A DNA stretch of 49,821 bases from a virus. The notes under the pieces are model-generated. The model saw only the letters and a program-made list of their open reading frames with translations. It did no database searches and had not been told where the DNA came from. The position numbers and the translations under genes are program-made. The stretch covers positions 1 through 49,821 of the IMG/VR virus record IMGVR_UViG_3300031521_000099; one strand, given 5' to 3'. Of this stretch, positions 1 to 49,821 are shown in pieces; position 1 is the first letter of the stretch; each line of letters begins with the position of its first letter.

Positions 1-2
1 GG

Positions 3-497
3 GCAGAGCAGAAAAGAAAACAGCGAGTTAAAGAGTTAAAAGATGGCGGACAATGTCCTAAACTTGTCCAATCAATGTCAAACATGTCCAACCAAGAGTT
101 AGATACAGATATAGAGTTAGATACAGAGATAAATATTAAACCTATATTATATAAAGCAGACTTTGATTTGTTTTGGTCAAAGTACCCTAAGAAGATTAAT
201 AAGTTATCAGCAAGCAAAGCGTGGAAGAAAATAAAACATAATGAGGAATTGTTTAATAAAATAATTAATTCATTAGATAAACATATTAAATCAGTTAACT
301 GGTTAAAAGACGGTGGTCAATTTATACCACATGGAGCAAGTTGGTTAAATGGCGAACGATGGAATGATGAAGTAGAAGAAGCGCAAACTATTATGTTTAA
401 TAGTGGAGGTAAAAATGGAGAGAATAATAAATCCACTGGAAAAATTTCGACAGACGATTACTATAGTACCGCAGGGATGGAAGGTTTCTTTAAGTGA
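3..497 (+). CDS. phage replication protein, C-terminal part (5' end outside window)
   Basis: The frame is open from the first base, so the start lies upstream; an ATG at 75 is internal. The C-terminal part contains the pattern FDLFWSKYPKK, then KAWKKIK, and ends with a FIPHGASWLNGERW block. This arrangement is typical of the C-terminal region of phage replication/replisome-organizer proteins that act with a DnaC-type loader. The upstream part is rich in Lys and then polar (Asp/Glu/Thr), a likely linker. The helicase-loader gene begins inside its last 83 bases, so the two are translationally coupled. The exact family (DnaD-like or RepA-like) cannot be decided without the N-terminus. Confidence 0.75.
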   Translation, partial: AEQKRKQRVKELKDGGQCPKLVQSMSNMSNQELDTDIELDTEINIKPILYKADFDLFWSKYPKKINKLSASKAWKKIKHNEELFNKIINSLDKHIKSVNWLKDGGQFIPHGASWLNGERWNDEVEEAQTIMFNSGGKNGENNKSTGKISTDDYYSTAGMEGFFK

Positions 498-1323
498 TAT
501 TGTAAAAAAGTATCCCGAACTTAATGATATACCTGAAAAAGTCATTAACTACAGTGAGGATGAAATAAGATTTTTAGATGAAGATAGGGAAAAATGTATC
601 GACTGTAAAAAAGAAGGAAAAGAACTGGAAGAATGTTATTATAAAGAGTTTAATTATTATGGAGAATATTTAAATACAACTACTGGTAAATGCAAAAAAC
701 AATTACACTATTATCGACTAAAGAAGATAAACAGATTACTAGGTGATTCAAGAGTTGGAAAAAGATTTCTAAATAGAAGATTTGAAACATTTGAAATAAA
801 CAAATCAAACAAGACGGCTTATAACAATTGCAAAAAATATTCTAGTGAATTTGATAAAACTAAAAGTAACGGATTAATATTGTTTGGTAGTTATGGAACA
901 GGTAAAACTCATTTAGCAGTAGCCATATTGCACGAATTGATTGAAAGAGATATAAACGGTTTATTTGTAACAGTTCCTGAATTATTAAACGAGATAAGAA
1001 AAGATTTTAATGTTGATAAAGAAAGCAAGAAAAGCGAGTTACTTGAAAGCATTAAAACAGCAGAGTTTTTAATACTAGATGACCTCGGGGCGGAAAAGAC
1101 AAGCGATTGGGTTAGAGAACAATTATTTATGATTATAAATGCAAGATATGAAAATATGTTACCGACTATAATAACTACTAATATTAAATTACTACCTGCC
1201 AATGATAAAGATATTGATAATTTAGAAAGCAAAGTAGGAGCAAGAACGGTAAGTAGAATTATAGAAATGTGTAATGGAATAATGTTGAATGGTGACGATT
1301 ATAGGAAAAACAAATTAAAATAA
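415..1323 (+). CDS. replicative helicase loader, DnaC/DnaI/IstB-type AAA+ ATPase
   Basis: A 302-residue AAA+ ATPase expected to load the replicative helicase onto phage origins. Walker A GSYGTGKT is near residues 158-165, Walker B LILDDLGA near 219-226, and a sensor-1-like stretch IITTN near 252-256. An N-terminal Cys cluster (about C61, C64, C74, C93) may bind zinc, as in DnaI-like loaders. The ATG at 415 is chosen because GGAGG sits at 405-409; an upstream in-frame GTG (403) overlaps that ribosome site. It overlaps the end of the preceding replication protein by 83 bases, which fits a replication operon. Confidence 0.88.
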   Translation: MERIINPLEKFRQTITIVPQGWKVSLSDIVKKYPELNDIPEKVINYSEDEIRFLDEDREKCIDCKKEGKELEECYYKEFNYYGEYLNTTTGKCKKQLHYYRLKKINRLLGDSRVGKRFLNRRFETFEINKSNKTAYNNCKKYSSEFDKTKSNGLILFGSYGTGKTHLAVAILHELIERDINGLFVTVPELLNEIRKDFNVDKESKKSELLESIKTAEFLILDDLGAEKTSDWVREQLFMIINARYENMLPTIITTNIKLLPANDKDIDNLESKVGARTVSRIIEMCNGIMLNGDDYRKNKLK

Positions 1324-1324
1324 G

Positions 1325-1546
1325 GTGGTGTTTTTTATTAATCCTAATATAAATAATTGGGAAACGTTAAGCAGGAGAATTACAAAAAATAAAAATAGAA
1401 CTCAAATACAAAAATTATTAAACAAGCGAGAACAAATAGTAATTGACGTAACCGTAAATAATAAACATATTGCAAACTATAAAAGAAAACTAGATAAAAT
1501 AACTTTTGAAATTGAATATTTGTATTATATGGGGGTTATAAAATGA
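1325..1546 (+). CDS. small hypothetical protein, possible AUU start at 1337
   Basis: A basic protein of about 70 residues with a predicted helical, coiled-coil-like second half (KLLNKREQIVIDVTV, then KRKLDKITFEIEYLYY). Function unknown. The only standard starts (GTG 1325/1328) lie inside the ribosome site AAGGTGG (1322-1328). The codon at the usual 8-base spacing is ATT at 1337, in frame, so AUU initiation is possible. It overlaps the next gene by 4 bases (ATGA), so it belongs to the replication operon. Confidence 0.6.
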   Translation: MVFFINPNINNWETLSRRITKNKNRTQIQKLLNKREQIVIDVTVNNKHIANYKRKLDKITFEIEYLYYMGVIK

Positions 1547-1914
1547 AAACAGAATACGACAAATTAAATAACTGTTACCAAAAATCTCCAAACAATATCG
1601 AAGCGGATAGAAATTATTATGAATTATCACAGCGTAAAGATTTAAATCGCAATAATAAATCAAAATACAAACTAAATGGATTAAAAGCGGAAGATATTAA
1701 GCATTACAAACACAATGACAATTCCATACGTGAGGTATATGCGACAAAGCAACCAACACTAATAGTAAGCGTAGAGTCAACAAATAAAATAGCACAGGAA
1801 CTAAATTTGGGAGAAGTAAAAGGTAAATTATCAGAACGATTAGCATGCAGAAAGAAAACTATTGATTTGTGCGTAACTGCTAAAAAGACATTAAGTGGAT
1901 TTACGAAAAGGTAG
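1543..1914 (+). CDS. hypothetical protein
   Basis: A 123-residue basic protein rich in Asn, Lys and Tyr, starting in a 4-base overlap with the previous gene behind a GGGGG ribosome site. The second half (residues about 70-123) is more conserved-looking, with a KGKLSERLACRKK stretch and a Lys/Arg-rich end. I do not recognise the family. Position between helicase loader and SSB suggests an early, replication-linked accessory role. Confidence 0.65.
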   Translation: MKTEYDKLNNCYQKSPNNIEADRNYYELSQRKDLNRNNKSKYKLNGLKAEDIKHYKHNDNSIREVYATKQPTLIVSVESTNKIAQELNLGEVKGKLSERLACRKKTIDLCVTAKKTLSGFTKR

Positions 1915-1925
1915 GATGTGATAAA

Positions 1926-2144
1926 ATGAATGAAGATAACAAATGTTCAACATGTAAAAACTTACAAAGCCGTGCTAGTTTCTGCCACTTAAATAAAGAA
2001 ACTATTTATAAAATAGAAGCTAAAACAAATTGTAAAGATTATGTTAAAAGTTATCGGACGGTGTGGGAATCAACCGTAAGTAAAATAAATAGAAGCGTAA
2101 ATAGAGACAGAGTAAACGTCTTAGATTGGACTGGAGTTAAATGA
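1926..2144 (+). CDS. small Cys-rich putative zinc-binding protein
   Basis: A 72-residue protein with four cysteines in the order C-x2-C-K, FC, then C-K-D-Y within the first 40 residues, followed by a basic tail. The spacing suggests one zinc site. The same Cys pattern recurs in several other small proteins of this window (3106, 13235, 13562 and inside 4487). Ribosome site AGGATG lies upstream of ATG 1926. No function can be assigned. Confidence 0.65.
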   Translation: MNEDNKCSTCKNLQSRASFCHLNKETIYKIEAKTNCKDYVKSYRTVWESTVSKINRSVNRDRVNVLDWTGVK

Positions 2145-2161
2145 AATCAAGGGGTGTTATT

Positions 2162-2521
2162 ATGTGTGAAATTAATCAACTAATAAAAATTAGTGACGAT
2201 CCGAAAATACTTGGTGCGTTGCAGGAATTAGACCAATATCGCAGATCAAAATTAAAGCCTGCTACTAAGTTTTTAACCAATACACCGCATGAGCAATGGA
2301 CTCATGTTATGCAAGAAATGGAAGAAGCATTAAAAGAGATAATTGATTTAGTGGACAATAAAAAAGAAGAAGCTGAACCAAAAGCGTTGGATGAACTAAA
2401 CGACTTACAAATTAGCATTGAAACATTAAAAGCAATAATCGAGCCTGATGAATCGAAACGAATGGAATCAATGATTAGGACGGTTAATAAAAACAATGTT
2501 AGATATTACTATTGTTCTTAG
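2162..2521 (+). CDS. MazG-like nucleotide pyrophosphohydrolase (putative)
   Basis: An all-alpha-looking protein of about 119 residues. It has the acidic arrangement expected for the MazG/dUTPase-like NTP pyrophosphohydrolase superfamily: EMEEALKEI in one helix, then LDELNDLQISIETL, i.e. ExxE followed by ExxD. Such phage enzymes hydrolyse (d)NTPs and may adjust nucleotide pools or alarmone signals. ATG 2162 has AGGGG upstream; an alternative ATG at 2141 overlaps the preceding stop and also has GGAG. Family membership is inferred from motif pattern only. Confidence 0.6.
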   Translation: MCEINQLIKISDDPKILGALQELDQYRRSKLKPATKFLTNTPHEQWTHVMQEMEEALKEIIDLVDNKKEEAEPKALDELNDLQISIETLKAIIEPDESKRMESMIRTVNKNNVRYYYCS

Positions 2522-2644
2522 TTGTGCGAATGCGGTTTAAATTAGCGCAATGATAGCGTAGTTAGATTTTAAAATGGTTTTAATACTAGTGGTTATGTTG
2601 GTTAAAATAATGTATTAGAATTTAAATATGAAAGAGGTAATAAT

Positions 2645-3028
2645 ATGAATACAAGTACTTTTACAGGAAAATCATGGGATGTAACAACTAAATGCACAGC
2701 AAATGGAATGTTTATTAGTGAGTTTAGTATTAGCGTATATGATGGAAAAGACAAAGAAACAAACAAGTCAAAATATTTTAACTTAAATTGCAAATGTTTT
2801 GGACAGATAGCGGAAAATGTTGGGAATCAAGTACAAAGGCAAGATGAACTGATAGTCGCAGGGCGTATGACAGTTGAAACGTGGGAAAAAGAAGGTGTTA
2901 AACAATATAAAAACGTGTTAATTATTGATGAAATTGGTAAAACTATTAGTAAGTTTCCACCAAAACAAGATAACAAAACAGATATGACTGGTTTTGGATC
3001 GGATGTCAATGACGATATTGATTTTTAA
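2645..3028 (+). CDS. ssb: single-stranded DNA-binding protein
   Basis: A 127-residue OB-fold protein that coats single-stranded DNA during phage replication. N-terminal TFTGKSWDVTTK, central YFNLNCKCFGQIAENV and the LIVAGRMTVETWE block match the SSB family, and the C-terminus is the acidic tip DDIDF used to recruit partner proteins. Length is slightly shorter than host SSBs, usual for phages. A good AAGAGGT ribosome site precedes ATG 2645. The 122 bases before it contain no gene and no clear terminator. Confidence 0.88.
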   Translation: MNTSTFTGKSWDVTTKCTANGMFISEFSISVYDGKDKETNKSKYFNLNCKCFGQIAENVGNQVQRQDELIVAGRMTVETWEKEGVKQYKNVLIIDEIGKTISKFPPKQDNKTDMTGFGSDVNDDIDF

Positions 3029-3044
3029 ATAAAAGAGAATTATT

Positions 3045-3104
3045 ATGAGAGAGATTGAATTTAGAGTTTATTATGAAAACAAAGAATTATTAAAGGGAGA
3101 ATGA
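3045..3104 (+). CDS. 19-residue peptide resembling the N-terminus of YopX-family proteins
   Basis: A tiny frame starting ATG at 3045, MREIEFRVYYENKELLKGE. The start MREIxFR is the usual opening of phage YopX-like proteins, which are much longer, so this may be a truncated remnant whose end now supplies the ribosome site of the next gene (GGGAG at 3096-3100). Expression is uncertain. Confidence 0.3.
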   Translation: MREIEFRVYYENKELLKGE

Positions 3105-3105
3105 A

Positions 3106-3348
3106 ATGGAATTTATAATAAAAAGTTTTGGGATTATATCATTATTTATGTGTGGAATGATTTTGTTAATTTTAATTTTAAATAGTTTAAATATTTTTGT
3201 GTGTAGAATTAAAAAAAGATACTTAATAGTTTATTGTAAATATTGCAAACATGGCGAAAAACATGGAAATATGGGAATGTTTTGCAATAAATTAAATAGA
3301 AGATTAATGGACAATGATAATTATTGTAAGTTTGGAGAAACAAAATAA
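3106..3348 (+). CDS. small membrane protein with Cys-rich cytoplasmic tail
   Basis: An 80-residue protein. Residues about 5-30 form one hydrophobic membrane segment (IISLFMCGMILLILILNSL). The C-terminal half carries C-x2-C-K, MFC and YCKF, a probable zinc site of the type seen in the soluble protein at 1926. ATG 3106 follows GGGAG with 5-6 bases spacing. The stop overlaps the next start (TAATG). Function unknown. Confidence 0.6.
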   Translation: MEFIIKSFGIISLFMCGMILLILILNSLNIFVCRIKKRYLIVYCKYCKHGEKHGNMGMFCNKLNRRLMDNDNYCKFGETK

Positions 3349-3437
3349 TGTTAGAATTTGAAAAACAACCAATTAGCGAACGCCAATTGCAATGGCAACG
3401 AAGATGTATTGAGTTATCAAGTGTGGACTTTAAATAA
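3348..3437 (+). CDS. very small hypothetical protein
   Basis: A 29-codon frame (MLEFEKQPISERQLQWQRR then CIELSSVDFK) beginning in a TAATG overlap with the preceding gene. It looks coding by residue mix and by tight coupling. A further 9-codon frame, MWWQCVVCG, follows directly at 3438-3467. No function can be given. Confidence 0.4.
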   Translation: MLEFEKQPISERQLQWQRRCIELSSVDFK

Positions 3438-3491
3438 ATGTGGTGGCAATGTGTTGTTTGTGGTTAAATACGAAAAGGATGGTGCTGATTA

Positions 3492-3614
3492 ATGGATTGC
3501 ATTGAATGCCGTGGTACTGGTTGTATTGATAATGAAAAATGGGGTATTGATGTTTGTTGTGTGTGTAACGGTACTGGAATTATAGTTGCGGTGGTAAATA
3601 ATGAAACTAATTGA
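3492..3614 (+). CDS. small DnaJ-type zinc-finger protein
   Basis: A 40-residue protein with two CxxCxGxG-like units, CIECRGTG and CCVCNGTG, the repeat that forms a zinc site in the Cys-rich domain of DnaJ. There is no J domain. Such miniature proteins occur in many phages and their role is unknown. Its end overlaps the start of the next frame (3601). Confidence 0.55.
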   Translation: MDCIECRGTGCIDNEKWGIDVCCVCNGTGIIVAVVNNETN

Positions 3615-3732
3615 ACTATCAGAGTGGGAATTAACTAGAATTATTGAATATGTGCAACAACAAATTAATGAACAGGGTAAGGTTTATACTGCATGGGATA
3701 TTTTAATGGGGAAGTTGCGTGATTATGAGTAA
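3601..3732 (+). CDS. small hypothetical protein
   Basis: A 43-residue, mostly helical protein (MKLIELSEWELTRIIEYVQ start) with a GGTGG ribosome site 7 bases upstream. It ends inside the start of the resolvase gene, so the two are translationally coupled. Family not recognised. Confidence 0.55.
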   Translation: MKLIELSEWELTRIIEYVQQQINEQGKVYTAWDILMGKLRDYE

Positions 3733-4213
3733 AGATTATATATTTTCCGTCGATCCAGGGAACATTGAAAGTGCATATTCGGTACTAGATGAAGAATTAC
3801 GACCTATTGAATTTGGTAAGGTAAATAACGAATGGCTGCGCGAAAACATGTTAGATGTAATTAACAAACACAAAGTATATAATATAGCTATTGAAATGAT
3901 AGCATCATATGGAATGGCTGTAGGTGCTACTGTGTTCGATACTTGCGTATGGATTGGAAGATTTACAGAGGTTGCGCAACGACATAGTAATGTGGATGAA
4001 GTAAAATACATTTATCGCAAAGAAGAAAAAATGAATTTATGCGGAACTATGAAAGCGAAGGATAGCAATATAAGACAGGCTTTAATAGATCGTTTTGGGG
4101 TGGTTGGTACGAAAGGTAACAAAGGTTGGTTTTATGGTGTTAGCAATGACGTGTGGGCAGCTATAGCTTGCGGTACTACTTATTCAGATTTATATTTAAA
4201 AAGGGAGTTATAA
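3725..4213 (+). CDS. RuvC-like Holliday-junction resolvase
   Basis: About 162 residues with an RNase H-like layout: a first beta strand YIFSVDPGNIESAYSV with the first catalytic Asp, IAIEMIASYGM with the conserved Glu, and a C-terminal SNDVWAAIACGTTY helix with the last Asp. This matches phage RuvC-like nucleases that resolve branched DNA before packaging. ATG 3725 is preferred for spacing from GGGGAAG; a GTG at 3719 is also in frame. It fits the recombination/replication neighbourhood. Confidence 0.72.
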   Translation: MSKDYIFSVDPGNIESAYSVLDEELRPIEFGKVNNEWLRENMLDVINKHKVYNIAIEMIASYGMAVGATVFDTCVWIGRFTEVAQRHSNVDEVKYIYRKEEKMNLCGTMKAKDSNIRQALIDRFGVVGTKGNKGWFYGVSNDVWAAIACGTTYSDLYLKREL

Positions 4214-4214
4214 C

Positions 4215-4487
4215 ATGCAAAAACTACCTAAAGACTGGATAACTTTAAGAGGTTTTATAGTATTGTGCTTGCAAGAGTTTGAATGTATATCAAACCAATA
4301 CAAACCATGGTTATTTTTAAGTTTGATTATTGATAAAATAGTTTATTTAATTGAATTTGTTTTTGGAATGATTGTATCTACACCATTAATAATTTATTGT
4401 ATTATTAAAATAACGGTAATATTAATAAGCATATTAAGCCAAAAAGTAAACCTAAACAAACAAGAGAATAAAAAGGAAGTGCGATAA
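4215..4487 (+). CDS. membrane protein
   Basis: A 90-residue protein with two adjacent hydrophobic stretches, about residues 30-55 and 55-78, separated by a short polar patch, and a Lys/Asn-rich C-terminus. Likely an inner-membrane protein of unknown function. It begins one base after the resolvase stop and shares its final base with the next start, so it belongs to the same operon. Confidence 0.6.
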   Translation: MQKLPKDWITLRGFIVLCLQEFECISNQYKPWLFLSLIIDKIVYLIEFVFGMIVSTPLIIYCIIKITVILISILSQKVNLNKQENKKEVR

Positions 4488-5209
4488 TGAAAGTTAAAGT
4501 AAAAATTGTTAATAAAGATATTGACCAAAACAGAGAATTTGAAGTATTGGAAGAACATGCAAATTGTTATATATTAAAATATGATGATAAGTTTTTAACA
4601 GTAAAAAAGGAGTGGTGCGAAGTGATTGAAGAAAGCAAAATAAAAACAAAGACAATTAGAATTACTAAAGATTTAAATGTTACTAAGTTAATGAAAGGTG
4701 ATACATTGACTGCTGAAATTGAAATTGGAGAAAGATACATTTCCATTAGAAGTGGTATTTTAAAAGGTTTTTCTATTAATAAAGATTGTTTTGAATATAT
4801 TGAAGATGAACAAATTAAACAAGGGTTTACCGTTGAATTTAAAAAATATTGCAGGAATTGTAAGTTTGATCCTGATTTTTGCAAGAAGAACAATAGTATG
4901 TGTATTTACTTTGAAAATTGGGAACATAATGAAAAATTTAATAAAATGGTTAATGATTTAGATAATAATAATATTGGATCAGCAAAAGAAGCAACCCATT
5001 ACATGCAAGGAGAATATGAACCAATACTAGTAATGCAAGATAAATTAACAAAAGAACAATTTGAAGGATTTTTACTTGGTAATGTAATTAAATATTCATT
5101 AAGGATGAATCATAAATTGCAAAATAAAAGTGATGCAGGTAAATGTAGACAATATAGTGAGTGGTTAAATACTATTATTAATGGTAATAAAATAGTATTG
5201 GAGCGTTAA
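4487..5209 (+). CDS. DUF3310-domain protein with an unusual N-terminal extension
   Basis: A 240-residue protein. The C-terminal 80 residues match the phage DUF3310 pattern: HYMQGEYEPI, then LTKEQFEGFLLGNVIKYSLR and a KCRQYSEWLNTII end. The N-terminal about 110 residues look like two small beta modules, and a Cys cluster (YCRNCKF, FCKK, MCIYF, about residues 124-142) lies between. DUF3310 proteins are usually much shorter, so this is a fusion. It sits in the early/replication operon. Function of the family is unknown. Confidence 0.68.
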   Translation: MKVKVKIVNKDIDQNREFEVLEEHANCYILKYDDKFLTVKKEWCEVIEESKIKTKTIRITKDLNVTKLMKGDTLTAEIEIGERYISIRSGILKGFSINKDCFEYIEDEQIKQGFTVEFKKYCRNCKFDPDFCKKNNSMCIYFENWEHNEKFNKMVNDLDNNNIGSAKEATHYMQGEYEPILVMQDKLTKEQFEGFLLGNVIKYSLRMNHKLQNKSDAGKCRQYSEWLNTIINGNKIVLER

Positions 5210-5210
5210 C

Positions 5211-5372
5211 ATGGATAGTGTAATAAATACTTATCAGTTTATTATTCAGCAATTATTAAATGAGTTAGATCGTAAAGATATTGTGGTTAAGTATTTTAAA
5301 GAAAATGGTAATCAGAGTGAAAAAGACATCGTAGAAAGGTTGTTATATAGTGAGCAGATTTTTAAAACCTAG
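5211..5372 (+). CDS. small hypothetical protein overlapped by an HNH gene
   Basis: A 53-residue helical protein starting one base after the DUF3310 stop. Its last 23 bases overlap the start of the HNH gene, so its original C-terminus may have been changed when that mobile gene inserted. I do not recognise the family. Confidence 0.5.
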   Translation: MDSVINTYQFIIQQLLNELDRKDIVVKYFKENGNQSEKDIVERLLYSEQIFKT

Positions 5373-5982
5373 ATATTTTGATTTTAAAAATAAAAAAATT
5401 GGAAGATTGACTGTTATTGATTTGAAAAGTAGCGGAAGTGATGGAACATTTTGGAATTGTATATGTGATTGCGGAAACTTAATAATTGTTAGATCAACAA
5501 ATTTAAAGAAAAATACAAAAAGTTGTGGATGTTTAAGGAAAGAAACAAAGTCTAATTTAAAGCATGGGCTATATGGAACTCCTTCATATAAAATTTGGAA
5601 TAAAATGATTCAAAGATGTACTAATGAAAAAGAATTAAATTATAGTGATTATGGTAAAAAAGGAATAAAAGTATGCGATGAATGGTTAATATCTTTTGAA
5701 AGTTTTTACAAAGATATGGGAGAACGACCAAATAAATTAACTTTAGATAGAATTGATAACAATAAAGGATATTTTAAAGAAAATTGCAGATGGGCTACAA
5801 TGACTGAACAACAAAATAATAGAACAAATAATGTAAAATTTGAATTCAACGGTAAAAGTAAAACATTACCTGAATGGAGCAGAATTATTGGTATTAAAAC
5901 AGGAACTTTAAGATCTAGAATATCTAGCGGGTGGGATATACAAAAAGCTTTATCAACTATAGCAAGAAGTTATAATAAATAA
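5350..5982 (+). CDS. HNH-family homing endonuclease with N-terminal zinc motif
   Basis: A 210-residue free-standing mobile nuclease. N-terminal C-x-C-x-C-G and SCGCL cysteines form a probable zinc site (residues about 37-60). The core YKIWNKMIQRC, YSDYGKKGIKVCDEW, LTLDRIDNNKGY and NCRWAT is the phage homing-endonuclease HNH region. The C-terminus (LPEWSRIIGIKTGTLRSRI) is a helix-turn-helix for DNA contact. It starts with GTG 5350 inside the end of the preceding gene. Close relatives are at 33220 and 48191 in this window. Confidence 0.82.
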   Translation: MSRFLKPRYFDFKNKKIGRLTVIDLKSSGSDGTFWNCICDCGNLIIVRSTNLKKNTKSCGCLRKETKSNLKHGLYGTPSYKIWNKMIQRCTNEKELNYSDYGKKGIKVCDEWLISFESFYKDMGERPNKLTLDRIDNNKGYFKENCRWATMTEQQNNRTNNVKFEFNGKSKTLPEWSRIIGIKTGTLRSRISSGWDIQKALSTIARSYNK

Positions 5983-6018
5983 TAGTTAGTAATTTATTAA
6001 AAAGTTAGGAAGTGTATT

Positions 6019-6153
6019 ATGTTATATACAGATTTTGTAGTTTGCAAAAGATTAACAAGAAAATTACAAAAACAAAATTATAATGTTTTTAATAAAACAA
6101 AAAGATATTATCAAGTTTGTAAATGGCGATGGTATATGCAGAATAACAAATAG
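6019..6153 (+). CDS. small basic hypothetical protein
   Basis: A 44-residue, strongly basic and aromatic protein (KRLTRKLQKQ, KRYYQVCKWRWYM) behind an AGGAAG ribosome site. It lies between the HNH gene and a terminator hairpin, at the very end of the early operon. Function unknown. Confidence 0.5.
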   Translation: MLYTDFVVCKRLTRKLQKQNYNVFNKTKRYYQVCKWRWYMQNNK

Positions 6154-6161
6154 ATTTATTT

Positions 6162-6191
6162 AACGACTGCTTGAAATATAGTAGTCGTTTT
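6162..6191 (+). terminator. Rho-independent terminator ending the early operon
   Basis: AACGACT pairs with AGTCGTT around a loop of about 14 bases, followed by TTTT. It closes the replication operon just before the terminase region. Confidence 0.7.
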
Positions 6192-6195
6192 AATA

Positions 6196-6204
6196 TGTTA
6201 TAAT
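6196..6204 (+). promoter_or_regulatory. extended -10 promoter TGTTATAAT
   Basis: TGTTATAAT directly follows the terminator and precedes the terminase genes. No good -35 is present at 17 bases. Same class as nine other sites in the window. Confidence 0.6.
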
Positions 6205-6411
6205 AGGTATAATAAGCGGTAATAAAATAGTAAAAACGTCTATCTAAATAACTATAATCGCTACACTGTATAGTTATATGAAGGAAGTTGAATTGATTAT
6301 CAATGAGAATATAATGTTTATAATGGTTTAAAGGTTGTATTGAGAATTTAAATTTACTACAGGTGAAAACAACTATATTCATATAATGTAAAAAAATAAA
6401 AATTATTAAAA

Positions 6412-6927
6412 ATGGTGGTGGTTTACATTGCTAGGAAATTAACGGAAAAACAGAAAAGGTTTGCTGATTATTATATAGAGTCTGGTAATGCTACAGAAGC
6501 ATATAGAAAAGCTGGATATAAATGTATTAATGAAAAAACATATCAAGCTAATGCTAGTAGATTGCTAAGCAATGACATGACTAGGGAGTACATTGATAAT
6601 ATTATCCAAAAAAAGGATAATAAAAGAATAGCTACACAAGATGAAGTCCTTATCTATTTAACTGCTGTAATGCGTGGAGAAACACTTTCGGAAGTTGTTG
6701 TAATCGAAGGAACAGGGGATGGTAATAGTAAGGCTAGAAGGATGGATAAAGCTCCGGACGAAAAAGAAAAACTTAAAGCTGCTGAAATGTTAGCTAAAAG
6801 ATATGGATTAGATAAGAAATATGAATTTGAAGAAAGAAAAACAGTTATAGCAGAAAAGCAAGCACAAGAATTAGACGATGATATAATTTATGAAGTTGAA
6901 GAACCTGATTATGAAAAAGAAAGCTAA
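6412..6927 (+). CDS. terS: terminase small subunit
   Basis: DNA-recognition subunit of the packaging motor. Residues about 8-60 (LTEKQKRFADYYIESGNATEAYRKAGY) form the helix-turn-helix typical of the Terminase_2 small-subunit family; the C-terminus is acidic (EEPDYEKES). The expected start of this family is near ARKLTEKQKRF. The codon at ribosome-site spacing from GGTGGTGG (6414-6421) is ATT 6427; ATG 6412 and GTG 6415/6418 are alternatives but lie in or before the ribosome site. It overlaps the large subunit gene. Confidence 0.88.
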   Translation: MVVVYIARKLTEKQKRFADYYIESGNATEAYRKAGYKCINEKTYQANASRLLSNDMTREYIDNIIQKKDNKRIATQDEVLIYLTAVMRGETLSEVVVIEGTGDGNSKARRMDKAPDEKEKLKAAEMLAKRYGLDKKYEFEERKTVIAEKQAQELDDDIIYEVEEPDYEKES

Positions 6928-8224
6928 GTTTAAACCACCATATAGAAATAAAAAATACAGGTTTATGTTTGAAAAAGATTACATACCTAAAAAGTATAAT
7001 ATTTTATATGGTGGTACTGGTTCGAGTAAGTCGTTTACAATGTGGTCGAAGTTAATACAAATGTGCTTGCAGTATTCAACCTTTGATATATTAATTGCTA
7101 GAAAATACGCTACAACTTTGCATGATACCGTAGAAATTCCAATATTAAATATTATGATGAAGTATTTTGTTAACTCATTAAGTGGTAATGGACTAATAGA
7201 GGGTAGAGACTATACTTATAACCGAACTCATAAGCATATTAAGTTTTCGACAGGTAGCATAATTCGGCTTAAGGGATATGACAACCCTGAAAAGTTAAAA
7301 GGTATCGATAATGTTAATGTATTAGTATTGGAAGAAGTAACAGACTTCACGCAGGACGATTTAGAGGACATACAAGACAGATTAAGAGCAACTCCACCGT
7401 CTAATCATCCATGGGGAATAGAACTTAAGGTATTTATGATGTTTAATCCAATATTTAAAACTCACTGGATAAGAGAATATTTCTTTGATATTGCCATTGA
7501 CATGGGTGAAGAAATACACAAAGACATAGTAAAAGATGAATCAACTACAATGGCTTTAAAAAGCACATGGAGAGATAATTTTTATTATAATGGTCAGTAT
7601 AAAGATGATAAACTTAGAAATAAAATGAAGTTAACTAATCCAAGAAAATATGGTGTTCAATGTAATGGTAATTGGGGAGTGCTTGGTGAACTTATCTATG
7701 AAAACTATGAAACTGGAACATACAGTAAAAACATATTTGATTATGAAGATTATTCGCTCTCATGCGATTTTGGTTTCGAACATAAGACAGCTATGTATTT
7801 AATAACGTTTAAAGATGATAATATTTATGTGTTGAAAGAAATATATAAAAACAAAATGATTGCAAGTGATATTATTAAAGAATACGAAACGCATTTTAAA
7901 CAATATAGAACAGCAATGATATGTGATAGTGCAAGACCTGAGATAATAGAAGAAATGAGACGTAAAGGAGTATTCGCATCGCCTTGTAAAAAGGGTGCTA
8001 ACAGCGTATTAGAAGGTATAGAATGGTTACAAGACCGCAGAATATTTATAGATGAAAGTTGCAAGGGATTAATTGAGGAAATACAAACATATCAATGGGA
8101 AAAAGATAAAAAAACCGGTGCAAGAATACCAAAACCAATTAAGGTAAACGACGACGGACTCGATTCTATCCGTTATGGCAGTTTAAAATTTAGAGCGAAA
8201 AGTAAGCTAGATCATGCAAATTAG
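6911..8224 (+). CDS. terL: terminase large subunit, PBSX-type
   Basis: A 437-residue ATPase-nuclease that packages DNA into the prohead. Walker A-like GGTGSSKS is near residues 34-41, Walker B VLVLEEVTDF near 140-150, and the RNase H-like nuclease residues are in CDFGFEHK, CDSARPE and DDGLDSIRYG. This matches the PBSX/XtmB terminase family in length and order. ATG 6911 is preferred over 6890 (MKLKNLI) because it gives the usual basic start, but both are possible. A terminator follows at once. Confidence 0.92.
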   Translation: MKKKAKFKPPYRNKKYRFMFEKDYIPKKYNILYGGTGSSKSFTMWSKLIQMCLQYSTFDILIARKYATTLHDTVEIPILNIMMKYFVNSLSGNGLIEGRDYTYNRTHKHIKFSTGSIIRLKGYDNPEKLKGIDNVNVLVLEEVTDFTQDDLEDIQDRLRATPPSNHPWGIELKVFMMFNPIFKTHWIREYFFDIAIDMGEEIHKDIVKDESTTMALKSTWRDNFYYNGQYKDDKLRNKMKLTNPRKYGVQCNGNWGVLGELIYENYETGTYSKNIFDYEDYSLSCDFGFEHKTAMYLITFKDDNIYVLKEIYKNKMIASDIIKEYETHFKQYRTAMICDSARPEIIEEMRRKGVFASPCKKGANSVLEGIEWLQDRRIFIDESCKGLIEEIQTYQWEKDKKTGARIPKPIKVNDDGLDSIRYGSLKFRAKSKLDHAN

Positions 8225-8255
8225 ACTATGAAAAATAACATAGTCTTTTCTTTTT
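8223..8255 (+). terminator. Rho-independent terminator after terL
   Basis: Perfect 8-bp stem AGACTATG / CATAGTCT, 8-base loop, then a run of T with one C. Strong. Confidence 0.85.
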
Positions 8256-8286
8256 AACTTATTCTAAAATATATTTAAAAATACTA

Positions 8287-8315
8287 TTGCAATCTATATT
8301 AGCATGTGGTACAAT
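8287..8315 (+). promoter_or_regulatory. sigma-A promoter TTGCAA-17-TACAAT
   Basis: -35 TTGCAA (8287-8292) and -10 TACAAT (8310-8315) with 17 bases between. The -10 and start region (GGTACAATAAAGACAGA) is nearly identical to that of the promoter at 8771. Confidence 0.8.
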
Positions 8316-8371
8316 AAAGACAGATAAGAGATGCGGACAACAAAGGGTGTCGGTCACAAGGAGTTTTTAAA

Positions 8372-8494
8372 ATGAATAACGAAAAAGAATTACAAGTGGT
8401 AACTACTGAAACAACTAATAAAGAAACTGGTTTTAAATGTATGGAAATTGATATGGAAACAAATGAAGTATTCGCAGTATTTGTAATTAAGTAA
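8372..8494 (+). CDS. small hypothetical protein of a promoter-led cassette
   Basis: A 40-residue acidic protein (MNNEKELQVVTTETTNKET start, VFAVFVIK end) with a clear AAGGAG site 9 bases upstream and its own strong promoter at 8287. Function unknown. Its leader resembles that of the next gene. Confidence 0.6.
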   Translation: MNNEKELQVVTTETTNKETGFKCMEIDMETNEVFAVFVIK

Positions 8495-8538
8495 ATGGTG
8501 CGGTTGCAAAATGGCAACGACTATAAGGAGTTTTTGAA

Positions 8539-8703
8539 ATGACAACACGTAAATACAACAAAGTAAAACAATTATCAAAAATGGGAAACAATCCGACAAC
8601 GTTTAGCACGTTATTGCAAAAAGTAAAATTTGAAATAGATATTGATAAACTTACCGCAAAACAAATTGCAAAAATAATTGATTTAATGTACCTAAGTAAA
8701 TAA
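8539..8703 (+). CDS. small hypothetical protein
   Basis: A 54-residue basic N-terminus followed by a helical C-terminus (LTAKQIAKIIDLMYLSK). The leader has a GTTGC/GCAAC hairpin (8505-8519) and the same AAGGAGTTTTT spacing as the previous gene. It ends at a terminator. Not recognised. Confidence 0.6.
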   Translation: MTTRKYNKVKQLSKMGNNPTTFSTLLQKVKFEIDIDKLTAKQIAKIIDLMYLSK

Positions 8704-8711
8704 CAAAAAAC

Positions 8712-8742
8712 AAAAGAGATTAGGTAAAACTAATCTCTTTTT
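8712..8742 (+). terminator. Rho-independent terminator
   Basis: Perfect 12-bp stem AAAAGAGATTAG / CTAATCTCTTTT with a 6-base loop and T run. Confidence 0.88.
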
Positions 8743-8770
8743 AATATATAAAATACTTTTAAAAATAACA

Positions 8771-8799
8771 TTGACAACCTAAAGTATTTTTGGTATAAT
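8771..8799 (+). promoter_or_regulatory. consensus sigma-A promoter TTGACA-17-TATAAT
   Basis: TTGACA 8771-8776, TATAAT 8794-8799, 17-base spacer: perfect consensus. The transcript would start with an AGGTTG/CAACCT hairpin (8808-8826). Confidence 0.9.
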
Positions 8800-8851
8800 A
8801 AAGACAGAGGTTGAGATAACAACCTACTAAAACTTAAAGGCGGTACACGAA

Positions 8852-9202
8852 ATGAACAAGCGCGAAATGATGATCCAAGCACACAAACTAGCAAGTAAAA
8901 TGGTGGGTAACTACTCAGCTAGATTATCATTAGCGTTAACTCAATTATGGGCTGTCGTTAAAAATGGAGTTGCTAAAATTGTTAATACTTTAGTAAAATG
9001 TGACTTTTACGGATCAAGAATAATCGTAGATATTGCAACTGGTGAAATAACTGGTGATACTTATACAGTAAAAGGACAACTTAAAAAATTCCACGCATCT
9101 ACATGGTCAGCAGATAAAAAAGTATGGGTTATTGGTAGCACTGCAACTTTTACAAAACAAGATCATATTGATTCTTTAGTTAATCGTTACGCGGTAAAAT
9201 AA
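8852..9202 (+). CDS. hypothetical protein
   Basis: A 116-residue protein. N-terminal half is helical (MMIQAHKLASKMVGNYSAR), C-terminal half beta-rich with a VKGQLKKFHASTWSADKK stretch. It is driven by the strongest-looking promoter in the window (8771), so it may be made in large amounts or expressed from a dormant prophage. Family not recognised; similar small proteins occur in other phages. Confidence 0.6.
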   Translation: MNKREMMIQAHKLASKMVGNYSARLSLALTQLWAVVKNGVAKIVNTLVKCDFYGSRIIVDIATGEITGDTYTVKGQLKKFHASTWSADKKVWVIGSTATFTKQDHIDSLVNRYAVK

Positions 9203-9225
9203 AAATAACAAAAGGTGGTAGACAT

Positions 9226-9861
9226 ATGAACAAATTAGAAATAGTTAATAATGATGGTAAATTATTGGTAAATAGCAGACAGGTTGCTTTAATGATTTAC
9301 AGGGAACACGGAGAACTGCTTAAAACAATTAGACAATATTGCGATTATTTAGGACAAGGGAATTTCACCTGCACCGATTTTTTCATTGAAACAACTTATT
9401 TGTCAGAACAAAATAAAATATTGCCATGTTACTCCATTACAAAGAAAGGTTGCGACATGGTTGCTAATAAAATGACTGGTGAAAAGGGAATACTATTTAC
9501 GGCAACTTATGTTACTGAATTTGAAAATATGCAAAACCAATTAATGAAACCAATGTGCATGGAAGATATGATGATAAACCAACTTCAAAATATGAAAGAA
9601 GTTAGATTACAATTAGAACAAAATACAGAAAGTATTAAACAACTTGAAGCGAAGATAATAAATATACCAACCGATTATTTTACAATAGCAGGATATGCAA
9701 GTCTAAGAGGTATCAAAGTAGATGTAAGCAAGGCTAATTTATTAGGTCGTAAAGGTGCTAAATTAAGCCGTCAAAACGGTTATGACATTGGGAAAGTATA
9801 TGATAGCAAATTTGGTCAAGTTAATACTTATCACTTAGATATTTTAAAGGAGTTGTTTTAA
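9226..9861 (+). CDS. Rha-family antirepressor-like regulator
   Basis: A 211-residue protein. Residues 1-110 follow the phage Rha pattern (VNSRQVALMIYREHGELLKTI, YSITKKGCDMVANKMTGEKG). After a coiled coil (about 115-145) comes a C-terminal DNA-binding-like domain (AGYASLRGIKVDVSKANLLG ending VNTYHLDILKELF). Such proteins modulate repressors or early development. It lies in an accessory cassette between terL and portal, which is not a usual place for a lysogeny regulator. Confidence 0.75.
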   Translation: MNKLEIVNNDGKLLVNSRQVALMIYREHGELLKTIRQYCDYLGQGNFTCTDFFIETTYLSEQNKILPCYSITKKGCDMVANKMTGEKGILFTATYVTEFENMQNQLMKPMCMEDMMINQLQNMKEVRLQLEQNTESIKQLEAKIINIPTDYFTIAGYASLRGIKVDVSKANLLGRKGAKLSRQNGYDIGKVYDSKFGQVNTYHLDILKELF

Positions 9862-9862
9862 T

Positions 9863-10033
9863 ATGTATAAGTGCCTAAAAGATGGATGGATAACACTCCA
9901 AGAGTTTAAAACCAAATACGAATTAACAACATGGAAAACGACCAGTCTACCGATCAAATTAGATAAAGAATTTCAGTGCAAAATTGGTGCGGTTATATTT
10001 ATCTTTGAGAGTGAAGCAATTAAAATTAAATAG
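9863..10033 (+). CDS. small hypothetical protein
   Basis: A 56-residue protein starting one base after the Rha-like gene (MYKCLKDGWITLQEF start). The WITLQEFKTKYEL segment could be a small helix-turn-helix. It ends directly before a strong terminator, closing this cassette. Function unknown. Confidence 0.55.
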   Translation: MYKCLKDGWITLQEFKTKYELTTWKTTSLPIKLDKEFQCKIGAVIFIFESEAIKIK

Positions 10034-10034
10034 T

Positions 10035-10072
10035 GTGGGCGGGTTGCTTGATATTAAGTAACCCGTCCTTTA
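10035..10072 (+). terminator. strong Rho-independent terminator
   Basis: Nine paired bases GGGCGGGTT (10037-10045) with AACCCGTCC (10060-10068), then TTTAT. It is the most GC-rich hairpin seen in the window and is followed within 5 bases by an extended -10 promoter. Confidence 0.85.
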
Positions 10073-10081
10073 TGCTATAAT
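10073..10081 (+). promoter_or_regulatory. extended -10 promoter TGCTATAAT
   Basis: TGCTATAAT placed directly after the terminator and 20 bases before the portal gene. No clear -35. Confidence 0.65.
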
Positions 10082-10100
10082 TAATAAAAGGGGTGAAACA

Positions 10101-11543
10101 ATGCCAACAATAAATGATATATATGCATTAACAGCGAATGGACTATCATCAACAGTAATAGTGCAACAATTAATCACAGACGATAGCATGAGCCGTAACA
10201 AACAAGAAATGATAAGTGGTGCAAACTATTACGTAGGTAAAAATGATGTGTTAGGACTTGATTTTAGACAATACAAGGCAAATGGAATAATTAAAACTAA
10301 CGAAAATAGAAGTAACCAACGTATTAGCCATAATTTTACCAAACTATTAGTGAATCAAGCAGTGTCTTATATTTGCGGTAATCCGATTACATATAAATAC
10401 AATGACGATGATAAATTCCAAGAATATCTTGACAATTTATTTATGTTTGATTTTGACGATAACAATGTCCAATGGCTTAAAGAATCTCGCACTAAGGGAA
10501 AAGGTTATGTACATGTTTATTATGACGTTGTAGGTCAATTAAACTATACTGTGATACCTTCCGAGCAGATAATCCCCATCTATAAAGATATGTTTAAAAA
10601 AGAGTTGCAGCAGGTTTTACGGTACTATACTTTTAATGCTATTAGTTCAGCAGGTAAACCAATTACTAGACGTAAAGTAGAATGGTGGACTGAAAAAGAT
10701 GTTAGCTATTATATCGAAGATGAAGAAGGTAATTATATTTTAAATGGTGTAACTCCCCATTGGTCTTTTAGCATGAGTACGTCACCTGATATTGTAGAGG
10801 AGCACGGATGGGGTAGAGTTCCATTTGTACAGCTATTCAATAATGATGATGCCACAAGTGATTTGCAAGACATTAAAGCAAGTAATGATGCCTATGATAT
10901 TATTCAGTCTGAATTTGTTAATCAAATAGCTGACGTAAGGGAAATATTAATTAAAGTTATGGGGTATAGCGGAACGTCTGCCGATGAAATACTTCAATGC
11001 TTTAGAGGAACAGGCATTGTAAAGGTTGATGATTCTAACGGAAATATTGATGTATTAAAGTCTGAAATACCAACAGAAGCAAGAACAACAGCACTAAAGA
11101 CGTTGAAAGAAAACATCTTCATGTTAGGAATGGGAGTTGATACAACCACTGAAAAGCTAGGAACAGCAGTAAGTGGTGTTGCTCTTAAATTCCTTTACGG
11201 CAACTTAGATATGAAATGTAATACATCAATTCGCAAAATGCGAAAAGCAATCTATGAATTTGCATGGTTTATTACAGATGATTATAACAGAAACAATAAT
11301 GCAAGTATTAATTACAGAGATATTACATTCAGCTTTAATAAAAATATGATTATGAATGATGCGGAAATTATTGAATCATTAGCTAAGTCCAAAGGATTAA
11401 TCAGCGATGAAACAATTATCGAACGGCATCCATATGTATCTGATCCAACCGAAGAAGAAGAACGTATGCAGAAACAAGAAGAAAAGCAATTGGAACAGTT
11501 TAATATTGCTATGAAAGATAAACAAGATGCCACAATGGTATAA
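10101..11543 (+). CDS. portal protein, SPP1 gp6-like
   Basis: A 480-residue protein forming the dodecameric DNA gateway of the capsid. The opening YYVGKNDVLG, then NRSNQRISHNFTKLLVNQAVSYICGNPI, and the SGVALKFLYGNLDMKCNT segment near residue 350 are typical of the SPP1 gp6-like portal family. Length is normal. The C-terminus is a charged coiled region (EEEERMQKQEEKQLEQ). AGGGGTG ribosome site precedes ATG 10101. Confidence 0.92.
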   Translation: MPTINDIYALTANGLSSTVIVQQLITDDSMSRNKQEMISGANYYVGKNDVLGLDFRQYKANGIIKTNENRSNQRISHNFTKLLVNQAVSYICGNPITYKYNDDDKFQEYLDNLFMFDFDDNNVQWLKESRTKGKGYVHVYYDVVGQLNYTVIPSEQIIPIYKDMFKKELQQVLRYYTFNAISSAGKPITRRKVEWWTEKDVSYYIEDEEGNYILNGVTPHWSFSMSTSPDIVEEHGWGRVPFVQLFNNDDATSDLQDIKASNDAYDIIQSEFVNQIADVREILIKVMGYSGTSADEILQCFRGTGIVKVDDSNGNIDVLKSEIPTEARTTALKTLKENIFMLGMGVDTTTEKLGTAVSGVALKFLYGNLDMKCNTSIRKMRKAIYEFAWFITDDYNRNNNASINYRDITFSFNKNMIMNDAEIIESLAKSKGLISDETIIERHPYVSDPTEEEERMQKQEEKQLEQFNIAMKDKQDATMV

Positions 11544-11551
11544 GTAATAAA

Positions 11552-11580
11552 TTGAATGGGTAAAACCATTCTTTTTATTT
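11552..11580 (+). terminator. Rho-independent terminator after portal
   Basis: GAATGG / CCATTC stem, loop GTAAAA, then TTTTTATTT. Confidence 0.8.
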
Positions 11581-11587
11581 ATTGTTA

Positions 11588-11615
11588 TTGACATGACATG
11601 ATAACGTGATATAAT
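11588..11615 (+). promoter_or_regulatory. promoter TTGACA-16-TATAAT with extended -10
   Basis: TTGACA 11588-11593 and TGATATAAT 11607-11615. Drives the regulator cassette at 11647-12655. Confidence 0.85.
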
Positions 11616-11646
11616 GATAATATAAATATTAAAGGAGTTGAAAACA

Positions 11647-11775
11647 ATGGCAAAAATTAAAGTAGAAGTATTCCTAGAAAAAGAACTAATTGAACTATTA
11701 AAAGGTGTGTCAAGTAATCGTAGTGAAGCTATTAGGATTTGTGTTGAAGATAAATTTAAGAAGGTAGGTAAGTAA
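11647..11775 (+). CDS. small ribbon-helix-helix regulator
   Basis: A 42-residue protein, KIKVEVFLEKELIELLKG then SSNRSEAIRICVEDKF: a beta strand followed by two helices, the minimal CopG/Arc-type ribbon-helix-helix fold. It probably binds as a dimer to palindromic operators. It is the first gene behind its own consensus promoter, suggesting autoregulation, and is followed after one base by an antirepressor-like gene. Confidence 0.65.
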   Translation: MAKIKVEVFLEKELIELLKGVSSNRSEAIRICVEDKFKKVGK

Positions 11776-11776
11776 T

Positions 11777-12484
11777 ATGAATGAGTTAAAAGTTATTGAG
11801 CAAAGAAATGTATTGGGTAAAGATTTTAAAATTTATGGTGACTTTGATAATCCTTTGTTTTTGGCAAAAGATGTAGCAGAAATGATCGAATACTCAACTG
11901 ATAAGGTTGGGCAAATGTTAGTAACAGTTGATGAATTTGAAAAGAAAACCTTACCGATATATTATAGTGGTCAGGTTAGGGAAATGTGGTTTGTAACAGA
12001 AGAAGGTTTATACGAAGTTCTATTCCAAAGCATTAAACCGATTGCCAAAGAGTTTAAGAAGGAGGTAAAGATAATCCTTAAAGATATTCGTAAACATGGA
12101 ATCTACGCTACTGATAAAGTTATTGAAAATATACTTAATAATCCTGATTATGGTATTGCATTGTTAACGCAACTAAAAGAAGAACGTCAAGCAAGACTTG
12201 AAGCAGAAAAAACTAATACGATACTAATGCACGTAAATAAGACTTACACAGCGACAGAGTTAGGGAAAGAATTAGGATTCAAATCGGCTATAGCGTTAAA
12301 TAAAACTTTATCCGATAACAAAATTCAATTCAAACAAAATGAAACATGGGTATTTTATTCTAAATATGCTAATTGTGGTTATACTGAAATTAAGCAAACT
12401 GTATTGGACAGTGGCAAGGTTGTTTATGATCGTAGGTTTACGCAATTAGGGCGGGAATTTATTATTAAGTTGTTAAATAAATAG
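11777..12484 (+). CDS. antirepressor-like protein, BRO-N plus C-terminal KilA/ANT-type domain
   Basis: A 235-residue protein. Residues about 12-110 match the BRO-N domain (NPLFLAKDVAEMIEYS, LPIYYSGQVREMWFVTEEGLYEVLFQS). Residues about 155-235 match the C-terminal antirepressor domain (YTATELGKELGFKSAIALNKTL ending RRFTQLGREFIIKLL). These proteins bind DNA and often counteract a phage repressor. Together with the adjacent RHH protein it forms an independent regulatory cassette inserted between two head genes. Confidence 0.85.
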   Translation: MNELKVIEQRNVLGKDFKIYGDFDNPLFLAKDVAEMIEYSTDKVGQMLVTVDEFEKKTLPIYYSGQVREMWFVTEEGLYEVLFQSIKPIAKEFKKEVKIILKDIRKHGIYATDKVIENILNNPDYGIALLTQLKEERQARLEAEKTNTILMHVNKTYTATELGKELGFKSAIALNKTLSDNKIQFKQNETWVFYSKYANCGYTEIKQTVLDSGKVVYDRRFTQLGREFIIKLLNK

Positions 12485-12499
12485 AAAGAAGGTATTTAT

Positions 12500-12655
12500 G
12501 TGAGTGAAGATGTTAAAAACGAAAAAGATTGTATGTTTTATAAAGATGGTGATTGTGTTTTAAAATTAACATGCGGTCTTAAAGGTGACAAGTGTTGTGC
12601 TGATTGTATACGCGATAAAGTTAAATGTTTAAATTCGTGCGACTGTTTTAATTAA
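12500..12655 (+). CDS. small Cys-rich putative zinc protein
   Basis: A 51-residue acidic protein with nine cysteines (CMFYKDGDC, LTC, CCADC, CLNSCDC), starting at GTG 12500 behind AAGAAGG. An ATG at 12498 is followed at once by TGA in its frame. Two zinc sites are likely. Function unknown. Confidence 0.55.
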   Translation: MSEDVKNEKDCMFYKDGDCVLKLTCGLKGDKCCADCIRDKVKCLNSCDCFN

Positions 12656-12715
12656 TAACAATATAGCAAGGTATTAATTTATCTTGCTATTAATAAAACA
12701 AGGAAGTGTATTATA

Positions 12716-12919
12716 ATGGATAACAAAAGATTAAACGAAATAAAAAAAGAATGTGAAGTATACGACACAGAAGAATATGAAAATATTATTGACTTGATTA
12801 AAGAAATAGAAAGATTAAAACAATCAATGTCAGTAATATACAACATATCAGCAAAAGACAAAGGATTAGACATGAAAGAAACTACACAAATTTATTGTAT
12901 TGCGAGGGATAACAAATAA
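12716..12919 (+). CDS. hypothetical helical protein
   Basis: A 67-residue acidic protein with a likely coiled coil (YENIIDLIKEIERLKQSM). AGGAAG ribosome site. Stop and next start overlap (TAATG). Upstream at 12662-12687 is an inverted repeat ATAGCAAG/CTTGCTAT without a T run, at most a weak terminator. Confidence 0.5.
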   Translation: MDNKRLNEIKKECEVYDTEEYENIIDLIKEIERLKQSMSVIYNISAKDKGLDMKETTQIYCIARDNK

Positions 12920-13233
12920 TGAAAAGACAAGAAATATTAGATATGGTTGCAGGTGGATGTTTAGATAAAACAGTAGTAGAAAATTTATTTAAAAGTGGGT
13001 TTGTATTTAATTATAGTAGCAATCTTGCTTCTTCATGGGTTATAGTCGACTTACTACGCAAAAGCGGAATATACCTAACAATTACTATGGATAGAACAAT
13101 ATATCGCATTGAGGCTTATTCTGAGGAGCATATGGACGATATAGAAGAACTAGAAGGTGAATCATTACCACTGTTAATTTGCAAGATTGCATTATTGTGT
13201 AACATGTATGATTTTGTTACGTTGGAGGTGTGA
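12919..13233 (+). CDS. hypothetical protein
   Basis: A 104-residue protein starting in a TAATG overlap with the preceding gene. Alternating hydrophobic segments (SSWVIVDLLRKSGIYLTITM, LPLLICKIALLCNMYDFVTL) suggest a small alpha/beta fold. Not recognised. Confidence 0.55.
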   Translation: MKRQEILDMVAGGCLDKTVVENLFKSGFVFNYSSNLASSWVIVDLLRKSGIYLTITMDRTIYRIEAYSEEHMDDIEELEGESLPLLICKIALLCNMYDFVTLEV

Positions 13234-13234
13234 T

Positions 13235-13465
13235 ATGGTCAATTGCAACGATTGTAAATATATAAATATTACAGAAGAACAATAAACTAGCAATAAAGAA
13301 AACCACGTGTGTATGATGTTTTGTGATAGACTTTTTCATAATAGTAATATAGTAGAAAAGAAGCATAATTTTATTTATCCTAGTAGCTATTGTAACGGTA
13401 AATATTTTAAAGAAGGAAGAACATATGAAACCAACAATACAAGCAACACAACAAAAACATATTAA
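13235..13465 (+). pseudogene. Cys-rich small protein gene interrupted by an in-frame TAA
   Basis: Frame begins ATG 13235 behind GGAGGTG and encodes MVNCNDCKYINITEEQ, then TAA (13283-13285). The same frame continues open for about 59 codons with CMMFCDR and SSYCNGKYFKEG, the second half of the C-x2-C-K ... C ... C-F/Y family seen at 1926 and 3106. One substitution (for example CAA or GAA to TAA) would explain the break. The last third overlaps the next gene (13425). Confidence 0.6.
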
Positions 13466-13565
13466 CGAACTTGAAAAAGAAAATGAGTTGTTGCATTCTA
13501 AAAATAATAAGTTAACTAAACAATTGCAAGCATTTAGAAATAAGGTTAGGAGAACGAAAACATGA
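13425..13565 (+). CDS. small coiled-coil protein
   Basis: A 46-residue, very basic protein with a leucine-spaced coiled coil (HINELEKENELLHSKNNKL). GAAGGAAG ribosome site. Ends in an ATGA overlap with the next gene. Function unknown. Confidence 0.5.
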   Translation: MKPTIQATQQKHINELEKENELLHSKNNKLTKQLQAFRNKVRRTKT

Positions 13566-13687
13566 ATAAAAAAGAATTAATCAACTTCAACAAAAACCAT
13601 CCATGCAAACATTTAAAAGATAACCAATGTGAATTTATAATTAAAACTCCATGCATAATTTGCAAAAGTTATAAGGAGAAAGAATGA
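13562..13687 (+). CDS. small Cys-rich protein
   Basis: A 41-residue protein with HPCKH, QCEF and PCIICKSY; four Cys suitable for one zinc. Coupled by ATGA overlaps to both neighbours, the second being the gp7-like head gene. Not recognised. Confidence 0.5.
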   Translation: MNKKELINFNKNHPCKHLKDNQCEFIIKTPCIICKSYKEKE

Positions 13688-14619
13688 TAATTGATGTAGT
13701 TGTTGATGATGAAGAACAGGAAATAGAAATCCCGCCCCAAGAATACTGGATAGAAAAAGATAGAGACAGAATGATTATATTGTGGTTGGCTGTAGATCGT
13801 GTAGCCAATTTGGTTAAAGAACAATATTCAAAGGTCATAAACGATATAGAAAAAGAAGTGTATCGTTATTATGGTAAAAACTTTGCGGGCGGGTTGCCTA
13901 AATACTCAAATGTGAAAGTAACAGAACTAATTAAGAAATTAAAGCCGTCAATTGATACCGTCTACAATGCCCAACAAAAGATATTAAACACGCACCTAAT
14001 AGATATGTATACCACCAACTATTTAAAGTCACTGTATGACATTCAAAGCGGAACTAAGGTATATTCTAATTTTCCAAAACCTACCGAAACAGATATTGAA
14101 AAGGTTTTAAAGTTTCCGTGGTCAGGAATAAATTACCGTGATAGAATCGAAGCAAACAACAATAAAACGATAAGCGATTTAAGACAGGAAATAACCAAGG
14201 GTATGATTCGTGGTGATGATGTTAAAACTATTTCTGATAATGTTGCAAGTAAATTAAATGTTAGTTCTAAAAACGCACAAAATATGGTACAAACCGAAAG
14301 TGGCGCAATGTTTTCAGAAAGTGACAAGGCTACTTATGAAGAATTTGGGATAAACGAATATGAGTTTGTTGCTACATTAGATGCAAGAACTACATTAATA
14401 TGCAGGGAGTTAGATGGTGAGGTATTTCCAGTGAGTGAAATGCAAGCAGGCGAGAATGCTCCGGCAATGCATACGAGATGCAGAAGTTCTACGATTCCTA
14501 GTTTTAATGATTCCGTAGGTGACAAAATAGCTAGAAATATAAAGAACGGAAAATCAGAATATATTAGTGGAGAAATTACCTATAACGCTTGGATTGTTAA
14601 ATATGGAGACTTCTTTTAG
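13684..14619 (+). CDS. minor head protein, SPP1 gp7 / Mu gpF-like
   Basis: A 311-residue head morphogenesis protein, usually bound to the portal and present in few copies per virion. The diagnostic C-terminal segment LDARTTLICRELDG, then HTRCRSSTIP, lies near residues 235-285 and matches the phage Mu gpF/SPP1 gp7 domain. In related phages it follows the portal directly; here a 2-kb regulatory and Cys-rich insertion separates them. A terminator follows. Confidence 0.88.
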   Translation: MIIDVVVDDEEQEIEIPPQEYWIEKDRDRMIILWLAVDRVANLVKEQYSKVINDIEKEVYRYYGKNFAGGLPKYSNVKVTELIKKLKPSIDTVYNAQQKILNTHLIDMYTTNYLKSLYDIQSGTKVYSNFPKPTETDIEKVLKFPWSGINYRDRIEANNNKTISDLRQEITKGMIRGDDVKTISDNVASKLNVSSKNAQNMVQTESGAMFSESDKATYEEFGINEYEFVATLDARTTLICRELDGEVFPVSEMQAGENAPAMHTRCRSSTIPSFNDSVGDKIARNIKNGKSEYISGEITYNAWIVKYGDFF

Positions 14620-14644
14620 ACTAGATTAATTTCTAGTCTTTTAT
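14617..14644 (+). terminator. Rho-independent terminator
   Basis: Perfect 8-bp stem AGACTAGA / TCTAGTCT, then TTTTATTT; overlaps the end of the gp7-like gene. Confidence 0.85.
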
Positions 14645-14649
14645 TTATC

Positions 14650-14678
14650 TTGACAGTACGCCATATATGTACTACAAT
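14650..14678 (+). promoter_or_regulatory. promoter TTGACA-17-TACAAT with operator-like palindrome
   Basis: TTGACA 14650-14655, TACAAT 14673-14678. The spacer holds AGTAC (14655-14659) and GTACT (14669-14673), an inverted repeat separated by 9 bases, placed where a repressor would block RNA polymerase. Confidence 0.75.
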
Positions 14679-14713
14679 AACAATATAAACAAATGAAAGA
14701 GAGTGATAACAAA

Positions 14714-14905
14714 ATGTATACAGTAAAAACAAATTTAATTAATAATACCAATGAAATAATAGAAACTAAATTATTAAAAACAGATACAGTTTGCAAATTT
14801 ATGGATAACTTGAAACAAGCTAACGAAGAATTAGAAAACAGACAAATGTATAAAGAAATCGGAATGTTGGAATGGTATATTAAAGATAAAGGATATGACT
14901 TTTAA
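14714..14905 (+). CDS. small hypothetical protein
   Basis: A 63-residue protein (MYTVKTNLINNTNEIIETK start, coiled middle, MLEWYIKDKGYDF end). ATG 14714 is chosen by the AGAGAG site; an ATG at 14693 is upstream of it. Driven by the promoter at 14650. Function unknown; a single-gene accessory cassette. Confidence 0.55.
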   Translation: MYTVKTNLINNTNEIIETKLLKTDTVCKFMDNLKQANEELENRQMYKEIGMLEWYIKDKGYDF

Positions 14906-14920
14906 ATATTTAAATAGTTG

Positions 14921-14949
14921 TTGACTGTAGTACCAATAAGTGGTACAAT
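14921..14949 (+). promoter_or_regulatory. promoter TTGACT-17-TACAAT with operator-like palindrome
   Basis: TTGACT 14921-14926, TACAAT 14944-14949. GTACCA (14930-14935) and TGGTAC (14941-14946) form a 6-bp inverted repeat around 5 bases, reaching into the -10. The GTAC half-site is shared with the promoter at 14650. Confidence 0.75.
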
Positions 14950-14987
14950 GCATACATAAGATAAATAAATAAAACGGAGTGATTGAA

Positions 14988-15092
14988 GTGTTAAAAAGAA
15001 TTGGCAGTAAAAACGGATTAAAACTAAAAAGCACAAAAGATTGTTTTAAATGTAAAAATGTATGGATGGCAGGATTTTATTTTAAAGGTTAA
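14988..15092 (+). CDS. small basic CxxC peptide upstream of the Mom-like gene
   Basis: A 34-residue protein, GTG start behind CGGAGTG, with CFKC and otherwise Lys-rich. It is the first gene of the cassette that carries the Mom-like gene. In phage Mu a small zinc protein (Com) precedes mom and activates its translation, but this peptide has only one Cys pair, so a Com-like role is speculation. Confidence 0.45.
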   Translation: MLKRIGSKNGLKLKSTKDCFKCKNVWMAGFYFKG

Positions 15093-15139
15093 ATTATTAA
15101 AGCAAGGTGGTGCTTAATCCACCGTTAAAGGAGAGTGCA

Positions 15140-15781
15140 ATGGAAGTAAAACAAATTGATAAACAATTAACTTATGATTTTATACTTAATAAACATTACG
15201 CTCAACGGAAACCGTCTATTAGTTACTCATTCGGCTTATATGACGATTTAAACTTAGTTGGTATACTTACTATTGGAAAGCCTGCATCTAATGCACTATG
15301 TGAAGGAATTTGCGGTAAAGAGTATTCCAGTAAGGTTTATGAATTAAACCGACTATGCGTTATTGATGGATTGCCTAAAAATACATTAAGCAAATTTGTA
15401 AGTTCGTCATTAAAACAATTAAAAAAAGAAGATCTAATATTAGTAAGCTATGCAGATAGCGGAATGAATCACTGTGGTTATATTTATCAAGCAACAAATT
15501 GGATATATACTGGCAAAACAATAGAACGAACTGATAAATATGCTGAAAACGGAAAACATTCAAGACATTACAATGATGATAATAACCATTTAAGGATATT
15601 TAGAACTGCAAAATTCAGATATGTATATTTTACTGGTAAAAGCAAAAAAGAATATTTACAACACATGAATTATGAAATTATTAAAGAATATCCCAAATTG
15701 TATTGCGAACATTACATATTGGGAGAAAAGCAAAAACGCAAAGTAATTGATACAAATACAAATACAATATTTTATGAATAG
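15140..15781 (+). CDS. Mom-like DNA adenine modification protein (GNAT-like fold)
   Basis: A 213-residue protein resembling the Mom family that alters adenines in phage DNA to resist restriction. Seen: HYAQRKPSISYSFGLYDD near residues 18-35, GKPASNALCEGICG, VYELNRLCVIDGLPKNTLS, and LVSYADSGMNHCGYIYQATNW. The HYxxR, ELNRL and SYAD blocks follow the order in Mom-like proteins. ATG 15140 has AAAGGAG upstream; a GGTGG/CCACC hairpin (15105-15122) precedes it. Substrate and exact modification cannot be told from sequence. Confidence 0.7.
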   Translation: MEVKQIDKQLTYDFILNKHYAQRKPSISYSFGLYDDLNLVGILTIGKPASNALCEGICGKEYSSKVYELNRLCVIDGLPKNTLSKFVSSSLKQLKKEDLILVSYADSGMNHCGYIYQATNWIYTGKTIERTDKYAENGKHSRHYNDDNNHLRIFRTAKFRYVYFTGKSKKEYLQHMNYEIIKEYPKLYCEHYILGEKQKRKVIDTNTNTIFYE

Positions 15782-15791
15782 GAATGTTAAC

Positions 15792-15989
15792 ATGAATAAT
15801 AAAGAGCGTTGTGATAATTGTGGTAAATGGGTATTAGAATGTTCGTTAGTAACATTGCCCGAAGAATTATATCATCTACTTGATGGTGACAATGAATTTT
15901 CAATTTGCATTAAATGTTCAAACACTAAAAAAGAAGAATACTGGAAACAATGGATACCGACTAAACGCATTACAAAGGAGGTTAAATAA
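15792..15989 (+). CDS. small zinc-ribbon-like protein
   Basis: A 65-residue protein with CDNCGKWVLEC and CIKCSN, a probable four-Cys zinc ribbon, then a basic tail. ATG 15792 has AGGA at suitable distance. It follows the Mom-like gene by 10 bases and its stop overlaps the next start. Function unknown; a nucleic-acid-binding partner of the modification gene is possible. Confidence 0.55.
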   Translation: MNNKERCDNCGKWVLECSLVTLPEELYHLLDGDNEFSICIKCSNTKKEEYWKQWIPTKRITKEVK

Positions 15990-16159
15990 TGCTAAAAGAA
16001 GGAGCGATAAGAACAGAATTTTTAACCAAGGTAAGAGTAACACCACTAGAAAAAGGACTAGTACAAGTAAGAATGAAACAGCTTAAAATAACTAAAGAAA
16101 GCGAATATATCAGAAAGTGTGTTAATTTAGAAATGGAGAGTGCAAATAATGCTAAGTAG
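15989..16159 (+). CDS. small ribbon-helix-helix-like protein
   Basis: A 56-residue protein; LVQVRMKQLKITKESEYIRKC resembles the strand-helix-helix start of RHH DNA-binding proteins. AAAGGAGG ribosome site at 15974-15981. Its stop overlaps the start of the next gene. Could regulate the cassette promoter at 14921. Confidence 0.45.
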   Translation: MLKEGAIRTEFLTKVRVTPLEKGLVQVRMKQLKITKESEYIRKCVNLEMESANNAK

Positions 16160-16499
16160 CAAATTAGAAAAATACAAGAAACTATTAAACGTGCAAAACT
16201 GGCAAATACAATTGATTGAGGAAGAATGTTTGGATTGTGATGGACATACAAAAATGTTATATAACGATTATCGAGCGGTAATAAAAATAAGCAAATCGTT
16301 AAGCGACACAGAGAAGGAATTATCCTTAATCCATGAATTGCTACACTTAGTACACAGAGATGAATATTTTACAGCTAGTGAGGTGCTAGACACTGCAGAA
16401 AACAAGTTTGTTAATACCATGTATGTAAGATTCCACGAACGATCAATCGAACAAATGGCAAAGATAATTTATAAATTAAGTATTATTGGAGGTGTTTAA
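16149..16499 (+). CDS. putative HELLH zinc metalloprotease
   Basis: About 116 residues. LSLIHELLHLVHRDE near residue 60-75 is a HExxH zincin motif, and a downstream Glu (AENKF) could complete the zinc site. Small phage zincins of this shape include ImmA/IrrE-like proteins that cleave repressors, but the rest of the sequence is too diverged to assign it. ATG 16149 is preferred over GTG 16140 for its GGAGAG spacing. Confidence 0.6.
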   Translation: MLSSKLEKYKKLLNVQNWQIQLIEEECLDCDGHTKMLYNDYRAVIKISKSLSDTEKELSLIHELLHLVHRDEYFTASEVLDTAENKFVNTMYVRFHERSIEQMAKIIYKLSIIGGV

Positions 16500-16500
16500 A

Positions 16501-17091
16501 ATGAATTACAGATTAGAATTAGTTAAAAAGTTTCAAAGTGAATTAGGATATAGTATTTCGCAATCACTAGATTTAATGATGAAAATAAACAAAACAACAC
16601 TATCAGAAAAAGAGGCATACAATATATTTATGGCAACTGGATTTAAAGATGCAGAACAATTTATTAGTAACAAGCCAGTGATAACATATAATTCACTTAA
16701 AAATTTCAATCGGTTTTTACTTAAAGTGTTTTTAGTAATAGTAATATTAACATTTGGATTAATAACCTATGGATGCGGAACACAAGAAGATAAACCTGTA
16801 CCTGTTCCAGTAGCAAAAATACAACAAGAAATTAAAGAAGAAAGTCACCAAAAATGGATTACAAAACAATTTAGTGGATGGGATGGACGGCATACAAGAA
16901 TAGTGCAATTAATCAAACCAAAACTAAACGATCCTAGTAGTTTTGAACACGTAGAAACTCGCTATAGTAAGCAAGGTGACGATATAATTGTATTTATGAC
17001 GTATCGTGCCAAAAATCAATATGGAGGAGTTGTGATGGGTAATGTTAAGGCTAAGGTTTGTTATAGTAATGATGCAATTGAAATAATGTAA
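16501..17091 (+). CDS. membrane-anchored protein with C-terminal extracytoplasmic-type domain
   Basis: A 196-residue protein. Residues 1-60 are a soluble helical module, residues about 72-93 a single membrane helix (FLLKVFLVIVILTFGLITYG), then a Pro-rich linker and a domain with LNDPSSFEHVETRY and YRAKNQYGGVVMG. The last pattern is shared with small bacterial envelope proteins of unknown role. ATG 16501 follows GGAGGTG. Last gene of the Mom cassette, before a terminator. Confidence 0.6.
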   Translation: MNYRLELVKKFQSELGYSISQSLDLMMKINKTTLSEKEAYNIFMATGFKDAEQFISNKPVITYNSLKNFNRFLLKVFLVIVILTFGLITYGCGTQEDKPVPVPVAKIQQEIKEESHQKWITKQFSGWDGRHTRIVQLIKPKLNDPSSFEHVETRYSKQGDDIIVFMTYRAKNQYGGVVMGNVKAKVCYSNDAIEIM

Positions 17092-17104
17092 AACGTATTA
17101 ATTT

Positions 17105-17131
17105 AAGATCACCAAATAGTGGTCTTTTTTT
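17105..17131 (+). terminator. Rho-independent terminator
   Basis: AAGATCAC / GTGGTCTT stem (one wobble), short loop, seven T. Confidence 0.8.
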
Positions 17132-17155
17132 ATTTAAACCAACTTTTAAAATTTA

Positions 17156-17164
17156 TGATATAAT
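17156..17164 (+). promoter_or_regulatory. extended -10 promoter TGATATAAT
   Basis: TGATATAAT between the terminator and the scaffold gene; leader contains a GCAGG/CCTGC hairpin (17178-17193). Confidence 0.6.
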
Positions 17165-17229
17165 TATATTAATCTATTGCAGGAGACAACCTGCCTAAAA
17201 AGTTTAATAGAAAGGGTGACATATATATA

Positions 17230-17901
17230 ATGGATTTAAAAACACTTCTTGGGGATTCTTACACAGAGGAAATTGCAAGCAAACTAAAAGGAATGGATAT
17301 TTTCGAAAAAGGAAAAGCAATGCCACTAGAAAAATTCAATTCCAAAATGGAGGAAGTTAATAGTCAGAAGAAGGAATTAAAGGAGCAGGTCGACACTCTT
17401 AATAAAACCTTAACTGATAATAACGTTTCACTTGAAGCAATGAAAAAAGCTTCTGCTGAAAACCCTGAATTGCAGAAACAACTTAAAGAATACCAAGAAA
17501 AAATCAATGCAACTCAAAAAGAATTCGGTGATACTTTAACAGCCAAGGAAACAGAATGGCAACAACGAGAAGTTAACAACAAGAAATCATATGCAGTGCG
17601 TGAGAAGTTTATTATGGAACATGCTGATAAAGATTATATTGATATGTTAATGACTAAAACAGACCTTAATAAGATTACTATTAATGAAAATGGTAGCTTT
17701 AATGGTATTGATGACGTTGTGTTAGGCGTTAAAACTAGTTGTAGTAAGCTATTCGGTGTTCCGCAGGTAAAAGGTACTGGTACTCCTAATGGTGGCACTG
17801 GTGACGGTTTGCAAATTACCAAGGAATCATTAAAAACAATGTCTGCCGAAGATATTAATAAAAATTGGGATGCAGTACAAACGGTACTAGCACAAAAATA
17901 A
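17230..17901 (+). CDS. capsid scaffold protein, SPP1 gp11 / GP20-like
   Basis: A 223-residue protein expected to guide prohead assembly. N-terminal LKTLLGDSYTEEIASKLKG, a long charged coiled coil (residues about 40-120), and a Gly/Thr-rich linker before a C-terminal helix (MSAEDINKNWDAVQTVLAQK) match phage scaffold proteins. It lies directly before the major capsid gene, as expected. Ribosome site AAAGGGTG. Confidence 0.85.
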   Translation: MDLKTLLGDSYTEEIASKLKGMDIFEKGKAMPLEKFNSKMEEVNSQKKELKEQVDTLNKTLTDNNVSLEAMKKASAENPELQKQLKEYQEKINATQKEFGDTLTAKETEWQQREVNNKKSYAVREKFIMEHADKDYIDMLMTKTDLNKITINENGSFNGIDDVVLGVKTSCSKLFGVPQVKGTGTPNGGTGDGLQITKESLKTMSAEDINKNWDAVQTVLAQK

Positions 17902-17921
17902 TGAAAGAAGGTATATTATAA

Positions 17922-18026
17922 ATGGCTATTGACAACTTCATTCCCGCCCTTTGGAGCGCACGACTTTTGGAAAACCTTAACAAATCACATGTTTATGCTA
18001 ATCTTGTAAATAGAGATTTTGAGGGT
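17922..18026 (+). CDS. major capsid protein, exon 1
   Basis: The 35 codons (MAIDNFIPALWSARLLENL ... NLVNRDFEG) are the usual N-terminus of a tailed-phage major capsid protein. The frame then meets TGA at once. Joining after GGT (18026) to CAA (18783) gives FEG-QISGQGSS, the expected continuation. The last exon base is U, as group I splicing requires. Spliced protein: 282 residues. Confidence 0.88.
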
Positions 18027-18176
18027 TGACCAAAACTGGCTCTCATTAAACCCCGTTAAAACTGGAATACCCTAACGTAAAGACGAGGGCAATCAGTTAC
18101 CAAGCCTGTTTAGAGATTTACAGGATAGGTCCAACGACTAGTGGTGATTCTTAACCTGTACTATTAATTAAACATA

Positions 18177-18185
18177 TGTTATAAT
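18177..18185 (+). promoter_or_regulatory. extended -10 promoter inside the intron
   Basis: TGTTATAAT about 50 bases before the intron HNH gene; would give the nuclease its own mRNA independent of capsid transcription. Confidence 0.55.
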
Positions 18186-18232
18186 AACAGTACGGAAAGA
18201 AAATAATTCCACCAAGAAAGCGGGGGTATAAA

Positions 18233-18667
18233 ATGGAAAAGTATCACAAAGGTTATATGATAACTCATAACGGTTATAAATTATTAATGTCTAAAAATCA
18301 TCCAAATAAAAATAAGCAAGGGTATGTAAGAGAACATATACTTGTTATGGAAAAAAGCATTGGAAGGTTTTTGACTGAAAAAGAAGTTGTTCATCATAAA
18401 GATGAAAACAAACTTAATAACGATATTGATAATTTAGAATTAATGAGTGATTATGATCATCGAAGCATACATAGTTCTAAACCAAGAAAATTAGTTAATT
18501 TAAAATTAGCTAGTGAACTTCTTTTAAAAGGGTATACGATGCCACAAGTAGCAAGTAAATTAAATTTATGTGAAAGCGGATTACGAAAAAAACTTAAAAA
18601 AGAAGGAATACAACTTGGTTTAAAGCGTGGCGGTGCTAGAAAAAAGATATTTGACGATTTTATATAA
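18233..18667 (+). CDS. intron-encoded HNH homing endonuclease
   Basis: A 144-residue HNH_3-type nuclease: REHILVMEKSIGRFL, then EVVHHKDENKLNNDIDNLELM with the catalytic His-His and Asn, followed by DHRSIHS. The C-terminal third has a helix-turn-helix-like segment (GYTMPQVASKLNLCESGL). It probably cuts intronless capsid genes near the insertion site. ATG 18233 has GCGGGGG upstream. Confidence 0.88.
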   Translation: MEKYHKGYMITHNGYKLLMSKNHPNKNKQGYVREHILVMEKSIGRFLTEKEVVHHKDENKLNNDIDNLELMSDYDHRSIHSSKPRKLVNLKLASELLLKGYTMPQVASKLNLCESGLRKKLKKEGIQLGLKRGGARKKIFDDFI

Positions 18668-18782
18668 GATATAGTCTAAACTACTATCGAATTGACGGTA
18701 GGTAGCAACTGATTGACCATTAGTTGTGATGATGGAAACATCTAGAAGTTATTGATAAAGAGCAATAACGATAATAATAATG

Positions 18783-19526
18783 CAAATTTCAGGTCAAGGT
18801 TCATCCGTTAAAATTAATTCTATTGGTCGTGTAACTATTGGTGATTATGTAAAAAATAATGATATTACTGCCGCAGAAACTTTGACAGATACACAACGTA
18901 TTTTGCTAATTGATCAAGCTAAATTTTTTAACTTTCAAATTGATGATGTTGATAAAGCGCAACAAACTCCTAAACTTATGGACGGTGCAATGGCTGAAAG
19001 TGGTTATGCTTTAGGTGATGTTACCGATAAATTCTTAGCAGGTCTTTACACTGGTGTGCAAGCTGCAAACATTGTAGGTCTAGGTAATGACACAACTCCT
19101 ATCGTTCCTACTAAAGCAAACGCTTATGACTACTTGGTAACTATGAAGGTATTACTTGATGAAGCAAATGTTCCTCAAATGGGTAGATGGGTTGTAGTTC
19201 CTGCATGGTTTTATGGTTTGATGCTTACTGATGCAAGATTTATCCAAGCAACGGCAGTCGGTGATAATAGAGTTGCTAATGGAATGATCGGTAGCGCGGC
19301 AGGGTTTAGCGTTTATAGTTCGAACAACGTACCTAATACAACTGCTACTAAGTATAAAATTATTGCAGGGCATCCGATGGCAATGAGTTATGCAGAACAA
19401 ATCGTTAGTGTTGAAGCATACCGTCCTCAAAACCGTTTTGCAGATGCGGTAAAAGGGTTGCATGTATATGGTGGTAAACTAGTTCGTCCCGAAGGAATTG
19501 CAGTTGCAACATTCAATCGTGTGTAA
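18783..19526 (+). CDS. major capsid protein, exon 2
   Basis: 247 codons plus stop, in frame with exon 1. It contains SSVKINSIGRVTIGDYVKNND, the ITAAETLTDTQRILLIDQAKFF block and the RWVVVPAWFYGLML strand typical of major capsid proteins of this P22-like/HK97-fold class. An ATG at 18780 spans the junction, but has no ribosome site and is not a true start. Forms the icosahedral shell. Confidence 0.9.
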   Translation, partial: QISGQGSSVKINSIGRVTIGDYVKNNDITAAETLTDTQRILLIDQAKFFNFQIDDVDKAQQTPKLMDGAMAESGYALGDVTDKFLAGLYTGVQAANIVGLGNDTTPIVPTKANAYDYLVTMKVLLDEANVPQMGRWVVVPAWFYGLMLTDARFIQATAVGDNRVANGMIGSAAGFSVYSSNNVPNTTATKYKIIAGHPMAMSYAEQIVSVEAYRPQNRFADAVKGLHVYGGKLVRPEGIAVATFNRV

Positions 19527-19584
19527 TTAAATAATTAATAGGTGGACGTAAAACTCCACCTATTTTAATAAAAGGAGATAGTGT

Positions 19585-19821
19585 ATGTGGTTTAGAAATA
19601 GAGAAACAGGTTTAGAATTTGATATTGAGAATCAAGATTTAATTAATAATCTTAAAAAAGATGGAAACTTTGAAGAAATTGCACCAGTTGAAAATCAAGA
19701 AGAATCACCAAGCAGAAAAAACTTAAATGCTAAATTAAAATCATTAGGTTATGATGGTGATTTAAGAAAACTAAGCGATGAAGATGTAATTGCTGAAATT
19801 GCAAAACTTGAAAATAAATAG
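19585..19821 (+). CDS. small head-associated protein (putative)
   Basis: A 78-residue acidic protein (MWFRNRETGLEFDIENQDL), with a C-terminal SAP-like or LEM-like helical stretch (NLNAKLKSLGYDGDLRKLSD). It directly follows the capsid gene and ends before a terminator, the place where many phages encode a short head protein of unknown role. Ribosome site AAAGGAG. Confidence 0.65.
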   Translation: MWFRNRETGLEFDIENQDLINNLKKDGNFEEIAPVENQEESPSRKNLNAKLKSLGYDGDLRKLSDEDVIAEIAKLENK

Positions 19822-19827
19822 ATTTAA

Positions 19828-19858
19828 AGGGTAGTGTAAAAGCTACTCTTTTTATTTA
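19828..19858 (+). terminator. Rho-independent terminator after the capsid operon
   Basis: AGGGTAG / CTACTCT stem, loop TGTAAAAG, then TTTTTATTT. Confidence 0.8.
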
Positions 19859-19862
19859 GTTG

Positions 19863-19892
19863 TTGACAATATCCATATGGATATTATATAAT
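19863..19892 (+). promoter_or_regulatory. promoter with perfect 18-bp palindromic operator
   Basis: TTGACA 19863-19868, TATAAT 19887-19892, 18-base spacer. The spacer is almost entirely the perfect palindrome AATATCCATATGGATATT (19868-19885). A dimer bound here would block transcription; the first gene is an AbrB-like DNA-binding protein. Confidence 0.88.
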
Positions 19893-19921
19893 TAAAATAA
19901 TAAATTAAAGGAGTGGTTTAA

Positions 19922-20107
19922 TTGGTTAAAAAGACTGGGTTATGGGGTAGTTCAAGATCAGTAAGACTAGAAGCAGAATGTAGGGAGTTAGGAATAGGAA
20001 TAGGTGACGAAGTTGAAATATTAGTTGTTGATGGCAAAATCACAATAGAAAAAGTAATCACAGAATTTAAAGTGGTAAACGGTGTTAAATTTAGTGTAAA
20101 GGAGTAA
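19922..20107 (+). CDS. AbrB/MazE-type swapped-hairpin regulator
   Basis: A 61-residue protein beginning at TTG 19922 behind AAAGGAGTGG. WGSSRSVRLEAECRELGIG and IGDEVEILVVDGKITIEKV form the strand-turn pattern of SpoVT/AbrB and MazE DNA-binding domains. No MazF-like toxin follows, so it is probably a transcription regulator rather than an antitoxin. The palindrome in its own promoter suggests autorepression. Confidence 0.8.
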   Translation: MVKKTGLWGSSRSVRLEAECRELGIGIGDEVEILVVDGKITIEKVITEFKVVNGVKFSVKE

Positions 20108-20112
20108 TTAAA

Positions 20113-20349
20113 ATGATATTCAATGTAAAAGCAACCAACTACGATGCAAAAATATTCACAGCATATAACTATTTGATAATATTACAAAATTACAATTTAA
20201 AAACAACCAAAGGAGAATACAAAGATGAATTTTACACAGTAGAATTAAATTCATTAGAAGAATTAATACAATTGCAAAGAGACGTATGTTGCGAGTTAAT
20301 AATTGATAGAAATAATATTGAAATTTATGACGATTGGAAAGAAACTTGA
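20113..20349 (+). CDS. small hypothetical protein
   Basis: A 78-residue protein with alternating strands (AKIFTAYNYLIILQNYNL, YTVELNSLEELIQLQRD) and an acidic end. Ribosome site AAAGGAG, 5 bases after the AbrB-like gene. I recognise the general look of a common small phage protein but no function. Confidence 0.55.
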   Translation: MIFNVKATNYDAKIFTAYNYLIILQNYNLKTTKGEYKDEFYTVELNSLEELIQLQRDVCCELIIDRNNIEIYDDWKET

Positions 20350-20525
20350 TAGCTAAATACATAATAAAAGAAATACATTCAGCAAAACAAGACAATCCTA
20401 AAGGATGCTATATATCAGTAGTCGCAACGGTTTTAATAAACGGAAACGAAGAACGAGTAAAACCAGTATTTGCGGATTGGGAACAATTAAATTTAATTAA
20501 GAAAAGAGGTTGGTATAATGGATAA
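20346..20525 (+). CDS. small hypothetical protein
   Basis: About 59 residues. TTG 20346 overlaps the preceding stop by 4 bases (TTGA) and has GGAAAG upstream; a TTG at 20334 is also in frame. Sequence IAKYIIKEIHSAKQ then GCYISVVATVLINGN suggests a helix followed by beta strands. It ends in an ATGG overlap with the next gene. Confidence 0.5.
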   Translation: MIAKYIIKEIHSAKQDNPKGCYISVVATVLINGNEERVKPVFADWEQLNLIKKRGWYNG

Positions 20526-20883
20526 AGACTTTTTAAAAGATTTCGTTAAAAATGTTACCGTTTATTCTCCTAAATGTTTTATTAACAGCAGAAATGAGTT
20601 TATAATCGTTCCTAAAGACAATATTTACTTTTTGCTTGATGATGTTAAAACCGAATTAGATTTAAAATGTAAAGTTATTGCATGGTTATCACGACCAAGT
20701 TGTAAAGGAGTTAGTAAGTATTGGCAAAAAAGAATTAGGTGTATTTTTAATGATTGTTTAGAGTTTGATTTTACTTTTGAACAAATCGAAACGATATATA
20801 CTTATCTAGGAAACGATTGCAATAGAAGTAAAACAATTAAGTTTATAGAATCTAATTATGATTTAAATATATTAAATAAATAG
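20518..20883 (+). CDS. hypothetical protein
   Basis: A 121-residue protein with five Cys scattered through it and a WLSRPSCKGVSKYWQKRIR centre. Start ATG 20518 with AGAGG upstream. Last intact gene of the AbrB cassette. Family unknown to me. Confidence 0.55.
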   Translation: MDKDFLKDFVKNVTVYSPKCFINSRNEFIIVPKDNIYFLLDDVKTELDLKCKVIAWLSRPSCKGVSKYWQKRIRCIFNDCLEFDFTFEQIETIYTYLGNDCNRSKTIKFIESNYDLNILNK

Positions 20884-20895
20884 GAGTGGTAACAT

Positions 20896-21592
20896 ATGTA
20901 AAGATTTAGTAATAGTTAAAAAGTTAAATGGTGTTGAAGATGTATTTACTGATTCTAAAATTATAGGGATAAACACGAATAATCAACATAAAAATGTAAT
21001 TGAACTAATTAGAAAATACGAAGATCGATTATGTTAGTTTGGAAAGGTTACGTTTGAAACGCTACCTTTGTTAAGCGGTCAAAGTGAAAAAGTATGTTTA
21101 TTGAATGAAATGCAAGCAACATTTTTAATATCTCTTATGAAAAATACAAAACCAGTAGTATAATTTAAAGTTAATTTAGTTAAAGAATTTTATCGAATGA
21201 GAAGTGCCATTCAAGAAAAGCAATACCAAGAATGGTTACAAACTAGAAAAAGCGGTAAAATGATTAGACGTAACGAAACAGATAAATTAAAACTACTACT
21301 AGAATATGCAATTGCTAACGGTTCAAAAACATACGCTAATAAACCAAATTCGCTATTCGCACTATATACTAAATTAGTAAACAATAGCGTAGGAATAGCC
21401 ACAGGAGAGCGCGATACGTGCGTATTTAAAGTATTAAGTATAATCATTATGTTAGAGGATATGATTCAGCACACAGTTGTTGAGGAGATCAATAAAAGAA
21501 CCGACTATCACGAAATATATTATATTTGTAAAGTTAGGTGTAGTGAAATGATGCGATATGCTTATTTGCCTGAAATTAAACTATTAAAATAA
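20896..21592 (+). pseudogene. broken Rha-family antirepressor gene
   Basis: Ribosome site and ATG 20896 are present, but an extra T (20899) makes TAA; without it the frame reads KDLVIVKKLNG. The same frame continues with Rha landmarks IRKYEDRL, FGKVTFETLPLLSGQ, LLNEMQATFLISLMKNTKPVV and REFYRM-like VKEFYRMRS, interrupted by TAG (21035-21037) and TAA (21161-21163), and runs on to 21592. Three lesions indicate a decayed gene. The stretch from ATG 21197 could still give a 131-residue C-terminal fragment. Confidence 0.82.
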
Positions 21593-21599
21593 CCACTTT

Positions 21600-21628
21600 A
21601 TACCATGCAGTAAAATGTATGGTATAAT
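21600..21628 (+). promoter_or_regulatory. hairpin overlapping extended -10 promoter TGGTATAAT
   Basis: ATACCAT (21600-21606) pairs with ATGGTAT (21619-21625), followed by AATTTTTAT, a weak terminator shape. The right arm is part of the extended -10 TGGTATAAT (21620-21628) that would drive the fiber gene. Confidence 0.55.
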
Positions 21629-21660
21629 TTTTATGTAAATATAAACTTGGGGGTTTAAGT

Positions 21661-24441
21661 ATGGCGAAAGATTATAAATGTGCGTTTAGTGGGCAGGAAA
21701 TGGATGCTGCTATTAGGTCATATTTAAATGGTGATGGTAACGGAAAAGGAGAAAAAGGAGACAAGGGAGATGCCGGACAAAAAGGAACAGACGGTAAAAA
21801 TGGCATAGATGGAAAATCGGGAGAACGTGGATATACCGGAGAAAAAGGTCAACAAGGAATCCAAGGTAATCAAGGTTTAAAAGGAGATCAAGGATTAAAA
21901 GGCGATAAAGGAAATGACGGTAAAAACGGTAGCGGATCATTAACAGATAGACAACAGCAACTAATAAATAATTGGTCTGATAGTTACTACCTGTACCTTG
22001 GTAATGATGCAAATAACCCAATTGAATTAGACTGGAAAATAATTAAAAAAGATTCATGCTTATACTTTTATAAGTATATTAGTGGAGTTTGGAAAGAATA
22101 CCAAAAGATTGGCGCATCAGTACAAATGGATGTACTGATTTTAAAAGGACTATGGTCGCGAATATACGATTTAGATAATAAAGGTAAAAAGTTTAATATT
22201 TGGCGTAAGGGGTCAACTCCAAACTCTAACGTATTGGGATCAACTCAAAAATCAATGTTTCTTTTATCTGACAGTAAAATAGGTGTATCTACATCTTGGC
22301 AAGGAAAAGAAATTACATTAGAGGTAAATAAAGGTGATGAATATTTAAAATTTGAAAAATCAACATTAAAATATCAGTACGAAAACAAATCTGATTTTGA
22401 GATAATAAGAATGTTAACTGCTACATATAAAGATACAAAAGCTCGTTTAACAGTTTGGGACATTACAGACGGTAGCGAAGAAGAAAATATAAAACTGATT
22501 TATGAGTCGATGGGACGTGATGATTTTTATTTATATGGCGGTAATGTTTTAGTAGGTATTGAAGGTAATACCGTTGGTGAACTAAACGTAGAATTCAATG
22601 ATAGAATTTTCTTGATTAAAGGAAGAGTTTATTTATTTGAAGCAGAATGCAGAAAAAACGATTGTGGTTTTATTGGATTAGACAACGTACCAAACATAAT
22701 ATTTAAAGGTTTTGAATCTGTAGATAGCCCTATAATGACTGAGAGTGGACTAGAATCGCATTTATTTAAAAACGTTAATCTTTTTTACGGTGCAAAGATT
22801 TTAAATTCTCTAGGAGAAGATTTGATTTGTAGCAATAACACCTTTAAAAAAGCAACAACTGTCGGAAATCCAACCAATGAAACAATAATTATTAGTAAAA
22901 CAGGAGCAAGACAGGCAACTATATCAAAAGAAGCCACTTTAGAATTAGGAGTAGATACAAAATTAATTCCTGTTACCAAAGGACAAGAAGATTTTTATTT
23001 TGTCTTATTAGGTTTTAATGTTGGTACGCAAATAAGAAATATAGAAATATTAACTCCTTGCTTTTTAACATTAAAAGTAAATACTAAAACAGTTGTTGAA
23101 AATGTACAATTTGAAGCAGGGTTGCATAATTTAGTTTTTGAAAGAGGAATAGTTTTAAGTGATATAAACAACGTATCTTACAAAACTACTGATAGTAAAG
23201 GCAATATTATTGATGGTGCTTTACTGGGTTATTTGCCTAGTTATGAATCAGATGCAGATAACATTACAAGTGTTAAATTTGAATTGGTATACAATACTAT
23301 TAGTTCGCCAGTGCCATTGGTTACCACAACTATGCTTGAAGATTATTTAATTAAATATCCTTTTGCAGATCAAAAAGTTGACAAAGGTTCAGATGTTGAA
23401 TTTAACTCACTAGTTACCAATTTAATAAACGGACAACCTTATATTGCCACTGAAAACAATTACACAACCACTGAAAAGCAAAAATTAGAATCATTGCGTG
23501 ATAAATTTAGAGGTCGTTTTGACAACCAATCACAATTACCACCAACCGCAACAAATGGAGATTATGCGATTGTCATTGACGTTATATATGTTTATAATAA
23601 TTCGTGGATCAACACTGGTACTAAACTTGGCGGAGATATGTTAAAAGCTATTTACGACCCTAACGGAATAGCAAAAGACGTATACAACAGACAAAACCAT
23701 ACTGGAAAACAAGATTATACAACAATTGCAGGACTTGCAGAAATTGCATCAAGTGGAGATTTTAACACGTTGAATAACATCCCTGAACTATTGACAATTA
23801 AAGAAGCAAAAAGCAGGGATTTTTTCAAAGCCTTTACCGAAAGCGGACGTTACAGAATGTTTGATTGCGATAGTAATATACCTACTGGATATACGTCTGA
23901 TAGTGACTTTTGGTGTGATGTTTATTATACCGACGATAATTTTATAAAAGTTGTTGCTTATGACGTTCGCAGTAATAAATCTTTTGTTGTTTCAAAAACT
24001 GGTGGACTATGGGGTAATTGGGAATTAACTAAAATAATAGTAAATAATACAATTAATTCAACTAGCGAAACAGAAGCATTAGCAGCAGTACAAGGATTTA
24101 ATCTTTATAAAATGTTTTTTGAATCGCAAAACAACTTAAATATCGAAAAGAAATTTGATGATAATGGTTACATACAATTTGCAGGATTTATTTTTCAATG
24201 GACTACAATCAGCACTACTTCAAGCACTGGTAGCGTTACATGGACTTATCCGAAACGATTTCCTAATAAATGTGTTGGCGTTCATTCGCAAGTTTGTACT
24301 GGCACAGCAAGCGGTAGCGGTGTAGACGTAACTTATGTGTATCAACTAGGAGATAATACAGAAAAGGTAAGCATAACGCACGATTATGCAAAATCTGCAA
24401 ATTCGTCATTGCAACACTATGTTTGTGCATACGGTTTTTAA
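21661..24441 (+). CDS. collagen-like fiber protein
   Basis: A 926-residue protein. Residues about 27-92 are Gly-X-Y repeats (GEKGDKGDAGQKGTDGKNG and so on), the collagen-like shaft used by phage fibers to trimerise. A long beta-rich body follows and the C-terminal 120 residues (FAGFIFQWTTIS ... YVCAYGF) resemble a receptor-binding or tip domain of tail fibers. N-terminal KDYKCAFSGQEMDAAI is the virion attachment region. It lies in the head gene cluster, so a capsid (head) fiber is possible; tail-fiber genes are elsewhere. Confidence 0.8.
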   Translation: MAKDYKCAFSGQEMDAAIRSYLNGDGNGKGEKGDKGDAGQKGTDGKNGIDGKSGERGYTGEKGQQGIQGNQGLKGDQGLKGDKGNDGKNGSGSLTDRQQQLINNWSDSYYLYLGNDANNPIELDWKIIKKDSCLYFYKYISGVWKEYQKIGASVQMDVLILKGLWSRIYDLDNKGKKFNIWRKGSTPNSNVLGSTQKSMFLLSDSKIGVSTSWQGKEITLEVNKGDEYLKFEKSTLKYQYENKSDFEIIRMLTATYKDTKARLTVWDITDGSEEENIKLIYESMGRDDFYLYGGNVLVGIEGNTVGELNVEFNDRIFLIKGRVYLFEAECRKNDCGFIGLDNVPNIIFKGFESVDSPIMTESGLESHLFKNVNLFYGAKILNSLGEDLICSNNTFKKATTVGNPTNETIIISKTGARQATISKEATLELGVDTKLIPVTKGQEDFYFVLLGFNVGTQIRNIEILTPCFLTLKVNTKTVVENVQFEAGLHNLVFERGIVLSDINNVSYKTTDSKGNIIDGALLGYLPSYESDADNITSVKFELVYNTISSPVPLVTTTMLEDYLIKYPFADQKVDKGSDVEFNSLVTNLINGQPYIATENNYTTTEKQKLESLRDKFRGRFDNQSQLPPTATNGDYAIVIDVIYVYNNSWINTGTKLGGDMLKAIYDPNGIAKDVYNRQNHTGKQDYTTIAGLAEIASSGDFNTLNNIPELLTIKEAKSRDFFKAFTESGRYRMFDCDSNIPTGYTSDSDFWCDVYYTDDNFIKVVAYDVRSNKSFVVSKTGGLWGNWELTKIIVNNTINSTSETEALAAVQGFNLYKMFFESQNNLNIEKKFDDNGYIQFAGFIFQWTTISTTSSTGSVTWTYPKRFPNKCVGVHSQVCTGTASGSGVDVTYVYQLGDNTEKVSITHDYAKSANSSLQHYVCAYGF

Positions 24442-24446
24442 TTATT

Positions 24447-24475
24447 AAAAGACGTACTAAAATACGTCTTTTCTC
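24447..24475 (+). terminator. Rho-independent terminator
   Basis: Perfect 10-bp stem AAAAGACGTA / TACGTCTTTT, loop CTAAAA. A TATAAT box (24482-24487) follows and may restart transcription. Confidence 0.88.
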
Positions 24476-24539
24476 TTGTTATATAATAAAAACAGGTCTA
24501 AAATGTAGTAATAACGTAAATATAAAAGGAGTGATTTAT

Positions 24540-25115
24540 CTGTATGAGTCAAGGCATAACGGACAACAAATTGACGATTCAATACAAAAAGTAAGAGACG
24601 TTACAATGGTAGCAACTCAAATTAATTCTACTCTTAGTTTTTCTGATTCTTTAAAGTTTAATTTATTGGCATTAAACAACGATGAAATATTATGCAAAAA
24701 ACTTGATGGCTCGATAAACGGCATAGGATTAACTAAAAACGACCTAGTAATAAAAGGTGACATACTAGGAGATATATCTTATCTAGTAGGTACTGGTGGA
24801 GTTTTAAAAGGAAGTGTGGTGTTTTTAACACCTGCAAATACTGTTATGTTAGCTAATTCTAATAATATTACCCATGCTGATAGAGTTGTTGGGTTGTCTT
24901 TGGTAAATGCAGATGAAAACTCAATGCAGTTGGTAAGATTAACTGGTACAATAACTAATGAAAATTGGACATTAACAGCAGGATCAATTTATTACCTTGG
25001 ATACGGAGGTGAATTAACAACAATTTTACCATTAATAGGATTTATCCAAAAAATAGGATTAGCAATTAGTCCTACTACTTTAATTTTACAGATCGGCAAT
25101 CCCAAATTATTATAA
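24540..25115 (+). CDS. putative fiber or capsid-decoration protein
   Basis: About 191 residues, beta-rich, with the opening YESRHNGQQIDDSIQKVRDV that resembles the attachment end of phage fibers. The middle (ILGDISYLVGTGGVLKGSVV, MLANSNNITHADRVVGLSL) looks like repeated small beta units. The ribosome site AAAGGAG ends at 24531; the codon at 8-base spacing is CTG 24540, while an in-frame GTG (24531) overlaps the site, so the start is uncertain. Confidence 0.6.
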   Translation: MYESRHNGQQIDDSIQKVRDVTMVATQINSTLSFSDSLKFNLLALNNDEILCKKLDGSINGIGLTKNDLVIKGDILGDISYLVGTGGVLKGSVVFLTPANTVMLANSNNITHADRVVGLSLVNADENSMQLVRLTGTITNENWTLTAGSIYYLGYGGELTTILPLIGFIQKIGLAISPTTLILQIGNPKLL

Positions 25116-25128
25116 AGGTGGAGTAAAA

Positions 25129-25515
25129 ATGTATAATCAACTAAGAAACAATTACTTAAAACAAGGACAACAATTTCAACAACAATTATTACAGCAACAG
25201 CAACAATTTAAACAACCAGTGCAACCAGTACAGAATACACAACAAGAAATTAATCCCAACCAATATAATGATAACTTTAAAAACATGTCAGAAGAACAAG
25301 AAAGACAGTTTGAACTATTATGCTTACAAGCAGGACTAAATAAAATCGAAACTAATATTATGATATTTAGTCAAACTGGCAAGAAGTCAGCGGAAGAAAT
25401 ATCAAAAGAAATCGGTATTGACTACAGTACAGAAATAGGTAAAATGTCATTTGATTCCATATTTCAAACTGCTAATAATAAAATTGTTATGAAGTACGGA
25501 AACGGTGCGGTGTAA
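25129..25515 (+). CDS. Gln-rich hypothetical protein
   Basis: A 128-residue protein. Residues about 12-45 are dominated by Gln (QFQQQLLQQQQQFKQPVQPV), then a helical C-terminal part with GKKSAEEISKEIGIDYS, which has a helix-turn-helix look. It shares its last base region with the next start (TAATGG). Function unknown; in a putative virion operon. Confidence 0.6.
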   Translation: MYNQLRNNYLKQGQQFQQQLLQQQQQFKQPVQPVQNTQQEINPNQYNDNFKNMSEEQERQFELLCLQAGLNKIETNIMIFSQTGKKSAEEISKEIGIDYSTEIGKMSFDSIFQTANNKIVMKYGNGAV

Positions 25516-25784
25516 TGGGAATTAATGAAGAAAACAAAATTATAAAACATAGGCTTGGCAATATGTCAAAATCCGAACTAATGATACTAGCTAATGAATG
25601 TGGGTTTATTGGCGAAGATTTAAAATTATTGATTGATTGTTTTTGTAATAAGAGGTCTAACACTAGCATTGCAATCGAATTAAACCTATGTATTGACTCT
25701 GTAGCTAAGCGAAAAAAGAAAATAGTTGATAGAGTTAGGGCGTATAGATTATCTCTTGCTAGAGGGCTTAATACTAATCTGTAA
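25515..25784 (+). CDS. small helix-turn-helix protein
   Basis: An 89-residue protein. KRSNTSIAIELNLCIDSVAKRKKKIV (about residues 47-72) has the spacing of a sigma-70 region 4/LuxR-type helix-turn-helix. Could be a late-gene activator; its place just upstream of a promoter-led virion gene is suggestive but not proof. Confidence 0.55.
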   Translation: MGINEENKIIKHRLGNMSKSELMILANECGFIGEDLKLLIDCFCNKRSNTSIAIELNLCIDSVAKRKKKIVDRVRAYRLSLARGLNTNL

Positions 25785-25818
25785 TTATTACATTATTGTT
25801 ACAATTTAATACTCTTAT

Positions 25819-25865
25819 AACCTCCTATAATTAAGGTATAACTTAAATTTAAGGAGGTTTTTTTA
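25819..25865 (+). promoter_or_regulatory. terminator/SD-sequestering hairpin with internal -10 box
   Basis: AACCTCCT (25819-25826) pairs perfectly with AGGAGGTT (25852-25859), which contains the ribosome site of the next gene and is followed by TTTTTTT. A TATAAT (25826-25831) lies at the start of the loop. Upstream transcripts would terminate or hide the ribosome site; transcripts begun inside the loop would not. Confidence 0.65.
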
Positions 25866-25866
25866 T

Positions 25867-26658
25867 ATGGCTATGGGTGTAGAAACTGGTGGATTTCCAG
25901 TAGTTTTACCAAGTGGTGGAGATACAGGTGGTTTTGGTGGCATGGGTGGTATCGGTGGTCTTTTAATAGGTGCTTTACTGTTTGGTGGTCGTGGTGGTTT
26001 AGGTAGTATTGGTGGTGGTGGAATGCCGATGGCAGAAGGTGCTCAATTAGGACAACTTAGTGGTATCCAAGCACAAGTAACTGGCGTACAGAGTCAATTA
26101 AATTCTAGTGTAATTACTGGTGAGATTAATGAACTTCAATCCGCATTGAATTCTGCTAACATTGCTAATTTACAAGGTATTAGTAACAATGCTTTAACTT
26201 ATCAATCTGGAAATGCTGCAATTCTAGCTGGTCAAGCATCCAACAACTACACTACCCTTAATAGCATTAATGGTTTAGGTAGAGATGTTGTTGCTGGTGC
26301 TAATCAAAACGCACTACAACAACTTAATTCTTTTAATCTTTTAAATACAACCACCCTCCAAGGATTTAACGAAATTGGTAGAGATACTGCAAATGCTACT
26401 AATCAACTAATTATGGGGCAGAACAGTCTAGCTGCACAAATGGCAAATTGTTGTTGTTCAATTGAAAAGGCTATTGGCGCGGACGGTGCAATGACTAGAA
26501 CATTAATCAACGATCTAAATGTACAAAACCTACAAGCACAATTAGCAGATGCTAAAAATGCAAATAGTAATTTGTCTCAATCTATTGCTCTAAGTAATTC
26601 ATTATCTGCACAAACTAATACTATTTTACATCATCTTATCCCAACAACTATAGTTTAA
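25867..26658 (+). CDS. glycine-rich putative virion protein
   Basis: A 263-residue protein. Residues 1-55 are Gly-rich (GGFGGMGGIGG, FGGRGGLGSIGGGG). The rest is a long helical repeat region rich in Gln, Asn, Leu and Ala, then MANCCCSIEKAIGADGAMTR and an LHHLIPTTIV end. I have seen this end pattern in uncharacterised proteins of gut phages. The regulated, strong ribosome site suggests an abundant structural product. Function unknown. Confidence 0.6.
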   Translation: MAMGVETGGFPVVLPSGGDTGGFGGMGGIGGLLIGALLFGGRGGLGSIGGGGMPMAEGAQLGQLSGIQAQVTGVQSQLNSSVITGEINELQSALNSANIANLQGISNNALTYQSGNAAILAGQASNNYTTLNSINGLGRDVVAGANQNALQQLNSFNLLNTTTLQGFNEIGRDTANATNQLIMGQNSLAAQMANCCCSIEKAIGADGAMTRTLINDLNVQNLQAQLADAKNANSNLSQSIALSNSLSAQTNTILHHLIPTTIV

Positions 26659-26669
26659 TAATAAAATAA

Positions 26670-26703
26670 AATAAAGGTAGGATTAACGTCCTACCTTTAT
26701 TTA
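26670..26703 (+). terminator. Rho-independent terminator
   Basis: AAAGGTAGGA / TCCTACCTTT perfect 10-bp stem, further A/T pairing outside, loop TTAACG. Confidence 0.88.
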
Positions 26704-26720
26704 TTAAAGGAGGAAATATT

Positions 26721-27014
26721 ATGGCAAGTCCGATTATATTAACAACAACAGCGGTGGTAATTGTACCTTTTAATTCTCGCAGAAAAGTTTTACAACTACA
26801 AAACACTGGCGGAACTAATGCAATTTATGTAAAAAAACAAATTCGTGGAACTGCTCAATCAATTCCATCTGCTACTAATTATGATTTTGAGTTAACAGCA
26901 CTAGGGACAGCAAGCGGTATTATCAAAATAGAATCAGCTGCAAGTTATATGGCGGTTTCCGCAGTTGCGACTACAACATTGGGAGTAATGGAAACTTTTG
27001 CAGTAACGGCTTAA
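26721..27014 (+). CDS. putative small virion protein
   Basis: A 97-residue beta-rich protein (ILTTTAVVIVPFNSRRKVLQL, NAIYVKKQIRGTAQSIPS, FELTALGTASGIIKIES), rich in Ala and Thr. The pattern resembles small capsid-decoration or fiber-tip domains. Strong AAAGGAGG ribosome site. Assignment rests on context and composition. Confidence 0.55.
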   Translation: MASPIILTTTAVVIVPFNSRRKVLQLQNTGGTNAIYVKKQIRGTAQSIPSATNYDFELTALGTASGIIKIESAASYMAVSAVATTTLGVMETFAVTA

Positions 27015-27044
27015 TTTAGATACTATTTAGGTAAGGAGGTAATT

Positions 27045-27614
27045 ATGGGTAAAGTATCGTGGGTACAAGGTCAAAAATATCCAATTGATATGATCAAAGA
27101 CTTTGAAACTATGCTAATGGAGCAAATGGCATGGGAACAAATGGCTAGTCATTTTTCTGCAGACCTTGCAGGGATATATCAAAGCATAGGTCTTAATGGA
27201 TTTAAACGAATGAAACGTTACCAATCTATTAAAGAAGTTAAAGAATCAGCAGAAATTCGTCATTACATGGTAGATTATTTAAAGGTCTTGCCTGTTGAGG
27301 ATTTTAGTTATACCTCACCAATGGCAATATCCACATTAAAAGAATGTCTCAACTTGGATCATACGTATTGTGAGGAAAACATCGCAAGGCTTAACAGACT
27401 CATGGAATTGGCACTACAAGAGAAGAAATATTGTTCTATACCAATGATACAGTGTCTTGTTGTTAAAGAGTACCGTAGACGTGTGAAGATAGAAAGAGAG
27501 TATTTAGAATGTGAATATGTGTCATGGGATAAAGTTTATGTAATGCAACACGATAAAATAATACATGAGTGTTATAAGCGCAAAGAAAAAGAATCATATG
27601 GATATAAAGATTAA
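27045..27614 (+). CDS. helical hypothetical protein, ferritin-like shape
   Basis: A 189-residue all-helical protein with many Met, Glu and Lys. Segments FETMLMEQMAWEQMASHF and LDHTYCEENIARLNRLMELA suggest a four-helix bundle. Similar proteins are found next to head genes in other phages. AAGGAGG ribosome site. It ends in a terminator that also serves the minus-strand gene. Confidence 0.55.
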   Translation: MGKVSWVQGQKYPIDMIKDFETMLMEQMAWEQMASHFSADLAGIYQSIGLNGFKRMKRYQSIKEVKESAEIRHYMVDYLKVLPVEDFSYTSPMAISTLKECLNLDHTYCEENIARLNRLMELALQEKKYCSIPMIQCLVVKEYRRRVKIEREYLECEYVSWDKVYVMQHDKIIHECYKRKEKESYGYKD

Positions 27615-27655
27615 ACAAAAAAAGCAGGTACATAACGTATCTGCTTTTGTTTGTC
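27615..27655. terminator. bidirectional terminator
   Basis: AAACAAAAAAAGCAG and CTGCTTTTGTTT pair around the centre; A run on one side and T run on the other let it stop both the + strand virion operon and the - strand gene at 27655-27858. Confidence 0.75.
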
Positions 27656-27858
27656 TATTTTACTATTGTTTCTTTACCGAATGAATCACACATTATTATT
27701 TCTTCGGCTATGCTACCATAATTAATAGTCAACCAGTTTATTCCTAATGTTTCGTTATCAATATTTTCCATTGGACATATTTGTGTATAGCTTTTTGCAG
27801 GTAGTTGGTTTTTATGTATTTTCTTTTTGTCGAACTTTATAAATGCTATATATTCCAT
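27655..27858 (-). CDS. lone minus-strand small protein
   Basis: A 67-residue protein (MEYIAFIKFDKKKIHKNQL start, MCDSFGKETIVK end). On its strand the start is preceded by AGGAGGTG at ideal distance, and by an extended -10 TGCTATAAT. It is the only convincing gene on this strand and is enclosed by two hairpins, a typical accessory cassette. It may act in the lysogen or against competing phages; the family is not recognised. Confidence 0.72.
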   Translation of the reverse strand: MEYIAFIKFDKKKIHKNQLPAKSYTQICPMENIDNETLGINWLTINYGSIAEEIIMCDSFGKETIVK

Positions 27859-27875
27859 AGTTCACCTCCTAATTA

Positions 27876-27884
27876 ATTATAGCA
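27876..27884 (-). promoter_or_regulatory. minus-strand extended -10 promoter TGCTATAAT
   Basis: On the minus strand TGCTATAAT lies just 18 bases before the start of the lone gene, so its leader would begin at or next to the ribosome site. It overlaps the arm of the hairpin at 27881-27910. Confidence 0.55.
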
Positions 27885-27910
27885 CCGTACTTAATTGTAT
27901 GGTGCTTTTT
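27881..27910. terminator. hairpin terminator
   Basis: AGCACCGTAC / GTATGGTGCT stem with T run on the + side; insulates the lone minus gene from the + strand operon. Confidence 0.75.
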
Positions 27911-27939
27911 ATTTGGTTAAACACATTATAAAAAAAGCA

Positions 27940-27968
27940 TTGCATTGTAGCGTTAAGTAGCATATAAT
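27940..27968 (+). promoter_or_regulatory. promoter TTGCAT-17-TATAAT
   Basis: TTGCAT 27940-27945, TATAAT 27963-27968, 17-base spacer; drives the excisionase-like/RepA-like cassette. Confidence 0.75.
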
Positions 27969-27988
27969 AGCTTTAGGAGGTGAAGTAA

Positions 27989-28189
27989 ATGGAAGAAAAT
28001 AAAATGTCAACCACCGTAATGGGAGAAACAGCATATAGAATTAAACATGTTGCTAAACTGTTAAATCTTAATGTTGAAACAATTAGAAGGTATGTAAGAA
28101 GCGGAAAGATTAAATCTTATCATTTTACTAGAGAGTATTTTATTACTGAAAGCCAGTTGAATGAATTTATAAATAACGGCATTAAGTAA
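27989..28189 (+). CDS. excisionase/MerR-type helix-turn-helix protein
   Basis: A 66-residue winged helix-turn-helix protein: YRIKHVAKLLNLNVETIRRY then VRSGKIKSYHFTREYFITES, the HTH_17/excisionase pattern. Perfect AGGAGGTG ribosome site. No integrase is in view, so it is more likely a small regulator of its cassette than a true Xis. Confidence 0.8.
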   Translation: MEENKMSTTVMGETAYRIKHVAKLLNLNVETIRRYVRSGKIKSYHFTREYFITESQLNEFINNGIK

Positions 28190-28205
28190 AGTAGTGTGAT
28201 TAAAT

Positions 28206-28529
28206 ATGAAGCGTAAAGGTACTAATTTTATACAGGTAAGCAGAAATATATTTAATGACGAAGAATATGCTGACTTATCAAAAGATGCTTGTTGGTTATA
28301 TATGGTTTTAAATGAATTGGAACACAGATACACTGGTGATAAAGTTGATTTCTTTTTCAGAAGCAATGAAGATTTATGTACAGATTGTAGAATGAAATTG
28401 ACAGCATTTAAAGAAGCAAAAAAAGAACTCCTAACCAAAGAAAGTCTAATCCAATCATGGCAAATGCATTGGATAGATAGCAATGGTAAGAAGTCCAAAA
28501 AGAAAGTAACAGCTTATAGATTATTATAA
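28206..28529 (+). CDS. RepA/replisome-organizer N-terminal-domain protein, probably truncated
   Basis: A 107-residue protein. FIQVSRNIFNDEEYADLSKDACWLY and FFFRSNEDLCTDCRMKLTAFKEA match the winged-helix N-terminal domain of RepA-type initiators and phage replication organizers, which are normally over 200 residues. After the stop the sequence continues with repeats that can be read as SKVxxRP units, so the gene may have lost its C-terminal part. Located far from the main replication module. Confidence 0.72.
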   Translation: MKRKGTNFIQVSRNIFNDEEYADLSKDACWLYMVLNELEHRYTGDKVDFFFRSNEDLCTDCRMKLTAFKEAKKELLTKESLIQSWQMHWIDSNGKKSKKKVTAYRLL

Positions 28530-28539
28530 CATTTATTAT

Positions 28540-28608
28540 CAAAAGTCGTATTTCGACCTTTGAGTCAAAAGTCGGTATGCGACCATATACAAAAGTCGGT
28601 ATGCGACC
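28540..28608 (+). repeat. three iteron-like direct repeats
   Basis: Units start at 28540, 28566 and 28590. The last two are identical over 19 bases (CAAAAGTCGGTATGCGACC), the first differs at a few positions. Each has an inner inverted repeat GTCG/CGAC. They follow directly after the RepA-like gene, as plasmid or phage iterons often do. Alternatively they are decayed coding repeats. Confidence 0.7.
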
Positions 28609-28711
28609 ACTATATAAGAAGTAACTACTAATTAAGAATTAACTATATAATATATAAGATTTAGTAAATAACATATACGCTGCGCTAATTATATGTTTAG
28701 GAGTGATTATT

Positions 28712-28882
28712 ATTAACAAAATATTAAAAGATTTCATAGACTATAAAAAACAATTAGAGAACGATTTATTAAATGCGGAAGATAACAGGATTAAAGAATT
28801 AATATATTAACTAATACAAATATACCAACCAACAAATAAAACATCAACACAAGCTAAATATGAAAGTGTAGCAACGTTTTAA
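28712..28882 (+). pseudogene. small gene with AUU-type start and in-frame TAA
   Basis: AGGAG (28699-28703) is followed at 8 bases by ATT 28712, then NKILKDFIDYKKQLENDLL and a TAA at 28808-28810. The frame goes on for 23 codons (LIQIYQPTNKTSTQAKYES ...) to TAA 28880. An in-frame GTG (28703) overlaps the ribosome site. Either a 32-residue peptide is made, or the gene is broken. Confidence 0.45.
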
Positions 28883-28905
28883 ATTAATTATAAGGTGGTA
28901 AAAAT

Positions 28906-29106
28906 ATGGACGTGAATCAACGCAAAAGAAAAGCATATAAAGAAATTAACAGCTTTATAAAAGAATGTGAATATACATATATAGTTTCCGATATATTAAA
29001 ATCTTATCTTAAATATTGGGCAAAAGGTAAATATACCAGTTATACAATGACAATTTGTATTAAAAATCATGAAGATAATATTAAAATATTACTTGGAATG
29101 AGGTAA
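28906..29106 (+). CDS. small hypothetical protein
   Basis: A 66-residue basic, helical protein (MDVNQRKRKAYKEINSFIK start). AAGGTGG ribosome site. It precedes the HNH gene by 4 bases and looks co-transcribed. Function unknown. Confidence 0.55.
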   Translation: MDVNQRKRKAYKEINSFIKECEYTYIVSDILKSYLKYWAKGKYTSYTMTICIKNHEDNIKILLGMR

Positions 29107-29110
29107 TAAC

Positions 29111-29515
29111 ATGAGCATTGAAAACAGCACAAGAAGAACAATTTACGAACAAGCAAACGGACAATGCGAAATATGCAAAGAGAATTTAAATTGGAAACAA
29201 AAAGATAACAAGTTGCGAACTATGAGCATAGACCACAAACTACCAGTTTCAAAAGGTGGTAACGATAACAGAAATAATCTAAGATGTTTATGCCCATCAT
29301 GCAATCACCGCAAAGGTAACTTAATAGGTGAAGAATTAAAACAACATTTTAAAAATAAGATTAGTGGATTGAATATTGATTTTGTTAGATTAAAAGATGA
29401 TATTAATTGCGGTTTTAGTAGTTTAAATGATGTGTACGACATTGAAGATGTATTGGAAAGCAAGATTGATGAATTGAAGAAACAGTTTAGAGAATTTTAT
29501 CGTAATAATAAATAA
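29111..29515 (+). CDS. McrA-type HNH endonuclease
   Basis: A 134-residue protein with a complete HNH site: CEICKENL, then MSIDHKLPVSKGGNDNRNNLRCLCPSCNHRKG, giving two CxxC pairs for the structural zinc and the catalytic His and Asn. The C-terminal 60 residues are a charged helical extension. It is of a different HNH subfamily from the other four in the window and may be a DNA-processing or defence nuclease rather than a homing enzyme. Confidence 0.82.
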   Translation: MSIENSTRRTIYEQANGQCEICKENLNWKQKDNKLRTMSIDHKLPVSKGGNDNRNNLRCLCPSCNHRKGNLIGEELKQHFKNKISGLNIDFVRLKDDINCGFSSLNDVYDIEDVLESKIDELKKQFREFYRNNK

Positions 29516-29529
29516 AAATTTAATGTGAT

Positions 29530-29561
29530 GGTGTGTATAAAACGATTTACTTATACACACC
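29530..29561 (+). promoter_or_regulatory. 11-bp perfect inverted repeat, terminator or operator
   Basis: GGTGTGTATAA (29530-29540) and TTATACACACC (29551-29561) around 10 bases. TTT follows. It can end the HNH transcript, and it also covers the -35 region of the TATAAT at 29569-29574. Confidence 0.7.
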
Positions 29562-29568
29562 TTTACTA

Positions 29569-29574
29569 TATAAT
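29569..29574 (+). promoter_or_regulatory. -10 box placing the transcript start at an ATG
   Basis: TATAAT 29569-29574; transcription would begin about 29581, the first base of the next gene. No ribosome site is present, so the mRNA may be leaderless. Confidence 0.5.
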
Positions 29575-29580
29575 AAACAT

Positions 29581-29721
29581 ATGATAAGAAAACAAGTTCA
29601 CATTACAGATTGGCAAAAGGAAGTATTGGAAATAATGGCTAAAAATACAGGTCTTAAAGCAGCTGAAATATTAAGAAGGGCATTAACTTTAGGATTAAAG
29701 ATACTTCAAAAGGAGGAATAA
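29581..29721 (+). CDS. ribbon-helix-helix regulator
   Basis: A 46-residue RHH protein: RKQVHITDWQKEVLEIMAK and GLKAAEILRRALTLGLKIL give the strand-helix-helix core of CopG-type regulators. ATG 29581 is chosen because the domain begins there; an in-frame GTG at 29533 would add residues encoded by the palindrome and has no ribosome site. Probably binds the 29530 palindrome and represses itself. Confidence 0.75.
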   Translation: MIRKQVHITDWQKEVLEIMAKNTGLKAAEILRRALTLGLKILQKEE

Positions 29722-29725
29722 CAAA

Positions 29726-29887
29726 ATGGGCGAAAAAATATGTGAAGCAATTCCTTTTAAAAACTTTCGTGAGCGTATCAGACTTACAAAAGAATATCTA
29801 AAAAGAGGAATTACTCCACAATTACTGGATAACCACTTGTTAATTGATTATAGCACAGATGTATATTTTGGGATGATCGAAACATGA
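29726..29887 (+). CDS. small hypothetical protein
   Basis: A 53-residue protein with AGGAGG upstream, 4 bases after the RHH gene; ends in an ATGA overlap. Contains FRERIRLTKEYLKRGITPQL, a helical segment. Not recognised. Confidence 0.5.
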   Translation: MGEKICEAIPFKNFRERIRLTKEYLKRGITPQLLDNHLLIDYSTDVYFGMIET

Positions 29888-30129
29888 GACAGTTAAAAAT
29901 GGATTTTGAAATACTGGATATTATTTATATGGAGAAAGAAAACGATCACGATAAGAATATTGTTAGCAAGGACATGAAAAAAGAATTGCTTGCAAGAAAA
30001 TTGAGTTATAAAGCAAGCAGAAAAGAATTAAAGGAATGGTTTTGTAATAAGTTTTTTAGTTTTGATTTGGAAGTTAGTTGTGATGATTTATTTGAAATTG
30101 GAATTGAAAACGGTATTAAATTTAATTAA
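29884..30129 (+). CDS. hypothetical protein
   Basis: An 81-residue charged, helical protein (DMKKELLARKLSYKASRKE, then WFCNKFFSFDLEV). Coupled to the previous gene by overlap. Function unknown. Confidence 0.5.
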   Translation: MRQLKMDFEILDIIYMEKENDHDKNIVSKDMKKELLARKLSYKASRKELKEWFCNKFFSFDLEVSCDDLFEIGIENGIKFN

Positions 30130-30141
30130 GGAAGTGTAATA

Positions 30142-30330
30142 ATGAAAACAATTTATAAAAATTCAAATGGTGAAAAAGTTGAAATTAAAACAGATCAAGG
30201 GTATTTCTTTTTAAATATCACAGATGAAGATGGACGAGAATCGCAAATTTGCATTCCGACAGAATATGCGAAAAAAATAGCCGAAAAAATTATAGAAGAA
30301 GTAGAGTTAGAAGGGTTGTATAAAGATTAG
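30142..30330 (+). CDS. small hypothetical protein
   Basis: A 62-residue protein: two beta strands (VEIKTDQGYFFLNITDEDG) and a C-terminal helix (EYAKKIAEKIIEEVELEG). AGGAAG ribosome site. Last gene of the accessory island; its end lies in a terminator. Confidence 0.55.
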   Translation: MKTIYKNSNGEKVEIKTDQGYFFLNITDEDGRESQICIPTEYAKKIAEKIIEEVELEGLYKD

Positions 30331-30346
30331 CGAAAGCTAGTCTTTT
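30322..30346 (+). terminator. terminator with GNRA-type GAAA loop
   Basis: AAGATTAGC / GCTAGTCTT (one wobble) closed by GAAA, then TTTCTTT; six bases later comes an extended -10 promoter. Confidence 0.85.
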
Positions 30347-30351
30347 CTTTA

Positions 30352-30360
30352 TGCTATAAT
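30352..30360 (+). promoter_or_regulatory. extended -10 promoter TGCTATAAT
   Basis: The block CTTTATGCTATAAT is the same as at 10069-10081 (portal promoter). Drives the connector/tail operon. Confidence 0.65.
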
Positions 30361-30378
30361 ACTTTTAGGAGGTGTAAA

Positions 30379-30738
30379 ATGTTAGAAAATATAAAAATGC
30401 TATTAGGTATACAAGCAGGAGATACAAGTAAAGATCCAGTAATTAATTACTGGATAAATTACTATACTAAAATGGTGCTTAAATACACGCATCAAGATAC
30501 GTTAAATGCTGACATAGAGTCAATCATTGAGCAGATGGTTATCATCAAATGTGGTGGCATTGGTAGCGAAGGAAAGACCGACACACAAGATGGCGATAAT
30601 GTAAAATCAATTACCCGTGGTGATTATCAAATTGTATATAAAGATAAAAAATCAGATATTGAAATACATACAAGTTTAGATTCAATTGCAATAAACTTTC
30701 AAGGACAATTAAACCTATGGAGGAGGTTGGATTATTAA
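30379..30738 (+). CDS. head-tail connector protein (gp6/gp15-like)
   Basis: A 119-residue helical adaptor expected under the portal. MLENIKMLLGIQAGD, then INYYTKMVLKYTH and IEQMVIIKCGGIGSEG, follow the phage QLRG/gp6-like connector pattern. First gene of the tail operon. AGGAGGTG ribosome site; overlaps the next start. Confidence 0.78.
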   Translation: MLENIKMLLGIQAGDTSKDPVINYWINYYTKMVLKYTHQDTLNADIESIIEQMVIIKCGGIGSEGKTDTQDGDNVKSITRGDYQIVYKDKKSDIEIHTSLDSIAINFQGQLNLWRRLDY

Positions 30739-31088
30739 TGAATATTAAAAGTACTTACTTTCATGTAATGTCCATTTCAAGGATGCAGGAAATTGAAAAC
30801 GAGTGGGGAACAACTAAGCAAAAATTAGTACCAGTTCCGTTATTACAATTGTTACCGTGTGCATTTAGCCAATCAAGCCGTAATAGTAAAAATACAACAC
30901 GCACTGAAAGCGAAAATAAGGTAAGTTATAATCCTAAGATGTTTTGTGATACTGGTTTAGATATTAAAGTTGGTGACAGGGTATCTATAACGTTCGCAAA
31001 TCGCTTGCTAGGAGAATTTACAACAGGTGAGCAATATTGGTATAGTACACATCAAGAAGTACCATTAACGATGGTTGGCGAAGCGTAA
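30738..31088 (+). CDS. head closure protein (putative)
   Basis: A 116-residue beta-rich protein; the IKVGDRVSITFANRLLGEF strand pair is usual in head-closure/stopper proteins (SPP1 gp16-like). ATG 30738 has GGAGG upstream; an earlier in-frame start lies inside the previous gene. Position between connector and gp10-like gene supports the call. Confidence 0.68.
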   Translation: MNIKSTYFHVMSISRMQEIENEWGTTKQKLVPVPLLQLLPCAFSQSSRNSKNTTRTESENKVSYNPKMFCDTGLDIKVGDRVSITFANRLLGEFTTGEQYWYSTHQEVPLTMVGEA

Positions 31089-31480
31089 TGGCTAACGATT
31101 ATAGTTTTAATATAAATTCAAAAGGTTTTAAAACTAGAATTAACAGATTGATAACAAAACTTCCTGATTTTATTAAACAATTAATGCAAAGAATAGGAAT
31201 GAGGTTATGGTATAAAGTTAGAATGTATACACCTGTTGACACTGGATTATTAAGACGTTCTTGGACATTGAAAAAGCCTACTTACGATGGTAAAGAAGCA
31301 AAAATAGAAATAGATAATTTGGTAAAATATGGAAGTCCAGTTGAGTACGGTCACAATAGATGGGCTAAATTCTACCCTGGGCGATTTATGTTAAAACGTG
31401 CGTTTATGGACATACAAAATAACGCACCACAAATATTAGAAAAAGAAATAGAAAAATTTGCAAATGAAAATTTGAGGTGA
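31088..31480 (+). CDS. HK97 gp10-like neck/tail completion protein
   Basis: A 130-residue protein: RMYTPVDTGLLRRSWTLKKP, then VEYGHNRWAKFYPGRFMLK, the signature of the HK97-gp10 family that helps join head and tail. Start overlaps the preceding stop (TAATG). Confidence 0.85.
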   Translation: MANDYSFNINSKGFKTRINRLITKLPDFIKQLMQRIGMRLWYKVRMYTPVDTGLLRRSWTLKKPTYDGKEAKIEIDNLVKYGSPVEYGHNRWAKFYPGRFMLKRAFMDIQNNAPQILEKEIEKFANENLR

Positions 31481-31489
31481 TTAAAATAA

Positions 31490-32068
31490 GTGAGCATAAA
31501 ATTTAACGATTTAGTAAATGGAATTAGTAAAATATTAAAAACTAATTTTCCGACATATAAAATATATACAGAAGAAGTTGTGCAGAATTTAATAAGACCT
31601 TGTTTTCATATCAATTTAATGCCGTTAAAAAGTGGTGTTTTTAATAAATATTATAGGGATCAAAAAGCATTAGTAAATATTAGTTATTTTAGCGATGAAA
31701 AGAAAGACCTACAAACTAATAATAAAAACTTTGATATGATGAATAAATTAGAAACTGTTATAAATACCGACATAAAAGTATTAGATCGCAATTTAAATGT
31801 GCAGGAACTTGAATTTGATACAATAGATAAGGTTTTGCATACGATGTTTAATTTATCGTGGTATAATGAAAATGAAGTTACACAAACATATATTAATCAA
31901 TTTAAAATAATGCAAGAAGTACATATTAATGAAAACGTAATAGGTAATATCTGTGTTATAATTACTAGTAATGGTGAGGTGTTTAAGACGAATGAGGGGG
32001 AATTTTATGCTAGATGTACGCCCGATGAAATAATTATTTTAAGAGATAGTGGTTATATTAAGATTTGA
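31490..32068 (+). CDS. tail terminator-like protein with C-terminal extension
   Basis: A 192-residue protein. Residues 1-135 (FPTYKIYTEEVVQNLIRPCF, FDTIDKVLHTMFNLSWY) fit the DUF6838-type tail terminator found before the sheath in PBSX-like phages. The last about 50 residues (GNICVIITSNGEVFKTNEGEF) are an added small beta domain not usual for this family. GTG start 31490 behind AGGTG. Confidence 0.65.
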   Translation: MSIKFNDLVNGISKILKTNFPTYKIYTEEVVQNLIRPCFHINLMPLKSGVFNKYYRDQKALVNISYFSDEKKDLQTNNKNFDMMNKLETVINTDIKVLDRNLNVQELEFDTIDKVLHTMFNLSWYNENEVTQTYINQFKIMQEVHINENVIGNICVIITSNGEVFKTNEGEFYARCTPDEIIILRDSGYIKI

Positions 32069-32081
32069 GGAGGTTTATTAA

Positions 32082-33149
32082 ATGGGATTACCAAAATTAA
32101 ATATTATTTTTCAAACTAAAGCTGCAACTTTAATTGAGAGATCACAAAAAGGTATCGTGGCATTAATTTTATTAGATGACACGCAAACGGTAAAAAACAG
32201 TTTTGTTTATACTAGTATCGACCAGTTAGGCAATGAGTGGACAGCAGAAAATAAACAACTTATTACTTTTTGCTTAATGGGTATTCCGCGCAAAATTTAC
32301 GTTGAAAGAATCGGAACAGTTACACCTGCATTAAATACAGCATTACAGTTAATGGGTAACAGACGTTGGAATTATTTAGCGGTTCCTACTGCATCTACTG
32401 GCGATATGACAATTATATCAACATGGGTTAAGTCAAAGCGTAATGTAGACAAAAAGACTTATAAGTTTGTCGGTGGTGGCATTGTTGCTGATGATATGGG
32501 AGTAATTAATTTTGATTCGGACAATGTGCAAGTTAATGCAGTAAAGTACAGTAAGATCAAATTTACTTCTAGAATTGCAGGAATCGTTGCAGGATTACCA
32601 ATTGATAGATCATTAACTTATCAAGCGTTTCCAGAAGTTGAAGGTTTTGACGAATTGGCTGATGATGATGCAAGAAACACCGCAATTGATGCAGGTAAAT
32701 TAATTCTAATCAACGATGGAGAAAATATTAAGATTGCTCGTGGTGTAAATAGCATGACAACCACTACAGCTACACAAGGTGCAGTATTTAAAAAGATTCG
32801 TATTGTTGAAACTATTGATATGATTAGAGATGATTTAACTGATACAATTAAGGATAATTATGTTGGTAAGTGGTTGAACATTTATGATAACAAATTGCTT
32901 TTGATTGCTGCTATTAATTCGTATTTATCACTATTAGAACGTGACGTAACTCTCGATCCTGAATATAATAATATTTGTAAAATTGATACAGAACGTCAGA
33001 AGATTTATCTTGATGGTCTTGGAATTAAAACAGAAGATATGACAAATGCGGAAATTGATAGATATAACACAAATGACCAAGTATTTTTAATGATTAACAT
33101 TAAACCAGTCGATTCAATGGAGGACTTTTTCTTATCGGTGAATTTATAA
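32082..33149 (+). CDS. tail sheath protein, XkdK-like
   Basis: A 355-residue contractile sheath subunit. GLPKLNIIFQTKAATLIERS at the start, IYVERIG, the KFTSRIAGIVAGLPIDRSLTYQ segment and a C-terminal NIKPVDSMEDFFLSVNL strand match PBSX-like sheath proteins. Normal length. GGAGG ribosome site. The HNH gene at 33220 separates it from the tube gene, which normally follows directly. Confidence 0.9.
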   Translation: MGLPKLNIIFQTKAATLIERSQKGIVALILLDDTQTVKNSFVYTSIDQLGNEWTAENKQLITFCLMGIPRKIYVERIGTVTPALNTALQLMGNRRWNYLAVPTASTGDMTIISTWVKSKRNVDKKTYKFVGGGIVADDMGVINFDSDNVQVNAVKYSKIKFTSRIAGIVAGLPIDRSLTYQAFPEVEGFDELADDDARNTAIDAGKLILINDGENIKIARGVNSMTTTTATQGAVFKKIRIVETIDMIRDDLTDTIKDNYVGKWLNIYDNKLLLIAAINSYLSLLERDVTLDPEYNNICKIDTERQKIYLDGLGIKTEDMTNAEIDRYNTNDQVFLMINIKPVDSMEDFFLSVNL

Positions 33150-33182
33150 GAATATAAACAATTGCCTTTCTTCCAAAGAGTA

Positions 33183-33191
33183 TGATATAAT
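33183..33191 (+). promoter_or_regulatory. extended -10 promoter TGATATAAT for HNH gene
   Basis: Lies between ATTGCC (33161-33166) and GGCAAT (33212-33217), which can pair and cover the start region of the HNH gene at 33220 in longer transcripts. Confidence 0.55.
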
Positions 33192-33219
33192 AATTATGCA
33201 ATTTAAAGGATGGCAATAA

Positions 33220-34032
33220 ATGGAACTTTATAAAGATTTAAAATTAGGAAGATTGACTTTAATAATCGAAACAAAAGAAAGACGTAGTGGTGGATACGTT
33301 GTTTGGGAATGCAAATGTGATTGTGGAGAATTTGTAAAAAAAGCAACTAACTATTTAAGAAACCAAAAAAGTAAATTGCAATGTAACAAATGTAGCATAA
33401 AGTCACAAATACCACATGTAACTAAACATAATTTTAGTAATGATTTCCCTAGACTTTATCATATTGCATTAAATGCAAGAAATAGATGCAAAGAAAACGG
33501 TAATAAAGATTATGGAGCAAGAGGTATAAAATTCAAATTTGAGTCAATAAGGCATTTTATTGACTGGTCGTTACAAAATGGTTATGAAGAACATCTTACA
33601 ATTGAAAGAAAAGATGTAAATAGTAATTATTGCCCTGAAAATTGTTGTTGGATAACCAAAAGTAAGCAAACAGAAAACAAAACAACAACAATTGAATTTA
33701 TGGGAATGAAGTGTCATAAAGAAATAGCAAAATCAATGGGAATAACACCAAAAGCGTTACAAGCCATGATTTATAAAAAGAAAATGACACTGGAAGAAAT
33801 ATACCAATCATCAATAAACGATCCAACATTCCACATGAGTTTATACGAAAAAACAAGCGTTAAAGCAATGAGTCGTAAACACGAATGGAAATTAAATAAA
33901 GAAAACGTAGAAGATGTTATAATTAGAATATCAAAAGGTGAAACAAGAAAAGCATTGAGTAGATTTTACAAAGTTGATTATAATACAATAGTAAAATCAA
34001 TTAAACGTTATGAAGATGGATATTATAATTAG
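33220..34032 (+). CDS. HNH-family homing endonuclease
   Basis: A 270-residue relative of the genes at 5350 and 48191. N-terminal WECKCDCGEFVKK and CNKCS form the zinc motif; the core has YHIALNARNRCKENG, KDYGARGIKF, LTIERKDVNSNY and NCCWITKSKQTENK. Compared with its relatives the core His/Asp residues are changed (LDRIDN becomes IERKDV), so activity is uncertain. Two HTH-like segments fill the last 110 residues. It lies between sheath and tube genes. Confidence 0.78.
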   Translation: MELYKDLKLGRLTLIIETKERRSGGYVVWECKCDCGEFVKKATNYLRNQKSKLQCNKCSIKSQIPHVTKHNFSNDFPRLYHIALNARNRCKENGNKDYGARGIKFKFESIRHFIDWSLQNGYEEHLTIERKDVNSNYCPENCCWITKSKQTENKTTTIEFMGMKCHKEIAKSMGITPKALQAMIYKKKMTLEEIYQSSINDPTFHMSLYEKTSVKAMSRKHEWKLNKENVEDVIIRISKGETRKALSRFYKVDYNTIVKSIKRYEDGYYN

Positions 34033-34043
34033 GAGGTAATTAA

Positions 34044-34484
34044 ATGGCTAAAATAGCAGGTCAAAAAGTAATTAGTGGCAGCAAAGGTCAATTATGGATG
34101 AATGGTAATTTATGGGCAGAAGTTAAGTCTGTAGAATCTAAAGCTAAAATTAATCGAGAAAAAATTCAAATGGCAGGAAGTTATGACGAAGATAGCAAAA
34201 TTACTTCAATTTCCTGTGATGGTTCGATAAAAATTAATAAAGTATATAGCCGAGAACAGGAATTTATTGAAGAATTTAAAAGTGGCAAAGATAAACGTTT
34301 CCAATTATTTGTTACCCTTGACGATCCTGATGCGCTCGGCAGAGAATCGGTACAATTAGATAATTGCTGGTTTAATGAAGTAACAATTGCAGAATTTGAA
34401 GTCGGCAAAGTATTAGAAAGAGAATTTCCCTTCGGCCACACATTCAGCGACATTAAATTTCCTGAATTTATCCCTGTAACGTAA
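34044..34484 (+). CDS. tail tube protein, XkdM-like
   Basis: A 146-residue inner-tube subunit. VISGSKGQLWMNGNLWAEVKS, then SCDGSIKINKVYSRE and REFPFGHTFSDIKFPEFI follow the XkdM pattern. AGGAGG ribosome site overlaps the HNH stop. Self-assembles inside the sheath. Confidence 0.88.
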   Translation: MAKIAGQKVISGSKGQLWMNGNLWAEVKSVESKAKINREKIQMAGSYDEDSKITSISCDGSIKINKVYSREQEFIEEFKSGKDKRFQLFVTLDDPDALGRESVQLDNCWFNEVTIAEFEVGKVLEREFPFGHTFSDIKFPEFIPVT

Positions 34485-34487
34485 ATA

Positions 34488-34496
34488 TGGTATAAT
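34488..34496 (+). promoter_or_regulatory. extended -10 promoter TGGTATAAT
   Basis: Four bases after the tube stop, upstream of the tail chaperone gene. No clear terminator before it. Confidence 0.5.
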
Positions 34497-34532
34497 TAAC
34501 TAGTAAGAAAAAATAACGGAGGTTTTTATTAA

Positions 34533-34892
34533 ATGGCTATCAAAAGCATTCAAGAATTAATCGAAATGAAACAGGCGATTAACGATAAAAGAAACGAAAT
34601 TAAGACAATGTTTATCCCTAGTTTAGATACGGAAGTAACTTTTAAAACCGCAACTAGAGCGGAAGTGTTCAATGTTAGAAAAATGGAAGAAATTGAAATT
34701 GATGTATATCTTATTTACTCACATATGATTGAGCCTAACTTAAAAGATAAGGAATTACAGGAAACTTTTAACAGTGGATGCAAACCTCATATGATTATAG
34801 ATAAAATGTTTGATATGGAAGAAATTTCTAAGTTGTCGTTATCAATTATTGGTAAAGATGTAGAAGAAATGACCAAAGACTTAAAAAACTAA
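34533..34892 (+). CDS. tail assembly chaperone (XkdN-like), 0-frame product
   Basis: A 119-residue chaperone with VTFKTATRAEVFNVRKME typical of XkdN. Its last codons TTA AAA AAC TAA contain the slippery heptamer A AAA AAC (34883-34889). A -1 shift there reads through to 35050. The short form is expected to be the major product. Confidence 0.85.
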   Translation: MAIKSIQELIEMKQAINDKRNEIKTMFIPSLDTEVTFKTATRAEVFNVRKMEEIEIDVYLIYSHMIEPNLKDKELQETFNSGCKPHMIIDKMFDMEEISKLSLSIIGKDVEEMTKDLKN

Positions 34893-35050
34893 TAGCGCAA
34901 GACAACGAGTTTCATTTTTTAAACTTTTTCATCTTGCGTGGTCACGGTGACGATTTTCTTTTAGAAGTGCTTAACGACCCTTGCAGATATGAATTATACA
35001 AGGCAATAATTGTTAATTATTATGATGAGGAAAAGAAAAAGAATAAGTAG
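34533..35050 (+). CDS. tail assembly chaperone, -1 frameshift product (join 34533..34889, 34889..35050)
   Basis: Slipping by -1 on A AAA AAC adds 53 residues beginning LIAQDNEFHFLNFFILRG and ending in a Lys-rich tail (EEKKKNK). FHFLNFFILRGHGDDFLLEVL is the usual second-frame domain of contractile-tail phage chaperones. Such G/GT-type pairs bind the tape measure before tube assembly. Confidence 0.82.
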
Positions 35051-35053
35051 ATA

Positions 35054-35088
35054 GTAAGCCGTGGCATAATAGCTACGGCTTATTTTTA
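35054..35088 (+). terminator. hairpin terminator before tape measure
   Basis: AAGCCGT / ACGGCTT stem with ATTTTT. Partial termination would lower tape-measure expression relative to tube and sheath. Confidence 0.75.
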
Positions 35089-35101
35089 AAAGGAGGTAAA
35101 C

Positions 35102-36916
35102 ATGGCATTTTCTTTAAGTGGAATATTGTCTTTAAACATTGACGGTTTTAGAAACTCGCTAAAAACCGCATCAAGTTCGGTTGAAAAGTTCAGCGATTCA
35201 GTTGGGGTATCAGGGGCAACAATTGGTGCTATGGTTGGTGCTAGTGTTTTATTAGCGGGCGGGTTAAAAATGGCAATAGATTCAGGAATGCAATTTGAAA
35301 AAAGTCTATCAGCCGTGAGAGCAGTTTCGCGTGGTACTAATGCTGAAATGAAATTATTATCTGATAAGGCATTAGAACTTAGTGAAAAATACCCGCGAAG
35401 TGCCAAAGAAATGGCAGACGGAATGCAAGTGTTTGCCAGTGCGGGTTTTAACGCTACTGAAACTTTAAAGGGCTATGAAAGCGCAGTATTGTTATCAGTT
35501 GCAGGAAATTTGGATATGGCGCAGGCTACTGAAATTTGTACTAGTGCGGTAAGAAGTTTTAAAATGGGGGTTGAGGGATTACCTCATATGGTAGATGTTA
35601 TTGCAATGGCGGCGGCTGATTCTGCTATTTCGGTACAAGATATGGGTATATCTCTTAATTATGTTGCTCCGATTGCGGCAGGAGTTGGCATAGGACTGGA
35701 AGATTTATCGGCATCTATCGTGTTATTAGGTAATCATGGCATCAAGGCATCAATGGCAGGCACAACATTGCGTGGCGTAATTACTAATATGGCTAAACCT
35801 ACAAAGCAAATGCGCGATGCTATGAAAAATATGAATTTTAAAGCCTTTGATTCTGCTACAGGAAAAATGAAACCAATGTCGCAAATGCTAGACGAAATGA
35901 ACGATGGCATGGCTAATATGACTAAAGAGCAACGATTGGCAAACGTAGCGGCATTAGCGGGAAAACCTGCATTAAGCGGAATGATAGCATTATTAACAGA
36001 GGGCGGGGCTAAATTAAAAGCGGAAGAAGAAGCGCTCAAAAACGCTGATGGCGCGGCTGAATTAATGGCACAAACCATAAGCGATAATTTATGGGGTTCG
36101 CTAAACATATTAGGAAATGTATTAACAAATTTAGGAATAAAGGCATTTGAAGATTTTAGAGTGCCACTAACCGAAGCGGTAAGAGAAATAACAGCACTTG
36201 TACCTAAAGCAGTTAATGAATTTAAGTATTATGGCAGTGTTTTGGCTGAACATAAAGAAACTATTTTAGATATAGTAGTCGCATGGGCAACTTATCAATT
36301 GGCAATTAGATCTGCCATAGCAATGGAGCTGATTCATGTTGGATATCTTACCGCAAAAATAGCAATCGTTGAAGTATTGACAGTTGCTATAATGGTTTAT
36401 CAGTCAACTACTAGTTTAGCAACGTTTTTTACTGAAGCATGGGCAGGTGCTCAATTACTTTTAAATACAGTGCTGTGGGCAAATCCTATAGGAATAGTTG
36501 TATTAGCAATTGGTGCATTAGTAATAAGTCTTATATGGGCATACAATCATATAGACACTTTTAAAGAAAAAGTAAACGGTGCATTTGATTCGTTAAAAGA
36601 ATTTTTAGGTTTAAAAAAGGGATTAGGTAATAATGATTCAGTAGGATATTTTGCAACAGGAGCAATGGGACCAAGTCCAGTTAAAAACGCCAACGGAACG
36701 TCATATTTTAGTGGTGGTGCAAGTATGGTTAATGAACGTGGCGGTGAAATGCAGATTATGCCAAGCGGAACAGCAATTATACCTGCCGAGCGAACACAAC
36801 AACTTATGGATGGTAACGCAAGTAGCGGTAATAATGTTACAATACATATAGATGCAAAAGGCATGGATGTTAATGAATTAGTAACACAATTGCAAGTGAG
36901 ATTAGCGAATATATAA
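35102..36916 (+). CDS. tail tape measure protein
   Basis: A 604-residue TP901-core type tape measure. VEKFSDSVGVSGATIGAMVGASVL, KSLSAVRAVSRGTNAEMKLL, KYPRSAKEMADGMQ and the MAGTTLRGVITNMAKPT block match. Hydrophobic segments at about 40-60 and 385-470 are usual. By the rule of about 1.5 Angstrom per residue it implies a short tail, near 90 nm. AAGGAGG ribosome site. Confidence 0.9.
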   Translation: MAFSLSGILSLNIDGFRNSLKTASSSVEKFSDSVGVSGATIGAMVGASVLLAGGLKMAIDSGMQFEKSLSAVRAVSRGTNAEMKLLSDKALELSEKYPRSAKEMADGMQVFASAGFNATETLKGYESAVLLSVAGNLDMAQATEICTSAVRSFKMGVEGLPHMVDVIAMAAADSAISVQDMGISLNYVAPIAAGVGIGLEDLSASIVLLGNHGIKASMAGTTLRGVITNMAKPTKQMRDAMKNMNFKAFDSATGKMKPMSQMLDEMNDGMANMTKEQRLANVAALAGKPALSGMIALLTEGGAKLKAEEEALKNADGAAELMAQTISDNLWGSLNILGNVLTNLGIKAFEDFRVPLTEAVREITALVPKAVNEFKYYGSVLAEHKETILDIVVAWATYQLAIRSAIAMELIHVGYLTAKIAIVEVLTVAIMVYQSTTSLATFFTEAWAGAQLLLNTVLWANPIGIVVLAIGALVISLIWAYNHIDTFKEKVNGAFDSLKEFLGLKKGLGNNDSVGYFATGAMGPSPVKNANGTSYFSGGASMVNERGGEMQIMPSGTAIIPAERTQQLMDGNASSGNNVTIHIDAKGMDVNELVTQLQVRLANI

Positions 36917-36948
36917 TTCCCTCTATTTCGAGGGGTTTGGAGAAACGA

Positions 36949-37689
36949 ATGGAAATTTTTTTATACAATGCAGACGAAAGTGAATTTATAAAATTCCCTG
37001 TAATACAAAAAACTATTAATGTAAATTCTCCGCAAGAAATAGAAAACTTTAAAACGATTGGTCAAGGAGATATTAATTTAACTGGATTGTTGGGAAATAG
37101 AACGTTGGAGATTTCAGCGTTCTTCCCTTTAAAAGATTACAGATTTAATAAAGATAATACATTTAAAGGAATGGAGTATATTGATAAGATTGAATCTTGG
37201 AGATCGCTAAGAAAACCTTTGTATATAACGGTAAGCAATATTAATATATCTTTTAGGTGTGTAATATCTAAATTGGATTACGGAATAAAAGACGGTAGCG
37301 GAGATATAGAATATTCGTTATCTATTGCGGAATTTTTAAGAAATGAATTATATGTAAAGAAAACACCTGTTAAAATTAAAACAACTAGTTCGGACGTAGT
37401 AAAACCACTAAAAGATTCAAAAATAAAAACAACAGATTTAATTAAAAAGAATATTTTTACTGGACCTGGATTACAATTTCCTAAAGTTACAGATTTGTCT
37501 AAAATAAAGGATACAATTAAAATTTTAAGTGATTTTAGAGGTAAAATAACAAAAGTACAAAGTGATATTTACAGAGAGAAGTCAAAAATAACAGGAGTAA
37601 TAGGACAATTTAATCAAGAGGTATCAGGAATTAAAGGTCAATGGGTTAAAATCAAAGGCGGTTTTATAGAAAAAAGATTTTTAAAGTAG
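36949..37689 (+). CDS. baseplate/tail hub protein, XkdP-like without LysM
   Basis: About 246 residues. IFLYNADESEFIKFPVIQKTINVN, then NRTLEISAFFPLKDYRF and an IEYSLSIAEF strand fit the N-terminal domain of XkdP-like hub proteins. The usual C-terminal LysM is not evident; instead there is a Lys-rich helical end. ATG 36949 has GGAG upstream; TTG 36937 is an alternative. Confidence 0.7.
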   Translation: MEIFLYNADESEFIKFPVIQKTINVNSPQEIENFKTIGQGDINLTGLLGNRTLEISAFFPLKDYRFNKDNTFKGMEYIDKIESWRSLRKPLYITVSNINISFRCVISKLDYGIKDGSGDIEYSLSIAEFLRNELYVKKTPVKIKTTSSDVVKPLKDSKIKTTDLIKKNIFTGPGLQFPKVTDLSKIKDTIKILSDFRGKITKVQSDIYREKSKITGVIGQFNQEVSGIKGQWVKIKGGFIEKRFLK

Positions 37690-37698
37690 GTGATTTAT

Positions 37699-38664
37699 TT
37701 GCATAAGTTATACAAGCAAGAAGGAACAGATTTAATTGATATAACTAATTACGTTGGTAGAATAACAAGAAGAAGTACAGCAAAAGAAGTATCAGAAGAA
37801 GTGAATTTTGAAATGATTTACGATGATATTTACACAGTGAAAACATCATTAGTAGAAGGAGATATAATTGTTTTAAAGAATAATGATAAAGTTTATTTTA
37901 AGGGAGTTGTTATAACTAGAGAGTTTAACGGCAGAGGTAAAATATCGTATAAATCGCATGATTTCGGATGGTATCTCAATAAAAATGAAGATATTTATCA
38001 ATTTAATGCAAGTGTTACATCTAACATAAAAAGAATTTTAAATGATTATAAAATACCAATTGGTAAAATAACAGAAATACCAACAATATTTAAAAATTTA
38101 AGGCGTGGAACTCTTTCCAAAATAATAGAAGAAAACATAGAATTGGGACAAAAGGAACAAGGTAAAAAATACAGATGGGAAATGGTTGGAGACAGTTTTT
38201 ATCTTGAAGATCTCAATGAAAATATAATAACTTATAATTCTAGTGCTATTTCTGACAACGAAAACGTTAACAAGTATTTAAAAGATATAAAACATAGTAT
38301 ATCTTTAGACGGTTTATACAATGCTATAAGAGTTGTAGGTGAACATAAGAACAACATTAAATACTTAGCTTATGCAGACGATCAAACAAATATTAAAAAA
38401 TACGGCAAATTGCAAAAATTAGAGTATTTAGATAAAGACGATTACAGCAAATCTTCTTCTATATCCAAAAACCAACTAAAAGAATTAAATAAATTGAGCG
38501 AAAAAATATCAGTAACGTTATTAGGTGATGATGATTGCAGGGCAAACAGAGTTATAGAAATCGAAGAACCAATAAATAAAATAAGTGGAAAGTTTTTAAT
38601 AAACTCTTGTACTCATAATATTGGATCAATACATACTATGAATTTAGAATTGGAGGTTTTATAA
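37699..38664 (+). CDS. tail hub protein, XkdQ / gp27-like
   Basis: About 321 residues. LIDITNYVGRITRRSTAKEVSEEVNFEMIY opening and the CRANRVIEIEEPINKISGKFLINSCTHN end are typical of XkdQ-like hub proteins. TTG 37699 is preferred behind AGGTG; GTG 37690 overlaps that site. Adjacent to the XkdP-like and XkdR-like genes in canonical order. Confidence 0.8.
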   Translation: MHKLYKQEGTDLIDITNYVGRITRRSTAKEVSEEVNFEMIYDDIYTVKTSLVEGDIIVLKNNDKVYFKGVVITREFNGRGKISYKSHDFGWYLNKNEDIYQFNASVTSNIKRILNDYKIPIGKITEIPTIFKNLRRGTLSKIIEENIELGQKEQGKKYRWEMVGDSFYLEDLNENIITYNSSAISDNENVNKYLKDIKHSISLDGLYNAIRVVGEHKNNIKYLAYADDQTNIKKYGKLQKLEYLDKDDYSKSSSISKNQLKELNKLSEKISVTLLGDDDCRANRVIEIEEPINKISGKFLINSCTHNIGSIHTMNLELEVL

Positions 38665-39069
38665 ATGGAAAACGATAAATTAACAGATTTAGCTTTGTTA
38701 TTTAAGGAAAGGGATAACCCTTCTCCCTTTCAGGCAGGTACAGCTTTTGTAGTACAAGAAAATCCATTAGTTTTGAAAATGGAGGATTCTGTTTTTTTAG
38801 CTGCTGAATATAACAATGTAGTGTGGTCAAAAAGTATCCTAGCAGGTTACAAGAGAGACTTTTTAATTAATCCTGTGTATGGCGTAACAGATGTTAGGTC
38901 AGGAGGTAGCGGTGATCCCGCTTTTGCTAGTCACGATCATGCTTATAAGGCTGATATAACTGGATCAATAACGTGGACAGACAATCCCAAAATAGGTGAT
39001 GAGTATATAGTAATACCGATTAATAACGGTAACATGTGGTATGTGTTCGATAAGGCGGTGAGACTATGA
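38665..39069 (+). CDS. baseplate protein, XkdR-like (DUF2577)
   Basis: A 134-residue protein starting right after the hub gene (TAAATGG). NPSPFQAGTAFVVQENPLVLKM is an OB-like start, and DHDHAYKADITGSITW-like and YIVIPINNGNMWYVFDKA segments match DUF2577 baseplate proteins. Overlaps the next gene by 4 bases. Confidence 0.8.
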   Translation: MENDKLTDLALLFKERDNPSPFQAGTAFVVQENPLVLKMEDSVFLAAEYNNVVWSKSILAGYKRDFLINPVYGVTDVRSGGSGDPAFASHDHAYKADITGSITWTDNPKIGDEYIVIPINNGNMWYVFDKAVRL

Positions 39070-39641
39070 GTTTATTTCCTACCAATGCAAGTTTTTCAAT
39101 TAGTGGAACAGAAAGCGTAAACACAATAAGAGACAGAGGAATTAATTTTTTATTTGATTTTAACACTAAAGAATTTGTTTTAAAAGACGGAAAATTAATA
39201 CAGTTATCAGGTGATGCATCGGTGGTATTTTGGATTGAAAAAACGCTAAGAACAGAATACGAAAGATCTCCTGTTTATTGGAATACTGAATATGGTTTTG
39301 GAATAGAAAGATTTATAGGAGTTGCGTTACCTCCTGAAATAATTAAACTGCAGTTTGAAGATAATTTAAAACGGTCTTTGTTGCAACACGAACGTATTAA
39401 ATCTATAAATAATTTCTACCTAAGTAAAGTTTCTGATAGTTCAGAAGTTGCAATAAATATGGAAATTGAATTGAATTCCATAACTGAAACAGAAGAATCT
39501 TTTGCAAGTTTTAGTGATGGAGATTTTATAACTTTGACAACAGTAGATGAAATAAAAGACTTTGTAGGAGTTAAATTAATAACAAATAATTTACTTTTAT
39601 TTAAAACAAATCTTGGAGAACAGATTTATGTTAAAATGTAA
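39066..39641 (+). CDS. baseplate protein, XkdS-like (gp25/DUF2634)
   Basis: A 191-residue protein: FDFNTKEFVLKDGKLIQLSG, VFWIEKTLRTEYERSPVYWN and IKLQFEDNLKRSLLQHERI follow the DUF2634/gp25-like wedge pattern. Coupled by ATGA overlap to the previous gene. Confidence 0.85.
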   Translation: MSLFPTNASFSISGTESVNTIRDRGINFLFDFNTKEFVLKDGKLIQLSGDASVVFWIEKTLRTEYERSPVYWNTEYGFGIERFIGVALPPEIIKLQFEDNLKRSLLQHERIKSINNFYLSKVSDSSEVAINMEIELNSITETEESFASFSDGDFITLTTVDEIKDFVGVKLITNNLLLFKTNLGEQIYVKM

Positions 39642-39655
39642 TAAGGGGGTGCAAA

Positions 39656-40717
39656 ATGGCTGATAGCAGGGACATAATTCGCGAAAGAATACTAACTAGT
39701 GTAAATGATATTTACGACAAATCAACAGGAAGTTTAACTTGGGAGTTGTCGCAAGGGTTAGGATTGGAACTAGAATCGAAATATATTGAAATTGACGATT
39801 CTTTAGAACAAAAATTTGCAGGAACAGCAGACTTTGAAAACTTAAAAGTAATTGCATATGAAAGAGGAATTGATTGGAAACCTGCAACTAAAGCGAGTGG
39901 AATTGTAAAAATTACCGGAATGAATGGATCTGTTATAAAGGAAGGTGATTTAGTTGGTAGTGAACTAAATGAATATGTAATAACGGAAACCAAAACAATC
40001 GGAATAAGTGGATTTGAAAACGTTAATGTAGAATGTACAGTTTTAGGATCACAAGGGAATACATTAGCTAATACAATTAACCGATTCCCAAAAACTTTAG
40101 TAGGTTTAAATTTGGTAACCAACGAATTAGCGTTTACTAATGGATACTCCGAAGAAACTAGAGAAGAATTACTGCAACGTTACTACAACGAGGTACGCAG
40201 ACCTGCAACAAGCGGAAACGCGTACCACTACCAAAAATGGGCTGAAAGTGTAACTGGTGTAGGCATGGTTAAAGTAAAGCCTATTTGGAATGGAGCAGGA
40301 ACAGTAAAAGTATTGGTTATAGATCGCAACAAAGAATTGGCTACAACTGAGTTAATACAAGATGTTGCAACGTATATCGAGACAGTGCGACCAATTGGGG
40401 CAAGTGTGACAGTTAGTACTGGCGATAAATTAACGGTAAATGTATCAGCAAGGATAAGCGTTAAAAATGATTTTACGATTGACCAGGTTACTACATCAAT
40501 AACTAATAGCCTTAAACAATATTTTAAAGATATTACGTTTGTAGATTTGTATGTTTTTTACGCTAAAATCGGTAATATTATTTTTAATACCGCAGGAGTT
40601 GCAGACATTGATTATAATTTATTATTAATTAATGGATTGAATAAAAACATTGGATTGGTTGACAGCAACGTAAAAACAGAAGTGCCAACTCTCGGAACAT
40701 TAACACTGACACAATAG
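39656..40717 (+). CDS. baseplate J-like protein, XkdT
   Basis: A 353-residue baseplate wedge protein. TGSLTWELSQGLGLELESKYIEI, the RGIDWKPATKASGIVKITG block and YYNEVRRPATSGNAYHYQKWAESVTGVG are diagnostic of the baseplate J/gp47 family. Normal length and order. Confidence 0.92.
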   Translation: MADSRDIIRERILTSVNDIYDKSTGSLTWELSQGLGLELESKYIEIDDSLEQKFAGTADFENLKVIAYERGIDWKPATKASGIVKITGMNGSVIKEGDLVGSELNEYVITETKTIGISGFENVNVECTVLGSQGNTLANTINRFPKTLVGLNLVTNELAFTNGYSEETREELLQRYYNEVRRPATSGNAYHYQKWAESVTGVGMVKVKPIWNGAGTVKVLVIDRNKELATTELIQDVATYIETVRPIGASVTVSTGDKLTVNVSARISVKNDFTIDQVTTSITNSLKQYFKDITFVDLYVFYAKIGNIIFNTAGVADIDYNLLLINGLNKNIGLVDSNVKTEVPTLGTLTLTQ

Positions 40718-40727
40718 GAGGTGCTAT

Positions 40728-41336
40728 ATGTCAGAAATAATCTACTACCTTCCTAGTTATTACAATAAAAGCATTTTCCTAAGAAACATTACTGAAAGTT
40801 ATGATAAAGAATTAAACTTATTAGAAAGTTATTACCAAGAAACGCAAAATCAATTTGTAGTACCCACCGCAACAAAATCATTAAAGGATTATGAATTAGA
40901 ATATGGATTGCCGATAAATCCACTAGGAATAACAATAGATGAACGCAGGAGTCGTGTAATGGCACGCATGAGGGGATTTGGTACTGCAACTAAGGCAATG
41001 ATTAAAAAGGTTATAGATTCGTGGACAAATGGTGATGTTGAAATTATTGAATTTATGACTCATTATAGTATGTCTGACAAAACACATGAACAATTAAAGC
41101 AATACACTTATGGTCAACTTAATTTAAACGACTATAGGATTAAAGTTATATTTAATAGTGTATTGGGTATGCCTAGCAACATGCAAGATGTTTATAACGC
41201 GGTTAGTGAAATAATTCCTGCACACTTAGAAATTATTTACTCATTTAAGTATCGCAGGCATGAAGAATTAAAAAGTAGAACACATTACAATCTAAACGGA
41301 TTTACACACGATCAAATAAGACAAGGGGTGATATAA
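40728..41336 (+). CDS. baseplate protein, XkdU / YmfQ-like (DUF2313)
   Basis: A 202-residue wedge protein: YLPSYYNKSIFLRNITESYDKEL, then LKDYELEYGLPINPLGITIDERRSRVMARM and IPAHLEIIYSFKYR match DUF2313. AGGAGGTG ribosome site; stop overlaps the next start. Confidence 0.88.
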   Translation: MSEIIYYLPSYYNKSIFLRNITESYDKELNLLESYYQETQNQFVVPTATKSLKDYELEYGLPINPLGITIDERRSRVMARMRGFGTATKAMIKKVIDSWTNGDVEIIEFMTHYSMSDKTHEQLKQYTYGQLNLNDYRIKVIFNSVLGMPSNMQDVYNAVSEIIPAHLEIIYSFKYRRHEELKSRTHYNLNGFTHDQIRQGVI

Positions 41337-42364
41337 TGCCAACATTTACACCAAATATAAATTTAAAAAAACCATTGCAATCTGAAAACTATAACATTGA
41401 TGACTTTAACGGAAATGCTGATATTTTAGACACTAAAATAAAAGAATTAGATTCTAAAATAGGAACAGGTGGACTTTTTGTTTTAGATATCGATGGAAAT
41501 ATTACCACTGGAACAGGTGGTGGCGGTGGTGGAGGTGGTGGAACTGGCGCGGATGGTATTGGGGTGAAAACCGCTATAATTAACATTAATGGTCATTTAA
41601 TTATTACATTAACAGATAATACTATAATTGATGCAGGATTAGCAAAAGGAGCAAACGGTTCTAAATGGTATAATGGTTCAGGAGTTCCAAATATTTCGCT
41701 AGGAATGGATGGAGATTATTATTTAAATACCGAAAATAGTGATATCTATAATAAAATATCTAGTTCGTGGGGTTCACCAATACTTAATATTAAAGGTGCA
41801 AGTGGATCAGGAACAGGCGATATGCTTAAAGCCACATACGATACTAATAATAACGGTAAAGTAGACCAATTAGATGATAATTCTGCTATTGATACTGTTA
41901 TCGGTAATCGAACGGCAGATCCAACAACTGCCACAACATATTCATTAACTGGAACAATTACACAATGGTTGTCATGGATAACTAAAAGATTCGAGCAAGT
42001 TACTGGATATATATGGGGAGCAGTTTTACCGTGTACTATTAAATCTTTGTACGAACAAGCGGACATAGGTACACTATTTATTCCTGCAGGATTGCTTTAT
42101 TCTCCGATAACAAGAGCAGGAAGAAATAAAACATACAATAAAATGTTTGTTGACTGTCATGGTGAAAATCCGACTAGTTTAGTTATTACTTTTCATCATA
42201 ACGGATCATTAATTTATACATCTCCTGCAATCACTACCGATTCAACAGAAATTACTGTTTCCTTACCAATAACAGCAGATCAAAAGATACAGGTTTTTAC
42301 TAGCAATACAACTGGATTGACAAAAGGTATTAGTGTTAGTTTAAAGCAGGTGAATAGAGCGTAA
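41336..42364 (+). CDS. tail fiber protein
   Basis: A 342-residue fiber. N-terminal TPNINLKKPLQSENYNIDDFNGN is the baseplate attachment motif common to fibers that follow XkdU. A run of eight Gly (near residues 61-69) is a flexible hinge. The C-terminal 130 residues are beta-rich. One-base overlaps with both neighbours. Confidence 0.78.
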   Translation: MPTFTPNINLKKPLQSENYNIDDFNGNADILDTKIKELDSKIGTGGLFVLDIDGNITTGTGGGGGGGGGTGADGIGVKTAIININGHLIITLTDNTIIDAGLAKGANGSKWYNGSGVPNISLGMDGDYYLNTENSDIYNKISSSWGSPILNIKGASGSGTGDMLKATYDTNNNGKVDQLDDNSAIDTVIGNRTADPTTATTYSLTGTITQWLSWITKRFEQVTGYIWGAVLPCTIKSLYEQADIGTLFIPAGLLYSPITRAGRNKTYNKMFVDCHGENPTSLVITFHHNGSLIYTSPAITTDSTEITVSLPITADQKIQVFTSNTTGLTKGISVSLKQVNRA

Positions 42365-43374
42365 TGGATGTATTTACTAAATTAACCAATCCCTCTGCAT
42401 TACCGACAGGAACAGGTAGCGGTTGTTCGTTCTCTACAGATGGTGTTTATTTAGCAATTGCACATAATATTTCTCCTTTCATAACGATTTACAAGCGAAG
42501 TGGAGATACTTTCACCAAATTGACGAATCCATCGATATTGCCAACGGGTGCAGGTAATGGTTGTTCGTTTTCCAGTGATGGTGTTTATCTGACGGTTTGT
42601 CATTATACAACTCCATTTATAACTATTTATAAAAGAAACGGAGATATTTTTAATAAATTGGCTGATCCTTCAATATTACCTACTTCTTCTTCTTTTGGCT
42701 GTTCTTTTTCCAACGATGGAGTTTATTTATCAGTTGCGCACGATGTAACGCCATTTTTTACAATTTATAAACGTAGTGGCGATTCTTTTACCAAACTATC
42801 TGATCCCGCTACGTTACCAACAGGTACAGGTAACGGATGCTCTTTTTCTCCTGATGTTAACTATTTAATAATTTGCCATTTCACATCTCCTTATATAACA
42901 GTTTACAAACGTAGTGGCGATGCTTTTACTAAACTTGACGATCCTACTACGTTACCGGGATTCGCTTCTCACAACTGTTCATTTTCAGGAGATGGAAATT
43001 ATTTAGCAGTTGCATATAGCGCACCTCCATTTGTTAATATTTATAAAAGAAACGGAGATATATTTACTAAATTAACTGACCCTGTAATTCTTCCTGCTAA
43101 TAATGCATGGGGTTGTTCTTTTTCTAACGATGGAGTTTATTTGTCTATATGTCACCAAAATACACCATTTGTAACCATTTACAAGCGAAGTGGAGATACT
43201 TTCACCAAATTGACGAATCCATCTACATTACCGACAGGAACAGGTAACGGTTGTTCTTTCTCTACAGATGGTGTTTACTTAGCAATTTCTCATGCAACGT
43301 CTCCTTACATTACAATATATAAATCTGACAATGTTTCTTTAATTTTATTTGCACAAGCAATAGGAGGTTTTTAA
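42364..43374 (+). CDS. seven-repeat beta-propeller-like tail protein
   Basis: A 336-residue protein composed of seven tandem 46-residue units from residue 3. Consensus: FTKLTNPSxLPTGTGNGCSF, then S-x-DGVYLAIAH-x4-PFITIYKRSGD. Each has a CSFS-x-DG core and an ITIYKR strand as in WD40-like propeller blades, so a closed seven-blade ring is likely. A 47-bp stretch is identical in repeats 1-2 and 6-7 junctions (42487-42533, 43177-43223). Probably binds a cell-surface ligand. Confidence 0.8.
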   Translation: MDVFTKLTNPSALPTGTGSGCSFSTDGVYLAIAHNISPFITIYKRSGDTFTKLTNPSILPTGAGNGCSFSSDGVYLTVCHYTTPFITIYKRNGDIFNKLADPSILPTSSSFGCSFSNDGVYLSVAHDVTPFFTIYKRSGDSFTKLSDPATLPTGTGNGCSFSPDVNYLIICHFTSPYITVYKRSGDAFTKLDDPTTLPGFASHNCSFSGDGNYLAVAYSAPPFVNIYKRNGDIFTKLTDPVILPANNAWGCSFSNDGVYLSICHQNTPFVTIYKRSGDTFTKLTNPSTLPTGTGNGCSFSTDGVYLAISHATSPYITIYKSDNVSLILFAQAIGGF

Positions 43375-43782
43375 ATGTTTTTATACAAAATAGAAAATAA
43401 TACAAGCAATCAATCAATAATTTCAGATAATGAAAAAGAAATACAAGAATACAAAGAAAACGGTTGGTTATTATCTGAAATACCAATTATTTGGAAAGGT
43501 AAAAATGCTAAAAAGTTAATTAACGGTGAAATAGCAGACGTAGAAATAGAAATAACGGAAGAATACAAACCGACAAAAGAAGAATTAATAAAACAAAAAT
43601 ACAGAGAGGTAAATAGTTACTACAATAACAAGTTAAAAGAAATCGAAAATGCTAGATTATTGGTAGAAAATAGTGGACTGGATAGCAGTAAGTTAATTTT
43701 AAAGTACAAAGAATTGCAAGAAGAATTAAAATTAAAACTTTTAGAGGTGTACAATGGAAAAACTATTGACGTTATTAAATAG
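43375..43782 (+). CDS. tail fiber accessory/assembly protein, XkdW-like
   Basis: A 135-residue protein with an N-terminal beta part (FLYKIENNTSNQSIISDNEKE) and a C-terminal helical coil (LKEIENARLLVENSGLDSSKL). Small proteins of this type follow fiber genes and help fold or attach them. It overlaps the next gene by 29 bases. Confidence 0.6.
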   Translation: MFLYKIENNTSNQSIISDNEKEIQEYKENGWLLSEIPIIWKGKNAKKLINGEIADVEIEITEEYKPTKEELIKQKYREVNSYYNNKLKEIENARLLVENSGLDSSKLILKYKELQEELKLKLLEVYNGKTIDVIK

Positions 43783-43999
43783 CAATATCGATAAGGTTGC
43801 ACATTTTAGCGGTGGTTATATATTAGCCACCTTTTTCCCTATAAATCCATTAATTGGTTTATTGTTGGCTATTATGGCAGGAAAAACAAAAGAAATGTAT
43901 GATCAAAAACATTCAGATAAACACACGGTAGATAAATTTGATGTGATTGCTACGTGGGCAGGTGGAATAGTTGGATTTATGGTATTATATATTAAATAA
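43754..43999 (+). CDS. small membrane protein, possible holin-class
   Basis: An 81-residue protein with two membrane segments (about 17-40 and 63-80) and between them GKTKEMYDQKHSDKHTVDKF. The HFSGGYIL and KEMYD...D pattern recurs in small phage/bacterial membrane proteins (YfiM-like). It lies between fiber genes rather than next to the endolysin, so a lysis role is uncertain. Confidence 0.6.
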   Translation: MEKLLTLLNSNIDKVAHFSGGYILATFFPINPLIGLLLAIMAGKTKEMYDQKHSDKHTVDKFDVIATWAGGIVGFMVLYIK

Positions 44000-44010
44000 G
44001 GGGTGATAAT

Positions 44011-45816
44011 ATGACAACTAAAAATATAGTTCCTAATAATACTAATGAAGGATCTTTGGGAGTTGCAAATAAAGTATGGGGTTCTGCTTTTATTAAAGAT
44101 TTAACAGTAACAGGAAATTTAATGGGTAATGTAACAAGCAAGGGAATAATTGATGTAGCTTCATATGGAGCAATGGGCAACGCTAATTATTTTAATGTGG
44201 CTGATAATAAATTTTATGTCGATGCAGGTTTTTCTGTTTTATCGCATGACGATTCTGATTCTATTATTTCAGCTATTGCAGATGCTATGGCTAAAGGATA
44301 CACAACAATTATTTTTCCTATGAGCAGTTATTGGATAAGCAAGCAAATAAATATATTAAAACCCAATATAATTATTAAAGGTAACGGAAGTTTAGGAATG
44401 GACGGAACAATTAAATCAACATTTTCAGGGATTACTTTCAACTGTTTTCCTGATATAAACGATGGTAGTTACGGTAAAATATACTTTGAAGATATTACAT
44501 TAATTGGCTATGGAAATGCTACATTAACAGGTACAGGTTTATCTTTAACCAATGTCCATAGTACAACTCAAAAAAACATCCATATTATAAATTTCAGAAC
44601 TAACATTTTATTGTCTTCTAGCTATTTAAATACATTTATTAGTTTACAATCTAGTAATTCTAACGATGGTGATATAGGAGTTAAGAGCATACTAGCAAAC
44701 AATAATACTTTTATCGGCGGATGGATGTATAAAAGCTGTATGAAGTTCGATACTGGTAATTGCACAGTAATAGGAATGGATTTTGAGCCAGGAACAGCAA
44801 GTAATGAATTTGATAACTCTACGTTAATAAATTGCAGATTTGAAAGAATTACTAATACATTTAAAGGGTTTGAATATTTAATACTTAACAGTAATTGTAA
44901 CGTAATTGGTGGAAACTTTGTTTGGGACACTTCTTCATGGCCAGATCCATGTTTAATAAGAGTTAAAGGTTCAAACAATAAAATAAACACAAATTTTTTA
45001 TATTCTCATAATTTGATTTTTTTAGATAGAACAAGCAAAAATAACGAAATTTCTTTATTATCTAAACATATTTCGGTTTCTTCATCAACTTATGAGTATT
45101 CAACTCCTATACTTGATTTAGGAATAAACAATAAAATAACATATAGGGATGAAACAAACGGAGAAACTATTGATTATGGAATTACGTCAGATAGCGTCAC
45201 TACAGTTGTTGGAAACTTTTCAAAGACAAATTTAGTTAACAGGAGTGCATTAGCACCGCAAAATTTAACAAGAACAGATGGTTCAATTGAAGTTGTTGAT
45301 CCGGTTGGGTTGTTTAAAGGCGATAAGTTTGTAGTTAACGGAACTAGCGGAGCAGTTAGAAGCTATTCAAATCCTCAAATTTTAATAGCTGATGGCACTA
45401 AAATTTATGCTACATCCGCTTACTTGTTTATTCCTTCCGCTAATCCTGTTACTAGTATAACAGTAGGTTCAGTACTAGGACAAGGTACTACCATTACTGA
45501 TTTGCCTAAAAATAGATGGTTTAGAATTATTTTTTTCGCTCAACCGAAATCAGGTGTAGAATTGCGCTTTAATGCTACAGTTAATAATCCAGTAATAGGT
45601 CAAACGTTTTATATGGCTTACCCTAATATTTTTATTGGTAGTAATCCGGGAATACCTACAGAATCATTAGTATTTAGTGGTGGAGATTTTAAATTAAACC
45701 CATCAATTAAAGCAAAAACATATAACCCAATAACTACTACGGCTGATATTTCAGCAACTAGAAAAATAGCAGTAGAAATAAATGGAGAAACTTTATATAT
45801 TTTAGCAACTACTTAA
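44011..45816 (+). CDS. tail spike with beta-helix domain
   Basis: A 601-residue protein. The head VPNNTNEGSLGVANKVWGSAF is a fiber attachment motif. From about residue 50 (IDVASYGAMGN, DSDSIISAIADAMAKGYTTI) it has the entry of a pectate-lyase-like right-handed beta-helix, with Asn-rich rungs to about 380. The C-terminal 200 residues are beta-sandwich-like, perhaps carbohydrate binding. Likely host-receptor depolymerase or adhesin. A G9 tract follows its stop. Confidence 0.8.
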   Translation: MTTKNIVPNNTNEGSLGVANKVWGSAFIKDLTVTGNLMGNVTSKGIIDVASYGAMGNANYFNVADNKFYVDAGFSVLSHDDSDSIISAIADAMAKGYTTIIFPMSSYWISKQINILKPNIIIKGNGSLGMDGTIKSTFSGITFNCFPDINDGSYGKIYFEDITLIGYGNATLTGTGLSLTNVHSTTQKNIHIINFRTNILLSSSYLNTFISLQSSNSNDGDIGVKSILANNNTFIGGWMYKSCMKFDTGNCTVIGMDFEPGTASNEFDNSTLINCRFERITNTFKGFEYLILNSNCNVIGGNFVWDTSSWPDPCLIRVKGSNNKINTNFLYSHNLIFLDRTSKNNEISLLSKHISVSSSTYEYSTPILDLGINNKITYRDETNGETIDYGITSDSVTTVVGNFSKTNLVNRSALAPQNLTRTDGSIEVVDPVGLFKGDKFVVNGTSGAVRSYSNPQILIADGTKIYATSAYLFIPSANPVTSITVGSVLGQGTTITDLPKNRWFRIIFFAQPKSGVELRFNATVNNPVIGQTFYMAYPNIFIGSNPGIPTESLVFSGGDFKLNPSIKAKTYNPITTTADISATRKIAVEINGETLYILATT

Positions 45817-45817
45817 T

Positions 45818-45826
45818 GGGGGGGGG
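45818..45826 (+). repeat. G9 homopolymer at the ribosome site of the ComEA-like gene
   Basis: Nine G in an AT-rich genome, between the spike stop and ATG 45832. It contains the only ribosome-binding sequence of the next gene. Preceded by an ATG (45816) whose frame is set by tract length. Confidence 0.75.
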
Positions 45827-45831
45827 TAAAA

Positions 45832-46173
45832 ATGGAATTACAACGAAAAATACAATTTAATTTTGTAATGCTGACAGTGTGCTTATGCATACTGTCCTCA
45901 CTTGCAACATATATTATTATTAAATCGCAACCGACTATTACACAATCTCAAAATGTATATATTAATAAGAATCCAGAAAAAGAAAAAGTAAACATAAATA
46001 CTGCAACTTTTGAAGAATTGGAGATGTTGCCTATTATTGGAAATAAAAAAGCCAAAGATATTATTAAAAATAGACCTTATCATAATATATACGATATCGC
46101 TAAAATAAAAGGGATAGGAAAAGATTCTATACCTAAATTAGAAAACATAATAACATGTGGGGAGGTTAATTAA
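45832..46173 (+). CDS. ComEA-like helix-hairpin-helix protein with membrane anchor
   Basis: A 113-residue protein: one N-terminal membrane segment (residues about 10-30), a linker, then VNINTATFEELEMLPIIGNKKAKDII and IKGIGKDSIPKLENII, two helix-hairpin-helix motifs of the ComEA type. ComEA binds incoming DNA outside the membrane. In a phage it could anchor DNA or block competing DNA entry; no such role is established. It lies between the spike and lysis genes. Confidence 0.78.
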   Translation: MELQRKIQFNFVMLTVCLCILSSLATYIIIKSQPTITQSQNVYINKNPEKEKVNINTATFEELEMLPIIGNKKAKDIIKNRPYHNIYDIAKIKGIGKDSIPKLENIITCGEVN

Positions 46174-46176
46174 ATA

Positions 46177-46503
46177 ATGTTTGAATTATTAAATATTGAA
46201 AATGTAACAGTAGTGGGTGTATTGCTTGTAGCATGTGTTTACTTAGTAAAGAGTAATGATGCGGCAGTAAAAGAGTTATCAAAAAGGCACACGGAAGAAG
46301 AAGAAAGGTTATTAGAAGAATACAAAGAAATAAAAGAAGAACGCAAAATAGAACGAAAGGAATGGCTTGAAGCATTAGGTAAGAACACGCAAGAACTTAA
46401 TAACATTGCAAGAAGATTAGAAATTATACCAAACTTACAACAAGACGTTGACACCATTAAAAATGATATGCTGATTATTAAAACTAAGATTGGTAGTCAT
46501 TAG
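46177..46503 (+). CDS. XhlA/BhlA-like membrane-coiled-coil protein
   Basis: A 108-residue protein with an N-terminal membrane helix (VTVVGVLLVACVYLV) and a long charged coiled coil (RHTEEEERLLEEYKEIKEER). Similar proteins accompany holins (XhlA) or resemble BhlA. Start ATG 46177; shares a stop/ATG region (TAGATG) with the holin-like gene. Confidence 0.65.
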   Translation: MFELLNIENVTVVGVLLVACVYLVKSNDAAVKELSKRHTEEEERLLEEYKEIKEERKIERKEWLEALGKNTQELNNIARRLEIIPNLQQDVDTIKNDMLIIKTKIGSH

Positions 46504-46737
46504 ATGTTAAATAAAATTTTAAAAGATGTGGCAAGAACGTTATATGATGATAATGATTTTAAGTTAATATCATTACCAAGAGTTGTTTTTGCAATATCTT
46601 GCATATGTGTAATAATTTCTTGGATAGCTGATCAATTTTTTGAGTTTAAATATAGCAATATGACTCAATTAGTTGCGTGGTCTAGTGCAAATGCAGGGGC
46701 TTATGCGGTTAAAAAATATGTAGACGGAGGTAAATAA
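46504..46737 (+). CDS. holin-like protein
   Basis: A 77-residue protein with two hydrophobic segments (VVFAISCICVIISWIADQFF and MTQLVAWSSANAGAYAV) and charged ends, the size and layout of small class II holins. Directly next to the XhlA-like gene and upstream of the endolysin candidate, which supports the call. Confidence 0.65.
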   Translation: MLNKILKDVARTLYDDNDFKLISLPRVVFAISCICVIISWIADQFFEFKYSNMTQLVAWSSANAGAYAVKKYVDGGK

Positions 46738-46738
46738 C

Positions 46739-46855
46739 ATGAGCGGAAATGCACCTCCACAAGGAATATAATGGTTATTAATACCATTAATGATAATTTG
46801 GTCAATCGTTAAATATCCGTTTAAAAAGATATATGGTTTAATTGCAGGGAGATAA
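46739..46855 (+). pseudogene. small membrane protein gene with in-frame TAA
   Basis: GGAGG, then ATG 46739: MSGNAPPQGI, TAA (46769-46771), and in the same frame 27 codons WLLIPLMIIWSIVKYPFKK... to TAA 46853. The second part is a clear membrane segment with a basic end, so the two halves look like one small membrane protein broken by a single nonsense codon (or read through). Confidence 0.65.
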
Positions 46856-46856
46856 T

Positions 46857-47009
46857 ATGATTAAATTGTTATGTATTAAATGTAAAGCAATTTGGTATAC
46901 TGCAAATACATTAAAAGAACAATTATGCCAATGTTGCAATAATGTTTTAATTGAAGTAGATATTAGCGGAGATATGAACGATAAAAATAACGGAGGTAAC
47001 GACAAATGA
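46857..47009 (+). CDS. small zinc-ribbon-like protein
   Basis: A 50-residue protein with LLCIKCK and LCQCCNN, four to five Cys forming a zinc ribbon like those of Com or rubredoxin-type proteins, then an acidic Asn-rich tail. GGGAG ribosome site. ATGA overlap with the endolysin gene. Confidence 0.6.
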   Translation: MIKLLCIKCKAIWYTANTLKEQLCQCCNNVLIEVDISGDMNDKNNGGNDK

Positions 47010-47581
47010 CAAATGAAGAATTAGCAAAAGAGATTGCATTAGGAATTATTAATACTGGTGTGGAGGGTGGATATGATAACGTATGTTGCTCTACTGCAGG
47101 AGATTATCCATGCATGGGTGTTTCGTCATGGGAAGGAATAAATGGTCGTGGCGATACATTATTGTGCTATATAGATGGATGCCAAAAATTCATAGGACGT
47201 ACTTATTCAGATATTATAGATAGTGGAGAAAGGCAAGAGTTAAAAAGTTTGTTAAACTCAGAACAGGGACAATTAGCACAGCAACAAATATTAACTCAAG
47301 ATTGCCTTGAATTATATGTACCGTTTCTCAATGAAGTTTATAACTTAGATGATACAAAGTGTTTTATTTACGCAGGTATTTGGTGTCCTACTAGTCATTA
47401 TGTAGTAATGAAGTTCTTAAAAAATAGACAGGATAATTATAATATTAGAGATTTAGAAGTAATTAATAATCTATTTAAAGAACGGTATTACATTGTTGCT
47501 GACGTAGGTGAACAATATGCGGATGGGTATGCAAACAGAGCAAATAATACATATGAATATGTTAATTCGTTGAACGTGTAA
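47006..47581 (+). CDS. putative endolysin (lysozyme-like)
   Basis: A 191-residue protein without signal peptide. GVEGGYDNVCC near residue 16 gives a Glu in the usual lysozyme/transglycosylase position, followed by MGVSSWEGINGRGDTLL and a helical body with SEQGQLAQQQILTQDC and YAGIWCPTSHYVV. Similar phage proteins occupy the lysin slot. Place after holin-like genes and before the spanin-like pair supports the call. The cut bond is not known. Confidence 0.65.
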   Translation: MTNEELAKEIALGIINTGVEGGYDNVCCSTAGDYPCMGVSSWEGINGRGDTLLCYIDGCQKFIGRTYSDIIDSGERQELKSLLNSEQGQLAQQQILTQDCLELYVPFLNEVYNLDDTKCFIYAGIWCPTSHYVVMKFLKNRQDNYNIRDLEVINNLFKERYYIVADVGEQYADGYANRANNTYEYVNSLNV

Positions 47582-47592
47582 AGGAGAAAGCA

Positions 47593-47988
47593 GTGTTGAA
47601 TAAAATTAAGGAGTTTGCATCAAATGAAAAAATCAATATTATCTTTGTTATTTTGTTGCTTGTTGGTCTTGTCGTTGCTTGGGACTTGTTCGGCAACAGC
47701 AATGTATCAGATAACAGCCGAGGAATTGAATCAATCCAAACAGAATATCAACGAGATCAGGAACGAAGTCGATCTATTACAACAGGACTTGGAACTGTCG
47801 AACAGCGAATTGACGGAAGTATTAAAACAGTTGAGCGAATCGAAATTAGAAACAAGTCAATTGAAAGTTCAATTACAACAGTCATTGAAAGAAATAAAAC
47901 AGATGAAAGCAGAATCGAAAGAATTAACCGACTCCTTGACAAAGAACAACAAAGACTTGAAAGAATACAGCAATCATGTGAAAAATGA
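47593..47988 (+). CDS. inner-membrane spanin-like protein (Rz-type)
   Basis: About 130 residues: N-terminal membrane anchor (INIIFVILLLVGLVVAW, residues about 15-32) and a long periplasmic-type coiled coil rich in Glu, Arg and Ile up to the C-terminus. This is the layout of an i-spanin. GTG 47593 or TTG 47596 behind AAGGAG (47581-47586). From 47624 on it shares DNA with a second gene in the +1 frame. Confidence 0.65.
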   Translation: MLNKIKEFASNEKINIIFVILLLVGLVVAWDLFGNSNVSDNSRGIESIQTEYQRDQERSRSITTGLGTVEQRIDGSIKTVERIEIRNKSIESSITTVIERNKTDESRIERINRLLDKEQQRLERIQQSCEK

Positions 47989-48058
47989 TATTGTTAAATT
48001 AAAGGCAGAAAGGGATATTATTGCTATTGCTTTCATTGCTAAATTATTAATAAAATAG
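47624..48058 (+). CDS. exported spanin-like protein overlapping in the +1 frame
   Basis: A 144-residue protein with a Sec signal (MKKSILSLLFCCLLVLSLL), a Cys that could be lipidated (LLGTC, an imperfect lipobox), a coiled coil (about 30-120) and a short hydrophobic C-terminus (RDIIAIAFIAKLLIK). ATG 47624 has AAGGAG (47608-47613). Could be an o-spanin, or a u-spanin if the C-terminus enters the membrane. A second version of its last 18 codons exists at 48823. Confidence 0.65.
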   Translation: MKKSILSLLFCCLLVLSLLGTCSATAMYQITAEELNQSKQNINEIRNEVDLLQQDLELSNSELTEVLKQLSESKLETSQLKVQLQQSLKEIKQMKAESKELTDSLTKNNKDLKEYSNHVKNDIVKLKAERDIIAIAFIAKLLIK

Positions 48059-48064
48059 TATAAT
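48036..48064 (+). promoter_or_regulatory. possible promoter TTGCTA-17-TATAAT
   Basis: TTGCTA 48036-48041 and TATAAT 48059-48064 at the end of the spanin-like gene; would transcribe the HNH gene. Confidence 0.45.
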
Positions 48065-48118
48065 TATATGTATAGGGATAGCCGTGGATTAATTACCCAC
48101 CGCGATAAAGAGATTTCG

Positions 48119-48185
48119 CACTCCTTCCCTTTAATTTAAAAAATAAATATGCGAAGAAATATACTACTGAGCGAAGGAGTGGTTT
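48119..48185 (+). promoter_or_regulatory. hairpin hiding the HNH ribosome site
   Basis: CACTCCTTC (48119-48127) pairs perfectly over 9 bases with GAAGGAGTG (48173-48181), the ribosome site of the HNH gene; GTTTTTATT follows, so it can also terminate. Within the loop no full promoter is clear. Confidence 0.65.
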
Positions 48186-48190
48186 TTATT

Positions 48191-48823
48191 ATGCCTAAAT
48201 TTATAGATTTAACCAACAAAAAATTTAATAGATTAACTGTTTTAAAGATTAACGGAAAGAAAAATAATCATTATGAATGGAAATGCAAATGTTGTTGTGG
48301 AAACATAGTAATTGTTAGTGGCGGAAATTTGTCAAGTGGTCATACTAATTCATGTGGTTGCCTACAAAAAGAACGAGCATATAATTATCAAATTAAACAT
48401 GGAATGACACACACTAACACGTATAACTCTTGGTCAGCAATGATACAAAGATGCAACAACATTAATAATATTAGTTATAATAACTATGGGGGAAAAGGGA
48501 TAAAGGTTTGCGAAGATTGGTATACTGATTTCAATAGTTTTTTAAAAGATATGGGAGAGTGTCCACGTGGAATGTCTATTGATAGAATTTTGGTTAGCGG
48601 AAACTATGAAAAAAACAATTGTAAATGGTCTACAGAAAAAGAACAACAAAATAATAAAACAAACAATGTATTATTATTGTATAAAGGCGAAACAAAAACT
48701 ATTTCAGAATGGTCAGACAAATTATCAATTAAATATACAACTTTATATAGTAGATTATTTGAATATAATTGGTCTATTGAAAAATCTTTTTCTACAAAAG
48801 TTAGATTTAGGAGTAAAAATTAA
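48191..48823 (+). CDS. HNH-family homing endonuclease
   Basis: A 210-residue relative of the gene at 5350. MPKFIDLTNKKFNRLTVLKI, then WKCKCCCGN and SCGCLQK (zinc motif), YNSWSAMIQRCNN, YNNYGGKGIKVCEDW, MSIDRILVSGNY, NCKWSTEKEQQNNK, and a C-terminal HTH (ISEWSDKLSIKYTTLYSRL). ATG 48191 has GAAGGAGTGG; upstream ATG 48149 has none. It has inserted at the end of the spanin-like gene. Confidence 0.82.
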   Translation: MPKFIDLTNKKFNRLTVLKINGKKNNHYEWKCKCCCGNIVIVSGGNLSSGHTNSCGCLQKERAYNYQIKHGMTHTNTYNSWSAMIQRCNNINNISYNNYGGKGIKVCEDWYTDFNSFLKDMGECPRGMSIDRILVSGNYEKNNCKWSTEKEQQNNKTNNVLLLYKGETKTISEWSDKLSIKYTTLYSRLFEYNWSIEKSFSTKVRFRSKN

Positions 48824-48879
48824 AGTTGCAACGTGACATTATCGGAATAGGATTACTATACATGATATTTAAAAAGTAG
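48823..48879 (+). pseudogene. second, displaced 3' end of the spanin-like gene
   Basis: Directly after the HNH stop, 18 codons plus TAG read KLQRDIIGIGLLYMIFKK. The end of the spanin-like gene (48002-48058) reads KAERDIIAIAFIAKLLIK plus TAG: same length, 7 of 18 residues identical, rest mostly conservative. This looks like the original 3' end of the gene, cut off by the HNH insertion. Confidence 0.7.
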
Positions 48880-48906
48880 AAACTGTTAAGTTTTATTTAA
48901 CAGTTC

Positions 48907-48935
48907 AAACCGCTTACTTAATGTAGGTGGTTTTT
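48907..48935 (+). terminator. terminator of the late operon
   Basis: AAACCGC and GGTGGTTT pair (with wobbles) and are followed by TTT. A second hairpin AACTGTTAA / TTAACAGTT (48881-48905) precedes it. Confidence 0.65.
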
Positions 48936-48943
48936 GTTATAAT
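48935..48943 (+). promoter_or_regulatory. extended -10 promoter TGTTATAAT
   Basis: TGTTATAAT directly at the end of the terminator, same arrangement as at 10073 and 30352. Confidence 0.55.
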
Positions 48944-48950
48944 CATTAAG

Positions 48951-49013
48951 TTTAAAGTTTATATAAAAACTTATAACATTTATATTGACATTAGTTAAAC
49001 TTTAAAGTAATAT
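48951..49013 (+). promoter_or_regulatory. promoter TTGACA-17-TAATAT with operator-like inverted repeats
   Basis: TTGACA 48985-48990 and TAATAT 49008-49013. TTTAAAGTTTA (48951-48961) and TAAACTTTAAA (48996-49006) are perfect 11-base inverted copies; the second fills the spacer. The first gene is a helix-turn-helix protein, a likely user of these sites. Confidence 0.75.
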
Positions 49014-49055
49014 AAGGACAAGAGATAAAACAAATATACAAAAGGTGGTTATCAA

Positions 49056-49232
49056 ATGGATTATATAAAAGTAAGTGACGCTTCAAGACAACTAGGGGTT
49101 ACAGTACAAACAATTTATTCATACTGCAAAAGTGGAACATTGCCATGTGTACAATTTAAAGTAGGAAATAGGATAACATGGAAGATTAAAAAAACAGAAT
49201 TTGAAAGGTTGTTGCTTGATGGAAAATTATGA
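49056..49232 (+). CDS. MerR/excisionase-type helix-turn-helix regulator
   Basis: A 58-residue winged helix-turn-helix: YIKVSDASRQLGVTVQTIYSY then CKSGTLPCVQFKVGNRITWK. AAGGTGG ribosome site. It leads an operon with its own promoter and operator-like repeats and is probably self-regulated. Related in type to the protein at 27989. Confidence 0.8.
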   Translation: MDYIKVSDASRQLGVTVQTIYSYCKSGTLPCVQFKVGNRITWKIKKTEFERLLLDGKL

Positions 49233-49332
49233 TAATGATTATTTTAAACCTGCCAAAGGAATTATTTTAGGAATTGCACTCGGAACTATTGCATGGATAA
49301 TAATTGCAGTATTAATTTTAATTAATAAGTAG
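49219..49332 (+). CDS. small membrane protein
   Basis: A 37-residue protein: acidic start MENYDNDYFKPAK and one membrane helix (GIILGIALGTIAWIIIAVLI). Overlaps the regulator by 14 bases. Function unknown. Confidence 0.55.
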   Translation: MENYDNDYFKPAKGIILGIALGTIAWIIIAVLILINK

Positions 49333-49343
49333 GAGGTAAAGTT

Positions 49344-49487
49344 TTGAACCATGAAGAAAAAAACAGACCTTGTGAAGAAGATCCAAGAAAACCAAATGAG
49401 TGTATTACTTGCGGTGTTATCAACTTCTGCCCATCGCCTAAAGATAAAGAAGCAGTCGAATGGAAAAAAGATAGAGGTGTTAAATAA
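49344..49487 (+). CDS. small Cys-rich protein
   Basis: A 47-residue protein from TTG 49344 behind AGGAGG, with PCEED, CITCGVINFC and a charged tail; four Cys for a zinc site. Stop overlaps the next start. Confidence 0.5.
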   Translation: MNHEEKNRPCEEDPRKPNECITCGVINFCPSPKDKEAVEWKKDRGVK

Positions 49488-49645
49488 TGAACAAGCAAAT
49501 AAGCAATAACCGATACATACTAAAAGGAACTAGAAAATGGCATGATTTTATTTGTAGTGACTTTGCAATACCAATTGTTTTAGTAATGTTTACAATATTT
49601 TGTTTTGTAATATTAAAATTATTAATAATAAAAGGGGGATATTAA
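49487..49645 (+). CDS. small membrane protein
   Basis: A 52-residue protein with one C-terminal membrane segment (FAIPIVLVMFTIFCFVILKLL) and a basic N-terminus. TAATG coupling to the previous gene. Function unknown. Confidence 0.5.
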   Translation: MNKQISNNRYILKGTRKWHDFICSDFAIPIVLVMFTIFCFVILKLLIIKGGY

Positions 49646-49646
49646 A

Positions 49647-49821
49647 ATGGTAAAAGGATTTAAGGCATTTAATAAAGGATTATCATGTAGAGGTTTTCAA
49701 TTTGAAGAAGGTAAAACTTATGAACATAAAGGTGATTTTATACCTTGTAATAGCGGATTTCATTTTTGCGAAAATCCATTAGATGTTTTGAATTATTACG
49801 ATTTATGTAACAGCGAATTTG
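49647..49821 (+). CDS. DUF7666-like protein, N-terminal part (runs off window)
   Basis: 58 codons are visible, open to the edge. GFKAFNKGLSCRGFQFEEGK and SGFHFCENPLDVLNYYDL are the opening pattern of a widespread phage family of unknown function, often annotated DUF7666 or hypothetical. GGGGG ribosome site upstream. Confidence 0.7.
   Translation, partial: MVKGFKAFNKGLSCRGFQFEEGKTYEHKGDFIPCNSGFHFCENPLDVLNYYDLCNSEF

Follow-up and report, generated by a model that had tools for sequence, protein, structure and literature searches.

A displaced gene end beside an HNH endonuclease gene suggests one-sided homing into the 3′ end of a phage spanin-like gene

Introduction

The viral DNA analysed here (IMG/VR record IMGVR_UViG_3300031521_000099, 49,821 nucleotides; the window) raises the question of why a spanin-like gene should have its coding end twice, once in frame before a gene for an HNH endonuclease and once behind it, cut off from the body of the gene. 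Most known free-standing endonuclease genes are intergenic or divide a gene into two working pieces, as do mobE of Aeh1 in nrdA and mobA of T4 in gene 60, and those of T-even phages have been described with their own promoter and with a hairpin over the ribosome-binding site (PMC2988022). In fungal mitochondria, mobile ORFs (mORFs) in atp6 of Allomyces and in atp6, atp9, cox2 and nad3 of Glomus replace the native C-terminus of their target by a foreign one, and the native C-terminus then lies downstream (PMC3630166).

Results

The target locus

The genes that surround the HNH gene, and the terminator that follows it, are these:

47006..47581, forward strand: probable endolysin, 191 aa; the anchor in the search for relatives
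47593..47988, forward strand: inner-membrane spanin-like gene with a GTG start; it and the next gene overlap in different frames
47624..48058, forward strand: outer-membrane spanin-like lipoprotein gene with lipobox LLGTC; the candidate HNH target, its 3′ end being the putative replacement end
48907..48933, forward strand: intrinsic terminator 3′ of the native spanin end; a similar stretch occurs in L100
49056..49232, forward strand: HTH_17 gene (Pfam HTH_17) directly downstream, 97% identical in L100

The endolysin gave no match in a Pfam scan, and the lysin and spanin proteins gave none as queries against the phage collection; the endolysin shares 82% identity with that of L004 and 79% with that of L005, two phages without the HNH gene. 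The pair that follows is termed spanin-like on the basis of its architecture and of weak profile matches. It is an out-of-frame overlapping pair of the Rz/Rz1 type in which the first protein has a hydrophobic segment at its N-terminus and weak, Rz-like PHROG matches, while the lipoprotein gene was assigned from its ORF, from similarly weak Rz-like PHROG matches and from its relatives. As in the nested Rz/Rz1 genes of the lambda type, a membrane-anchored inner protein and a lipoprotein occupy overlapping frames; the window pair differs from these in its sequence matches, which are weak only, and in the hydrophobic C-terminal end of its lipoprotein. The nested pair is common to L004, L005, L007-L010 and L100, and its coil region is divergent across all relatives. 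The host appears to belong to the Negativicutes, L006 being a Schwartzia relative.

Two homologous ends on either side of the HNH gene

47996..48058, forward strand: tail1, the putative replacement end, KLKAERDIIAIAFIAKLLIK and stop; 60% DNA identity with tail2 and 59% with the tail of L100
48817..48879, forward strand: tail2, the displaced native spanin end, KLKLQRDIIGIGLLYMIFKK and stop; out of frame with the HNH gene
48817..48825, forward strand: right junction AAATTAAAG, where the HNH stop codon and the opening codons of the displaced end overlap one another

Sequence and ORFs confirmed both ends where the preliminary description had placed them, together with the divergence of their DNA. 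Two of its details needed amendment. It had counted 18 codons in each end, but the similarity begins at the shared AAATTAAAG (47996 and 48817), two codons earlier on each side, so that each copy comprises 20 codons plus TAG; and the second end, said to follow the HNH gene with no spacer, does abut that gene but has the HNH stop codon TAA (48821-48823) embedded within it. Tail1 starts shortly after the overlapping gene has ended (stop at 47988). As in the mitochondrial mORFs, a duplicated gene end flanks the endonuclease ORF.

Aligned without gaps, the two tails have a BLOSUM62 score of 41, which none of 200,000 composition shuffles reached. Among 18,776 distinct C-terminal 20-mers of ORFs, the best matches to tail1 were tail2 (41) and the tails of L005 (39), L004 (37) and L100 (37); every match above 24 was a spanin tail, and the next score was 24. 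In a cross-locus null, the per-locus maximum was at least 41 in about 0.07% of 1,500 draws. The likeness of the two tails is not a matter of chance, since shuffles never reach 41 and the only C-termini resembling tail1 are those of spanins.

Relatives without the HNH gene identify the native end

The HNH gene is absent at the same site from L004, L005 and L100. The first two, found through the neighbouring lysin, carry the same nested spanin pair, the gene ending in RLQRDVVIVGIVALLFKK in L004 (tail stretch LQRDVVIVGIVALLFKK) and in KFQRDVLIVGIIAMSFRK in L005 (tail stretch FQRDVLIVGIIAMSFRK); compared with tail2 their tails reach a score of 58, compared with tail1 one of 37-39. L100, found by a spanin profile search, has an uninterrupted spanin gene that ends in KLTFERDIIGIGLLYMIFKK, the last 15 residues of its terminal stretch RDIIGIGLLYMIFKK being identical to those of tail2 (15/15), and this end is followed by the downstream sequence of the window, including the terminator-like stretch and the HTH gene (97%). 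L100 is thus a homologue of the kind that had been named as a check, uninterrupted, HNH-free and with a KLQRDIIGIG-like tail, and it bears out the claim that the original end was pushed downstream: tail2 is the displaced native end, because an HNH-free relative ends in the same way and continues into the same sequence. No HNH-free relative was found in which the tail1 form directly precedes the sequence from 48880.

Over 63 nt, tail2 and the L100 spanin end share 84% DNA identity and 86% amino-acid identity, compared with 59% DNA identity for tail1, so that, as in the mORFs, the displaced copy matches the relatives and the inserted copy diverges. Comparison of the last 16 codons of tail2 with those of L100 shows five synonymous substitutions and no non-synonymous ones, from which it follows that selection on the coding sequence of tail2 was maintained until recently. 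Between tail2 and the body of the spanin gene now lie the HNH gene and its leader, and that body ends instead in the different but homologous tail1.

Tail1 itself is most simply read, from its divergence, as a foreign replacement. A donor in which tail1 is followed by the HNH gene was found neither by spanin profile nor by degenerate peptide pattern; this negative result and the shortness of the tail (20 residues) count against the homing account set out below. A local duplication of the spanin end, with insertion of the HNH gene between the copies and later divergence of one of them, would account for the adjacency of the copies apart from the HNH gene and for their similar length. Such a duplicate made in place predicts a decayed silent copy and a conserved expressed one, and the reverse is seen: the expressed tail1 is divergent, and the silent tail2 is near-identical to L100 with synonymous changes only in its last 16 codons. 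As tail2 stayed coding-constrained while tail1 would have had to drift, and as the three independent cases described below would require the same coincidence, we regard local duplication as quite improbable and favour a foreign origin of tail1.

Mosaicism is common in phages, and phage surveys have reported nuclease genes, homing genes among them, at boundaries of genetic exchange (PMC10448857), so that tail1 might have arrived when two phages recombined in the ordinary way at a gene boundary where the HNH gene happened to be located, its enzyme remaining passive. The lysin of the window is indeed L004-like and the DNA 3′ of the HNH gene L100-like. The N-terminal region of the spanin, however, also matches L100 (83%), so that the locus is L100-like on both sides, and repeated precise replacement of gene ends beside one HNH family is not expected by chance; passive mosaicism is unlikely on these grounds.

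The HNH gene and its leader

48191..48823, forward strand: HNH endonuclease gene, 210 aa; phrog_374, E = 5.5e-73
48036..48064, forward strand: predicted sigma-70-like promoter TTGCTA-17-TATAAT, consensus match 10/12, overlapping the end of tail1
48119..48181, forward strand: predicted long-range hairpin with arms CACTCCTTC and GAAGGAGTG; z = -1.56, weak

The phrog_374 match places the protein in an HNH nuclease family, and it consists of a zinc-finger-like N-terminus, an HNH core and a repeat-like C-terminus. Its start is best set at ATG 48191 rather than at 48149, homologues aligning from there, which leaves a leader of 132 nt behind the intact spanin gene. The promoter possibly serves the HNH gene, and the hairpin arm GAAGGAGTG could cover its Shine-Dalgarno sequence. 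In these predicted elements, in the probable lack of an intron, in its place beside a target gene and in its patchy presence, the gene is similar to the seg and mob genes of T4. Leaders also open the post-lysis operons of L004 (about 5220-5360) and L005 (about 5450-5590), where a hairpin seems to cover a Shine-Dalgarno sequence followed by a T-run; the layout of the window leader (48059-48190) looks similar.

The same measurements bear on a degenerate or unrecognised self-splicing intron that would hold the HNH gene, its splicing returning the native tail2 to the spanin. That tail2 is the native end fits such an arrangement, as does a relative of the HNH gene in L166 that sits between pieces of a DNA polymerase gene. 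However, the HNH gene has 132 nt of non-coding DNA on its 5′ side and 0 nt on its 3′ side, which would not accommodate a group I core, and the first 63 nt of the intron would by chance have to read as a spanin-like end whose stop is aligned as well. Rfam gave no match at the locus, a weak negative because L166, where a match was expected, was missed too. Overall, an intron is highly improbable. The L166 site itself (Escherichia phage PGN829.1, 1492-3100), at which a gene of the same HNH family lies between two DNA polymerase I pieces and no Rfam intron is found, is either a divergent intron or a split gene.

Mirror-image cases at gene starts

Genes of the phrog_374 family were collected from viral contigs, phage records and bacterial genomes (85 copies at 84 loci), and each was searched for an upstream gene's end recurring after the HNH gene and for a downstream gene's start already present before it. 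The preliminary description had proposed looking for the same arrangement at other HNH genes of this family. As regards gene ends, the window remained the only case; the mirror image, a displaced gene start, was found three times. In all three, an upstream truncated head of 18 to 38 codons is followed by the HNH gene, whose 3′ end extends into the start codon of the intact gene. Gene names given here as macrodomain-like and IMPDH/GMP-reductase-like come from annotations of database matches and from reading of the translations rather than from a family scan.

In Xanthomonas phage LucasX (L018), the stranded head (MIVYEGPGNLFECGVQTITCS) has 21 codons and lies before the HNH gene, whose stop codon overlaps the start (ATGA) of the intact macrodomain-like gene, beginning MIIYEGPGDLFSCGMQCITCS. 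An IMPDH/GMP-reductase-like gene is affected in L074 and in a near copy of that locus, L076; the head there has about 29 matching residues, with 73% DNA identity over 90 nt. The case in Lactobacillus phage Lb (L156) concerns SSB: a head of 18 codons, MINRVVLTGRLTKDIELR and stop, precedes the HNH gene, whose end is overlapped by the complete SSB gene, beginning MINNVTLTGRLGKDVELK. The LucasX case is supported by Burkholderia phage FLC9, in which an upstream homologue of LUCX_95 (score 67, modest) is followed directly by the macrodomain gene, with no HNH gene between them; the upstream gene differs in the HNH-free relative of Lb. In both LucasX (35 against 26) and Lb (66 against 59), the stranded head is closer to HNH-free relatives than the replacement head is. 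The null distribution of the head test is fat-tailed (0.8% at scores of 60 and above), probably owing to the likeness of HNH starts across loci, and head cases were for this reason accepted only after each sequence had been read.

Common to the window and the head cases is an HNH gene closely linked to one coding end of an intact neighbour, with a truncated homologous end on its far side; the HNH gene overlaps the start of the intact gene in the head cases and the displaced tail in the window. The HNH genes of the four are placed apart in a family tree whose support is weak in much of its extent.

Several candidates were rejected. Among those for tails, the matching stretch in L053 belongs to the start of a glycosyltransferase-like gene, read out of frame, that in L097 reflects tandem HNH genes with repeated leaders, and the matches in L155 and L083 had low scores. 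Among those for heads, L097 and L023 reflect HNH-like starts and L149 carries two full-length paralogues. Three further HNH copies read after the survey were negative.

Discussion

The evidence makes it probable that an HNH homing gene invaded the 3′ end of the spanin-like gene by one-sided homing and brought the donor's gene end with it. In the recipient, the HNH enzyme would have broken the spanin gene a short way inside the 3′ end of its coding sequence. To the left of the break, repair off the donor's spanin gene would have copied in the donor's tail1 and the HNH gene behind it. To the right, where homology would have been lacking, the end of the HNH gene would have been joined straight onto the broken recipient DNA, and the old tail would have stayed behind as a fossil showing roughly where the cut fell. 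The cut site would be lost on both sides, tail1 having diverged and tail2 missing its left half. The chimeric spanin would stay complete and, with the junction located 3′ of the stop codon that closes the inner frame (47988), both spanin frames would be kept whole. At gene starts, the same HNH family would act in mirror image. From the sequences we infer that the HNH proteins would cut at these places but spare the donor end, and that the chimeric genes would be functional; a functional chimeric spanin with a self-limiting insertion is plausible. The preliminary description had seen here an exact end-replacement. A substitute end is present and the native end is displaced, but the arrangement fits a trace left by one-sided homing better than an insertion complete in itself.

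In the open-access literature, to which the search extended (subscription papers lay outside it), no report of gene-end replacement in phages was found. The layout itself is known from fungal mitochondria; what appears to be new is its occurrence with an HNH gene, in a bacteriophage and at both gene ends. The fungal mORFs share with the window an endonuclease ORF near the 3′ end of a gene, a foreign C-terminus upstream and a displaced native end close to that of a near relative. They differ in that their enzymes are of the LAGLIDADG or GIY-YIG type and act in mitochondria, as against an HNH enzyme and a 20-codon end in a tailed phage, and the mirror-image head replacements of the phage HNH family mark a further difference. 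Unlike mobE of Aeh1 and mobA of T4, the HNH gene of the window leaves its target whole by means of a substitute end. A similar design is found in the HomeR home-and-rescue drive (PMC7968924), in which a nuclease cassette in a 3′ coding end is accompanied by a re-coded restoring end, although HomeR is an engineered Cas9 system in Drosophila, whereas the arrangement in the window is natural and its protection from cutting would follow from the divergence of the end.

Tentatively, and with rather less confidence than in the single event, phrog_374-family HNH genes may regularly spread as natural 'home-and-rescue' units that cut a coding end, bring a diverged, cut-resistant version of it (the 3′ end where the HNH gene lies downstream of its target, the 5′ end where it lies upstream) and leave the original as a fossil marking the event and the approximate cut site. 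The mirror-image cases in three unrelated phages suggest a recurring and little-noticed route by which such genes spread. One-sided homing, if true, would account for the arrival within phage coding sequence of a free-standing homing gene that has neither intron nor intein and yet leaves its target unbroken. A mechanism known from fungal mitochondria would thereby reach bacteriophages, where it would operate at both the starts and the ends of genes, and engineered home-and-rescue drives would have a natural counterpart. A gene-end fossil stranded beside a nuclease gene would serve as a computational signature with which to date homing events, find probable cut sites and spot chimeric genes.

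Further observations at HNH loci

In L053 (3118-3200), the HNH stop codon overlaps the start of the glycosyltransferase-like gene, which is apparently frameshifted near its beginning, and in L097 (1770-3000), a similar GC-rich leader hairpin precedes each of the two tandem HNH genes. In L074 (1708-5193), a GIY-YIG-like ORF, the HNH gene and an intein-like insertion beginning CYSDDTEILTINGWKNFSEI are clustered at one IMPDH/GMP-reductase-like gene.

The window contains a second HNH gene of the same family (5350-5982), which overlaps the end of a short ORF of 53 codons and lies shortly after a DUF3310 gene (4487-5209). On its far side, at 6200-6250, the peptide GIISGNKIV resembles the end of the DUF3310 gene (TIINGNKIVLER); the match (IINGNKIV / IISGNKIV) is too short to be claimed as a displaced end and may be a fossil or due to chance. 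The HNH gene of L003 also adjoins a DUF3310-like gene, and DUF3310 genes may be a preferred neighbourhood of these HNH genes.
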